The notes under the pieces are model-generated. The model was not told the DNA's origin, made no database searches, and saw nothing but the letters and a program-made list of their open reading frames with translations. A stretch of DNA of 64,000 nt from Crambe crambe (taxonomy: Eukaryota; Porifera; Demospongiae; Poecilosclerida; Crambeidae). Position numbers and translations under genes: made by a program. The stretch covers positions 5,084,001 through 5,148,000 of the forward strand of contig OZ004589.1 in NCBI GenBank assembly GCA_963924555.1. Direction: 5' to 3'. How positions within the stretch are numbered: the stretch's first letter is position 1; each line of letters starts with the position of its first letter. Positions 1 through 64,000 of this stretch are shown here, piece after piece.

Positions 1-485
1 TCCATTTTTAGCATTGATCGCTCCATAGGCCTTGCAAAAAAAAATCATGTGTTACGTAACTGCATTGTACAGTACAGTACATCTATAATGTCAAAGTTCG
101 ATATGAGGGGTGTAGTTATCTCCACCATTTTGTATGGCATGTACTACCTCTCGAGCTCTAAAATTTGTAAAGCACTTGACTTATTGCAGCTACAAGAATA
201 GTACCATAGATTGGGAATTGGGAAATTTTCCATGTTGATTTATTTTCATGGTCATGTTCAACAACTGAAAATTAATCACATGCTTAATTACCTTGTACAA
301 AAATTAATAGTGATTACAAGTAGCTATATATGTAAGCTGTAACAACTTATGTAACATGAAAAGAATTATTATCTAACAAAAAAAAAGGTAATCATAGCTA
401 GCCATTAGTTATCATAATAGATAATTTATTTGCAGCATAACAGGAGAGTTATCATAATAGCTAATCATGAATAATTTATTTGCAG
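1..485. other. Intron sequence upstream of the first visible receptor exon
   Basis: This is the 3' part of intron 1 of the first GABA-B-like receptor gene. No coding exon was recognised; the signal-peptide exon present in the paralogue at 13061 has no counterpart here, so the true start of gene 1 lies left of the window. The last 80 bases contain a tandem duplication of the 3' splice-site region: one TTTGCAG ends at 435 and a second, used in the model, ends at 485. Confidence 0.7.
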
Positions 486-500
486 TGTAACAGGAGAGTA
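409..500 (+). repeat. Tandem duplication of a 3' splice-site region
   Basis: Two imperfect copies of a roughly 45-base unit, beginning ATCATAATAG and running through TTTGCAG and ACAGGAGAGT, lie at about 409-451 and 452-500. The downstream AG at 485 keeps the exon in frame with the paralogue. The upstream AG at 435 would add codons that soon reach a TAA, so it would give a truncated product if used. Confidence 0.65.
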
Positions 501-3500
501 AGCTTGAATGCACTGCACTCTCAACTTTTCCATAAACCCCAAAAATTGGCTGTAATTGGATCAGGATGTTCTCTGGCTACTGAACCCACAGCTGAAGTAT
601 CTCACTACTACAACATCACACAGGTTAGGTATTACCGTAACTATTCTGTGCCAGCATAGATACTATTGCCAAATCTGCACTGCAAAAACAGTTATTTTGA
701 TAAACATACCTGTTATGTGAGACTAATTATTATTGAAATAACTCAGAGGTTTTTTTTGTTCACCAAAAAATATAGTGTCATTTTGACGAATTTCAAAATG
801 ATTAATCTTACCCTACCGGCTAAATAGGTTTGTTAAAAATAACGATTACGTTTTTGCAGTGTGGGGAGAGATTTTTAGATCCTCCCCCCCACCCCCCCCC
901 CCAAAAAAAATAATAATCACTTGATAAGCAAGCCATTTGCTAATATTTCTTGGAGATCCCATGAATCTTGGCAATTAACTAAGTGCAATCATAACTATGT
1001 ATATAGCTACCAATCTTTAGGTTACATACGTACAGTCATAATACATAATGCAGCTTCTCCAGTAAAATTAATTTCATCCAAATTCAATAATATAACTATT
1101 GGCAAAAACAGTAATGGGCCACAGTATTTTCTGATATCAGCGAGTAATTTTAGGCAGCCAATAAGTAGCTAAAACCACTTATAAATCATTCATCGGAGAT
1201 ACTGATACTCTTCATTTATTAAAGAGATGTATTTCTGGCATGGTAGCTACACAGTTTGAAGACAAAACAAGCCAGCCTTTGACTCTTCATTTTTCCCCTA
1301 GAAGAATAATACATACACCGGAACTAGCTTGTAGATGAACAAGCTAGGCCTGACTCTTTAGTTACACTCTCCAAAATCATAATATGTACTTTTTGACTTG
1401 GTACCAGGAAGTAGAATCATGTCAACATAGCTTGTAGATGAACAATTCAGCCCACAACTCTAAAAGGCTTCTCAAAAGAATGGCTCAGTAGCTATCAGGA
1501 AGTTTCCTTGACAAGAACCCTAATTTGAACAAAGTGTAGTGTAGCTATTGTGAGAATATACAGTGGAATCTCAGTATAACGGAAGTCACTTAGCCAGCCG
1601 GACATCTCGGTTAATCAAACATCAGTCAGTACAGGCCAGGACAAATTTGAACTTTAACCCCAAATTGTAGTGACATCATAACAATTAGAGTTCAATGCCT
1701 CACTAATGCCACTATACAGCTAATAAGCCTGTAAAAGTGTCTGGTTAAATCAAATTCTTAGAGGGCACTAGTCTAGGTGCACAACTTTGTTCAGCTGGTA
1801 AGGATCATCAATTTTAACACGTAATATTAGCACGTGCATTCTCTACATGCGTATATATCTGGACTGACCGAATTAACAGATAGCCTTGAAAGTGGAGCCA
1901 GCAAGAAAAACATGCAATCAAGCCACCAAGAAAGCATTCTTTATGGTATCAGGACAGCATTATGACTACAAAAACGTTGTATGAAATAGTAATAAGTGTT
2001 GAATAAGTGTGTATTGAATGAGTGTGGATCATGTCTGCCACAGACATAATCCCAATCAATTACTTAACCCCTTGCTGGTATGCATGCACAGCGGGCAATA
2101 AAACACATGCACATGATCATGCAGCTAGATACAGCTAGCTAGCTACATTCAAAGGGCTTGATCCTGAAGCGAAAGCAGCTATGAATGATGGCACCTCCAA
2201 TGTCCCAAAGCTGTCATTATCAGAGACTATCTATGTAGGGTTAGTATGGAATGGGCATGGCTTTAAACTTCTTACATCTGGAAAACAATGCAGAAGATGA
2301 TATGTCTGCTCAAACTCTTCCAGAACAGCGGCAGCCACCGTCTAAATCTAAAATTTTTATGATTCGTTCAGATTCATTAACATTACTTCACGATCCTTTC
2401 ACTTACAACAATGAAATTCATATCGACTTGTGAATTTATAACCACATATTGTGCTTTTACCATCATTATCCACAGAGATTTCCTCCAAAATAATCAGTCA
2501 TATCGAACGACTTTTCATTATAAACGATACAATGTCAGCCATTTTAATAACATCATTTGCGCAAGCATCTGTTACGATCACGTGTGTGCGGAGAAGATAA
2601 TTGATGCAGCAACTTGCCAGCAAGTAATGCAATGGTCATATAAAAAGTAAACAAACAAGTGAAAGAAAAAAAAATAAAAGGCCATGTAGTGTTAGTCTGT
2701 ACTTTTACCTATAGCAGTTTCTGTGAACAAACATCAAAATTATGCGGCCTTCAATAATAATCCCTACATCACTGCCTAAACCAAGCAGAACTTTACACTG
2801 ACATGAACAATTAAAGCAGCTTGGTGGGAGGCAGTGATGTAGAGATTATTATTGAAGGCAGCATAATTATAATTTTGATGTTTATTCACAGAAACTGCTA
2901 TAGGTAAAGTACAGACTAACACTACATGGCCTTTTTATTTAGCATATATATTTTTTCCTTTCACTTATATAATGTATCAATTCATTTACACTATCATTCT
3001 GTACTGTCATCATTTTGATCTAGAACATTATAGTGAGCATGACATAGTGTGAAGCATTATGGTTATAATTTGAGTATGCTCATTTTTCAAATAATGTTAA
3101 CTTTTCTCTTCTGTGTGCTGTTTTTAAAAAAGCTATTTAATGGCTTAATCACCCCACTTCAGTGAGCAATTGTGGTATGGTATATCTTTGTGTGTCTTGG
3201 ATTTAATTTAACACTTCCTATATTATGGTACATTAGACTTCAATAATGATGCATAATATAGCTCCTCTGTGGCTAAGGGTCTGTCTCTTTTGAAGTTATA
3301 GTATGCAGAAAGTCCTTTTCACCTTTTCATCATGAAGTCTCAAAGGAGAAACTATCTCTAGATGTAAATGAACAAATATATCAGTTCTATTTCCTATTTC
3401 TCTTCTTCATCCTTTGCTTAGATATCCTGTGTGTCTTCCTCTGGCATATTGAGCAACAGATTCCGATTTCCTAGCTACTTTCAGATGCTTGCTACATTGG

Positions 3501-6500
3501 AGAAGATAGTCATTGGGTACTATGGAGCCATCAGAGAGTATCGCTGGAAGAGGGTAGCTCTCATTGTGCAGGATGAAAACCTGTGGACAGTGGTAATTCC
3601 TTGCCCAAGGTAATAGGATGCTAATTTAATTATTTTATCATTATTCACAGACTGTGAATCGACTCAAAGCTTTACTGGATCAGAACGAGGTGGAATACAC
3701 TGAGAAACGATTCAATACTAGTGCTGGTATCAAAGGCCTAGGCCCAAACCCATTTGTAAGTTCTGATAAAGCTACATGTATAGTTAGAAATTACAATAGG
3801 AAAGATGTAATCTGTTTTACAATGATAATCATAGCTATTAGGGCTGTTAGGTATAAATTTTACCTAAACTGCTCAATATTAAATGCTTCACGAGGACTTG
3901 AGCAAGATAACAGTAGCTATAATTATTAGTGATCTAATTCTGTAGGATGAAAACTCGAGGATTCATCTGCTATTCATGTATGCAGTAAATGCTTTACCAT
4001 TTCTCTGTGAGGTATGCCCTTTAGATAACTGTACGTATAGCTACGTATTTCATGTCATTTACATGTCTCACCTTTTAATTATGATTGTGGAGGGCCTGGT
4101 ACGCGAAGTCATATGGGGATAGAATTCGGGTAGAACCTATAGCCTTGGCCCCAGGCACTCTTTTGCGACCTGTCTAAAAGAGAGCCTGGTATCAGTTGTA
4201 CGTGTTAGCCATGGAATTCTGAGGCTTCTGTATATTCCTTGTACACTCTCCGTAAATGAATGTTTATTCATGAAAAAATAATCTGAGCACCAAACAATAA
4301 AACCAGCCTAAAGACTGTCAGTCTTGTTGAGCAAAAGTACTATAGTAGCGAATGATATGGAAAAACTGGACAAAAACAATAAAGAAAAGGAGAAAGGAAT
4401 CTCACTCAGTAAACTTTCAGGTTATTGCCTGTATACTACACACATGCACAAACAATTGATACCAGCATAGATACATATAGCCTTACGGGGATTGGAAACT
4501 CCGTACTTTAGAAATGACAACATCTGTGTTGTCGGTGGGCTATGGCGCGCGCGCGTCTACAATTGGCAGGTAATATGAAAGTTGAAAGTAGTACAGAATG
4601 CATAGGTGAGGTGCAGCACTATGGCAGAAGGTAAACAAGGCAAGTTGTTCATTTCTATACCTAGCTACTTCATGCATGTATCAACCCACAGGATATGGGT
4701 CGAATCTGGGTTAGAGCCCTCGTGTAAACAGGGCTTATGATACCAGGCTCTATTTTCAATAGAGCCTGGGGACGAGGCTAGGGTAGAACCGACTTAATTG
4801 GGTGTGGGCAGTGCACGAGAGCATTATGATCCTGCCCACACATTTGGGCTACCTGGACTGGAGTCTACTGGATTGATCAGAAGAACTTTTAATTCTGCTG
4901 TTTCGCTACAACAAAATGATCTAATTTGCTACATACAAACCAAGGACTTACGTAGTTACTAACACTTATGAACAATTCTGATGCCGATTTATCTATGACC
5001 CAGCTATAAGCCTAATGCTATGGGTTTCTATGGTTTTGTGATATTTTCACATACCAGGCCCTCCACAATCATAATTAAAGAGGAGGGCTTGGGGACGAGG
5101 CAAATTTACAGTGTATGTTAGTATATATGTTAGTTTTTAGCTTTTAGCACAGAATATAATTATTTCATGCAAGAATCTGAAATCATTTCAACATGCAATA
5201 TTGCATGATAGGGGGAAAATGAGCTAATTACGACTTGAAGGATAGTATGTGTGGCTACATAATTATATTCTTCACACAAATATTTTGCCACACATGCAGG
5301 CTTACAACAAAGATATCCACTATCCCAAACACATAATCATGACACCAGGTCGTTCCAGGAAATTTTGGTGGAGGCAAGAGATTCCTGGTCTCAATTGCAC
5401 AGCTGACCAGAGAGAGAGTGTGTTACCCTTCTCCCTGTCTGTCACAGAAAACTATTTTCTAGATGAAGACAAAGATGCCAATATCACTACTACATCTGGA
5501 ATAGTAAGCTTATACGTAGCTAAGACAAAATATCCAGCAAGAGAGTAATCAAGTTTCTTTCATGATAGACTGATGCTGAGTTTTTTGCTGAAGAAAGGAG
5601 GTATATTGGGCAGCCTCCATTGAACATCACTTATTTCCAGTATTCACAGTACTGCCATGATGCCACTTGGACACTGGCATATGCCCTCAATAAAACACAA
5701 AACAGTAAGTTATCAAAATTTTTGCATACAATCGGTGGACTGGACTACTACTGGACTGGACCACTGGACTCACTAGAGAATCACTTTTGCAGAACACAAC
5801 AAGGCTCAAATATGGCTCAAGTCTAGATTCAAGACTGACTGTCTTGACAGCTAGCTCTGCACGTCTGCTAGCATGCTGCACAGCCTGCACAAGAAATTTG
5901 AAGCATGCACAAACTAGCCTGACAAAAAAACTCCTGGTTGAAATTGCCTTTTCGGGCATTGAAGCAGGTTTGTATACATGCTTGAGGAAATAAAAAAGTG
6001 CATTGAATTTTTTTTTTAAGTTCATAAAAATTAATTGATAAAGATTCATTCTTTGCTTAGAAAAGTAGTCATGAATGATCTCGTCATTATGCTTCTCGAT
6101 CACCAGCAGGTAGCTATTAGCTACTATTGTCTGTTTCACGGAGGTTGTCCGCTTCTCACTTCCGCATGGGAAGGTCTGCTAATACTGTATTCTAATCAAA
6201 TCCTGTAGTCCAGTGTTTAGTCCAGTAGTACAAACCTGCTTCAGCACCATAGCTATAGCCATATAGCGCCCTGCAAAAACAAGTTTTTTGTCAGGCTTAG
6301 TTTGTGTGTATTTCAAATTTCCACACTGCACACTATAGCAGACAATAACTTGTATATAGTACAAAGCTACTGTATCAAGTCTCGAGTATAATAGCTTATA
6401 ATATCTAGACAAGAGTCACGTTTGAGCTGCAATAACAAGTGATTTCGAGTGAGTCCAGTAGTCCAGTCCAGTAGTCCAGTGCAGTAGTCCAGTCCACCGA

Positions 6501-9500
6501 TTGTATACACCCTCATCTTGTCACTCATTTAAGTAATTATAGGGCTGTTTTTTGTTTGTTTATTTTTTCTTACTGATTTTTCATACTATAGGACTTGATG
6601 ATAGTGCAGTCAATGAAGAATTAGCTCATGCTTTCAATGTCTCCCCACCATTCAGACTGGAGAAGTTCACCTACAGCAATCACAAGTTGATGGATATAAT
6701 GCTCCAACACCTGAGTAATACTTCCTTTAATGGAATAACTGTAAGTTTCATAACCTGATTCCAATGAAGGCTCTATATGCATTATATGAACTGTTGATAT
6801 TTTGCACACATAGCTATTATGGTACACTATGGACACCAAGCCTATATAGAGTTATATGTGCTTCAGGCTTGAGGGTTTATAAGTAAGACAATTAATCCAT
6901 GCAGCCATGCTAGGTAGCAGGTTAAATTGATAAGCCAAACAGACCCTCCCAGAGGCTTGGACAACCTCTGTAAAATGAACAACCATCAAAGCACCAAATT
7001 GAACTTACCATAGAACAAGTGTATTTAAAAATGGACACCGGAAAACGGATACTGTTTGATGTCGATGTCCAAAGAAACACACATCCATAATCACTTGCTA
7101 ACCGAGCATGTGAGTGACATAATGCTAAATCTTCTTAGAGGCAGATGAACATTTGGACATTATAGGCCTCATAGAGATAGCTAGTGGCTAACACCTGCTG
7201 GAAAAGCAAAATAACCTCTTCTTCACCGAGTTTTAAGGAAAGCACATACAATTGACTACTTTCTAAGCGATGAATTATAATTTATTATATCAGACCTGCC
7301 ATGGACATGCCATGGACACAGAACAGCCTCCAAAGGTGTTTCCCCCAAGTGTCCTTTATTTGGAGGTTCTATTGTAAACCTTTGACATGTACTGATTTAA
7401 TTTAATTAACTGTCCCCATTGCCAAATAATAAGTGTAGCTTGCTACATGTGTCTAGCTAGTAGCCTGAAAACTAAGTATAATATTATCCTTGGGTTTATA
7501 CTAGCTAATGTTGCCATGCATGCAGGGTCCAGTGAGTTTCGGGGAGCAAGGGATCAGAAACCTTAATAACGACACCATTTTACAGTTTAAAAGAAGAAGA
7601 AGTGGTAAGTTATGTTGCTGTCAGAATTTAGCCCAGCCATAATTATGATTCTGAAATTAACTTTTTCATTTTAGTCACTGATGGAAGCACTTACCTTGAC
7701 TTGGTGGAGATAGGGAAGGTCAATGAAAGCTTTCACTTCAGTTATGTAGCAGGGGAGAGTTTAAATACAGTGTGGCAAGGTACATATTGCTTAGCATTAA
7801 TAGTGTCTAGCTAGCTTGGTATAATTCTCTATCTCATAAGAGCTCAATTTTCATTTTTGATATGCTCTTGAGAGTAGTTAATTGTAAACAGATGTATAGG
7901 GAAAAAGGTAAAGAAACAAGGGCCATGGAATGATAAGCAGATAACAGCTTGATGAAAGGACAACTTCAATTCTTAGTTCGGCACATTGATTTAGTAATCC
8001 CTCACAGTTTATTGGATACTCATTACTCATATTATTTTCAATGCAATTAACAATTTATTAGCTAGTTTTTTTTATTGTTTTTAATTCAGGAGGAATAATT
8101 CCTTATGATGGTGTGCCAAGGGAGGAGATAGTGACAGTGCATCCAGCCCTTCCTGCTGTCTACGTAACTTTGAGTTGTGTTGGCATTGCATTTGCTATAG
8201 CATGTCTCATTTTCAACTTTGTGTATCGCAATGCAAAGTACGTATGTATAGATACTATCTACATATGTATACAGTACATAATAGCTATAATTATATGGTG
8301 TTGGAGCTGGACAGAACAGGTTCATGCGGTACTAGCTATAGGTCAAGTGTCATGAGAGCATGCTTATTGGACACATGTAGCTCCTCTATAACATGGAAAG
8401 TGATAAAGCTTCGTCACAAGCTCTAAACAGTCATGGCATTGACTGCACTACAGTACACAGCGGTTAGCTAACAGTATTAATTTTTCCATGTTGGAAATCT
8501 TCTAGCTTGGCAAAGCTTGTGCTAGATATGACAAGTGCACCTCTTTATTATGATTTGGGAAGTATTTGTTTTACGAAAAAAGAAAAAATCTGTCAGCATA
8601 TTTTCTGCTTAAGGTTATAGCTATTAAACATTAACATGGCTATAACAAGTATGAAGATATTCCACATGAAAAAATATATAAAGTGAATTAGCTATATGTA
8701 CTTTTATAGGTTGATCAAGATAGCTAGCACTAAGCTGAACTACCTGATAGGAATAGGAGCTATCATCCTCTATCTGAACATCATCTTCTTTGTAATTCCC
8801 ACCACTTCTCCTGATGTGGTGAATGGTTTCTGTAACCTGACCCCATGGCTGACAGCCATAGGCTACTCCCTCTGCTATGGCACCATCCTAGCCAAGATGG
8901 CAAGGGTCTACTACATATTCAGTAATCCGTCCACAAAAAAGAAGGTTATTCTATTAATGGATTCTAAGGTTTAAATTTTTTGTTTGACATTATGACATAA
9001 TATATCAGAACTGTATAATTATCTGTAGAATCAAAGTTGTTGAATTGCGGAATGAAGCTACTGGACACAGGTTTAACTACTGGTGTTCATTATACTTTTA
9101 TAGGTTATGAAGGACAAGTTTCTGATGCTAGGCGTGGCAGTCTTGGTGAACATAGATCTGATCATCCTGGTCACATATACTCTTACAGAAGGTATTCGAG
9201 GAAAATTGGTCGCAAAGAGAGTCCCGCATGTACAGATGCCTACAACAGTTGAAGGGGTAAGCATGAATGAAAAAAAGATACATACATGCATGAAACTCTG
9301 AAAAAGGGTCACTTTACAGGATTAATAAAGACTACCCACTTCATTTTCTATAGAGGTGAACGTTATATCTAAGTGAGAATGAAAATAATTAACTGTCCAA
9401 TGTTTATGTTGTCCTCTTCCATTGGGTCCTTTATAGGGAATTTTACTGCCAATTATTATTAAATGTGTTTATTCTTCATTTCAGGAACTTGGAATCATCA

Positions 9501-11085
9501 CTAATAATTTCGTATATATTTGTGATTCCACTGCCCGTGATATCTTTCTTGGCATCCTTTATGGGTATAAGATGGTACTTCAAATCATTGCACTAGTTCT
9601 TGCCTTTGCTATCCGCAAGGTGAAGGTCAAAGGTCTTGATGATGCCAAGTTCATAGTGGTCACTGTCTACGTGACCAGTATCGTGCTGGCTCTGATCATT
9701 CTAGCCATTTACTCACTTAAAGGAGTCATCAATGGATTTGCTGCTCTGTTTTGCACTGGGTTTCTGGTTGGCACTACTGTCATCCTTGGCCTAGTCTTTG
9801 TGCCATTGGTACGTACGTATGTAAGCCCCCTATTAACATGTATACAATGTAAATTAGCTATCATACAAATGTAGCTAGCAAGCATATAAACATAACAGCT
9901 ATCAGGGTTTCATCTAGGAATTTTATCTTGGGGGGGGGGAAGCTTACCAATCGCATGGCCATAGGCCACAGCGAGGGGGAGGGTATGTGTATCCCAAATC
10001 GATCCTTACTCCCTTCGGTGACGGAGTAGCCTATATATACCTTGGGGGAAGTTGGGTTAGTTTGGGGGGAAGCTTCCCTTGTGCCCCCCCCCCCCCCCCA
10101 GATGAAACCCTAGCTATAGAGCTTTTAGATTCTCAGTGCTGATGAGCATGTACATAATGCATGAGAGCACACCATGAACAAAAGAATTCCTTGTACAGAT
10201 GGTGGGGTTGTATAAGGATCCGAAAGGGAATAATATCTTTGAGAGGAGAAGTGCTGCAGCTAGTCATAGCCATCATTCCAGAGAGGAAGGTTCAAGTAGT
10301 GAAATGCTGCGAAGGAGGATAAAAGTATTAGAAGATGAAGTCAAAGTACGTTAACAAAAATTTTGGAACCAGAAAAAAAATTGTTAGCTACCTCCATGTA
10401 GGAGGCTATCATCTTCTTCTGAAGATCTGAATGTAATTCTATAAGTCTTTTCGCTATAATTATTGAAGGCTGAGATTCATAACTGGTGTGTCTGCACATA
10501 ATTTTATGTACTAGCTATTAATAATAGTTAGTTAGAGGGTTCCAATCATTATAATATTATGGTTTTCTATTAGCTATTATGATTGCCATGTTGGTGTACA
10601 TGATAACTATGTATGTATTTGGATTTTAAGATGATTGAGATTCTTGCTACTGCCATATGTTTATATAATTTTTCATACAAGACTATAGCTATATAGTTTT
10701 GGTTTATGTTTGAGCTGAAATCAATAAGCTTTAACATCTGCATGATTCTTATACGTAGATTTGCACATCTATATACTAGTAGCTATATGGCAGCTTCCTA
10801 TTAATAAGCCATGCCAATTGCAATCCTATACAAGTTTCCAACACTAATAATTATTTCTATAGCTATATACAGTGTAGCTAGTTACAATAATGTAATGTTG
10901 AGATTAATTGCTATACTCTATTCATGTAGGAACTCAAGACCATTCGAGGGAAGCTGGAAGAGACCTCAGTGAACCCAGAGCCTCTCCCGCTGTCTGTGCT
11001 GCGAGACCCCCATGGGACTCTGTGTGACACTATAGAGGAACAGTTGAATACAGGAACAGGAAATAGTAAGAAGATGGAGGAGTAA
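486..11085 (+). CDS. GABA-B-like class C G-protein-coupled receptor 1 (5' partial)
   Basis: Exons: 486..623, 3422..3592, 3651..3755, 3946..4011, 5300..5503, 5569..5704, 6592..6740, 7526..7604, 7675..7779, 8090..8237, 8710..8944, 9104..9256, 9485..9808, 10199..10345, 10930..11085. They join in one frame of 771 codons with TAA at 11083. Order of parts: bilobed Venus-flytrap ligand domain, with the GSGCS turn and the CVSSSG segment that resemble ligand-contact serine regions of GABA-B subunits; a short linker without the cysteine-rich domain of mGlu receptors, which favours GABA-B over mGlu; seven membrane helices from about 8160 to 9808; then a charged tail whose RRRIKVLEDEVK-ELKTI segment looks like the GABA-B coiled coil. 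The protein should sit in the plasma membrane and couple to G proteins. The true ligand is unknown; sponge receptors of this class need not bind GABA. The first exon (signal peptide and about 100 residues) is outside the window. Confidence 0.9.
2278..2960 (+). mobile_element. Inverted-repeat element in intron 2 of receptor 1
   Basis: Two arms of about 100 bases at roughly 2676-2780 and 2836-2940 are near reverse complements; both carry the word GGCCATGTAGTGTTAGTCTG or its complement. Left of the arms, 2278-2640 holds a short open frame containing ENNAEDD and SKSKIFMI. The same block occurs in intron 2 of the paralogue at 14650-15225 but in opposite orientation. It is probably a DNA transposon derivative; the family was not recognised. 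Confidence 0.6.
4074..5079. mobile_element. MITE-like element in intron 5 of receptor 1
   Basis: A 28-base terminal inverted repeat at 4074-4101 and 5052-5079 brackets about 1 kb inside intron 5. A second nested inverted pair (about 4170-4190 and 4737-4753, word GAGCCTGGTATCA) lies within. The matching intron of receptor 2 is only 126 bases and lacks it, so this is an insertion. No coding capacity was seen and the target duplication is not clear. Confidence 0.6.
5724..6507. mobile_element. Long foldback MITE in intron 7 of receptor 1
   Basis: The ends carry inverted copies of TACAATCGGTGGACTGGAC followed by subterminal repeats of GTCCAGTA/TACTGGAC. Inner segments also pair, for example GAAGCAGGTTTGTA near 5962 with its complement near 6230, so the whole element is an imperfect hairpin. 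It fills almost all of the 887-base intron; the paralogue's intron at 16651-16761 is 111 bases. Open frames over this interval are shadows of the repeat and not genes. Confidence 0.7.
9903..10112. mobile_element. Small hAT-like MITE in intron 14 of receptor 1
   Basis: The ends read CAGGGTTTCATCT and, inverted, TAGGGTTTCATCT, with poly-G/poly-C runs just inside both ends. It is flanked by the direct repeat GCTAT (9898-9902 and 10113-10117), a 5-bp target duplication. The corresponding intron of receptor 2 (20715-20878) lacks it. The end sequence resembles hAT-type CAGGG termini; the assignment is by terminus only. Confidence 0.65.
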
Positions 11086-12993
11086 TGCATGACCTTTGAT
11101 TTTTTCAACAGCCAAAACTGTATTTATTTCATAACTATACATTGTGTACATAATTATGTAGCTATAGCTACTAGTTGTACGTACGTATATGCAGAAAAAA
11201 TAGCTTGCTCATTGTCAGCATTTAATAATTATAATAACAGAATCCTTTGGTCTGAGTGGCTTAGCTTTGATTTTTGCTTTCATGTTTATTTATTTAGTTA
11301 TGTACTAGCTAGTGCTAAAATAACATGCAGTCGCATGAACAATGCTCCAACATCTTTCATAAACTGCCTGAGTATACTGTTCAAGTCATTGTAACGATAG
11401 CTAACAGTAGCTATATGAAAATCTTCTAGCTTGGCAAAGCTTGTGCTGAATAATTATGACAAGTGCACTTTTTTATGACTTGGGGCCAACTCTACCACTC
11501 ATGTTTGGCATCATCTGGTCTTCCAGTCTAAGTAATGGATCATTCCTTCGATTAGTTATATAATACTGCTGTAAGTTTATTGCAGCTATGCCATTTTTAC
11601 ATAGTATTACACGTAGTTGACTGGTCACACTTGGCATTGTCATAGCATACGTAGCTACATTAGTAGTCATTTCCAAAAGGACTATATATCATTTTGTTCA
11701 TGGTTCACTATTTACAGTTGGACGACATCTGACACAGTTAGCTAGTGTAGTATTATTTGAGGCCAATTTTATACCTATGAAGCCCTTCAAGTGTAGTTGT
11801 ATGTGTACCACCCACAGGTGGAGCTAATTTTTGTATAATTGTGCTGACATTTTTAGAAGTATCCCAAAGGTAGGATAGCTTGAATAAGTAAGTAAAACAT
11901 GATTACAGTATTATCTATTTTCCCAGAGAGTGCATGTCCCCTTTTGGTCACCATAATTATAATATTTGTCCTTATAGCTACTACATTGCTATGCTATGTA
12001 TGTAGTCATGACAGGGTATTGAATACCACATTAGAGTTCAACTTGCTCAGGCCACTAAATCATCAGCAATAATTATAGTAACTGGCTAATCATTATGTGT
12101 ATGCATGTAGCTATTATGGTTAAATTATTGAGGGCTATGTAGCCAGCTTGACCTGACACTGACTAATTCTTCGATATGCACAAGTAGCTAATAACATTGT
12201 ACAAATGAAAGCCAAACATCAGAAACATGAATGGATGAACTGTCTGTGCTCCATATGACTACACTGCAGAGGAACAGCAATAACAGTCCACAAGATGGAG
12301 GAGTGATAGCTACCTACAGTATTACTTCTTCTAATGGTCAAAGTTGGATGTTAACTTAAACAGTGGAATTTTCAACTAACTATTATCTTTGTACCCAGAT
12401 AAATTGTGGGGGTATAATAATTTCAATGTATGCTATACAAATAGCTGATTCAGAAGCAAATAAATTAAGGAGACTGGAGTGAAGTAGGGCATAGTCACAT
12501 ATTAAGTAGTAGGTTGGTTTGGGTGATCAGTAAGGGAGAACATTAATCTCTAGTTTTTATGAACCTACTATTTACGTTGCTTTTTTTGTTTTGTTTTTTT
12601 TCATTTAGCTAGCTAGCTAGCTACATTAAGTCTGACAGGGAAAACTACTTTGTCTGAGCAAGTCAGTATCCATTTTTAATTGGGCCTCACCGTGCTTTGC
12701 TCGCCCCACACTAGTGATGATTACCTTTCACCCTCATATGCAGACATCCTAACTGTTTGGGCCGTGAAGAAACAGCTCCTATATGATTCCTGTTTGTTTG
12801 TTTGTTTATAAAAAATTATAGAGGAATGAGCTTCAGCCATTGCAGACACAACATACAATCTGGCATAATGTTTGACCGTTTCCTCGAATTCAACCCGGGC
12901 TTTAATTATGACTACTTATTGAGGCAGGCACTACTACTACTACTGTACTCACCAGTCGCATTCTTGGAACTTCCAGCATACGTACACTGCAAC
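11086..12993. other. Intergenic region between the two receptor genes
   Basis: No intact gene was found. It begins with the 3' untranslated region of receptor 1. A segment near 11420-11480 (CTTCTAGCTTGGCAAAGCTT and flank) repeats sequence found in intron 11 of receptor 1 near 8500 and, less well, in receptor 2 near 19010. A decayed receptor exon lies at 12236-12316. The rest is AT-rich with no open frame I could assign. Confidence 0.6.
12236..12316 (+). pseudogene. Relic of a receptor last exon
   Basis: The words CTGTCTGTGCT, GACTACACTGCAGAGGAACAG, AACAGTCCACAAGATGGAGG and GAGTGATA follow the order of the last exon and first 3' UTR bases of the two receptors (10930-11090 and 22658-22820), with deletions in between. 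It mixes features of both: CTGTCTGTGCT and GATGGAGGAGT match gene 1, ACAGTCCACAAGA matches gene 2. It reads as the eroded tail of another tandem copy or of a duplicated 3' end. Confidence 0.6.
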
Positions 12994-13005
12994 TGCGCAT
13001 GCGCA
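12994..13005. promoter_or_regulatory. NRF1-like palindrome upstream of receptor 2
   Basis: The perfect palindrome TGCGCATGCGCA stands 56 bases before the ATG at 13061, followed by a second CG-rich word (CGCACGCGCACG) in otherwise AT-rich DNA. The core matches the known NRF1 binding consensus of animals. Its place just before the coding start suggests a core-promoter element; binding is inferred. Confidence 0.5.
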
Positions 13006-13060
13006 GATACTGTCATTTAATATCCGCACGCGCACGTACAGCTTTAATTATACAGCAAAA

Positions 13061-16000
13061 ATGCAGTACCCGCTAGCCACTATCCTGCAGTCACTCTTGT
13101 TGATATCTGTAGTACAGTGTGCTGCTCTATCCTATGACCCAGATGACTATCTTGAAGTGTACCCAGATCCCAGGGACTCTCAGGTGCTCCAGGGGAGAAC
13201 TCCTCTCTACTTCGCTTTCATCCAAAGTCTGGGGGGACCAGACAGTCAGGTGGATGGATCTGGCACCTTAGCTGGAGTGAAGGTGGCTCTGGACAGGATT
13301 AATAATGACAGCAATTTGCTCCCAGGATACACTCTCCATTACACATTAGCAAATTCTAAGGTTACATAATGATAGCTAGATAGCTAAGATACATAGCTAT
13401 AGCTTTCTATCCAGAGCACTGAAGAATAGACCCCTTGCCTCTCACATGTAAAGTGATGAGTAGACTCCTGCAGATCATGTTCAAAGTTTAAGATGCTATC
13501 TCAGATTCCCAGTCCCCTATTATTCTTTCAATCATTTGTAGCTATATAATTATTATATTATTCCCAAAGATTCTCATTATAGCTAGCTCAAGTAAAAAAA
13601 ACAAATAAATTTATAGTCAGTATAGTATACTTGGGAAAAGAAAATTTTTTGCACCTATGAAAAGAAATGTTGTATAGTACACTTGGGAATTTTGCAGTGG
13701 TACAGTTATAGCTACACTTGGAAAAAGAAATTTATGAGCAGTAGCTAGCTATACTTAGGCCACATCAACTTAATTACTTGTTTATCATCCCCTCCCTCTC
13801 CTAATTTTTGCTCTTCTGGACTTTTAATATTATTTCTACTGAGCATGCGCATGGTGTGCTCTATTTGAAGTTCAGGTGTGATTTTCATGTGATTTTAGTT
13901 TTGGTGGCTATTAAATTATGGTTTGTTATTCTCAAATATAATAAAGTGTGCAGGAACTTCAGCTTCTTTTTTTAATTAAAATTCAGCTTTTTATGCATAT
14001 TTCCATAATGATATCCATGTTTATACTCGTTTGCTTTTTAGATCCTGTATAAATAGTTGCCATGGAAACCAATAAAAAATAAAAATAAAAGCCTCCCCCC
14101 CTCTCCTATTTTTTGAAGAAATTAGGATGATAAACAAGTAATTAATTTGATGTGGCCTTAGCTAGTATACACTTGGGAAAATAAATTTCTTTGGAAAAGC
14201 TTGTCCTCTAAACCATACCCTTTGTTTTTGATACCACCTTATTCACCATAGATGAGAATCACAACTTAAGCACTAAAACTAAAATAGACTTTAATAAATA
14301 AAGCATCACTGCTGTGAATACTTTCTTGTCCTACAAATGGCACCATGCCTATAATTATAAGTGCAGCTAACAAGACTGCATGCTTATATACTTAGTCATG
14401 GCTTTGGTAATCATAATATCCATGGATTAATCTGCAGTGTAACAGAACAGTAAGCTTGAATGCACTGCACTCTCAACTTTTCCACAAGCCCCAAAAATTG
14501 GGTGTAATTGGATCAGGATGTTCTCTGGCTACTGAACCCACAGCTGAAGTATCTCACTACTACAACATCACACAGGTTAGATCACTAAACTAAGTAGTAT
14601 AATAGCCATGCTGTAGGCAGCTTCTTAGCCCCTTCCCCCATCAAAAAAACATAAAAATTATGCTGCCTTCAATAATAATCCCTACATCACTGCAAGCTGC
14701 TTTAATTGTTCATATCAGTGTAAATGTGTTCTGCTTGGTTTAGGCAATGATGTAATAATTTTGATGTTTGTTCACAGAAACTGCTATAGGTAAAAGTACA
14801 GACTAACCCTACATGGCCTTTTTATTTAGCATAATTTTTTCCTCCTTCATTTATTATTTACTTTTTATATTATATCTCTGGCTGGCTGGCCTTGCACACA
14901 CACGCGCATGTGCATCTGAATGATGTCATTTTAATTTTAAAATGGCTGACATAGTATTGAAAAATTGTTCAATAATATTGTGTGATTATTTTGGAGGAAA
15001 ACTGTGTGGATAACGATGGTATAAAGCACAAAATGTGGTTATAACTGTATAAGTTGACATGAATTTATTTGTGGTATGTGAAAGGGTCATGAAGTTACAG
15101 CCTGCTAAGAAGATGATGATGAATGAATCATAAAAATTTTAGATTTAGACAGGGGCTGGTGCTGATTGTTGATGGTGTTCTGGAGGAGTTTTAGCAGATC
15201 ATCTTCTGCATTGTTTTCCATTAGTACGTAGCTAGCCTCGTCCCCAGGCTCTAAAATTTTGTGGAGGCACCTGGTACTCACTGTTTGCACCTGTGCCAAA
15301 ATTCCCCATGATTCAGGGAATTAAATTTGTAATCTCTCAGTAATCCATGATGTACTGCAGCAGACAGCTACGTAGCTCTAGTTCATTTCAGTATCAGTTC
15401 TTCTTCGCGGACACTGTGTTTATTTTACACCTTATTCTCAGCTGGGACAACCCCACCTAGTACTGAACAAGGAGGTGATGAATAACCTTTTTTTTTTCTT
15501 CATCCCTTGCTTAGATATCCTGTGTATCTTCCTCTGGTATATTGAGCAACAGATTCCGATTTCCTAGCTACTTCCAGATGCTTGCTACATTGGAGAAGGT
15601 AGCCATTGGGTACTATGGAGTCATCAAACAGTATCGTTGGAGAAGGATAGCTTTCATAGTGCAGGACGAAAATGTGTGGACTGCGGTATAAATAATAACA
15701 ATAAAAACTATAGCCCCTTGTCCATTGATGAATAATATTATTATTATTTCATTGACTATAATTATTATAATACTCACAGACTGTGAATCGACTCAAAGCT
15801 TTGCTGGATGAGAACAATGTGGAATACACTGAGAAACTATTCAATACTAGTGCTGGTATCAAAGGCCTTGGCCCAAACCCATTTGTAAGTTCTGATGCTA
15901 TCATGAGCTAAAAGCTAGTTAGAGATTACAATAGGAAAGATGCAGTCTCATGTTTAGGAAAATAAACTGCTACAATTATTGTGGAAGCTTAATTGCTAGC

Positions 16001-19000
16001 TAATGCTTCATAAGGCCTTGAGCAAGATAACAGTGGCTATAATTATCTAATTCCGTAGGATGAAAACTCGAGGATTCATCTGCTATTCATGTATGCAATA
16101 ACTGGTATACCATTTCTCTGTGAGGTACGTATGCCCTTAATTTGGAAATGGTTATGAAATAAGTTATGGTAGCTATAATTTTTATCTATTGACATGATAA
16201 ATAAAATAAAAAATAATGTAGCTAAGATATGAAGGCTGGAACACATGCAGGCTTACCATAGAGGTATCCACTATCCCAAGCACATAGTGATGATACTAGG
16301 TCGTGCCCCCAGGAGAAATTGGTGGAGGCAAGAGGTTCCAGGTCTCACTTGCACAGCTGGCCAGAGAGAGAGTGTGTTGCCCTCCTCCCTGGCTATCACA
16401 GAAAATCATTTTCTTGAAGAAAAAGATAATAATATCACTGCTACATCTGGAATAGTAAGCTTACATGACAAATGTCCATGCAGCAAAGAAATAATCAACT
16501 TTCTTTCATAACAGACTGGTGCAGAGTTTTTTGCTGAAGAAAGGAGGTATATTGGGCAGCCTCCATTGAACATCACTTACTTCCAGTATTCACAGTACTG
16601 CCATGATGCCACTTGGACACTGGCATACGCCCTCAATAAAACACTCAAAAGTAAGTTATCAAAATATGTGACCATGCTTAGCTTATAAAGTTATAGTTTT
16701 GACATTTGCTATGTTTATAGAGTTTCTGATTCAATCTTCTGCTATTTTTATTATCCTATAGGCCTCAGTGATAGTGTAGTCAATGAAGAATTAGCTCAAG
16801 CTTTCAATGTCTCCCCACCATTCAGACTAGAGAAGTTCACCTACAGCAACCATAAGTTGATGGATGTAATGCTCCAACACTTGAGTAATACTTCCTTTAA
16901 TGGAATAACAGTAAGTTTCACAACCTCATTCCTACCTCCTAATCCCTACTGCACTGGTCAAGAGCTATGAAGGCTGTTGATATCATTCTGCATACATAAT
17001 AATCAGCCCGAAATTGAAAACATAATCCCTCAGATCACTGAAGTTCTACAATTTGCTATACTCGAGTATCATACGTATACGATACTTTCTTAAGTTATTG
17101 TTTTTCCCAAAATATTTGGGCCTGACTGGCCTTACCTGTTCCACCGCCTATGATGGTAGCTATGGACACCAAACTTAATAATAACTTCCTACAGTTACGT
17201 GTGCTTTCAGGCTTGAGGGTAATAAGTTCTTGGACAGTCCAGGTTTCTTAGCTATGCCAACTGGCTGGTTAAATTGACAAGCAAAGCTTATCTTTGTAGA
17301 GAGGAACCCGTGTTGACTTTATCACGCATTTGCACGCTAAAGCGTGCTAAATCGCGACAATAAGCGGCACGTGTAGACATTATTTTACTCAAGATTATTG
17401 CCTTTTTTACACCTTTTTCTGCGGAATTATACGATAAAGCGCGCTTAGCGCGTATCTCCGACGTATTATTGTGTACTTACGCACTTTAGCAGATCATACG
17501 TGTAATTGCGCGCTGAATTCTACACGGGAATTTACACTTATTTAATTTAACTGTCCAAGTTTCTTCTGTTAATCATCATTAATGCTATGTAATTTGTTAG
17601 GATCATGAAAACAGAATGCTTTCAAATCATGAATGTTTGGATTTACTAATGTCACTATGCAGGGTCCAGTGAGTTTTGGGGATCAAGGGATCAGAAACCT
17701 TAATAACATCACCATTTTACAGTTTCGAAAAAGAATAAGTGGTAAGTTATGTTGTTGCTGGCAGCCATATGTAATTAATGATTCTGAGATCGACTTTTTT
17801 GTTAGTCACTGATGGAAGCACTTACCTCGACTTGGTGGAGATAGGGAAGGTCAATGAAAGCTTTCACTTCAGTTATATTGCAGGGGAAAGTTTAAATACA
17901 GTGTGGCAAGGTAACTAGCTAGGTATGCAGTTTTTTAACCCGTAAGAGATTGATTTTCACTTTTTGCTATTAATGTGCTTGCTCTTGGGAGTGTGAGAGT
18001 AGTAAAAAAGTTTCTAACAAATATGATGTACATATGGATGGCTATGCAAAGAAGTAAAAAACAATGGTTAAAGTTGTGGAAACATGAGCCAGCTAGGTAA
18101 TGAAAGGACAACTTCAATTCTTGTTTTGGGATGTTGATTTAGTCATCCCTACATACATCAGCTCACATTTTATTGTACTCTCACATTATTGCCCCACTGC
18201 ATGCACATTTGCAGCAAGAGGTTAAGCAATCGGTTATAGGATTCACTTAATTCTGTGGCAGAAAATTTTGAAAACTTGTAATACATAACTACTAAAATAC
18301 GCATTTATTCGACACTTTTTGCTAGCATAATTCATACTTACATTTTCTTGAAGCAATAATGCTGATAGCATAAAGAGTAGTTAGCATTTGCAATAAAAAT
18401 ATAAAAATGGGTGTGATTATGGGAGTGGTAGTGGGACACCCACTAATAAGAAGTACCCTTTAGAAAATCCTGGATCCACCACTGAACTGGCTAGTGCCCC
18501 CTAGTAATTATGCTTCAACCAGACACTTTACAGGCTTATTAGCTAGCTACAGCAGGGCATTGAACTCTATGACCTCTTTTTTATGGATTAGCTATTTTTG
18601 TTTGCTTGTTTTTTAATTCAGGAGGAATTCTTCCTTATGATGGTGTGCCAAGGGAGGAGATAGTGACAGTGCATCCAGCCCTTCCTGCTGTCTACATAAC
18701 TTTGGGTTGTGCTGGCATTGCATTTGCTATAGCATGTCTCATCTTCAACTTTGTGTATCGAAATGCAAAGTATGTGTAGATACTATAGCTATATATAGAG
18801 TACATAGATGCCGGAGCTGGACAGAACAGCCAGACCCATGAAGGTACTAGCTAGGTCAAAAGGTCATGAGCATTCTTGTACAGAGGTGCTCTATACCATG
18901 GAAAGTAAAGAAAAGAAACAAGTTATTTCATAAGTTCTAAATATGCAGTCATGGCATTGGCTGCACTGTACATGATGGTTATAACTAATAATATCATGTT

Positions 19001-22000
19001 GACAATCTTCTATGTAGCTTGAATACAGTATAATGGCAAAGCTTGTGCTGGCTATGACAAGTGTAGCTTCCATCACCTATATACTATCATTCGGGAAGTA
19101 TTTATTTTACCAAATGATTTCTATGCATTAACTTGAGCAAAGAAAATTGATTACTGTCAGCATCTGATTAGGGTTAGCTATATAGCTAATTATGGCTATA
19201 ACAAAATTATATGAAAATATTCCACATGAAATTATGATGATGTGAATAACTTATTATAGGTTGATCAAGATAGCTAGCACTAAGCTGAACTACCTGATAG
19301 GAATAGGAGCTATCATCCTCTATCTGAACATCATCTTCTTTGTAATTCCTACCACTTCTCCTGATGTGGTGAATGGTTTCTGCAACCTGACCCCATGGCT
19401 GACAGCCATAGGCTACTCCCTCTGCTATGGTACCATCCTAGCCAAGATGGCAAGGGTCTACTACATATTCAGTAATCCATCCACCAAAAAGAAAAATAAA
19501 GTTAATACTAAATATGCCTGAGGCTAATATGCTCTTTTTTAAGCCTATTATGCTTTTGAGCAATTCCCAAAAATTTTACCTATTATGCTCAGAATTATGC
19601 TCAAAAATGTTTTGACGAATGAGTATTATGAAAGTGCAATTCAAGTTCAACGCTTGTTGTACTGCAGCAAAAGCACAGTTGACAGTCCACAGGCTTTTAC
19701 TGCTGACTTAGTAGCTAGTGCTGAGTCAGTGTCACTGCCTGTCAACTGACTCAGCTGTAAAAGCAGCTGTAAAAGCCTGTAGATGCTAGATAGTGCATGT
19801 ACAGCATTAGCTAGACATGCATGATTATGCTCAAATTTTACCTATTATGCCAACATTATGCCAGCATTATGCCAGCAGAATGGAAGTACCGATTATGCCC
19901 AAATATAATAGCCTCAGGTTTAATACTAAAGGGAATTATGGATTTTTTTTTTGTCAGCATAATTGATGTTAATTTCATTCTCTACTAAAAATCACATTCT
20001 GAATCATCTGTAGATAAAAAGCTGATTTTATAGGTTATAAAGGACAAGTTTCTAATGCTTGGTGTGGCAGTCTTGGTGACCATAGACCTGATCATCCTGG
20101 CCATATATACTCTTGTAGAAGGCATTCAAGGAAACTTGGTTGCAAAGAAAGTCCCACATAGACAGATGCCTACAACAGTTGAAGGGGTAAGCATGAAGGA
20201 ACTGGAGATACATTAAAACTCTGAAAAACATTTTATAGCATTAAGACCACCCATTTCATTCTCTATAGAGGTATTGAGTCAAAAAGAATCATCCTTTGTT
20301 TAGAGAATCTAGGATCGTCCTCTTTCATTGGATCCATTATCATACTGCCAATTTTCACTAAAATAACTAAATTTACGTATATCATCTCAGGAACTTGGAA
20401 TCGTCACTAATAATTTCGTATATATTTGTGATTCTGTTGCCCGTGATATCTTTCTCGGCATCCTTTTTGGGTATAAGATGGCACTTCAGATCATTGCACT
20501 CGTTCTTGCTTTTGCTACCCGCAAGGTGAAGGTTAAAGGTCTTGATGATGCCAAATTCATAGTGGTCATTGTCTACGTGACCAGTATTGTGCTGGCTCTC
20601 ACGATTTTGGCCATTTACTCACTGAAGGAAGTCATTAATGGATCTGTTGCTCTGTTCTGCACTGGGTTTCTGGTAGGCACTACAGTCATCCTTGGCTTAG
20701 TCTTTGTGCCACTGGTAAGTAAATCAGTTAAGTCCCTAAAGTCATATCTATGCTAGCTATGTAGCCTTGACTGATAGCATCAATCAACTGAAGCTCATAA
20801 AAAAACATTCAACAAGTTGATTATGATCTGCTTGAGTTAGCTAGAGCACACCATGAATATATAATTTCCTCTATACAGATAGTAGGCTTGTATAAGGATC
20901 CAAAAGGGGATAGCATCTTTGAAAGGAGTTTTGCTGCAGCTAGCTATTCCAGAGAGGAGTGCATAAGTAACAGTAGCATTGAAGTGCCAGGACTGCGAAG
21001 GAGGATTAAAGAATTGGAAGATGAAGTCAAAGTATGTTTTTTTTTTTGTAATGCAAAAGGGATGTACATATGCCAACTAGCTGAGAGCTAATAATATTAT
21101 TAAGGCTACCCTCAACAGAGGGCTAATTAGCTAGATAAAATTAATTACAGAATTAGGGTGATGCAAGACAAGCAGATGAATTAATTAAGGTATGTATACT
21201 AATCTCTATTGTGCATTAACTTGATCCCTTGATCATTCACTAGCTATAGCTAATATGTGCTCTAACTTTCTCAATTCTCGACCACTTGACCAAATTTCAC
21301 CAGCTAGTAGTAAGAAAGCTAGTCACCCATTCTATGAGCCAGATTTTGAAATTTGAAATTAATTTTAGAAGGCTCCCTGCATGCTGCTGGTTATAATGTT
21401 GAACTCGTTTGTTTGTTTGTTTTATATATATATACTATCATTATATTATATTGTAGCAAAGTTGGCCTTGTGTTTGAGTTGAAAAATATGCTTAATTAAT
21501 AGCAATCTTGATATACTCATAGACTCATGGACACACCATCTGTACTCTAAAATTATAGCTATGGCAGCTTTACATATACATCCATTGCTGCACTATAATC
21601 TGAAGCTATCCCAGTGGCAGATCTAGAAAAATTTAAAGGGGGTTTCAGCTATCCACACGCTTGCACATGGAAAACATTTAGCCTGACCACACCTTTTGCC
21701 TTAACCACACCCTTTTTGATCGTTTATGATAATATGGAAATTATTAAGATGATAAGCTTCTTCTAGGTTAAGACTTACAATATTGCTGAGTAGCTAGCTA
21801 AAACTGACTATTTCTGGACGACTGAAGGGTTTATCCCGAGAGATTCTCTTTGAAAAGAAGGAACTAATGGAGCATTGCATAATTGCATAATTTTCTGAGC
21901 ATGCTCAGGTGAGTATTAAAATAGTGCACGCTATAGACTGGCCAGCTATTGTGCACGCTAGCATGGAGCAAAGGGGGTTCGAAACCACTCTATATCCGCC

Positions 22001-22789
22001 ACTGTATCCAATGTATGGATTGTTGATTGGATATGCAGAACAAACCATTTCCATCCTCCTTGTTTCCTGTTCATGGTCATCACTACATTTTTTTTTTTCA
22101 TTTCACTGAAAATTTTTTCCCTCACTTGTTCCTGCATGGTCTCTTTATGGTTTTATGTATGTACACATAAATACAAGAGTTCATGACAGATGAAAGAAAT
22201 TTCTTGAGTATGTATGTTCTCCAATAGTATAGCAGCCCAATGATTATTTATCAGTGAGTTAAAGCTTGAAGCTATACTTGGAGGTCGAGGATGCAGATGA
22301 ATCTGAAATAGAGTCTACTGGTAGATGGATCAATGAATCTAAATTCCCTGAGTTGTCACACGCACATATCTAGAGCTAGCTAGAGCTTAGCTAGTTAGCT
22401 GAGTAATATTTATAATTGAATATCAAATACATGCACATGCGTATTATTGAAAAAAAAATGGCTTCCAATAATTAAGTCAGTCGAGTACTGTGCTCTGTAG
22501 TGTTTCCTTTTTCTTCAACTCTTTAGAGGAATGACGAGTAGAAAAGATCGCAGCTGGTAGAATTTGGAGTGGATTTATCAACATAGAGAGAGCGGTAGCT
22601 CTCTAGCTCTCTGATATCTAGCTACATGTACATAATGTTGATACTCCATGCATGCAGGAACTCAAGACTATTCGAGAGAAAATTTCAGTTCATCAAGAGC
22701 CTGTCCTGCTACCTGTGCTGCAAGACCCCTATGGGACTGAGTGTGACACTACAGAAGAACAGCCAAATCATGACAGCAACAGGAAATAG
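13061..22789 (+). CDS. GABA-B-like class C G-protein-coupled receptor 2 (complete)
   Basis: Exons: 13061..13360, 14438..14575, 15515..15685, 15780..15884, 16059..16124, 16251..16454, 16515..16650, 16762..16910, 17663..17741, 17806..17910, 18622..18769, 19260..19500, 20034..20186, 20391..20714, 20879..21031, 22658..22789; 867 codons, TAG stop. Residues 1-22 form a signal peptide. The Venus-flytrap domain spans about 30-480, with GSGCS near 129 and CVSSSG in exon 3. Seven membrane helices lie at about 505-773, with a cysteine in the loop after helix 2 (GFCNL) and another in the second outer loop (YICDS) that could form the usual class C disulfide. The tail has LRRRIKELEDEVK-ELKTIREKI, a coiled coil expected to mediate dimerisation. 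There is no cysteine-rich domain. Exon phases equal those of the upstream paralogue. Exon 12 uses a weak donor (AAA/GTTAAT) and gains two codons. Ligand unknown. Confidence 0.92.
13754..14161. mobile_element. MITE in intron 1 of receptor 2
   Basis: Ends CTTAGGCCACATCAA and its near complement TTGATGTGGCCTTAG form terminal inverted repeats that continue through the shared word ACTTGTTTATCATCC. About 408 bases, no coding capacity. Target duplication is not obvious. Confidence 0.65.
14640..15225 (-). mobile_element. Inverted-repeat element in intron 2 of receptor 2
   Basis: This is the same element as in intron 2 of receptor 1 (2278-2960) but reversed. The arm containing AAACTGCTATAGGTAAAAGT lies at 14770-14840 and the reading frame with MENNAEDD and SKSKIFMI runs on the minus strand at 15222-15105. 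One arm is largely deleted. The segment CCTCGTCCCCAGGCTC at about 15237 resembles the nested repeat in intron 5 of receptor 1. Confidence 0.55.
17308..17528. mobile_element. CG-rich foldback MITE in intron 8 of receptor 2
   Basis: The short terminal inverted repeat CCCGTGT/ACACGGG encloses about 220 bases unusually rich in CG and GCGC words (CACGCTAAAGCGTG, AAAGCGCGCTTAGCGCG) compared with its surroundings. Inner segments pair imperfectly. It is absent from the paralogous intron of receptor 1. Confidence 0.5.
19517..19918. mobile_element. MITE next to the exon 12 donor of receptor 2
   Basis: Ends CCTGAGGCTAATAT and its inverted partner ATAATAGCCTCAGG enclose 402 bases containing repeats of TTATGCCAGCA. 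Direct copies of TTAATACTAAA at 19502-19512 and 19920-19930 flank the element and look like a target duplication or a short filler duplication. The left end lies only 16 bases from the predicted splice donor. Confidence 0.65.
21612..22004. mobile_element. hAT-like MITE in intron 15 of receptor 2
   Basis: Left end CAGTGGCAGATCTAG and right end TATATCCGCCACTG are inverted repeats. The element is flanked by TATCC on both sides (21607-21611 and 22005-22009), a 5-bp target duplication. CAGTGG termini are typical of hAT elements, although 8-bp duplications are more usual for that superfamily. No coding capacity. Confidence 0.7.
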
Positions 22790-23725
22790 CTAGTACAGTC
22801 CACAAGAAGATTGAGTGATACATTTTATGTTGCACCTTTTTAAAAACAATATCCATTTCATGCTTGCCTTATTTACGTAACTACATTATGTATGTGCCTT
22901 GCTCAGTATTTATCCTGTTCCTCTTTGCTACATTTATTCATGTATTTTTGCACACACTGCGATAAGATGATGTCATCGGCTAAAGCTTCGCTCGTCACAA
23001 TGCTTTACATTTCCCTATAGTGTTAAAATGACTACTGCAGTAGTCTATCAGGTCGTACAGCAACAAGTAGGAGAAGGGAGATGTGCTGGAGCAGTTCATC
23101 TGAAGTTTTGAAGGTGGATGATTGTCCAGCTATTGCGAGGGAAGCAGTTCCATCTCTTTGAAGCATAAAATAAATTAAAGATAATGCAGGCCAACTTCAG
23201 TGTATAACCTATACACTTATGATATGAAAAGTAAGGAAAATAAACTAACAAAAAATAACAACAACTCAGATAAAAACAAACAAAGATTAGCTAGCTAAAT
23301 AAGAAATTAAAAACAAGGAATTTGCACAGGGCTTTGATCTACGTGTTCATTATGAAACTTTGGTTCTCTGATCCTTTTGCAGGTCATGGTATTTGAATTG
23401 ATACTGACCTGTGTTTAGGCAAAGTAGTTCTCTCTGTGCGTCGAGAATTATCAAAGCTTATGAAAATCATGGACATGTAACTGACATACAGATAAACTAT
23501 TTGATGAATTTTGCAGTGAATCCCTCTATTATCATCACAAGGTGACAGCGTGGTGACAGACATAGACACAAGGCAATAGCCAACAGTTAGTTTTAGCAGT
23601 CTAATGCTAGACGTTACTGATAATTAATGTACCAAATCTATAGCTAAGCCTCTCCACTCCTGTACATTCATGCCAAAGGTATGATGAATTAGAACAGTGT
23701 AAATTACAAAAGCATACATAGCTAA
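22790..23725. other. Intergenic tail-to-tail region between receptor 2 and the integrin gene
   Basis: This holds the 3' untranslated region of receptor 2; an AATAAA at about 23169 could be its polyadenylation signal. The plus-strand receptor and the minus-strand integrin gene converge here. No open frame with support was found. Confidence 0.6.
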
Positions 23726-23731
23726 TTTATT
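23726..23731 (-). terminator. Polyadenylation signal of the integrin gene
   Basis: On the minus strand AATAAA lies about 130 bases after the integrin stop codon (TAA at 23859-23857). It is the first canonical signal downstream of the stop. The cleavage site itself cannot be seen. Confidence 0.5.
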
Positions 23732-23856
23732 GTGTGCTGGAAAAAAGACAGTAAGTACATACAATAAAAATCTTTTTAAGATTTTACCCTCTCAGTCTCC
23801 TATAAAAGCAATGATCACAGTTTAGTAGCGTTATGAACAAACAACGAGATATATGC

Positions 23857-26800
23857 TTACAATGCTCCCTCAGTTTCTTCACCTCTATCATGCTTCTTAC
23901 GTTGAAAAAAGCCAACCTAATGACAAAATATCCATAACTGACCCAGTACCAAATACATTTTAAAAACTCACTGCATATAAAAAAATAACTAATATCACTA
24001 GAATCAGAGCACCCCCAATAACAGACCAGACGATAACATGGATTAGTAATGGATCCTCCACCATTCCAACTCCAGAAGGAACCAATAATACAGATACCTG
24101 AATAGGAAATAATGAAGTGGAGGGAAAAATACCATTAGCTATACGTATATAATTCACGATGACAACATGATTGTATTACATGTACATATTAAATTTTATC
24201 ATTTGAAAGGAATAATAATTAGTTACTTGCTCATAACTCATGACTAGGGGGCTATGAAATTCGATGCAGAGATAGACCAACCATTTTACAGAAGGTTTTA
24301 TTGTTGAAAACGAGTTTCTACCTACATAAGACATATAATGTATGCAATCACGCACCATGTCAAAGTTGTCATGTTCATCATCATTTATCCTTTGAAACTC
24401 ATCAACAACAAAAATAGTTGTAGTAGCAGTGAGAGAAAATGTCATAGAGTTACCCTAAATGTTAAAGGTATGATCATAATTGTAAGCTTGGTGGAAAAAT
24501 TAAATAATACTTTCTTATCAAATTTCAATTACCCAAAATCTATGTCTGCACTTACTGTATCATAGGGATGGCAAGGTCAAAGGTCATAAGACTATATAAT
24601 CTAAAAACTCTCTCTAACAGATGGTCGAAACAGAGTTCTACTTTGCAAGTCAGTGCTATCGATAGCATGCGGAACACTAGTCTTATGAATGCGGCATGGA
24701 TGAAGCTGCTGACCACTCAGTTACCGTTCAATGAGTTGATGTCCACATGCCTCACAAAAGGCAGCATACTGTACAGCGGATTTTTTTCGGAGATAAAATA
24801 TTTCATTAATCATAATACAGATGAAGAATTACAGTAGTCTTTTATTCGGTATGGTATGGTTATTTTAGCGCACATGCTACAATATCTACGGACTTTGCTT
24901 CATAGCTGCTGAATCTCCATTTTCATTTGGCTTGCATACTATTTTTTGGCCTTCATTTCTTCAGGTATAGCCCTCTTTGCGATCATGGCGACTTCTTAAT
25001 TGATGGAATCTAGCTAGCTAAGTAGCTAGCTGAGAAGAAAGTGGACCAGAAGGTTAGATAGTGCCGTAATTGAACGTACAAACGTCTAAACGGTGGCTTT
25101 ATTTGGAAAAAAATTTGATAGAAAATTTTTCGATAGATAGACTGATTACCGAAATTACCGAATTTTTATCCCCACCGAAATTATCCCACTGTACGGTAGG
25201 GTAAAAACACATTAAAAATGGAATTAATCAGAAGATCCAGATAGCTAGTGAAAATAATATATTTACTCATAATTTCCTATCCACATACATAGCTACTATC
25301 CCCAAGACCTGACAACTTGGATGACATCTGCCTTCATGATTTTGTTGCCAATTAGCTACAGTAGGCATGAGGGGGACAGAATATACAGCAACTAGTGGAT
25401 ATGCCATAAATTCCTCTAGTCAAGGAGTGCCTACTCAAAAGAAGACAGGTCCCTTTACAACTAAGACAAGTGTCTTCATGTAAGGGTATAAAATATACTC
25501 AAGCTCAGCTATAGCTAGCAGCAAAGAAGCCACGAGTGGAATTGATATTAAAGCAAAAAGTGACATAGTGAATGAAGTGAAGAAGATGGGGTTCCAGCCG
25601 GGTAATTCGAGGACTTTACCATAATGTTAACCAAGTAAACTGGTTAAAGTTTATAATGTGACCAGCAAAACTACAAAAAGAACTGCTCAGAAGGTGAAAA
25701 GCCAGATGCTCAGTTCTTCAGGTGAAACCAAACGTAAACTTTCCATAAAGTATAGTGTCATTGAAGAAAAGGTTGTAGCATCTGTCAATCTACTTTGGAA
25801 TAGGACCAAGCCTCTGCCAGTTACAGTTAGAATTGTCAAAGAACATGCTGAGCAGGTTGCACAGATGCTGGGGAAAAAAAGATTTTTGGTGGGAAAAGAA
25901 GGCAAAAGTGTAAGGTTACGTACATGGAGAGGCTGATGATGAAGTTAATCAAGGAGAGAATTCTTGCAATACAAAAGATATAATCCAGAACATATATACA
26001 TATATAATTAGGATGAAACAGGTCTGTAGCTATAGATTGATTCCCAATGCAACTTACAACACACTCCAAATGAAGCTAGAAAACGTACATGTGGAACAAT
26101 GTCAATGACCCACTATTGCAGAATCCACAGGTTGAATGGATACTCCTTCCACCCAACTGTACATCTGTTCATCAGCCAATGGATCAGGGTATCATTGCTG
26201 CTTTAAAGTGCAGGTACAAAAGCCAGCTATTACAGGTTATGGTAAAGAATCTCAAAGGATATGATGAGCTACAGTACATCAGCTTGGAGCATCCATTGCA
26301 GCAGGAGTGAGAGCATGCACTGAGAGGATTGCAGCATGCCTACCCAGTGAATCTTCTGGATGTACATATGAAGCATGGAAAGGCTTATCACAAGGAACAA
26401 TGGTCAATCTAATATTTTGCCTCAAGTTCATGTGTATAGTCTTCAGCAGTTCATTTTGATTTATAAAAAACAGTGAGGCATCAGTGATTGACAAACTAAG
26501 CCATTTGTTGAAAAAATTAATGTTGATCTTCAAGCAGTCAGTGAACATTCAGTGGAAACTGAACATGACAACCACTTTCTTGGAGCACTCCATTAATTTT
26601 GCTTGCTAAAATGATGATATTAATTATTTTAGCAATAGTTTACAATGATCCTGCAAAGTTGAAATGGTGCTTCACAAGGAAATTTGCTCATCTTCTCTTG
26701 ATGAAAGCAATGCAGAAGAGGCTGCTCAGGAATCTGCTATTGATTGTACTATATTGAGTTTGAACCTCTTTCTAGTGAAGATGACAATGAAATGCCTCCT

Positions 26801-29800
26801 ACCAGCTCTCGAAAAGATCTTCTCAATCAAGTGGACTTGGATGAGGCTTTGCAAATGGCTAAGAAAATGCATGAAGTGATGGCCCAGCTGGGTGAAGAAG
26901 AGTCTTCATGACTCACTAACAGTATAGCTACAGAAAATACCTTGATTTAAAAGCAAAATGAATTCAAGGCAAACTGTTGTAAGTGTTGCATTGGATTATT
27001 TTAATCCCATAACTGATATGGTCTCAGATGAAACAGTAAAAGACATGTAACTTTCATGATAAACAATTGTACACTCTTATAACCATAAACCTTTTAATAG
27101 TCCATGACCTGTAATAGTCCACCTTATTACGCCTTGCCCACTGGTGGACTATTAGAAAGAAATAACTGTATTATAATCATTCGTGTAGTGCTATTTAGAG
27201 CAAGCATGAGGTATTCCTTCTCCACGACAAACCAATGTGTATGTGCACAATTATGTCGGGAAAATTCAATAATAATTAAGAGCACATGCAATGCAGCAAG
27301 ATGCATATGCCAGGCTGCTGGCATGCCCACTTAGAGCACAGCTCAAAGAAAAAGGATGGCAACAAGTAAGTGCAAATAATTAAAAAGTTATATATATGTG
27401 GGGATGGCTCTGAATCAAGGCCATTAGCTTGCTACGTACTAGACAGTGGATGTAAATGTAGGGATTATTTCAATATGAGGCTGCAGTTCATACTAGATTT
27501 TAGAGCCATCCCTACATGAAGAAATTTTTGCGATTAGTTGTCTGTAATGACTTACCGATTCACCAAAGAATCTTTCATCGATGTAGGAGTCAATAATTAT
27601 TCTAGCACCTTCAGTTGTGAGATTCTGAATATCACACGTAAAGTTCATACAAGGTTGTTGAGCACAATCCTAAGAGAAGGGAATGACAAGGATTAGTCAG
27701 TCTCTAAACTGGTAATTAGGCCTCACCAACATAATATTTGAAGGAGGAGCTGATGAAGTCTGTCTTTTAATACGTAACGATTGAGAGTAAAAACTTGTGT
27801 GATAGTGAGACAACTGGAGTATTCTAGAACGCTTTTGTCTTCCACTCTAAATGAAAAGCGTCATGTTGGTGATTGGTAATCAATACTAGTATAATGCACT
27901 CCTACCATTCTTGATGGACCAAATTTTTCAGGATCAAGACCAACTATAGAACAATTGCCTCTCTGTGGAAATAGCAGTGTCACATCAATGCTTTAACCCA
28001 GTGTATTTCTCTGCCATAATGATGCTGGTTGATAATTATTGCACAAACGTTTGAATTAATAGAGCACATGCCCTCCATTAAAACTTGGTTCTGTAATCTA
28101 CAAATTTTTCAGAACTTCTAAACTAGGGAAATTGGAACACAATTAGCCAAGGCTTATGTATGTGTATTGTTGGCTAATTCTCTTGCCTCACCCCATTCTC
28201 AATACTAATCTGCTGGGGATACAGGAAGAATCTGGAACCTGTGACATTAATCAATCGATCAGGAAATTGAATCAGGACTCTAGCATTGAGAATTGTAGAT
28301 GGGCCATCATTCCCTATTCTGATGGTGAGAGACACTAATCTCCCTAAATCTTCAGATGTTCTTACAGTGCTAGGAACCTGTACAATAGGAAAATAGAATA
28401 AAGCCTAAGTTATTCTAGTAAACAAGTCTATAAGATCAAATTCCAAGTTCATATAATACTATAATTATGTAGATTCAGATGTTGATTTTGAATATGACTC
28501 TTTGAAATTGTAGACATGTATATCTACACTCAAAAAAGCCCATAATTATTGAGCATGCTCCATTGCAATTGATTTCTGCACATGTCACTTATTTGCATTT
28601 GCAAACTAAAGAGACAAAAATGAATACAAGATCCTCAACTTCAATTACAAAATTGAATACAAAAATGAATACAAGATTCTTAACTTCAAGCAGCAAAGAT
28701 TGATATACAAAAGATAATACTAAAGGAAAGATTTTAAGACACATCAGATCTGGTGTTCATTACTTGCTTGCTGTAAATATAGCACATTGCCCTAGCACTT
28801 ACCATTCCTGAGTAAGTCAACTTAGTGCAGGAGAATCCTCTGAAATAAAACATAAAATTATGAAAACTGTTTGAGACACACACACACCCAAGAGCACTTA
28901 CATATTCACATTAATATTTGACTCTGAGCTAACGAAAAAACTGATAGCTTGATGGTTGTTGCTAAGATTAATGTCTGTGTTATTGCCATCCATATCAACT
29001 GCCATTTCTATAGTCACTGTGAAGTTATTCTCATTGCCTTTTAAGGAAGATGTGTTAACGAAAAGAGTAAAAATGGCCATTTTATTCTGAAGGAGATTTT
29101 GTGTGATACAATAATTACATAAGATTTAAAAATTACTGACCTCGTTAACTCGAAGACTTCGTTGGAGAACGCATGTAAAAATTTCACTTTGTATACTGGA
29201 GCAATTAAATGCAGTATTCGGCTCCTGTAGAGAAACCCTATCAATACTAGCACATGCCTGAATAATGTTAACTTACAAATGATGTCAAAGTGAATGCAGA
29301 AGATAATCCACTAAACTGTAATGTAAGGCCACGGGCATCTTCAGGTCCTTCATTAGAATACGTCAAATTGAATTGGATGGTGGCATCTCTACCACTCACC
29401 AATCTGTATGATACGTAATGATCTCATTAGGTGGTTGCTAGGCCATTATTGCAGTATGGCATATCCAGGTAGTCCACGTTAAGAAAGCAATCTGCATCAG
29501 CTATTATTGCCTCCCCTAATCCACTCCCAGGCTATATTATTTAACTCACAGTATACTGCTGGGATTGATATAAGTTAGGACAACATCACTTGTACATCCA
29601 TCAGTACCACATGGACCAATAACAGGCACCTAATTTTAGCATAATTATATTCCAAATGTGTCCTTGTACAGTTCAGGTACTAGTTCCCAGGACTTACAAT
29701 AAAGGTGGTACTTCCTAGCAATCTTAAGCGAGGAAATAGTGAAAGGATGTTTTGATGACCAGTAACAGGGTTACGGTTCCTGCTAGTGTCATTAAAATTC

Positions 29801-32800
29801 AACATTAACTGGTAGGGATCTGGTATATCCGAATTCCCCTGCAAAATGAACAAACAAAAATAACAACAGAAACTGATCACTATAGCTTTCAGTTACTAAA
29901 CTTTGTTGTCAATACTACAGTGTAGCTACCTCTGATAAAATACACTGAATTATATTATTTTCATGCCTCAATGCCCATTTCTGGATTGTTCGCTATCACA
30001 GGCACTCTAGCTCTGCTGCTAAATGAGTATCCATAATAGTGCTGCTGATGCCATGCAGCACAAATCACATCAAGGTTCTGGATAAACAGATATCCAATTC
30101 CACTGTAATTATACTAACTAATGTACGTAGAGATGAGTAGCTATACTAGAAGACTAGAAGTTTTTTGCTTTTTTTTGTACGTAGAACAGGGTACAGGTTC
30201 TATGTCTACGATCTAGGAGCCTGATTCCTAAAATTCTTACTATAGTGTAAACTTGAAAAATTATAATTGCAGTTTCAACTCTTTCTGAGAATTCAAGCAA
30301 TTGTTCTTCTACATCATCACCCCGATCATTTTGTGAGAAGAAGAGTCTTCTTTCCCTTCCACTAATAACACTCTCAACCAGAGTGACTGACACATCTGCA
30401 GGTCATTAAGTGATGATAAAACTATAGTTAGGAAAGTAGATCAATTGGGGGGTGGGGGGTGGCACTCAGAGTGTAAATAGCATAGCAGTTATAAACCCAC
30501 ACTATGTGTGGTGGGGTTCATCTACTACCTCATGAAATTGATCCTATGAACTCAATAAAATTAATGATTAGGTATTGTGTGAAAGGATATGGTATATTAC
30601 TTACTTAAAGGGCCTCTGATACTTGTACTCGCATAAGTTGCTCTCACAGTTACATTGAAACTGCAGTATTAAATATATTGATGGCATGCAGCTCTATATT
30701 TAGTAATATTAAGAAGCTAATTATGGACACCCTTTCCCTAGATATGGTGTCAACTGCAAAAAGTCTATTAATCTGGACCAGGTGTCCCAGTTATTCTAAC
30801 ACGCATAATTATTAATATAGAGCTGCTAGCCATCCTACTTTCCATTATCCTTCAACTGAACAGGCAGTGCTTCATCAACAGAAAAAGTTATGTTCACAAC
30901 AGGGAGTGTCCTACAATATATTATAGAATGTTCATGCTATTGCTGTATCTATGCATGAGTACATGCACTCTGGTAAATGAGACATATTAATATACCTCAA
31001 TACAACAACAGCTTGATCCATATATCCACCAACAACCAGATCTATGTAGATATTTAACACACACATAAGTGAGTCTTAACATTACAAAGCAAAGCAATAC
31101 TAATATGATATACACTTAGCACTAAAAAAAAATAAAGCATCTATCTAGATATTATGATAAAACAGCTTAAAATTGCACATCCTGTTATAATGATGGTTTG
31201 TTACATTACCTGTCAACCATCACTATTTGGAGTGACAGTTGTAGTGTTTTTGGTACTAGAACAGGACCATTGCCACTCTGTCACTCTATAGGCCTAGCTA
31301 GTAGAGGTCATAACAAGTTAGTCTTTTAAAAGACTAGGAATGCCTCAGCACTTAAGTGCAACCTTTATTTTAAACGCTTTAGAGTGAATATCACAGTGGT
31401 TAGAGACAAGTAATAGATACACTGAGGGATCACCGGCTTGAAGCCTGAGTCCTACAAGGATAATTAATAATGTTTGAAGGAATACTTGCTGTATGGGCAT
31501 AAATAATGAAAAGTGCAGGGGTTTGTGGGGTCAAATGTTTCTTGTTGCCAAAATATTTCTCTCAGCTTCTTTTTAAATTATGGCTGTGGAGAATGTGCAC
31601 AGAGCAACATGGTTTATTGTAGTAAGATTAGTATTTACACAGCTAGTATTCTTGCTGTTCAACACTTTCAAACTGCCGTTTTGAATAGTTATTCTCATGC
31701 ATAACTTGATTGAAGTATGTGTACTGGATTCTCTCATTGTTTGGAAGCCTCAAAGTCTTAGTTCTGAGATCATGGCTCTCTCTTTGGCACAATTGGATAG
31801 AAATTTGCTATGCTTAATCTACTTCATCATGGCTCTCTCTTTGGCGATCACTAGTCCGTGCACACTGCAATCTCTGTTTTTGTTCACTGTTGTCTTCTAG
31901 TCAGTTCTCTGCATGTCATAGCTAATGGGCTTGATTTGTTGGCGAAGATGGCCAAGAAGCATCAGCACTCTCTTCATGGTGTAGAGTTACTGCATACTGG
32001 TAGTGACTGCGAGCCTGAGCCTGTCTGTTTGTCCTTAGTACTGTAGTAGAGCTTGTGTCTAGAGCTATTAAATGCACGTACTCGATGCGCATCATCGTGC
32101 ATCATTGCGCGTGCGTGTGTAACATACCACCATCGCCCATTATAGTCGCCTCCAGCACTGCGGCACTTCAGTGCCGAGGCAAAAAAGAGCCAAACTATAG
32201 CGAAAAAAATTTTTTTCACTCTTTTTTTTTTGAGTGGGTTGACAGGTAGCTATATGCATATACTGTAACCTTTGATAGTTATCCATTAATTTTGGGAGGA
32301 TTTGAAAATTTTTCTTGCAATTTTATACTAACATATTAGCTATACCTACACCTAGTTCATAAGGAGTTCAACAGTCATATGGCCTCCCCCAGGTGAAATG
32401 CACCTATTGGCCATCTACTCTTCTTAAAAGGCAACATGGGTGCACCATACTAATCTTGTTGCAAGACATCCAGTATAGCCATTTTTGTGTTTCAGCTCTT
32501 TGCTAATAACTATATGGAATATCTGTCCATTTCTCTCTGTTCTTCTCAGAGATTACAAGTTTAAAGGTCGACACATGACAGTAAAAATATTAGCTACCGA
32601 TTAATGACCAGAAGTTATTCCTCGCACCATAGCTCCCTCACCGATGGTCGTCAAAGTCTCAAACAACAACCATAGGAAAGATAATTTCATCCTCTATAAC
32701 GTCATATGAATTACTTTTCTCACAATTGGATAGAAATTTGCTATGCTTAATCTACTACATCATGTGTGAAATCATTTATCGACCACCATTACCTATTTTC

Positions 32801-35800
32801 GACCACCCGTTGAAAATCATAATATCAATCATCGTCTGTTCCATTCTTTCTTTCAGTTTTGCTCCACTACATGTTAGGGCCCTTAAAATAATAATTTTAT
32901 GCTATAAAATACATCATCATAACAAAAAATGAATGGAAACGGTGGAATGGAACTGCTGCAGAAGCTCTCCTTTTCGCTGGATTCAGGTGATACTTTTCAG
33001 ACACAGTCTTCATTGGTCTGTGTTACATATTCTACAGAATCAACTCATAATCTATCCATACAGTCCTCACTAAACCAGCACCAAATTCAACTCTAAGTTG
33101 ATAGCTTTCGTAGGTTTTAGCGATCTTCCAGAGCCAATGGCGATGGGTAACGTGAGCTAGTAACTTACTTTCATACTGCAGTCGATAAATACTTGCTGTT
33201 GAAGTCCTGTTTTCTCTCTAGAGTTTTAAGTTTTCCCCATATATTTTTCAATGCAGCCATTTCTTAGACTCCGTTTACGTTTGTTTACTACCGTAGACTT
33301 TCCGTATACTAAGTAGTTGATAATAGGTGCTAAAACGGCTGACAATAGATGCCGGTCGATAATCGGTAGTCTACGCTAATTGGATTTCAAAGAAAACCAC
33401 TATCTGCCCTCTACAGTAGTGTTTACAACTTTCTTGGAAGTCTGCCTGAAATATATTACGTAACCATGTAATCATACCTTTATGTCCATTTTTGTCTACA
33501 TCCATGTTACCAGAGAGGGAAAATCCAAAGGTCCTCAAAATAGACAAGGTATTCACTGAAGCAACTATGTCATCTGCATGAATCTAAAATATATGTGATC
33601 TCACTTCATGTACACACACAAAAAAATTATGATGATATGACAGCCTACTGCAGCTTGAAATAGGTCCAGTCAACACTATATATCTACAGGGCCAGCTTTT
33701 ATCTCACTTTTTGTGGTGTTTGTTCCATGAATGCTTCCTTTGTGTTCCTGCCATAGTAAATGTAGACTGCACCGGAATTTTGTGTATCTGAACCTATTTC
33801 ATATGGAGCAGAAACTGCCAAATCTATGGGCAAAAAATTGTGATTTTATTGTATATCGTATCATGCATGTGGTAGCTATTTAACTTTTTTATAGGAAGTA
33901 TGAAAGTTCATTTTGACTTTAAATACTAATTTTTCCCTGACGACTACTACACATCACACAGATCAGAAGCAATTCGATGAGAAAGTTGCGACTTCAGCAC
34001 AATAACTATGTATAAAAGCTTGACTCAATGAACTCTAGGAACTCTGCTAATTACCCATAATCATGCATGACCTTTATTATTACTGTGCACCAGCCTTAAA
34101 GTACCTTCATGGCCATCAGCATCAAGATCTCCAGCATTGGCAACTGTAAAACCAAACCTACTACGAGCCATGAATCCATCAAGTGGAACTGGTGAGGGAT
34201 CTATGACTCCCTATACAACAAAAATTAATATTATTCACTTGTACATTATTATACTATAGCTAGATCTGCTGCAATAGTTTCAATCCTTGGCCTCACAGCC
34301 TCTCACATGCACAGCCTTTCACACCATCTCAAAGCCAGCTAACATCATGCATCCAGATTTGAGTTGTCAGTTTTCTTGCAACTATGGAAGAACTGATTAT
34401 GATTACACAGGGTGGGTCAAAAAAGCACCATGCACCTTTGAGAGAATCAGTACGTATCTGCTTGGCACTGAAATCTGGATGCATCTGCAAGCAGGTGCAA
34501 GGCCAAAGATCAAAACTATAGTCCAGACTATTGAAGTACAGCTAGTTTACAGTTTCTATGGCAGCTTACTGCTCTATAAGAGCATACATGTGATTATAAT
34601 TAATTTTGGTACATACAGCGGAACTTCTCTTTGAGAAGTATAGTTCAAGGTACAGAATAAGTAAATTGGCTATGTTCTAGGCTCTAGCAGATAACCTTTC
34701 TAACACTAGCTGACTCTAAAGAACAAAAATTTAAAGCACCCAATGTACCCAGTGGTGATCACAATGGCGCTACCCTTTAGGTCCCGAGTACGTGATAGTA
34801 AAGGAAGCTGATGTAGCTCATTCAGAACTGGTTAAGTAATCCTCATGCATGTGATTACTTGAAATTTCGATGGACCATAGAAACCTATTCTCCCTAGCCT
34901 GCTTATTTCATACCTGGTTGTTGAAGAATACGTAGAGCCTACCACATTCCACCATAGAAGTTGCACCATAGGATAGATGGGAACTATGAAAAGGAGCCCC
35001 AACTAGTAACTCATCATATCTAGGGATATTAGTGTATATCTTTAAAATAGCTAGCAAAATACTCCAGATACTTAAGAGTAATAGCTATTGCTTATAATAA
35101 AAATCCAGGTATGTTATTATGTCCAAACACATAGCTTACCCATCACCTGTGAGGTCACTAACTGCAACAGAATAGCCAAAATACTCTCCCATCTATTAAT
35201 AAAAAGTTTTATCTATCCATAAATTGTAAAATCTACTAAAGTACATATAAAATGAATTAAGAACAAGCTTAGTATTGTAGGCCTACAATGTGCTATTTAT
35301 GGGACTGGTATTATCATTAATTCCCTGCAGTGACGCGTTTCCATGCAAGTGTCATCCCTTCACTATAATTATTATGCATGGATATTATGTACAAGTGGGT
35401 GCTGTGCTTTATTAATTAATGATTTATGGATATTTTGATAACCAGTAATAAAAGAACTGCATTGCCTATACAAACGATTTTTGCCTCAGTGCTTTTTATG
35501 TTAATATTGTCATAGGTGTCTCATTAATCTTAAACCAGCATCATCACCAACTTTATTAACAACATCAAGAATCTACAGTAGTGTTCAGTATTGCCAAGAC
35601 TGTCCAATGGGATTGTGGGATGTCCATTAGTCCCATGAGATCCCATGGGATATATCTACCAGTCCCAAGTCATATCCCATCGCATGTCCATCTGAACTAT
35701 AGTGCCGAGATGAAGCTTATACTCCTTGCCAATGGCACATTACCCACATTAAGCAGCAATCTTACAGGTTTTATCAACCTCTCCAGGAGATTCAATGCTA

Positions 35801-38800
35801 TTGGTCACCATAGTCTGGCTATGAAAGTAACCCAAGAATATTATTGTGAGGTCATCCATGATAGCACATTCATGGGTAATCAACTATAGTGCAAGTGAAA
35901 CAAGGATTAACGTTACAGTGATGTAGTTCGTTGAATTTGGCCTATTATAATCTGCCATGCAATTAAATTCATTATGAAGTTAAGAGACAGGTTTTCAATT
36001 TTAAATGAGCAACACAAGGGGTCTGTGGATAGCCTATCTCTATTTAGATCCACTCGTTCTGAGTTGCACTGCATGCCTAGATGCTTATTCTATGTAACTG
36101 AAGTGCAATACAACACAGAGTTCTAGAATTGAATGTATACAACTTCCTTTTACAATGAACTCCACTTGATTATCACCTAGGAACCTAAACGTCTAGTCAG
36201 GACGTACTGTTTATATACTGTCATTGTTAAAAATTTTATAATAAAGCAGCTGTTTTGTAAATAATCATAAGCGCATGCACAAGGTAACCACAACCTTAAC
36301 TGCCACCTTAACTTCATGCTGCACAATGTAGTGTTTAATGATTTATTATGTATCACAATGACTGTATCATTATTATCTAATTATGTATCACTCTTGTTAT
36401 TTCCTTGTATCATTAACATGTTATGATGTAATAGATAGAGATGTGATAGACCTCATGCTTATGTAGACATTGGAAAAGAAATAATAAAGAATCCATTATA
36501 ATCTAGTATCATCCATAGAGTTGGAATACTACAACTGGCGACGAGGATTCAACAAGACAGTTATTTCAAAGTGCTTCAACTATGGCTTTCAAGATTGAAG
36601 TTACGCCGCTCCCAATGTTTGACCCCATATCAGATCCCAGTTCCCTCAGTCAACGCTGGAAAGCTTGGAAGAACAGGTTTGAGACATACATCTTAGCCAT
36701 TAATGTCACAGATGATAAACAAAAACGTGCTTTGCTGTTGTACCAAGCTGGGCAGGAGACCCAAGAGTTGTTCGATACGTTCACAGATACAGGAACAGAC
36801 TATGCAACAGCCATGACTAAATTAGACACTTATTTCAACCCCAAGAAAAATGTGGACTTTGAAACATTCAAATTCAGACAAGCAACTCAACAAGAGGGTG
36901 AGACAGTCGATCAATTTGTCACACGTCTGCGCAAATTGGCAGCCACCTGTGAGTTCACAGATCTTGACAAAGAGCTCAAGTCAGCTGTAATACAGCATTG
37001 TCAGTCAAAGCAGTTACGACATTTTGCCTTGAGGGAAGAAAATCTCACATTGGACAAGCTATTGACCAAGTCTCGAGCATTAGAAGCAAGCGAAAATCAA
37101 GCTAGGGGGATAGAACAGTCGAGTCATGAAAAGATCAACTATCTCCGTGAACCAAAAAAGACAACAGGTCACAGTTCTCAACATAAAAAGCGTACGTTTT
37201 CCCAGAATCAATGTCGCAAGTGTGGTTTTAATTGGCCTCATGTAGAAAGTCCATGTCCGGCAGCAGGAAAAAATTGTCGCAACTGTGGGAAGGCTAATCA
37301 TTTTGCTAGAATGTGTCAGAGCAATAAGACTCACTATACTCAGCAAGGTCAACCTCAGCGAAAGTCAGCACACAAGCATAAATCACAAGTTCATCAGATC
37401 TCAGTCACACCACAACAAGACGACAATAGTGATGACGAAGAATTCTTGTTCGTTGTGGGCCAGGGTGTCAATGATAAGAAAGTACCGAAAGTTACAGCTT
37501 CCATCAGTGGAGTTCCAATCAGCATGACCATTGATACTGGAGCTTCGACCAACATAATAGATGAAGCAACATTCACGAAAATTGAAAAGCAGTCGTCAAT
37601 CAAACTTCAATCAACATCTACTCGTATTTTCGCATATGGTTCATCATCCCAGCTAGTCACACTCGGAAAATTCAACGCTTCCATCACAACTGGGAGTATG
37701 AGTACTGAGACAACTTTTCACGTGGTGCGAGGAGCACATGGATCACTCTTGAGTTATACTACTGCACATGCTCTTGGTGTCGTGGATGTCAAGATTAATG
37801 CTATCACAGCTGGAGATGAGTTGACACAGAAGTACCCTACCCTCTTTGATGGAATTGGAAAGCTTAAAGACTTTGAAGTCAAGTTGCACATCGATCAATC
37901 TGTAAAACCAGTTGCTCAACCAGCCAGGAGAATACCATTTCACTTGAGAAAACAAGTCGAAGCAGAGCTTGAAAGACTTGAACAGCAGAACATTATCGAA
38001 AGGGTAGATGGGCCTACCCCATGGGTTTCTCCTTTGGTAGTAATTCCCAAGAAGAGTGGTGAGATACGTTTATGCATCGATATGCGAATGGCAAATAAAG
38101 CTATACTCAGAGAACGTCACCCGACACCCACAGTGGATGACCTTATACATGCCATGAATGGGTCAACTGTATTCTCCAAGCTTGATCTGAGATCAGGCTA
38201 TCACCAATCGCCACTTGCTCCAGAGAGCAGGTACATCACAACCTTCTCAACACACAAAGGCCTGAGACGGTTTACAAGACTGAATTTCGGAACTAACTCA
38301 GCGAGCGAATTGTTTTAACATGTGGTGAGTGAACAAATCAGGGACATTCCAAATGTGATGAATGTGAGTGATGACATCATTATTTTTGGGAAGACACAAC
38401 AGGAACATGATAATGCTCTAGAAGCCGTCTTCAATCGGTTTGCTAAGATTGGTCTGACTCTCAACAAGAAGAAGTGTGAATTGAGCAAGAACTCTTTGTC
38501 ATTTTTTGGATTTGTTTTCTCCTCCACAGGTGTTTCTCCTGATCCGGCAAAGGTGAAAGCAATTCATGAAGCACAGCCACCAACATCGGCAAGTGGAATC
38601 AGAAGCTTTCTCGGTATGGCCACTTACTGTGCAAAGTTTATTCCCAATTTTAGTGATATCACCAAACCATTGAGAGAATTGATAAAAAAGAATACTCATT
38701 TCCAGTGGGGAGATGATCAGCAACAAGCCTTTCAGAGAGTTAAAAATTTACTCACCAGTGATACTGTAATGGCATATTTTGATAACAACAAAATAACAGA

Positions 38801-41800
38801 GCTGGTTACAGATGCATCACCATGGGGATTGTCGGCAATTCTCTCACAGCATACATCCGGTCACAATGATCGCAAGATAGTTGCTTTCGTCAGTAGATCA
38901 CTGTCAGATGTTGAACAGAGATATTCTCAAACAGAAAAGGAGGCACTCGCCATTGTCTGGGCGGTGGAACGTCTTCACTTGTATCTCTGCGGTGGTCATT
39001 TTCAACTCATAACGGATTGCAAGCCAGTGGAGTTGATTCTTAATAATCCAAAATCAAAGCCACCTGCTCAAATTCAGAGATGGAATTTGCGTCTCCAAGA
39101 GTACGATTTCTCAGTAGTCCACACAAAAGGAATCGACAATCCATCTGATTTTCTGTCAAGGCATCCTAGTCAATATACAACTCCACAACAAGAACAAATG
39201 GCTACAAGATACGTAAACTTCATCTCCTCCCATGCTGTTCCCAAGGCAATGTCACTATCTGAAATTGAGGAAGCAACAAAAGAGGATGTCACATTGCAGA
39301 AATTGGCAGATCTCATCCGCACCAATGGCTGGGACTCACTAAATGATTTATCTGACCAGACAGGAGTGAATATGACTGAATTGAAGCAGTTTTCAAAGAT
39401 TAGTGAGGAATTGACAGTGAATGACAAGGCCAGCATTATATTGAGAGGATCTCGAATTATAATGCCAGAAAAGCTAAGAGAAAGAGCAGTAAATATCGCT
39501 CATGAAGGCCATCAGGGCATAGTGAAAACCAAGCAACTTATCAGAGAAAAGATATGGTTTCCAGGTCTGGATGACGAAGTGAAGAAAGTTGTCAATGACT
39601 GTTTAACCTGTCAAGCAAATGGACCAGACCAACGTCCTGATCCGTTGCAAATGTCTCCATTGCCACCAGACCCTTGGCATACTGTACATATTGATTTTTG
39701 CGGACCGTTCCCAACTGGAGAGTATCTTTTGGTTACAATTGATGCATATTCGAGGTTTCCTGAAGTTGACATAGTTCGGTCAACCGCAGCCAAAGGGACA
39801 ATTAGCAAGTTGCAGAGGATCTTTTCTACACATGGCATCCCAAAGATTGTCAGAAGTGACAACGGTCCACCTTTCACTAGCCATGAATTCAAGATATTCA
39901 TGAATGAGTATGGCATCCAACATCAACGATGTACTCCCCTATGGCCACAAGCATATTCAGAGGCTGAGCGGTTCATGAAACCATTGACGAAAGCTGTTCG
40001 ATCAGCTCGTTTAGAAGGACGTGATTGGCACAAAGAGTTGTATATTTTTCTACTTAATTATCGTGCTACTCCACATGTGACTACAGGAGAGTCTCCATCC
40101 AAATTGCTTTTTAATCGTATGATTAAGATCAAACTTCCACAACTGGCACCAGAAAATAACCAAAGTGATAAAGACTTACGACAAAAGGATGAAAAAGCCA
40201 AGGAAAAGATGAAGAGATATGCTGACAAGAAAAGAAAAGCACAGCCATCGAAACTTGTAGTCGGAGATATGGTGTTGATGAAGCAAAAGAAACATACAAA
40301 ATTCTCCAGCAAGTTTGATCCAGTGCCATTTCAAGTTGTCCGATTGAAGGGTACTATGGTAACAGTTGTTCGAAACGGCAAATATGTAACTCGAAATGCA
40401 TCTCTATTGAAAGCAGTACGCTTTTCTGGTAACGTAGATATTGAAAGCAGTGAGGAAACTGATGATATTGTGGATGGCGATGAGAACGGTGTACAACCTT
40501 CAGCTGAAAACACAACTCCAGTCGGCAGACGATACCCAACTCGTGAACGTCGAAACTTTCAGCGTTACGGTCAGAACATTTATGATCAGTATAGTGTGTA
40601 ACTCTCAAGTATTTATCAAAGAAGGGGAGGGATGTAGTGTTTAATGATTTATTATGTATCACAATGACTGTATCATTATTATCTAATTATGTATCACTCT
40701 TGTTATTTCCTTGTATCATAAACATGTTATGATGTAATAGATAGACATGTGATAGACCTCATGCTTATGTAGACATTGGAAAAGAAATAATAAAGAATCC
40801 ATTATAATCTAGTATCATCCATAGAGTTGGAATACTACACACAAGATAAGGTGAAAGCTACGTATGGTAATAATCATGTGTATCACAATCACAATATATA
40901 TAGAAGATGTACATACACACATTCTTTTATAACGTACCTGTGTTCCTTTAGCACATACCTGTGTTCCTTTAGCAAGTGTATTGTTGTGTCCTGAACCCAG
41001 ATCACTCACAGTATAGGAATATATCCTTCCCAAGTAATCCTCTTGACTGTCCCGAGGGGCACTGACTATAATATCTAGTTATGTACACATCATTTCAAAA
41101 TGTAATCACAAATCATTGCAGACTTACATACCAGGAGGACCTTGTGCTCTGTTATTGGTCTGAATATACCCACTCACCACTTGATAACCTGATTGGAGAA
41201 CCTTACATTATCAGTCATCATACAATTAATCTCTCACCATGGTTAACTCCGTGGTTTTGACGAGGATCTTTTAAAAACTGGATATTAGTGGGATTAACAG
41301 TAACTGTGTAAGGATCAGGAAGCATGGCTAGAAGTGAACGGGAAAAAATAGCACCTCCTGAGTATTGGTACTTTGGAGTTCCTATGTGAATCTGATCTCC
41401 CTAAACATACCAAATACATTTTCCAATAAAAGTCTCAATGCATCTTTCAGCAGATTAAGGGCCCTAAATACGTAATCATGTACTTATTATATACCAGCCC
41501 CATGCACTCCTATGCATACCACAATAGTAACACCATATCCAGTTGAACAGTAGCCTTCTCTTATAGCTGAGTTAGAACTCCCACCTCCATCTACAAAATA
41601 ATCAGTTTAAAGAAGATACGTATGCAGCAATTATGTTACTGCTATAACATAAGTAGTTTGCTAGAATTCCCTTCCAGCCCTTTCCAATGATCTTCTCTGT
41701 CAGAGTATGAAGTATTTTTTTTTAGTGTCTTATGGTTGAGGTGAAGGTAGCTAGCTAAGTGTATGATAGGAGGTCGGACATGCATCATTAAACTGGTCAA

Positions 41801-44800
41801 TGGCATCCCATGAAGGATCAGTAACACAACTGTACTTTGATATGAGGGTGCCATGTGTCTCAAAACTCAAGATTAGCTAACCATTTCAAATACGGCTATT
41901 TTGAGGCCTGTTAGCTATAGCAGGTGGAACATAAATGTGGTGTCTAGATGGTGAAGGTTTCAGTACATTGTCACTCCTCTGTGCATGATGAGTTGTGATG
42001 TAGCTATCTTTGTTGCTGAACGCTCAGCACTGGTACATACCAGTGTGAGAATTTAGTAGGTGTTTATGGGTTTTCCAATTGGGGTGTCAGGCTCAATATC
42101 TGAACAAATTACTATAGATGGTCATTTGACCTTTAACCCTTCTAGCTAGAAGATTCCTTTAGCACGATTGACAATTTTTGACACTACCATATTTAGTCAT
42201 TTGTGAGGCTGTGAGGCTGGTATAATAACCCAGGCCTCCCAGCCAAGGTCTAGTCTTCATATCCAGCAAGGCTAAGGCTAAAAAGAATAAGGAGTTGAAC
42301 GAGGAGATTGATCATAGGGAACAACTAGAATCCACGATAGAAGACAAGGAGATGCTTGAATCAATGGCAAGGTTGATGAAGGAGCAATTGTTGATACTGG
42401 AACGTCTTCACAGAGAAAGAGATAACAGAGAGGAGAGAATGCAAAGGGAGCGACAAGAACGGGAAGAACAGATTCTGAGGGACCAGATGGAGCAGCAAGC
42501 AAGGTGGCAAGAGATGCAGAGGGAAGCTGAAGAGAAGCGGATGCAGCATGAAGTGAACCTGCTAAAAATGCAACAGGAATTTGAGGAGAGGCGACGCAAA
42601 ACCGAACAGAAGAGCAAGCTTGCAGATAGACTGGTTAAGTGGGAAGATCAAGTTATGATGACGATTTGGTGGATGGTGACCTCATCCAAAGTTGGATACA
42701 ATGTACACACTTGTCTTGCTCAAAATGGATGCATGTTGATTGTGTGGATGCTGGTGAAGAAGGCATGATTTGCCTACTTTGTGACACATTATTGCTATAC
42801 TGAGTTTAATGGTACTTCATATTGCTTTAGCTACCGTAAATCGGGAAATTTTCGTGTAAAATATCTTCGCGTTTTATTTTTTCGATGTGTTTATTATTCG
42901 TTTTTTGAATCACCCGCGAATTATTTTCAACAATGAAAATTTCACTACTAAATCCAGCTGGAGAAAATGGCAGCAAGTGCTAGCGTAGAGTTCCAGATCG
43001 CTTACTGTGTGTTCGTGGTACCGTGACATGTGGGATGCCAGTCTAGGTGAAATGCTAGAGTGTGAGGGAGCCAACGAATGAAAAGGACAGGTACGCGGTG
43101 GCAGTGAAGAAATCGGGTACGATTGTTGGACATGTGGTTGATAGAAAATCTCGAACTAACTAACTCTGCCTCCACTTCACAATTCACTCGAGCAATAGCC
43201 GGAAGACCATCTTTCACCTTCTGCTTCAAATACTTGAGGAGAGACTGCAATCTAGCTAGCTAGTACGCAATGTGCTTCCTACCGTATATTTTCAATGTTT
43301 TAATAATCCGTTGTAGAAAATATTTCACGTGTTTAATTTTCGTTGTTTGAGCCAACCGTGAATTATTTTTAACAGTGAAAATTTCCCGATTTACAGTATT
43401 GCATTTTTAAATATAATAATAAAATTAATGTTTTGGCATTGATTTTTTTGGTCATTATAATAAAGTGCAAGTTAGGGTAAAGGTCGACAATAGATATAGT
43501 GCAATGATATGGGAGGGCAACAATAGATGGAGTAGGACAAGAATAGATGGAGAGATATCCTTCGTCACATGTATCATATCTAACGTTAAGAATGTGCAAG
43601 GAAGTTTAATTCTGAGTTAGGAAGTAACCGTAAATGTTTTCCAAAAAAATTTTGAATTGCTATAAAGTTATGAATATTTCCTCCTAAAGTGTACAAGGAT
43701 CAATGACTTACGCTACCGCCCTTACTTGCCGACATTAGCATGCAATCCACTGTTTTGACATCACGAACGATGCAGGGGCGTGGTCTCGTACTGCCATGGC
43801 CACCGCCCTCTAATATTAAGCCATGCTGGCCGGCTGGAGCTTCATGACACGATTTAATAAATTATGTCACTTAATGATATTCATAGCATTATGTACGCGG
43901 CGCAACGCCTACATTTCTGAGCCTAGCCTTAATTGCATTGAGAGTCTCAAGTTATCAGTTACAGCACACTTGCTCCTCCATCTCATTATTTTTAGCAAAT
44001 ATGGATCCCTGTGAGAATGGACTCTACAGTATACTATGGTATGTACTTACTACAGGGAAACAGTGTCTTGAAGTTGGTAAGGTTTCTGTCACCAATAAAA
44101 CATATTCCACGAGGTTGTGCTTCAGTAGTTGTACCTTGAGTTGTAACCCAGCGAGGGGCACAAGCCTACATACAAAATACCTAGGTATATTTACACTCAC
44201 TCACTCACTCACTAAATTAAATACTAATTATTAGCTATGTAATAGTTAGAACACGGTAGTCTGGTGATTATGGCCAATAAACAACCGAATCCGAGGGCGC
44301 AGCCCGAGGATAAGGTTGTTTATTTGGCCATAATTACCAGGACTACCGTGTTCTAACTGTTATATATCCCCAGGGCGCACGATTTCATTGGTCGGTCTGT
44401 AGCTACCCCTTAGTTACAAAACAAAACGAAAACTCCTGCCATGGCTAGCTTGTCCCTGTCCTGGGATGTGCCGTTGCTTAGACGCCAACTCTACAGAGCC
44501 TCGTGCTCTCGAACTACGAGGCTCAACTCGAACTCCTCCCATGCCCACACCCAGCTATTAACGAGTTCCTCCACCCACGTTTTGTGTTTGCTAGCGACAG
44601 CGAAGCTAGCGGAAGGTATGACGCCTGAAAAAATACCAAATGGGCCTTAGAAATAATTTCTTCTTGTGGAAAATTGCAAGAAAAAAATAGCTATAAAGTT
44701 TCCTTGTGACCCAGCACCAGATGACTTCTTCATTTTCCAACAATCAGCTATAAACTACCCAGAGACAGAAATAGATTCTTTAGTAATAGTTAATGACAAT

Positions 44801-47800
44801 GTTATCTGATCATTATCTTCATAATCATCTTCTTCCAACAGTCAGCTATAAACTACCAACATAATACAGAGATACTCTTTAGTAATAGCTAGTTAATGAC
44901 AATGTTATCTGATCATTATCTCATCATTATCATCTTCTTCCAACAGTCAGCTTCAGAAAACCTAAAAATGTTGTTATTCATAGCCTGGGGAACAGTGCGT
45001 TTATGAGTCATAACGCATTTTACGAGGGAATTTATGACAGTAAGAGCACTTTTCTCTATTAGTCTGGCAGAACTTGGATTAAAGCTTGCATAAGGGTCTA
45101 TAGTTTTGTTGAGTGCATTTTGGGATCATTCTACACCCCTATTACACTATTCTACTTGCTGGACTTGTGTCAGCATTGGGCATTTAGCCATAGCAATAAC
45201 AATTTGAATGGTTGCCTAGCAACCATCTCATCTGGATAATCTCTGTCATTACACTTGCTGTGAATCACATTTTTAAACCAAAGTTAACATGGATTTATAT
45301 TAAAAGAATGTCCATAGCAGAAAAAAATGTAGTGTACTTAATATTTTCATTCAATTTGCTTCATCGTCAGATCCTGACTCTTCAACTATGGAAGCCAAGA
45401 AGTGCAATTTTTATGCATTTTGACTTTTTGCTCCGACTGGTCGGAGGCGGGATCGGAGATGGTGCGGCGACTCAGCTCCAACGGCCGAGAAGTGCATTCC
45501 GGGATCGGAGTTGGGATCGGAGGTGGGAAGCCAAGAAGGGCAACATTTTGTTTTGTGCTCCGACTGGTCGGAGGCGGGATCGGAGAGGCTTCCGACTGAG
45601 CTCCGACGGCCGAGAAGTGACCCTTCTCGGCCACCGTATGTTGCCCTTCTCGGCTTCCCGATCTCGCCTCTGATCCCAACCCCGACTCTGATCCCGACTC
45701 CGATCCCGAAATGCACTTCTCGGCCATCGGAGCTGAGTCACCACACCATCTCCGATCCCGCCTCCGACCAGTCGGAGCAAAAAGTCAAAATGCATAAAAA
45801 TTGCACTTCTCGGCTTCCATATTCAACTGCTTTTGTCTGTTCATTCTTCCTTCACAGCGACAAAATGCAGTGCAAGTCAAATAGGCTGCTACACATCCAC
45901 ATTTACTCGTGCTGCATGGAGTCTCTGATGCACATGAGCAGCTAACCAGTTTAAGGACATAATCTAGAGCTGGCAACTTGGTGGGAGGAGGTTGAAGGGA
46001 CTTTGTTTCCTCATCTCTAGACCATCCATATTGAGTGGGATCTAGATGTGGGGGTTCTTGGAGAGCCCTCCTCACATTGATAGTGGGCCCTTTTCACATT
46101 CTCTTGAAAGGCTTCTATTGTGGGTGTTAGCCTGGTAGGGAACAGAGCTTTGTCAATTTCAATGTTATTTATTTCAGTTTTTACCTTTTTAGATACCTTC
46201 TCAATCACATCACACATGTCATCTGTATCATCAGGTATCATGTGAAACATTTTAGCAGCAGTAGCTTTAAATGCTAATATTGTGGCAATTCCTGGCAATG
46301 AAAGGGCAATCATATCTCCTCCAAATTTCTTTATCATACTTGTTACTAGCTGCCGCCTAGAGAGTGCTTGCCCAACCTCCTCCATATATTTAGTGAATAA
46401 GGTGACTGAGCTATGAACAATAGTTTCATTATTAGTCAGATACCTAATAACTGAATTAAAAGCTTTATCGACAAGCTAATCAGTGATACAGGTCTGACGT
46501 CTAGGACACATAAAAGATGCCCTACAGTCTACATGACACCTGACATCTGCCGCATGCAGATCAGAAAGAACACCTGCCATTCTCACTCTTACTGAACATC
46601 ATTTCTTTTTTCACATGTTTCGTAGATTGCCTCTTTTAAGTCCCTATTTCTGAATTTTCCCCCTTCCCGGCAGATATATGCAGGACGCCATCTTCCTGGA
46701 TGCTTAGGATCCTTTTCAGTATTACACTGCTTGCCACAAAATAGACAATGCTGAAGAAAGGAAAAAGTTGGCTGTTCTGATTGCCTTGCTCATTTATTAG
46801 ATTTTCACTTAAACTTCGTGAACTGTCAGCCCTTTCATGTACTGCTTTCTGGATAGACTTCTCGTGACAGTATTTATCAACACACTTACGATGAACAGGA
46901 ATCCTTTCAATGCCTTGCTCTTGCTGATGTTCCAGCTCATAATAACATGTCATAATAACAGTGGTGTAGCCTCCAGTCAGGTTGGTCAGGTTTCAACCTG
47001 ACCACTTTTCCTGATCAACCTGAAACGCAATGACTCAAGCTTGCTTGAATCATCTGATGATGATTCACTGCCACCAAGAAATAACTGATAGTATTGACCT
47101 AAAACTAGTAGCAAATGATTTTATTTTAGCAAAGGATACCAGGGGCTGATCCAGAGTTTTTGCACCATGCATGGCTGCATGGAGTCTCCGCTACAGCCGG
47201 TACCACTTTTTGGATTTTGAAATAAATAAATGTATTTATGTATGCTCACTGAAATCCAACAAACTATACTAACACTTAATTAAGAACTTCAGGTACATTT
47301 CAGGGGCTTATCCAGGGGGAATGAAATGGGTCCCTCTCAAAATTAATGATAATTATTCATAAGCAACACATTGTAAAACCTATCAGATGCATATCGCTGG
47401 GTCTGAAATTCAACATAGAAATCAGTCCTTTAGGGCCGTAGACAAGTTTTTAGGTTTAGGTGCTAGCAAGTGTTCACCCATAAGATTGTGTAAATTATTT
47501 GTGATCACACCACATACTTAAAAAAGCAATACAGTGTAATCTCTGTTATCTATCCTACAAGCATTTGTAATGGATTTTAATAATTGTTTGAGAATTTTTT
47601 TGAGAGTGCTTTGCACAGGCACATAATTAGCAACTGCATAACAACAATCAGTAGTAAGTATCTTTTCAGAGCTGTTAGAGGCCTAAAGTCACCTGAATAA
47701 ACAAGCATCTACACCATCACCCTATGGTTATTATTAGCATCTTTATTTTTGATTTTTTTTTTTTTTTTTTTTTGTTCAGCCCTGCAGCATGGCTATTGGC

Positions 47801-50800
47801 AATTATCATGACTAGGTTGGTTATTACATCCACCCACTAATAAGAGTACTGAAGTGTGAAATTGTTGCTGCAAGTTATGTGGTATTCATCCACCCACTAA
47901 TTAGAGTAATGAAGTGTGAAATTGCATTGCTGCAAGTTATGTGGTATTCATCCGCCCACTAATTAGAGCAATGAAGTGTGAAATTGCATTGCTGCAAGTT
48001 ATGTTTTAAAATTCTGGCCAAATTTCAATAAAAATACTAAAGAATCAGTATGGTTGGAGGCTCTGGAGCCTAGCTGATTTAAGAAAGCCATGGCAAACCA
48101 AAATGGGTGTGATTTCTAAATTTTGGCACTATTTATTATTTACCCCTCTTCTTTAAAGGATCAGCCCCTGATAATCTTATAATAAAGCTGTTATCTTAGA
48201 TGCCTGCCACTCAGAGACTAGCATTCTCAAATGTATGGATTGTCCTTAATTACCTGAGAACTACAATGAGTCAAATGCTTTGAATAACCTAATGGTGCTG
48301 TGACACAGATGAAACTGATAGTTTATCCAAGTTCAGTTACAAATCAAACCACCACACCCAAAATAACAACTAGATCAACTGTAGCTTAGCTTCATAATTC
48401 TTGTCTAGCTAGTCTTTTCTCTGGCTCAAAACATTGTGTATGGTGCTTTAATTTACCATGAGGCTCTTTCATTTAAAATATTGCACCATGCAGTGAGTAC
48501 TGTGGCTAATGGTAATGAAAAGGGGGGGGGCAGGTCCCTTAGGCCCCTACCTGGATCAGCCCCTGGATACACGTCAATCTGTATTTTGCAAATTTTAATT
48601 ATCTTCGTGTATATCGCTAACATATAATGCACACAAAACTGTGTGGTTAGTCTATAGCTATGTACACTGTCCCACTTCAACCTGACCACTTGAATTTTCA
48701 AGGCTACATCACTGAATAACAATGCTTGAACCATACATATTGGTAGTGAGTGATGATGAAGCATATCTCATAGTCGACAAGACCATTATAGCAAAAGAAA
48801 ACCGGCAGCTGCATGCATGTACATGAATCACATGGCCTTGTAATTGTGCAAGAAATTTCAAGAATTTGACAAGTATGCAAATTCATAATGTGAAGTTTTC
48901 ACAGCTAATATTTCAATTTGCCCACTGCTGACAGAGATCCAGCAGGCAATTTTGAGAAGCTTACTATATGTAGAACAACTAGGAATAATAATAAAAACTA
49001 TAGACCATGCTGCAAGGTACAGCTAAAAATGTCCTTTATTCTGCCGGACTATATGGGAATAAATGTATTAGGTGGGATATATTACTACATATTATGCTTG
49101 TATAGCATAATGAAGGCATTGTTTTACCCACATTATGTATACTACCCCATGAGTCTTGACTCAGATACTGGAATCTACGTACCTTCAGAAGTAACTCTTA
49201 TCATGGGTTGATTTTGTAGGTTAGCTATGAAAGTTAGCTAGCTATAGATAATTCATGAAACTGATTCTTTTCATGCTGTGCTGTCAATCAACAAAAACAA
49301 AGGTACAATTAATAACAACTACAAAACTATAGCAACAACAACAACAATAAAAACCTAGTTAATACGTAGTTCATGGAATAAACCTGCAATGTTGACCATG
49401 CGTTATACTTTTTCCCACTAACATGATTATAGTGTGTGGGTTGCTTCACTCATCAGGGGTGAGATTTAATGTACAAGACCCTGTCCTAATCCATCTTATG
49501 ATTGGATTAATCTTTCCTCACCACAATATGGTCTCCATTGCTGTAAAGAAATGCTCCCATATACTGGCCTTGTTTTACCTCATACCTCCCAAACTGACGA
49601 AATTCATTTGTAATTTTAGCATCCGCTGCAAGAAGAATAGTTATTATTATTATTATAATTATACATTCAATTCACTACTAGCTTGGAACCCACGAGAATT
49701 CCATGACAAATTCATATAAAAATCTGGGCTTTTTACTAGTCTTGTACCCCATTTGATTTTCATAGCACAAGTGTATGTGAAAAAGGAATGAAAGGGTAGT
49801 GAATTACCAACCTCTACATTAATGCCAGATGAGTTTAGAGATAACAAGTTTATCCTTAGTATTAGCTCAACTAACGGGATTGGTCAAATAAGCGTCCCTC
49901 GCTTATAGCCTGGATGAAAATATCTCTACCACGAGAAGGAGTGTTTTGAATGCTATTGGTGAAGTCTGAATTTCCAAAATAACGTGAAGTATCTCCCCTG
50001 ATACCCTCACAATCACCAGGACCTATAGGACAACTGTACACAAGACCAGTTTTCTCTACAGCAGGAAGAAGAAGGTCTGACAAATTCAGACCTCCAGGGT
50101 ATGTGCCTCGAGGAGCACTGATGATAACTCTGCATGGAAATATAACACAGATCACTTCCCCTTCAAACTAAACAACAACAAACAAATAAACAAACAGAAA
50201 ACAGCAAATCAGAACTGCAAGGACCTGATTCAGGGGTGGGGTTGAGGCCCCTTTTGCTCCCTGCAGTCAGCACCCAACACTGGTGCCCCCCTCAAATTCT
50301 AATTTGCCCTCAAAAAATAATTTCAAAATCCCTGAAAAAGCAGTGAAGTTTATGCTATGTGCCCCCTCCCTCATTCTCTCTGTTCTAGTCAGCTATCTGA
50401 AACTCCAGGATCCAGCCCTAGCTGCAACCTATTACAGATAGTACTCAGATGTGATGCGTGGATCATCAAATTGATTAGCTTCTATTTACTCAAATTTTTG
50501 TGGTTGTACATCACAGAATGCTAAATTATGAATTCAAAGATGTGCACTTTCAGTATCCACAAAAAGATCATATCACTACATTCCACGGCAGTATAAACTG
50601 AATGAAAGTAGTGTAGCTAAGTGATAAGAATGACTTAAAAACAAGTTGCAAGAAATTCCATAATTATGACTACATAGAGTGGACACTCGATACAATCAAT
50701 CTCAAGCTTGCAATCACTTGTGATGTTGTGTGCAGGTGCAACAAGGTGAACCTATCAAACATCCATAATAATTGTGTCAAAATAATTTTAATAAAAAGCT

Positions 50801-53036
50801 GAAATATCTTACTGTTGGGACAGCTGCAATAAAATCTCTTCCCTTCAACTAATGCTGAGCACTTCCAGGGTTGTTTTGAGCATCTAATAATCACACACTA
50901 ATGGATTGCTGTGATCAGTGTAGCCATTCCTCAAAGAAAAGGAGACAGTATGCAAATATAACACACTTCAATAGCATCAACAGATATTATTAAGTGAGTC
51001 CCTATTCCTACACCCATGCTTAATTAAAACTCCCTGGATAAATATTTATTTCGATTCCCATGACGAAATAGTGTCACAGTATAATAATTATTATGGTCAT
51101 TATACTGCATGCATGTAACTGTAACTAGATAATGCGATCCATTGTGCATGTGGGGGCCTAGCTGGGGTGAGCCCAGGGATACATGTGAGCCTAGGCATAT
51201 TACATTATGAAATTATAGGACATGCATATGCATATGGATGCATGTTCTTTCAGACTTGAATACTGCATCAATAGTTGTGGATGCCCTCATCTTATCACAT
51301 GGCAGTTTAATCCTCTCAGTTGAAACATCCAAACAGATAGCTATCAGACCTCTGAGTCACACAATGGGAAGAAGTCATACAGGGTTGGTACATCTAGAAA
51401 ATTAACATGGATGTACGGCAAAGAAAAGTTAGTTAGCATAAAGGTGCTGTAGAGATTTTAGACCAGCAAGATGACAATGTTTTGCTTAGATTACACTTGG
51501 TGAAATTAATGCAGCCCAAATACCAAGATTTGGTGTTTTCATAAGTGCAAGTTATTATGATAAATAATGGAGCTGCTAGTGCACTCTAACATGTAAACGC
51601 AGAGTTCGTCCTGCACATGCACAACATTAAGGTCAGAATTATCACTTTTAATGGATCTATAACTGATTAGAGCAAACTTGGCTTTTGGAAGAGGGAATAT
51701 TTTTGAAGTATCCGCCCCTGCCATGGATCCCTTGGTCTTATTACCCAAATTAGGTATGTATACTATATAGCTCTATTTTTATTGGTATTTTATCGCCACA
51801 AAGCTATTTTCTATCTGCATTCCAACACATAATTAGCTTGTGTGTACAGTTAGTTAGTGTATTGTATGAGGCAGTATATACTAGCTAGGTGTGGCTATCA
51901 AATTACTCATGCCTAGCTACATTGCATGTGGTCAGCCTCTTATATAGTGTGATCCATACCCCCCCAGCCTCGTACCCAAGCCCGCTTTTTTTGCGGGGCG
52001 GTGGAAAAGCGAAGGGCCTGGTATAAGTTGCATGCGCATGCGCTCCATCCCCCCATTTAGGGGGGATTCGCTGCACGTCCGTTACACAAATCGTAATAAA
52101 CATTACATTATCGTAATTTTGAGAGCTGAGTCAGCAGCTATAGCTCTAGACTGTTCTGTCTTTCTGTGCTAGATTCAACTCGCCTCACTCCCAGAAGCGT
52201 TCTGTGCAAGCTGTTTATGAAAGAAGTTATTTGTTTGTGTCACTACCAACTGGTTAGACGAGAAGAATTGCTGCTATCAAAGTATTATGTCTTACCTTTT
52301 GTTTTTTACCATAAGCTTGGCTTGAGAGGGATAGTGCTGTTCTTGTTGTGTCTTTCACTGATGTGGATAAAGTCTGGAGCCAGATCTAGCTAGCTTAAGC
52401 TGCACTGATTGAATGCGCACGCGCGCACGTGCTACATACGTTTTTATGATTACATCATTCATCACGGACGTATTTGTGTCTAATCAAGCGCATGCACATG
52501 CAACTTATACCAGGCCCTTCGCTTTTCCACCGCCCCGTGAAAAAAGCGGGCCTGGATACGAGGCTAACCCCCCCCCCCCCCCCCCCCCCCCACACACACA
52601 CACAGTAGCTAAAGACAGTTAGCACAAAACACACATAATAGGTAAAGAGAGTTATTTAGCATAATTCACATAAACAACTTTTTGTTTCACCTTCATAATG
52701 ACCCACTCAGTTACCACAGTCACCCTGAAAAAATTGTACATGCTATTTGAAGAGCCTCTATTCTAAATACGTAGCTATGGTAGATCTTGCCGAACAATCA
52801 GTAGCTAGTCTTATCTAGTTAATATACCTGGTTTTCCTGAGGACTTCGTTTATTGAGTCGGTTTCAAGGACAGGTTCTATCTGATGGAAGATGGCAGCCC
52901 AGCCAAAACCATCGTCTGGATCAGCCTCCGCTGGAGACCTTATGACAATGGGTTCTTCCGTATCAACATTATGCTGTGCCTCCAGTACGTTCCAAAGAAG
53001 AATCGCAATCAATATCGTTGAAAAGGCTCTCATCAT
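23857..53036 (-). CDS. Integrin alpha chain, no inserted (I) domain
   Basis: Thirty exons, high to low: 53036-52828, 50129-49876, 49625-49522, 44165-44051, 41590-41520, 41400-41238, 41188-41132, 41065-40959, 35192-35140, 35019-34914, 34210-34105, 33823-33708, 33583-33478, 31041-30996, 30910-30839, 30660-30605, 30395-30241, 29838-29698, 29629-29550, 29403-29277, 29224-29141, 29086-28902, 28839-28803, 28377-28192, 27962-27906, 27846-27727, 27669-27556, 24454-24356, 24097-23972, 23916-23857. All phases agree; 1103 codons. Signal peptide about 1-22; beta-propeller to about 538, with CAPRW and three calcium loops (DLTGDGYDE, DLDADGHED, DVDKNGHKD); stalk domains; two furin-like sites, RQKR (934-937) and RIKR (956-959); a cysteine pair in exon 27; one membrane helix about 1059-1085; then the hallmark GFFQR motif (1086-1090) and a short acidic tail. 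It would pair with a beta chain at the cell surface in matrix adhesion. The start is the first of two adjacent ATGs before a hydrophobic leader. Confidence 0.93.
25640..26900 (+). pseudogene. pogo/Tigger (CENP-B-like) transposase relic
   Basis: The clearest part is at 26130-26230, where the frame reads LLPPNCTSVHQPMDQGIIAA, the signature found next to the last catalytic acid of pogo/Tigger DDE transposases. Upstream, 25658-25936 (KRKLSI, then a helix-rich basic segment) could be the CENP-B-type DNA-binding part, and 26664-26880 (acidic, NAEEAAQES) the usual acidic tail. Stops and shifts separate the pieces and the first catalytic acids are not visible, so it is dead. It lies antisense inside integrin intron 27. 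Confidence 0.7.
27396..27517. mobile_element. Short foldback MITE
   Basis: ATGTGGGGATGGCTCT at the left end and AGAGCCATCCCTACAT at the right are inverted repeats with one mismatch, 122 bases end to end, inside integrin intron 27. Confidence 0.55.
31042..33477. other. Integrin intron 13 (2.4 kb)
   Basis: No gene recognised. It holds a direct repeat of about 45 bases (CACAATTGGATAGAAATTTG and flank) at about 31789 and 32719, and a decayed inverted pair with TTATCGACC words near 32775 and 33350 that may mark a DNA transposon. CATGGCTCTCTCTTTGGC is repeated at 31770 and 31828. Open frames here show no domain. Confidence 0.45.
35193..36326. other. Integrin intron 8, part 3' of the retrotransposon (minus-strand sense)
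   Basis: No gene recognised between exon 9 and the LTR element. An open frame at 35581-35889 (+) contains repeated CCCATGGGA/CCCATCGCA-like words and no known domain. Confidence 0.4.
36322..36326 (+). repeat. Left target-site duplication of the LTR element
   Basis: CACAA immediately before the 5' LTR; the identical word follows the 3' LTR at 40840-40844. Confidence 0.9.
36327..36533 (+). repeat. 5' LTR
   Basis: It runs from TGTAGTGTTTAATG to GGAATACTACA. It contains AATAAAGAATCC, a possible polyadenylation signal, near its 3' part. It differs from the 3' LTR at two sites (TCATTAAC against TCATAAAC and TAGAGATG against TAGACATG). Confidence 0.95.
36534..36550 (+). other. Putative primer-binding site
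   Basis: The bases after the 5' LTR, starting with ACTGGCGACGAGGATTC, would pair with the 3' end of a tRNA ending TCGTCGCCA. The tRNA was not identified. Confidence 0.5.
36582..38318 (+). CDS. Retrotransposon gag-protease and N-terminal reverse transcriptase
   Basis: 578 codons from ATG at 36582 to TAA at 38316. Residues 1-190 are gag-like with no obvious motif. Two cysteine clusters follow: CRKCGFNWPHVESPC, and the CCHC knuckle CRNCGKANHFARMC near 230-245 for RNA binding. The aspartic protease active site DTGAS starts near residue 318. Reverse transcriptase begins about 450 with the WVSPLVVIPKKSG, RLCIDMR and LDLRSGYHQ motifs. The frame stops inside RT and the next frame continues in the same phase, so a single nonsense change, not a programmed shift, is the likely cause. 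The product as it stands lacks the RT catalytic DD pair. Confidence 0.92.
   Translation: MAFKIEVTPLPMFDPISDPSSLSQRWKAWKNRFETYILAINVTDDKQKRALLLYQAGQETQELFDTFTDTGTDYATAMTKLDTYFNPKKNVDFETFKFRQATQQEGETVDQFVTRLRKLAATCEFTDLDKELKSAVIQHCQSKQLRHFALREENLTLDKLLTKSRALEASENQARGIEQSSHEKINYLREPKKTTGHSSQHKKRTFSQNQCRKCGFNWPHVESPCPAAGKNCRNCGKANHFARMCQSNKTHYTQQGQPQRKSAHKHKSQVHQISVTPQQDDNSDDEEFLFVVGQGVNDKKVPKVTASISGVPISMTIDTGASTNIIDEATFTKIEKQSSIKLQSTSTRIFAYGSSSQLVTLGKFNASITTGSMSTETTFHVVRGAHGSLLSYTTAHALGVVDVKINAITAGDELTQKYPTLFDGIGKLKDFEVKLHIDQSVKPVAQPARRIPFHLRKQVEAELERLEQQNIIERVDGPTPWVSPLVVIPKKSGEIRLCIDMRMANKAILRERHPTPTVDDLIHAMNGSTVFSKLDLRSGYHQSPLAPESRYITTFSTHKGLRRFTRLNFGTNSASELF
38319..40601 (+). pseudogene. Retrotransposon C-terminal RT, RNase H and integrase (downstream of stop)
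   Basis: In the same frame as the upstream part and open to TAA at 40599. It starts with the RT catalytic region, which reads VSDDIIIFG rather than the common YxDD, then the RT thumb, RNase H (TDASPWGLSAIL, TEKEALAIVWAVE, DFLSRH) and integrase: an HHCC zinc region (GHQGIVKTKQLI to CLTCQ), DDE catalytic positions in HIDFCGPF, SDNGPPF and SEAERF, and a basic C-terminal part. It has no start of its own with clear context, so it probably depends on readthrough of the preceding stop and is recorded as broken. Confidence 0.85.
40618..40632 (+). other. Polypurine tract
   Basis: AAAGAAGGGGAGGGA directly precedes the 3' LTR, the standard plus-strand priming position. Confidence 0.75.
40633..40839 (+). 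repeat. 3' LTR
   Basis: Same length as the 5' LTR and differing at two positions; it ends ATACTACA and is followed by the CACAA target duplication. Confidence 0.95.
40938..40979 (-). repeat. Tandem splice donor of integrin exon 8
   Basis: On the minus strand the 21-base unit ending GCTAAAGGAACACAG occurs twice in a row, each copy followed by a good donor (GTATGT after the copy ending at 40959, GTACGT after the copy ending at 40938). Using the distal donor would add seven in-frame residues, VCAKGTQ, to the propeller. Confidence 0.75.
42267..42790 (+). pseudogene. Coiled-coil plus PHD-like fragment
   Basis: Following an acceptor-like CCAG, an open frame encodes a highly charged coiled coil (repeated RER, REEQIL, QQEFEERRRKTEQ) for about 120 residues. 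In another frame from about 42655 the sequence reads on as an acidic linker and then CTHLSCSKWMHVDC and MICLLCDT, the second half of a PHD-type zinc finger. The frame change and missing first zinc ligands mark it as a broken copy, or as two exons whose junction I could not place. Family not recognised; PHD-bearing transposon genes are a possible source. Confidence 0.5.
42834..43396. mobile_element. MITE with TA target duplication
   Basis: Ends CCGTAAATCGGGAAATTTTC and its near-perfect inverse (GAAAATTTCCCGATTTACAG) enclose 563 bases, with TA on each side (42832-42833 and 43397-43398). Terminal sequence and TA duplication suggest a Tc1/mariner-related or similar family. Open frames within have no support. 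Confidence 0.75.
44237..44365. repeat. Palindromic foldback
   Basis: Arms of about 55 bases, including GTTAGAACACGGTAGTC and GGCCAATAAACAACC and their complements, surround a short loop with GAGGGCGCAGCCCGAGG. The whole 130 bases could form one hairpin. It may be a terminal piece of a larger repeat family. Confidence 0.65.
44441..44650 (+). other. Small open frame of unknown status
   Basis: An ATG-initiated frame of 69 codons rich in Ser, Leu and Thr, with base composition less AT-rich than its surroundings. No domain is recognised and no splice partners were found. It could be part of the repeat that begins with the adjacent palindrome; low confidence that it encodes a protein. Confidence 0.2.
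44733..44945. repeat. Tandem duplication, unit about 105 bases
   Basis: The sequence from CAGCTATAAACTACC through TTAATGACAATGTTATCTG to ATCATCTTCTTCCAACA occurs twice in succession with small indels. Confidence 0.75.
45360..46960 (-). pseudogene. Decayed multi-copy marine-invertebrate repeat gene with cysteine-rich C terminus
   Basis: Read on the minus strand, the pieces are, in order: a basic zinc-binding-like part (IPVHRKCVDKYCHE, then CLFCGKQC in another frame near 46740), the segment AGVLSDLHAADVRCHVDC near 46540, the frame at 46385-46017 (LPGIATILAFKATAAKMFH), and 46075-45785 ending in a CXC-like cysteine cluster (CSCASETPC, CGCVAAYLTCTAFCRC). Beyond the hairpin insertion the frame resumes with EESGSDDEAN and a stop near 45347. 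I recognise these motifs as a family repeated in sponge and cnidarian genomes but know no established function; a transposon-linked gene is likely. Stops and shifts between pieces show it is not functional. Confidence 0.6.
45387..45821. mobile_element. GC-rich long-hairpin foldback element
   Basis: Starting TATGGAAGCC and ending GGCTTCCATA, flanked by TTCAAC on both sides (45381-45386 and 45822-45827). The first and last roughly 78 bases are inverse copies with about one mismatch, and pairing continues with more mismatches to the centre near 45615, where GCCGAGAAG meets CTTCTCGGC. Motifs GGCGGGATCGGAG and GGCCGAGAAGTG recur. It sits in the 3' coding end of the decayed repeat gene on the minus strand. 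The many open frames over it on both strands are by-products of the repeats. Confidence 0.8.
47150..48565. mobile_element. hAT-like element, nested inside the outer one
   Basis: Perfect 15-base ends CAGGGGCTGATCCAG/CTGGATCAGCCCCTG, flanked by GATAC on each side (47145-47149 and 48566-48570). Further partial ends of the same type lie inside (CAGGGGCTTATCCAG at 47301 and GGATCAGCCCCTG at 48158), suggesting more than one round of insertion. It contains a poly-T run at about 47752 and a three-copy minisatellite. Confidence 0.75.
47828..48005. repeat. Minisatellite, three copies of about 60-63 bases
   Basis: Units begin ATCCACCCACTAATTAGAG and end GCTGCAAGTTATGTGGTATT; the copies differ at a few positions and by a 3-base indel (GTT against GCATTG). 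Confidence 0.85.
50130..51965. other. Integrin intron 1, proximal part
   Basis: Between exon 2 and the inverted-repeat element. I see no gene, RNA or clear repeat; open frames here have no recognisable domain. Confidence 0.4.
51966..52565. mobile_element. 600-base element with long terminal inverted repeats
   Basis: The first and last roughly 78 bases are inverse copies, for example GGCGGTGGAAAAGCGAAGGG at the left and its complement at the right, ending AGCCTCGTA / TACGAGGCT types. C-runs on both flanks hide any target duplication. The interior has no coding capacity. It lies in integrin intron 1. Confidence 0.75.
52566..52605. repeat. Poly-C and (CA)n microsatellite
   Basis: A C-run of more than 20 bases is followed by repeated CA units next to the right end of the inverted-repeat element. 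Confidence 0.9.
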
Positions 53037-53179
53037 CAACTGCAAGCCTAGTCGATCTTAGTCTGGCATAGCATCGCCCACCGACTTCAGTACGTGGTCT
53101 GCCGTTTAGCAGGAAATCGGATAAATGACGTTTAATGACATAAAATTACGTAAACACTTGGCGTCTTTTCCAATAACTT

Positions 53180-53362
53180 TGCGCGCTAGAATTGCACCTG
53201 CTAGTGCATCAACTTCCAGCAACTAGTACAAGTTGTTTGGAGGCTGCAGCAAACAATGCTGTAACGAGACTTGGATACGAAGAGGGCTTGAAGGCGGACC
53301 AGTTGAAAGTGCATGGTGGTTGCTTTTTTATCAGATGGATGTTTTTGCGGTGCTACCGACTG
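53180..53362 (+). pseudogene. RecQ-like helicase fragment
   Basis: A frame at 53192 reads AVTRLGYEEGLKADQLKV. The next parts continue in shifted frames as VVAFLS and then DVFAVLPTG, which together match the start of RecQ-type helicase domains up to the Walker A motif, where the matching sequence ends. Two single-base frame changes and the abrupt end at 53362 mark it as a broken fragment. It lies just upstream of, and divergent from, the first integrin exon. Confidence 0.55.
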
Positions 53363-54098
53363 GGTAAGCATGAAGGAACTGGAGATACATTAAAACTCTG
53401 AAAAACATTTTATAGCGTTAAGACCACCCATTTCATTCTCTATAGAGGTATTGCCTTATTAAAAGTCGCATTATAAAAAAAGAATCATCCTTTGTTCTAG
53501 GATTGTTGGATCCATTATCGCACTGCCAATTTTCACTAAAATAACTACTAAATTTATGTATAATCATTTCAGGAACTTGGAATCATCACTAATAATTTCG
53601 TGATTCTGTTGCCCGTGATATCTTTCTTGGCATATGGCACTTCAGATCATTGCACTCGTTCTTGCTTTTGCTACCCACAAGGTGAAGGTTAAAGGTCTTG
53701 ATGATGCCAAGTTCATAGTGGTCACTGTCTACGTGATCAGTATTGTGCTGGCTGTGACGATTTTGGCCATTTACTCACTGAAGGAAGTCATTAATGGATT
53801 TGCTGCTCTGTTCTGCACTGGGTTTCTGGTTGGCACTATACAGTCATCCTTGGCTTAAGTCTTTGTGCCACTGGTAAGTAAATCAGTTAAGCCCCTAAAG
53901 TCATATCTATGCCAGCTACATAGCCTTGACAATCAACTGAAGCTCATAAAAAAGCATTCAACGAGTTGATTATGATCTGCTTAGAGCGCACCATGAATAT
54001 ATAATTTTCTCTATACAGATAGTAGGCTTGTATAAAGATCCAAAAGGGGATAGCATCTTTGAAAGGAGTTCTGCTGTTCCAGAGAGGAGGGCATAAGT
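53363..54098 (+). pseudogene. Third GABA-B-like receptor fragment (intron 13 to exon 15)
   Basis: The sequence follows receptor 2 from its intron 13 donor (20187) through exon 14 (20391-20714) into exon 15 (20879). It is damaged: part of the YICDS region is missing, the LGILFGYK codons are deleted before MALQIIALVLAFATHKV, and two extra bases break the frame in the seventh helix region. The resemblance ends in exon 15 after an additional deletion (GGAGTTCTGCTGTTCCAGAG). It is closer to receptor 2 than to receptor 1, so it was copied from receptor 2 or its ancestor. Confidence 0.88.
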
Positions 54099-56282
54099 GG
54101 TTTATGAGTGTTAGCTTTGAAGTCTTTGCTTTCATGTTTATTATTCAGTTATCTATTTAAAATGATTCTATACATATGATCATCCCCTTGACTAGCTATA
54201 CCAAAAATGCCAAGCCAAGGCTACACACATGTTGACATATACTCCTACAGTCAGTTATCTGAATTACTTTTTGTCCAAACTTTTTTTCCTGTCAATATGT
54301 GTTGTTGTTGTATAGTAATACAGTACTAACAGCCTAGAATATACTGATTATTGTTATGCTGTTGTTGATAATTATGTGCCTGTGCAAAGCACTCTAAAAA
54401 AAATCTCAAATAATTGATCAAAGCCAGATATTATGATCATGAGTTACTTACCTCGTGCTGGAACACAGTCAATGGCAATTGCATGGATATATAGCTATTT
54501 CCAGCCCTAACCCTAGGAATTAACTGTAGCTGTATTCATCTTTCACCTGCTAATATCTTATAGGCAGCTAGCATGCATTGCCACTAGCTATAATTATGTT
54601 GTCTCAGTGCTGTGTACAAGAGACTGACCACAATGTACTGTATGTCTGATAATGTCAAGTGTGACCAGTTGACTACAAAATGCCATAGCTGCAGTAAACT
54701 TACAGTAGTACGTGTTATACAACTGGTTATCCTCACCTCTTATATCCAGAACCTCCTTTAGCTATCTGGATTTGGAAATACAAGCATTTGTAATGGATTT
54801 TAGCATATCTATGAAGAGATAATGATAATATGGGCAGTACTCTCACACTGCACCTACTACAGTATAGCCTGGTTAATGAGACTATAATTATGTAACAGTA
54901 AAATTAATATAGAACATTGAACGCTGAAAAAAATTTCTGAACCAGCTATGGTTGAAATAGTTGAAATGGTTGAAATGGTTGAAAATTTTATTCAATTCAA
55001 CAAAACTGAACTCATTATATTGACAAATAATTAGCTATAGTCAACATGTATGAAAAAAAAATGCTCTAATCAGAGAGTGCGATAGGACAGTATAAACTAA
55101 AAACTCTTCTTTCTCTTCTACCCTTACTCTACAGGTTCTCAGAAGGCTACAGTGAATTATTATATCTACAAAGAAGAGAGGAGAATGTTCAAAAGCCAAA
55201 AATTCATTCGCCAACATAAGAAAAAAACGAGTTCTAAAATTGACTTTTCGTTCTTTTTCTTTAGCTATAATTAGTGATACCGGATGCTATGGTGGGCGGG
55301 GTCAATTTTTTATACGTAAAAATAATACTGCAGGACGGCACCAAAAGTGACCAAGATATAACCTGGCTGCGAAGGTCCAGATCCAAAGAAATCCAGGAAA
55401 AAAACATATCAACAGAATCCTAATATTCTAGAGAATCTAACTGTGACAGTTTCTTTTAGATAGAGTGCTAAATTTAGATTTGATGTTCAAAAACATATTT
55501 AAATTTCGATTTTCTTATGATATAACACTTGAACAGGTCATGAAACCATATTTTTTGGAAACTGCATCAAAAAATGATCCTGGTACCTTGGATAACTTCT
55601 TGTATCAAGCGGAAAAGAAGGCACGCAAGAAGGATAAGGCATTCAACTTATATAACTGATGGGTCAAAGTTCATGACCTCAACCCTTTCCCACTAAATTT
55701 GAATCTGTGCTGCCTCAGGTGAATAGCCTAACCCCCCTCACCCCCATAGTACATATTTTAATGTAAAATAAAAGTGATGAAAAATGCTTGAATTCTGAAT
55801 CAATCTCTGAACAACATAAATCAGTTCTGGCTGTGGAGTAATGCTGCAGTCTGTTCCTTAATAACAGCAAAGCTCCCAGATCCTGTACATGACTTTGAAC
55901 ATCAATCACTGTCCACTGCAAAGCTTGGCAGCATAAATTGCAGACTTAATGCCACAAATTCTAAAATATAGCAAAGCCGTAATACAGTAAATTTGAAATG
56001 AGCAATCAAAAACACGTTTTACATGGGGAGGGTAGGTCTACTGAAGTTCCTAACTTTGTTAATGTTGTGTACATTCAAAATAGAGACAGACTCTAGGACA
56101 ACAATTGTACAACAGTTCCTACTAGTCTGGTGTTATCCAGACTACATGGCCTATTTTTTTAAATTTACCCTTAGTTCTATAGTCATTTTCTTACTCTTCC
56201 ATATGAACTTTGTTTGAAGAAAATCCATCTAGTAGATCCTAAGATACGAGCAAAAGATTACAGTACTATTAGCCATAATGAC
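54099..56282. other. Gene-poor region
   Basis: No gene recognised. A segment at about 54340-54430 (GTGCCTGTGCAAAGCACTCT) is an inverse copy of one at about 47575-47660 inside the nested hAT-like element, and ACAAGCATTTGTAATGGATT recurs at 54780 and 47557, so scattered repeat pieces are present. The frame at 55465-55659 shows no known domain. Confidence 0.45.
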
Positions 56283-56290
56283 CTTTAACC

Positions 56291-58442
56291 TTAGATAATT
56301 AGACTACGTACACAGGATTGGAAACAGCTCACGTGCGCCCATTATGCTAATACAAATCGTCGCGGACGATCCGTGTTGCTATGCGCGAAGGAAAATTGGA
56401 AATTTATTCCTTGTTTCTCGAGTATACTTTTCATGAAAGGAGAATAAACTGGTGAGTTTTAGCATCAAATAAAGGGCTACTTTACAGAGTATGTTCCAGG
56501 GATGTGAAATGTGTTTCTTAAGTATAGTTAGTTTGCTCATAAAACAGTTTTCCACGAAGATTTTTATCACCCTAGCAACGGATAAAGTTTTTTCTTCTTT
56601 CATTGCAAAGGCATAATTCCTGTGTCCTTTTAATGAAGTTTATGTTATTGAGTGATGCTTGCCATACGGAATGGTGTGCATAATATATGTTTTTGTCCTG
56701 AATCTTTGGCTTTTTCTGTGTTTGGAGGTGTATATTTTTGCTTTCTTTCACACAAAAGGCACTGTTGCATGAGCAATGAAATTTTGCTAACTGATAAAGT
56801 TAGTGCTGCAGTTTGGAATAGCATCAATCCCATGAGCTGCAGTGACCAAAATTATAGCTAATGTATACATGCTAACTTATCCACATTAATTTATTACTAT
56901 ATAATAGTTACAGCTATGCCAAGGAGGAAAAAAAGCAAACTGTGTGTCAAAAAACATGGAAGTAAGAATATTCTCAAGGTGCCATTATCTTCAAGTCCTG
57001 CTTCTAGTATCAGTGATCTTTCAATCACCCTGGACAGACTTCCATCTAAATGGGTCAGATTGAAAGAGCCCAACCTCACCTTGGTGAAACTCTCAAAATG
57101 CCCAAATTCCACAGCAGTTTGTTCACTCTTTAGTGTTACCATATCATCAAAATTAAGCTAGTATATCAGCAGTAGAAGCTTTATAATTATAAAATTATAA
57201 TACCTACATAATAATTAATTTTATGATAAACTATTGAGGGTCTTAGTAGTCTTCCTTATGCCCTTGGTTTTCTGGGTCAATTTCTTAGCTACTTGCCATT
57301 TTGAGCTAGCAAAAGCAAAGCCTCGTGTGGTGATCCAAAGGTCCACTATCATTTTAATCACCTTGCTCTCCTCTTCATCCCAATCCTCAGAAATTTCAGA
57401 CTATTTTTGTACATTCCTTCTTTAATACTTTTCTTAATGTTATCAATGGGCTTTATCAAATGATTCTGAACTTCTTTCTCCATCTCCACCATGAAACTAT
57501 ACATGGAGTTTAAAATGTGGAGTAATCTCCTATCGACCAAGTCTATATCCAATCCTCTGATTCTTCATCGTCATCATAGTAACAAATCATCAATATAACA
57601 TCAAATTTTCTTTCAAGGGTGAGAGGAACTTTTTAATCTCTTGTGCAGAACCCTTGGGATGTACCCTGCTGCATACCGCAATGCATTACTCTCTTCGTAA
57701 GTAATTACACACTCATAATCATGCTGGGAGGCGGAGCTGAGGTCACTTGAAATAGGGCAGTTATTAGGAATTACTCGTTCAAATAGCTAACACATCTGTA
57801 ATTTTCTAGTACAGGAGGGGTGATTGCTATACCAGCTTGATAAAAAAAGTCTTTTCAGATTTTCTGAAACTCTGTGGTGGTTCTGATTTTATGGTACTGC
57901 CCCCACATAATTCGTTGTGTTTTCTCTAAGGGATGAGGGTCAAGTAATTTTATTAGAAGTGATTCAACATTTCATAGCTTGAAGGATTTGTGCACCACTC
58001 AAGAGCTGCAGTAGCAATTTCTTGAACAGCAATATTGTGTGGACGAGAGAACATCTTAGTCTTCACAATTTGTTGCAAAACTTGGACAATAATTCCACTA
58101 GGATCTATAGTTAAAGCAATTAATTAAGCTCAATGAAGTGGTCATGTAAGCTTCAGTTAATAGCTAGCTAGCTAGGTCTCTAGCACTGTAAATTAGCAGT
58201 AGCCAGCTAGCTGATAGAGCTAGCTACGTAGATCATAGCTAGGTCTCTTAGCACTGGCTAGCCAATAACAACACAATTTACCTTGTAAATCAGGTTTTCT
58301 CCAGCTATACAAGCACTAACAAGCCACACACTTAGAGAAACAAACCACACACTGTAAACAGCTGCAATGATTTGGCGCAACGCGCATGGTCCGCGCGCGA
58401 ATAATTGCTTCCAATCCTGTGTACGTAGTCTAATTATCTAAG
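56291..58442. mobile_element. DNA transposon with 8-bp target duplication, family unknown
   Basis: Terminal inverted repeats of about 33 bases (TTAGATAATTAGACTACG, then TACACAGGATTGGAA) lie at both ends, and CTTTAACC flanks both sides (56283-56290 and 58443-58450). The interior, 2.15 kb, carries short frames only: 56652-56861 (+), 56916-57161 (+, basic start MPRRKKSK) and 57552-57358 (-). None has a recognisable transposase domain. An 8-bp duplication fits hAT, P or Merlin types; the ends do not settle which. Confidence 0.75.
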
Positions 58443-58921
58443 CTTTAACCTACTTTGGAAAGGTGCCGTTTTCTTAATTAAAAGAAAGTAAAATTTTCCT
58501 GTACAATTTCAATTGTAAAATGTTACGTATCTCTGCTTCTACTGGATGGATTTTTATCGGATAAAGTTTATCTGGCTGAGGAAAAAGAGCTTAATATTTT
58601 TAAGAAATGAATTTATAGTTTCATAGTATTTTTAAAAATAGCCCGGTATCACTACTATAATAATAATAATAATAAGATCGACGTACCGATGTCGGAGTGT
58701 AGAATGTCCCCCCGTGCAGAATGTCCCCCCGGACAGTCTACACTAGTGCGGAGAGCCTCCGGGGGACACTCTACACTAGTGTAGAATGTCCTTTCTAGTG
58801 TGAAGTGTCCCACCTCGCCAAGACAAAGGGAAAATCAGAATAGTGTAGAAACCATAGCTAGCTATATAGCCACTAGCTTTATTAATAGCTGGATGCAGAA
58901 AACTTGATATCAGTGTCTAAG

Positions 58922-61900
58922 ATGACTACTATTCTGAATGATTATGAAGCTATATATAATTTTCTTTTCAACCATGTGTATCCTGAGGGCTTCAGCAAAG
59001 TTCAGAAGAGAGCTCTGAGAAGAAAGGCCAGTGATAATTATAAAGTGGATAGGGGACAGTTGTTCTATAAAAAGAGTGGGACCCAGAATTGGAAGCAAGT
59101 CCCTCGAATAAACAGGGAAAGGAGGAGGATATTAGAAACCTGCCATGGACTTCTTGAAGGTATAACTCCATGGCTAACTAGCCATAGCATTGTAATAATT
59201 ATGGACAAAAATCTTTGTTAATAGACTAGCTACAACCAAAATTAATAGTTGCATGAATACATGCAGCTGCAAGCTAAAAAAAATTTTTGGTTGTTTTATG
59301 TAGGTGGCCATCTTGGTCGGGATAAAACTTATTACAAAATTTCTGAGCACTTTTTTGGAAGAGTCTGTGGGCTGATGTTGATGAACACGTCAAAACTTGT
59401 CCAGTATGTCAGACAACAAATGATGCAAAATTTGTAAAACAGGGTGCAGCACTTCACCCTATCCCGGTCAAGCCAAAAGTATGGAGACAGGTATGAAAAT
59501 ATTTAGCACAGCTATAGCTACAGTTGTATACACATGATCAATTGGGTAGCAAAACTCTCTGTGCAGCTACCTTATAAGCTTGTGTTTTGAGACGAATCTT
59601 GCACTCTTTTTCATATAGCTATATATTATAGCTAGCTAGCTACAGCATTCCTAAAGCTTGAGTAGTTTTTTTTTATAGTTTTGATATATTTATCAATTTT
59701 GGTGGACTTGTCCAAAAATTTTAGGTGGGTATTGACTTGATTGGACCCCTTCCTGAAACAAAAGCCGGGAATAAGTACATCATTACTCTAGTGGACTTTT
59801 TTTCTAAATGGCCAGAGGCAGCAGCTCTACCAGATAAGAAGGCTGATGGTGTAGCTCTATTCCTATATCAGATGGTTTGCAGGTACATATTGCTATAATG
59901 GACTAATAGTGCTAATTATAATTACCAACATTAGATATGGCTGTACAAAGATATTGATATCAGACCAGGGCAGAGAGTTTGTAAATGAAGTGAACAAGAC
60001 TCTCTGCAGAAAATTCAAAACAGATCACCGTATCTCTACTGCTTATCATCCGCAAACGAATGGTTTGATTGAAAGATACAACCAAACACTCCAGCGATCT
60101 CTTGTGAAGCTAGTCAACAAGGAACAGAACGACTGGGACAAGTTTATAGATGGTGTGTTGTTTGCTTATAGGACTTCAAAACAGAAATCTACTGATGTGA
60201 CCCCCTTTGAGCTGATGTATTGCAGGTATGTCCTTATCTGGGCATTACTATAGAATAACTATCTGGGTTCATGTCCATGGAAAAAATGAATCATCAAATT
60301 AATATATGACTTGGTTTGGGGGGGGGGGGGGGCATGGCCCCTCCGGCCTTCCTATTCCTACTTGTGTTTTATTGTGTTACCTTCATGCATATAAAAAAAT
60401 AGGAAACCAATTCTTCCAATTGAAAGGGAACTCACTCAGAGCGATGACACTGATACAAGCAATGATGAAGCTAAGCAAAATATTAGTAAATACTGTGATG
60501 ACATGCTGAAACTGAGGAAAGATCTGTTTTCTAAAGCAAACAAAAAAATAAAGGATGCTCAGGGACGCTACAAAAGAGATTATGATAAAAAATACCACCA
60601 TGTGAAGGTGTGTAATAAAAAATAATAACAGTGACATCATGATATGTTTTTCCTGCAGAAACTTTATATAGGTGCACTGGTACTTCTGCGTAATTGTGTA
60701 CGTGATGGGCGAAAGGGTGACAAGCTCACTAAGCGTTGGCTGGGCCCCTACAGAATTAATGAACATATGGGGAAAGGAGTATATCAACTAGAAAATGCTT
60801 CCAGTGGTAAAATTCTAAAGAAGGCATTTAATTCATGCAGGTAAGGTATCATGTTATAAGGATGCATTTCAATATAACTGTAAAAGACACATGCAGCCCT
60901 TAATTTTGTTTTTGTATTTGTTGTAGATTGAAGTTATATTACCCACGTCCTTTATTGAAGCCAATACTACAAAATAATAGCGACATTTTTCAACTTCATT
61001 CATCCGACTCTTCAAATGAGAATACACTGGTGACAACACCACAGATACCAGCTAATTCTTTCTCTGATGACTCCATTCCTCCACTTCCACCTCCACTATC
61101 TCCCCTAAATCCTCCCTCATGTGTTACCAAGAAGCAGTTAATATTACATGACTCATTCTATGATGATACCAATGGTGACCTAATATATACGTATATATAG
61201 CTAATAATTATCATAGCTAATTTATAACTTTTAATATAGCTCCAGGAAGCAATACCATGCCTATTCCAGAAGCTACTCCTCAACATTCACCTCCAATGCC
61301 CCTAGCTCTTTAAAGCTGTTGAAAATTAATCAAGGAGCTGTGATGACAGGAATATTAATGGTTAGTTTACATGCATGATTTCATTCTAAATTTAACATGG
61401 CAACTTTGCACAGATCTTAGTTCACAAGTTTGGGATAATAAAGCAGACCAACAGGATTCCTAACAAGTAGTCCTAAACACACAGAAAGATTTCCTCAAGA
61501 TTTTGTTCTTTTTTTCTGACAAAGAACCTTCAGCTATCATGGAAACAAATGAGTGTCAGAAACAAGGTAAATAAGATAAAGCCATGCATTCATGCATGTA
61601 TCCCTGCATATTTTGATTTCATAGCTATGGTGATCAACAAGTAACAAGCTGTATCCCCTGTGCTTCAACAACTTAATAAAGATGAATTGCTATCTTTAGT
61701 TTCAGAGCAATTGGACAGAATGAATAATTTGAAGGTTGGCACTAGTATTTTTAGTAATCAGATAGCTAATTTAGTTATATGTTTTTATAGCCTTCTGAGA
61801 AGGAGTACAATAACTATTCATGTAAAAGACGCAGTGAGTTGTTATTACCTAGCTATAGCTATTGCAATGCTGGAAATTAGCTATATTTATTATTATTTTG

Positions 61901-63358
61901 TAGATGAACTTAAACATTTGAGCAATTCTATAACCTGCCTCACAAGCCACCAGTATCATGTTGTCACTGAATATATTGTGTCCAAAGTTTGTGCCAAGAA
62001 TATAAAGGTATTTGCAACCGTTACGGCATGTATATATATATAGTTTCTAGTCCACTGATTATCATTATTTCTTAGCATTTCTCATTTGCCATAGATGTTA
62101 TACATCCCAAAATATTGCAAAACATCGTTATAAATGTACAAGTGATGAGGTATGGTATAATAATCTATCATAGACATAATAGCTAGCTAATAATTAATTA
62201 ATTTTTGATGCACATGCACAAGAGAAAAGAAGAGCCTGAACTTCACATACAATCAGGTTATTAATAGCTAATAACTGTGTGAACTACATAATAATATTAT
62301 TATTGTTATAGGCATATTACATTCTAGTGTCTATGAGTATGTAAAAAAGAAAAGAAAGCTACACACAGGTATCTGTACAAAGGCTTAGCCATTGATTTAG
62401 TTAGCTATTCAATGAATGATATGTACACAGCATGAACACACCCAGCCCCTTGGTCATTCACTATAACTGCTATTTGAAATTTGAAGAATCTAGAAAGTTA
62501 TAGCAGTTATAGTAAATGATTAAGGGGCAAGGTGAATGCAAATGGACTTTAGCTACACTTCATGCAAGCTATGCTATTTTTTGCTTCATTATAGACTTAG
62601 CCGAGGAAGAAGTAGCTATCATCTACAGAGAATGAATAAAGTCCACTATATTGTCTGATTCCATTGTCACTGCTGCACAATGCTTATTAAAGGAGAAATA
62701 TAAGCATGTTGGAGGTTTAGAGCCTATTATGACACGTACATTCGATATTCAGAGGGGTAACTTTATTCAGATTCTGAACGTATATGGTTCTCACTGGATC
62801 ACTGTAGCGAATGGCTGTTCTTCTGGTTCAGTTAATGTTTATGACAGTCTGCCAAATTATGCACTCTACAGTCATACGAAGAAGCAACTTGCTTCCATCC
62901 TCTGCAGCAAAGACAAAAAAATATCTGTTAATTTCATTGATGTCCAAACCCAGAGCAGTGGTAATGACTGTGGTCTGTTTTCTATAGCATTTGCAGCTTC
63001 ACTTTGTGCAGGTGAGCCTGAGTTTCTTGCCAGTATTTCATTGATCTTTTACTTGGCATGTGTAGGTGAGAATCCATCTGAGCTGCACTACATTCAACAT
63101 GACTTCCGCAACCATTTATTCAAGTGCCTAGAAGCTAATCTGGTTACTCCATTTCCCCGAAGAAATCGGAAAAGAAAGGGTGGGAATCGTGGCCAAACCA
63201 GTTTTGGAATTTTTTGTACTTGTAGGCTGCCTGCATATGGTAAAATGATATCGTGTAGTTCTTGCCACGAGTGGTTTCACCGAAAATGTGTTGTAGCACC
63301 AACTGAAGTATGGAGAAGGAAGGAAGTAGATTGGTACTGTAATTCATGTATAAAATAG
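58922..63358 (+). pseudogene. Ginger1-like transposase: integrase, Ulp1 protease, PHD finger
   Basis: Likely exons: 58922..59159, 59304..59490, 59725..59882, 59935..60225, 60403..60607, 60659..60840, 60927..61174, several short exons from about 61245 to 62590, then 62600..63011 and 63066..63358. Domains in order: the YPEGF region, an HHCC zinc finger (CHGLLEG-GHLGRD to TCPVCQ), a DDE core with D in GIDLIGP, D in ISDQGREF and E in GLIERYN, the GPY/F motif (RWLGPYRI), a proline-rich linker, a Ulp1/C48 cysteine protease (His in GSHWI, Asp in VYDSL, Cys in GNDCGLF) and a PHD finger (CTCRLPAYGKMISCSSC to WYCNSC). Breaks: a frame change in the T-run at about 59352 and an in-frame TGA just before the Ulp1 part (near 62632). 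Known Ginger1 transposases carry OTU or Ulp1 domains; the PHD finger here is additional in my reading. Confidence 0.78.
62444..62527. repeat. Small hairpin inside the Ginger1-like gene
   Basis: CCCCTTGGTCATTCACTATAACTGCT at the left pairs with AGCAGTTATAGTAAATGATTAAGGGG at the right with few mismatches. It lies in an intron between the linker and the Ulp1 part. The arms are given in pieces no longer than the core words CACTATAACTGCT and AGCAGTTATAG. Confidence 0.6.
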
Positions 63359-63913
63359 CTAAAGCTATTCCAATCAATGTACACATTATCACTACTAAAA
63401 TATTTGCTGTAGCCAAGTTTCATAACAGTGGCAGAGACCTACTGTATTGATATTTTTTAAATGAACAACAATTTTTTTCCAAGTCAAACAGCAGCTATAG
63501 CTAGCTAGTTATAACATGCATGAAACATGGTCATGCAGACTTCTTATTGGCTAGCTGAATCTTAGAGGACACTCAGATTGCATGACTAAAATTCAGGATA
63601 TATTTAGGCATTCTAGCTACTGTAAGACTGTTCATAGTGGTAACAGGGAATCACTGCATCTCTGAAACAAGCTCTATTGTCAGAGGAGCCATAGCCCCTA
63701 GCTCTACTGATGCCTCTTTGCATCCTTTTATTTCTACTTTTTAAAAAAAGGGGGGAAAGCTTTACACTAAGAGGGGAGCTAGTTCAAGAATGAAGAGTGT
63801 AAAAATCAAGTCCAGCCATAAGGTAGCTCATAAGTTATCACACTAGCTGATAATAAGTATGATAGATTTAACAAAAGGATTGTTGGATAGCTATTCCATG
63901 AAGATAACAGTAG
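63359..63913. other. Sequence downstream of the PHD stop
   Basis: No gene recognised. It probably still belongs to the transposon or to an adjacent degraded copy. Short purine-rich runs occur near 63745. Confidence 0.4.
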
Positions 63914-64000
63914 CTACTGATTCCATTGTCACTGCTGCACAATGGAGGTTCCGAGCCTATGTATTATGACATACAGTCATATGAAGAAGTACCTTGCTTC
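63914..64000 (+). pseudogene. Deleted partial copy of the Ulp1 exon
   Basis: CTGATTCCATTGTCACTGCT and GCACAATG match 62659-62687; the sequence then jumps to a match near 62712 (GAGCCTATTATGAC type), then to one near 62870 (CAGTCATA, GAAGAAG, CTTGCTTC). At least two internal deletions separate the matched pieces. This is a second, non-coding derivative of the neighbouring element. Confidence 0.75.

Follow-up and report, generated by a model that had tools for sequence, protein, structure and literature searches.

The 64,000-nucleotide stretch of Crambe crambe DNA analysed here (the window) carries near its 3′ end what we read, with a probability of roughly 0.9, as a decayed Ginger1 element, a DNA transposon of the cut-and-paste type, a single spliced integrase–Ulp1–PHD gene being most likely in those copies whose exons are open. 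The coding blocks run along one strand in the order YPYY, H2C2, DD35E, GPY/F, linker, Ulp1 and PHD, and the element is multi-copy with exact ends, 19 places holding full or partial copies having been compared. The features, all in window coordinates, are as follows.

58686–58689, no strand: left target duplication CCGA, repeated after the right end at 64630–64633, past the window (L009)
58690–64000, continuing to 64629 past the window, plus strand: Ginger1 element, 5,940 bp in total
58690–58825, plus strand: imperfect 5′ terminal inverted repeat of about 136 bp, at 75% across 121 aligned columns
58922–59159, plus strand: predicted exon 1, with ATG and YPYY-like motif
59304–59490, plus strand: predicted exon 2, H2C2 zinc finger, with a frameshift near 59350 in the window copy
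59725–59882, plus strand: predicted exon 3, first catalytic Asp at 59734
59935–60225, plus strand: predicted exon 4, second Asp at 59963 and Glu at 60071, DD35E spacing
60403–60607, plus strand: predicted exon 5, connecting the core to GPY/F
60659–60840, plus strand: predicted exon 6, GPY/F (GPY at 60743–60751)
60927–62143, plus strand: linker exons with uncertain borders, parts of which are conserved in two sibling elements
62636–63163, plus strand: Ulp1 (C48) protease domain lacking its N-terminal portion
63164–63358, plus strand: PHD finger (C4HC3) and stop codon
63917–63944, plus strand: the Ulp1 start once more, as a partial second copy 3′ of the PHD stop

The original prediction had placed the element at 58690–63358. 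Its 5′ boundary is exact, but what closes at 63358 is the PHD reading frame; the element itself stops at 64629, and its 3′ end therefore lies 629 bp outside the window. Assignment to Ginger1 is borne out by the terminal repeats, the target duplications and the protein motifs. Specifically, the element begins 5′-TGTCG and has ends of about 136 bp, in keeping with the TGTNR start and the range of about 40–270 bp given for Ginger1. The 5′ repeat is internally made of small repeats and its 3′ partner falls outside the window; local alignment of the inverted ends scored 120, and none of 200 shuffles exceeded 44. A search for full copies, with definition of both terminal repeats and of the 4-bp duplication, had been proposed as a check; among the 19 places, full or partial copies, both ends were read in 15. 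The duplications are equal in 14 of these 15 copies (CCGG in 11, and CCGA, ACGG and CCGT in one each), the exception being L026, where CCAG faces CCGG. A 4-bp duplication of CCGG or CCGT/ACGG is the published Ginger1 pattern, and the CCGA of the window copy is outside that set. In addition, the empty form of the window copy's target site was matched exactly 521 times in the genome (a reversed-pattern control has no match), with both CCGA and CCGG forms among the matches listed. At one empty site (L033), the match to the right flank extends across 154 columns at 95%, and that to the left flank takes in the last 33 of its 200 bases at 94%.

These ends also weigh on a reading of the sequence as a fragment of a Gypsy LTR retrotransposon. 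The integrase is indeed of the Gypsy type, and the same query was answered by many matches with long, Gypsy-like open frames. The element ends are, however, repeats of the inverted and not the direct kind, with CCGG-type 4-bp duplications on either side, the longest direct repeat between 56000 and 64000 measures 34 bases, and no long direct repeat joining the element ends was found in the 9-kb locus of the whole copy, all of which makes a retrotransposon origin very improbable.

With respect to the integrase of the Ginger1 element, H2C2, the DD35E core, GPY/F, Peptidase_C48 (Ulp1) and PHD were all found, in order, on the plus strand, so that the Gypsy-type integrase with H2C2 and DDE expected of Ginger1 is in place, DD35E having been read by position. 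In the window copy, one half of the H2C2 exon scored 25.9 bits against a cut-off of 25.5 (Integrase_H2C2, 1.1e-05). The short coding blocks of this copy gave rve pieces of 18.0 bits each against a cut-off of 32.6 (0.0037 and 0.0034) and an SH3_Tf2-1 match of 26.1 bits, under the cut-off of 30; rve in the sibling L031 reached 1e-07, 0.1 bit short of the cut-off. GPY/F reads WLGPY in the window copy and WxGPY in siblings L028–L032, and exon 1 contains YP...NY...FY, read by eye on the YPYY definition of the 2010 Ginger paper and partly varied in siblings. A search of a phage collection with the DDE exon returned no match at E 1e-5. The integrase had been described as complete; zinc finger, DDE and GPY/F are present as claimed, but the H2C2 exon of the window copy lies in two frames near 59350. 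This exon is an unbroken frame in 15 of the 19 copies and split in four (the window copy, L019, L021 and L027). Together with a second lesion, a deletion of about 200 bp that removes the Ulp1 start, the frameshift accounts for the damage seen in the window copy, which probably makes no full-length protein.

In terms of the protease, the window copy scores 22.9 bits for Peptidase_C48 (cut-off 20.7). The catalytic residues that had been called visible can all be read, namely His at 62792, Asp at 62843 and Cys at 62969, as can a Gln at 62951 that is invariant in alignment A2 and lies six residues ahead of the Cys, as in yeast Ulp1. The domain is nonetheless incomplete: the missing stretch, at about 62654, includes the acceptor of the last intron and the conserved WLTD segment, and the deletion is common to six of the 19 copies. 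The W and D of this WLxD segment are kept in copy L014 and in three siblings of L014. The 240-aa frame also contains an in-frame, intron-like GT-AG stretch of 54 bp (63012–63065), whose 18 residues are absent from eight sibling proteins (four in each of two comparisons), and a 28-mer of the Ulp1 start occurs twice in 15 of the 19 copies when as many as 3 mismatches are allowed. When a profile of the Ulp1 region from four siblings was compared with solved structures, it matched an Ulp1-like SUMO protease at E 2.6e-06, with SENP1 at E 0.00017 and weaker. Two other candidates were set aside. Ribosomal protein L15 gave the only phmmer matches of the truncated Ulp1 part among solved structures, and these were weak (E 0.47 and worse), where the four-sibling profile instead found Ulp1-like proteases. 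A YopJ-type Pfam match (25.7 bits, cut-off 24.4) spans the protease core and drops to 20.9 in L014; the YopJ-type and Ulp1-type protease folds are related.

The adjoining PHD finger scores 32.8 bits in the window copy, against a cut-off of 24, and the leading matches of a PHD–Ulp1 profile were the PHD fingers of PHF2, EBS, ING2, a SHORT LIFE family protein, DIDO1 and Spp1. Judged by its residues, this finger resembles readers of H3K4me3. Inspection by eye of 10 loci found an aromatic residue before the first Cys in all 10, a Met likewise in all 10 and the cage Trp in nine, the exception being a Lys in L031; the positions of these residues follow ING2. One of the 10, L028, is without the first Cys and is not independent, because it is a near relative of L029. 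Variation among young copies was counted against L014 as reference in 14 to 17 copies, with L027 excluded. The Ulp1 part holds 9 synonymous and 31 nonsynonymous variants, a ratio of 0.96 that gives no sign of purifying selection from an uninformative count, and the PHD finger holds 2 and 4, which are too few.

Comparison of copies speaks directly to whether Ulp1 and PHD belong to the element. The original prediction would have fallen had the pair formed a separate or host gene, and for the window family this outcome was not seen: Ulp1 and PHD pieces occur in 16 of the 19 copies (L025 and L026 have neither, L020 has no PHD) and are enclosed by both ends in 14 of the 15 copies where these were read. 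Among the 150 integrase matches listed across the genome, 46 are followed by Ulp1–PHD on their own strand within 8 kb, and three have another arrangement; 104 have no listed Ulp1–PHD match downstream, 79 of them mostly Gypsy-like by eye and 25 not. Conversely, 90 of the 150 Ulp1–PHD matches listed have no listed integrase match upstream, five of the 90 having been inspected. A host gene caught next to the integrase, outside the element, found no support for the window family, and Ulp1–PHD also follows diverged integrases; the copy comparisons already refute this explanation for the window family, and we regard its likelihood as negligible.

Within the transposon, Ulp1–PHD might instead be a second gene with its own promoter, unfused to the integrase. 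Some splice junctions of the linker and beyond it are unsolved, and in the window copy a TGA at 62633–62635 lies just ahead of the Ulp1 frame. In copy L014, neighbouring blocks can be joined by frame-keeping GT-AG junctions in 12 of 13 cases, the exon 7–8 junction and the one leading into the Ulp1 exon using weak splice sites; a single protein is not proved, because one junction is unsolved and two rest on such sites. Motifs and their order are conserved in five sibling loci (L028–L032), and in two siblings DNA similarity is mostly limited to coding blocks and termini; in L028, the integrase and Ulp1–PHD are enclosed by inverted ends resembling those of the window copy. Against two genes, parts of the linker from GPY/F to Ulp1 are conserved as protein in L028 and L029, and the published Ginger1 transposases with such C-terminal domains are single proteins, roughly 500 to 800 residues long (PMC2836005). 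Two separate genes are thus rather unlikely, and one spliced gene is preferred.

Taken together, these data suggest a model in which copies with open exons most likely produce, from one spliced gene, an integrase-like transposase. By analogy with the family, this enzyme would bind the inverted ends, excise the element and join the excised DNA to a target staggered by 4 bp, most often CCGG; the outcome of joining is shown by the target duplications and the empty site. The predicted C-terminal tail bears an Ulp1-type SUMO-protease fold and a PHD finger, of which the PHD would dock on H3K4-methylated open chromatin and Ulp1 would clear proteins of the host or the transposase of SUMO, or of some related tag, on site. 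Cleavage of the transposase itself, rather than of SUMO, is an unlikely role for the protease: protease and integrase are apparently in one chain, as self-processing would have it, but among solved structures the protease is nearest to SUMO proteases and SENP8. SENP8 is a NEDD8 protease. The original prediction had proposed chromatin targeting or control of SUMO-based silencing, and the likeness of the PHD to H3K4me3 readers is compatible with either idea. We put forward, tentatively and as an unlikely scenario, that a diverse Ginger1 lineage of this genome retains Ulp1 and an H3K4me3-type PHD together with the integrase; its transposases might then guide their own way to active promoters and lift SUMO-based silencing there, while a sublineage that lost the Ulp1 start spread on the enzyme of other copies. 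This would be a cut-and-paste parallel of the RAG2 PHD finger, an H3K4me3 reader partnering a DDE-type recombinase, although RAG2 is a separate protein without a protease.

The Crambe crambe element is a new family of an already published kind of Ginger1 and not a new system. That Ulp1 is known in Ginger1, as had been noted, is confirmed by Table 1 of Bao, Kapitonov and Jurka (2010; PMC2836005), but the PHD finger is not the unusual trait it was taken for, since the same table gives 'Ulp1, PHD' for Ginger1-9_HM of Hydra magnipapillata (TIR 120 bp, 3,758 bp, 2 introns). Both elements join a Gypsy-type integrase to C-terminal Ulp1 and PHD; compared by published description only, the Crambe crambe element is longer (5,940 bp) and is predicted to contain more introns. 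Ginger1 elements characteristically end in Ulp1 or OTU, one family adding PHD, and this trait recurs here, Ulp1 being truncated in the window copy. Hydra Ginger1-4 to -8, -10 and -12 share INT and Ulp1 with no PHD listed, and the OTU-type Ginger1 elements of Hydra, Aplysia and aphid likewise pair INT with a C-terminal cysteine protease, but with OTU in place of Ulp1 and again no PHD listed (PMC2836005, Table 1). The legend of Figure 1e in that paper names an alignment of the Ulp1 and PHD domains of Ginger1 and Mutator transposases; as far as this legend goes, Ulp1 there too sits beside a DNA transposase, albeit of another superfamily. In literature searches that cover few subscription journals, no title on Ginger or Ginger1 in sponges was found, and for Ulp1 with PHD in transposases the only Ginger report was PMC2836005. 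The family is ordinary, yet it extends the sole Ulp1 and PHD case of the 2010 paper, as the combination recurs in diverged Ginger1-like elements within one host; the role of the C-terminal domains can therefore be tested by setting elements that have them against elements that do not. Should the PHD finger read H3K4me3, the element would encode a chromatin-reading integrase of a different sort from that of the chromodomain retrotransposons.

The Ginger1 element on the + strand runs from window position 58690 to 64629 (5,940 bp), which places its 3′ end 629 bp outside the window rather than at 63358, where the original prediction had ended it. These limits are fixed because similarity to other copies ceases there, because the termini form inverted repeats of ~136 bp beginning 5′-TGTC (alignment score of 120, the best of 200 shuffles scoring 44), and because the 4-base flanks are identical. 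With respect to the family as a whole, 19 genome places were fetched, and both ends were readable in 15 (all except L020, L024, L025 and L027; the left flank of L013 was read separately from the others and is included). The 4-bp flanks are equal in 14 of these 15 copies (CCGG in 11; CCGA, in the window copy, ACGG and CCGT in one each), and those of L026 are unequal (CCAG versus CCGG). The terminal 22 bases of the 5′ end occur 29 times in the genome at ≤2 mismatches, 19 of them exact, and a reversed-pattern control gave 0.

An unoccupied form of the target was also observed. By eye, the window copy, L017 and L018 occupy the identical position within one dispersed repeat, and L023 apparently lies at the same position in opposite orientation. 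When 0 to 4 additional bases were permitted, the genome contained 521 instances of the unoccupied CCGR site, AAGATCGACGTACCGRCTTACTGGCTAT (270 + 251; control 0). Forms among the matches listed include CCGA and CCGG, and the former explain why the window copy is flanked by CCGA. When one unoccupied repeat copy (L033) is aligned to the flanks of the window copy, the match is 95% across 154 columns on the right and 94% across the last 33 of 200 bases on the left. Features around the element, in window coordinates, are as follows.

56284–56326 and 58406–58448: two inverted repeats of 43 bp with 93% complementarity, separated by 2.1 kb; they look like another inverted-end element immediately upstream
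58660–58689 and past 64629: the target dispersed repeat
65618–66066 (outside the window; 8119–8567 of the fetched locus, L009): palindrome of 449 bp 3′ of the copy, 97% identical to its own reverse complement

Reading frames and sibling proteins give the domain order YPYY, H2C2, DDE, GPY/F, linker, Ulp1, PHD.

Pfam matches in the window copy
Integrase_H2C2: 1.1e-05
rve, two pieces: 0.0037 and 0.0034, below cut-off
SH3_Tf2-1: 9.2e-06, below cut-off
Peptidase_C48: 8.7e-05
PHD: 7.2e-08

Exons 1–6 of the window copy are each preceded by AG and followed by GT, except for the start of exon 1, which was set at ATG. In copy L014, frame-keeping GT–AG junctions were found for 12 of 13 adjacent conserved-block pairs, mostly with more than one solution each, and none for the remaining pair. 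A stop-free 54-bp GT–AG stretch within the Ulp1 frame (63012–63065), whose 18 residues are absent from eight sibling proteins, is probably an in-frame intron.

The window copy is not intact: the complete integrase originally attributed to it does not hold, and its SUMO-protease-like domain is truncated. Its H2C2 exon is frameshifted near 59350 (of the 19 copies, L019, L021 and L027 also have it split, and the remaining 15 have it in a single frame), and ~200 bp are missing at the Ulp1 start (junction 62654). In a seven-copy alignment, this stretch is present in L014, L016, L017 and L018 and deleted in the window copy, L011 and L012; unbroken alignments to the window copy place the same absence in L010, L013 and L024, such that 6 of 19 copies carry it. 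Other damage at this site comprises a different deletion in L019 and the lack of Ulp1 in L025 and L026. The deleted stretch contains the acceptor of the last intron and the WLTD segment; four sibling proteins all keep the W and D of this segment, and its position is covered in SENP matches. A partial second copy of the Ulp1 start lies 3′ of PHD (63917–63944), and a 28-mer of this start is present twice in 15 of 19 copies, including the old copy L027.

Integrase-region divergence among five of the six deletion carriers is 0.2–0.8% (17 of 19 copies compared), and a spreading Ulp1-truncated subfamily is likely. This reading is not firmly shown, since some full copies are almost as near (L010 versus L017, 0.5%) and the carrier L024 is slightly nearer to several full copies than to the other carriers. 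The deletion could also have spread through sequence exchange between copies. L011 and L012 may be non-independent, as their 3′ flank is in common.

In terms of linkage, Ulp1-PHD and integrase occur together in 14 of the 15 copies with both ends read. Genome-wide, the Ulp1-PHD query has at least 166 matches and the DDE exon at least 151. Among 150 integrase matches listed, 46 are followed within 8 kb by a Ulp1-PHD match on the same strand, and 3 have one in a different arrangement; all 46 belong to the 71 of those listed that were chosen by eye as less Gypsy-like. Conversely, 60 of 150 Ulp1-PHD matches listed have a listed integrase match upstream and 90 do not. Five of these 90 were opened (L034–L038): three (L034, L035 and L038) have same-strand upstream integrase-core pieces, L036 has an H2C2 piece only, and L037 has linker pieces only within the 7 kb fetched. 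No stand-alone host gene for Ulp1-PHD was seen in these five of the 90 loci.

Among solved structures, an Ulp1 profile built from four siblings matches an Ulp1-like SUMO protease (2.6e-06) and SENP1 (0.00017 and weaker). The nearest solved relatives of the PHD finger are Spp1, Pps (Protein partner of snf), DIDO1, PHF2, PHF8 and ING proteins, and sibling-profile matches are led by PHF2, EBS, ING2, a SHORT LIFE family protein, DIDO1 and Spp1. Many of these PHD proteins read H3K4me2/3, and cage-like residues are kept, by eye, in 10, 10 and 9 of 10 PHD fingers.

The sequence data establish the ends, the 4-bp duplications, the unoccupied site, and the conservation and linkage of the domains. The mechanism is inferred: DDE chemistry would act at the element ends, the Ulp1 domain would carry out deSUMOylation, and chromatin docking would contribute. 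Two observations count against it. Comparison of the copies shows no purifying selection on Ulp1 (the ratio is 0.96 there, 0.50 in the integrase exons, 1.11 in the linker and 0.51 in PHD, the last from 6 variants), and Ulp1-truncated copies apparently spread, which suggests that supply of the Ulp1 domain in cis is unnecessary.

With respect to known systems, Bao et al. 2010 (PMC2836005) define Ginger1 by these same features and enter Ginger1-9_HM with both Ulp1 and PHD, a likeness drawn here from the published description. The suggestion that the PHD finger sets the element apart thus finds no support; by that description, it is a new family of the already known Ginger1 type. The same source proposes that the proteases aid transposition, perhaps via repair factors. 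Passage searches of two further papers found neither Ulp1 nor PHD in connection with Ginger1: the main text of PMC12863088 contains neither word, and PMC9587614 names Ginger1 once, inside a list, and PHD never. To the known type, our analysis adds that Ulp1-PHD recurs across diverged elements within a single host, together with the retention of cage-like PHD residues and the Ulp1-truncated copies.
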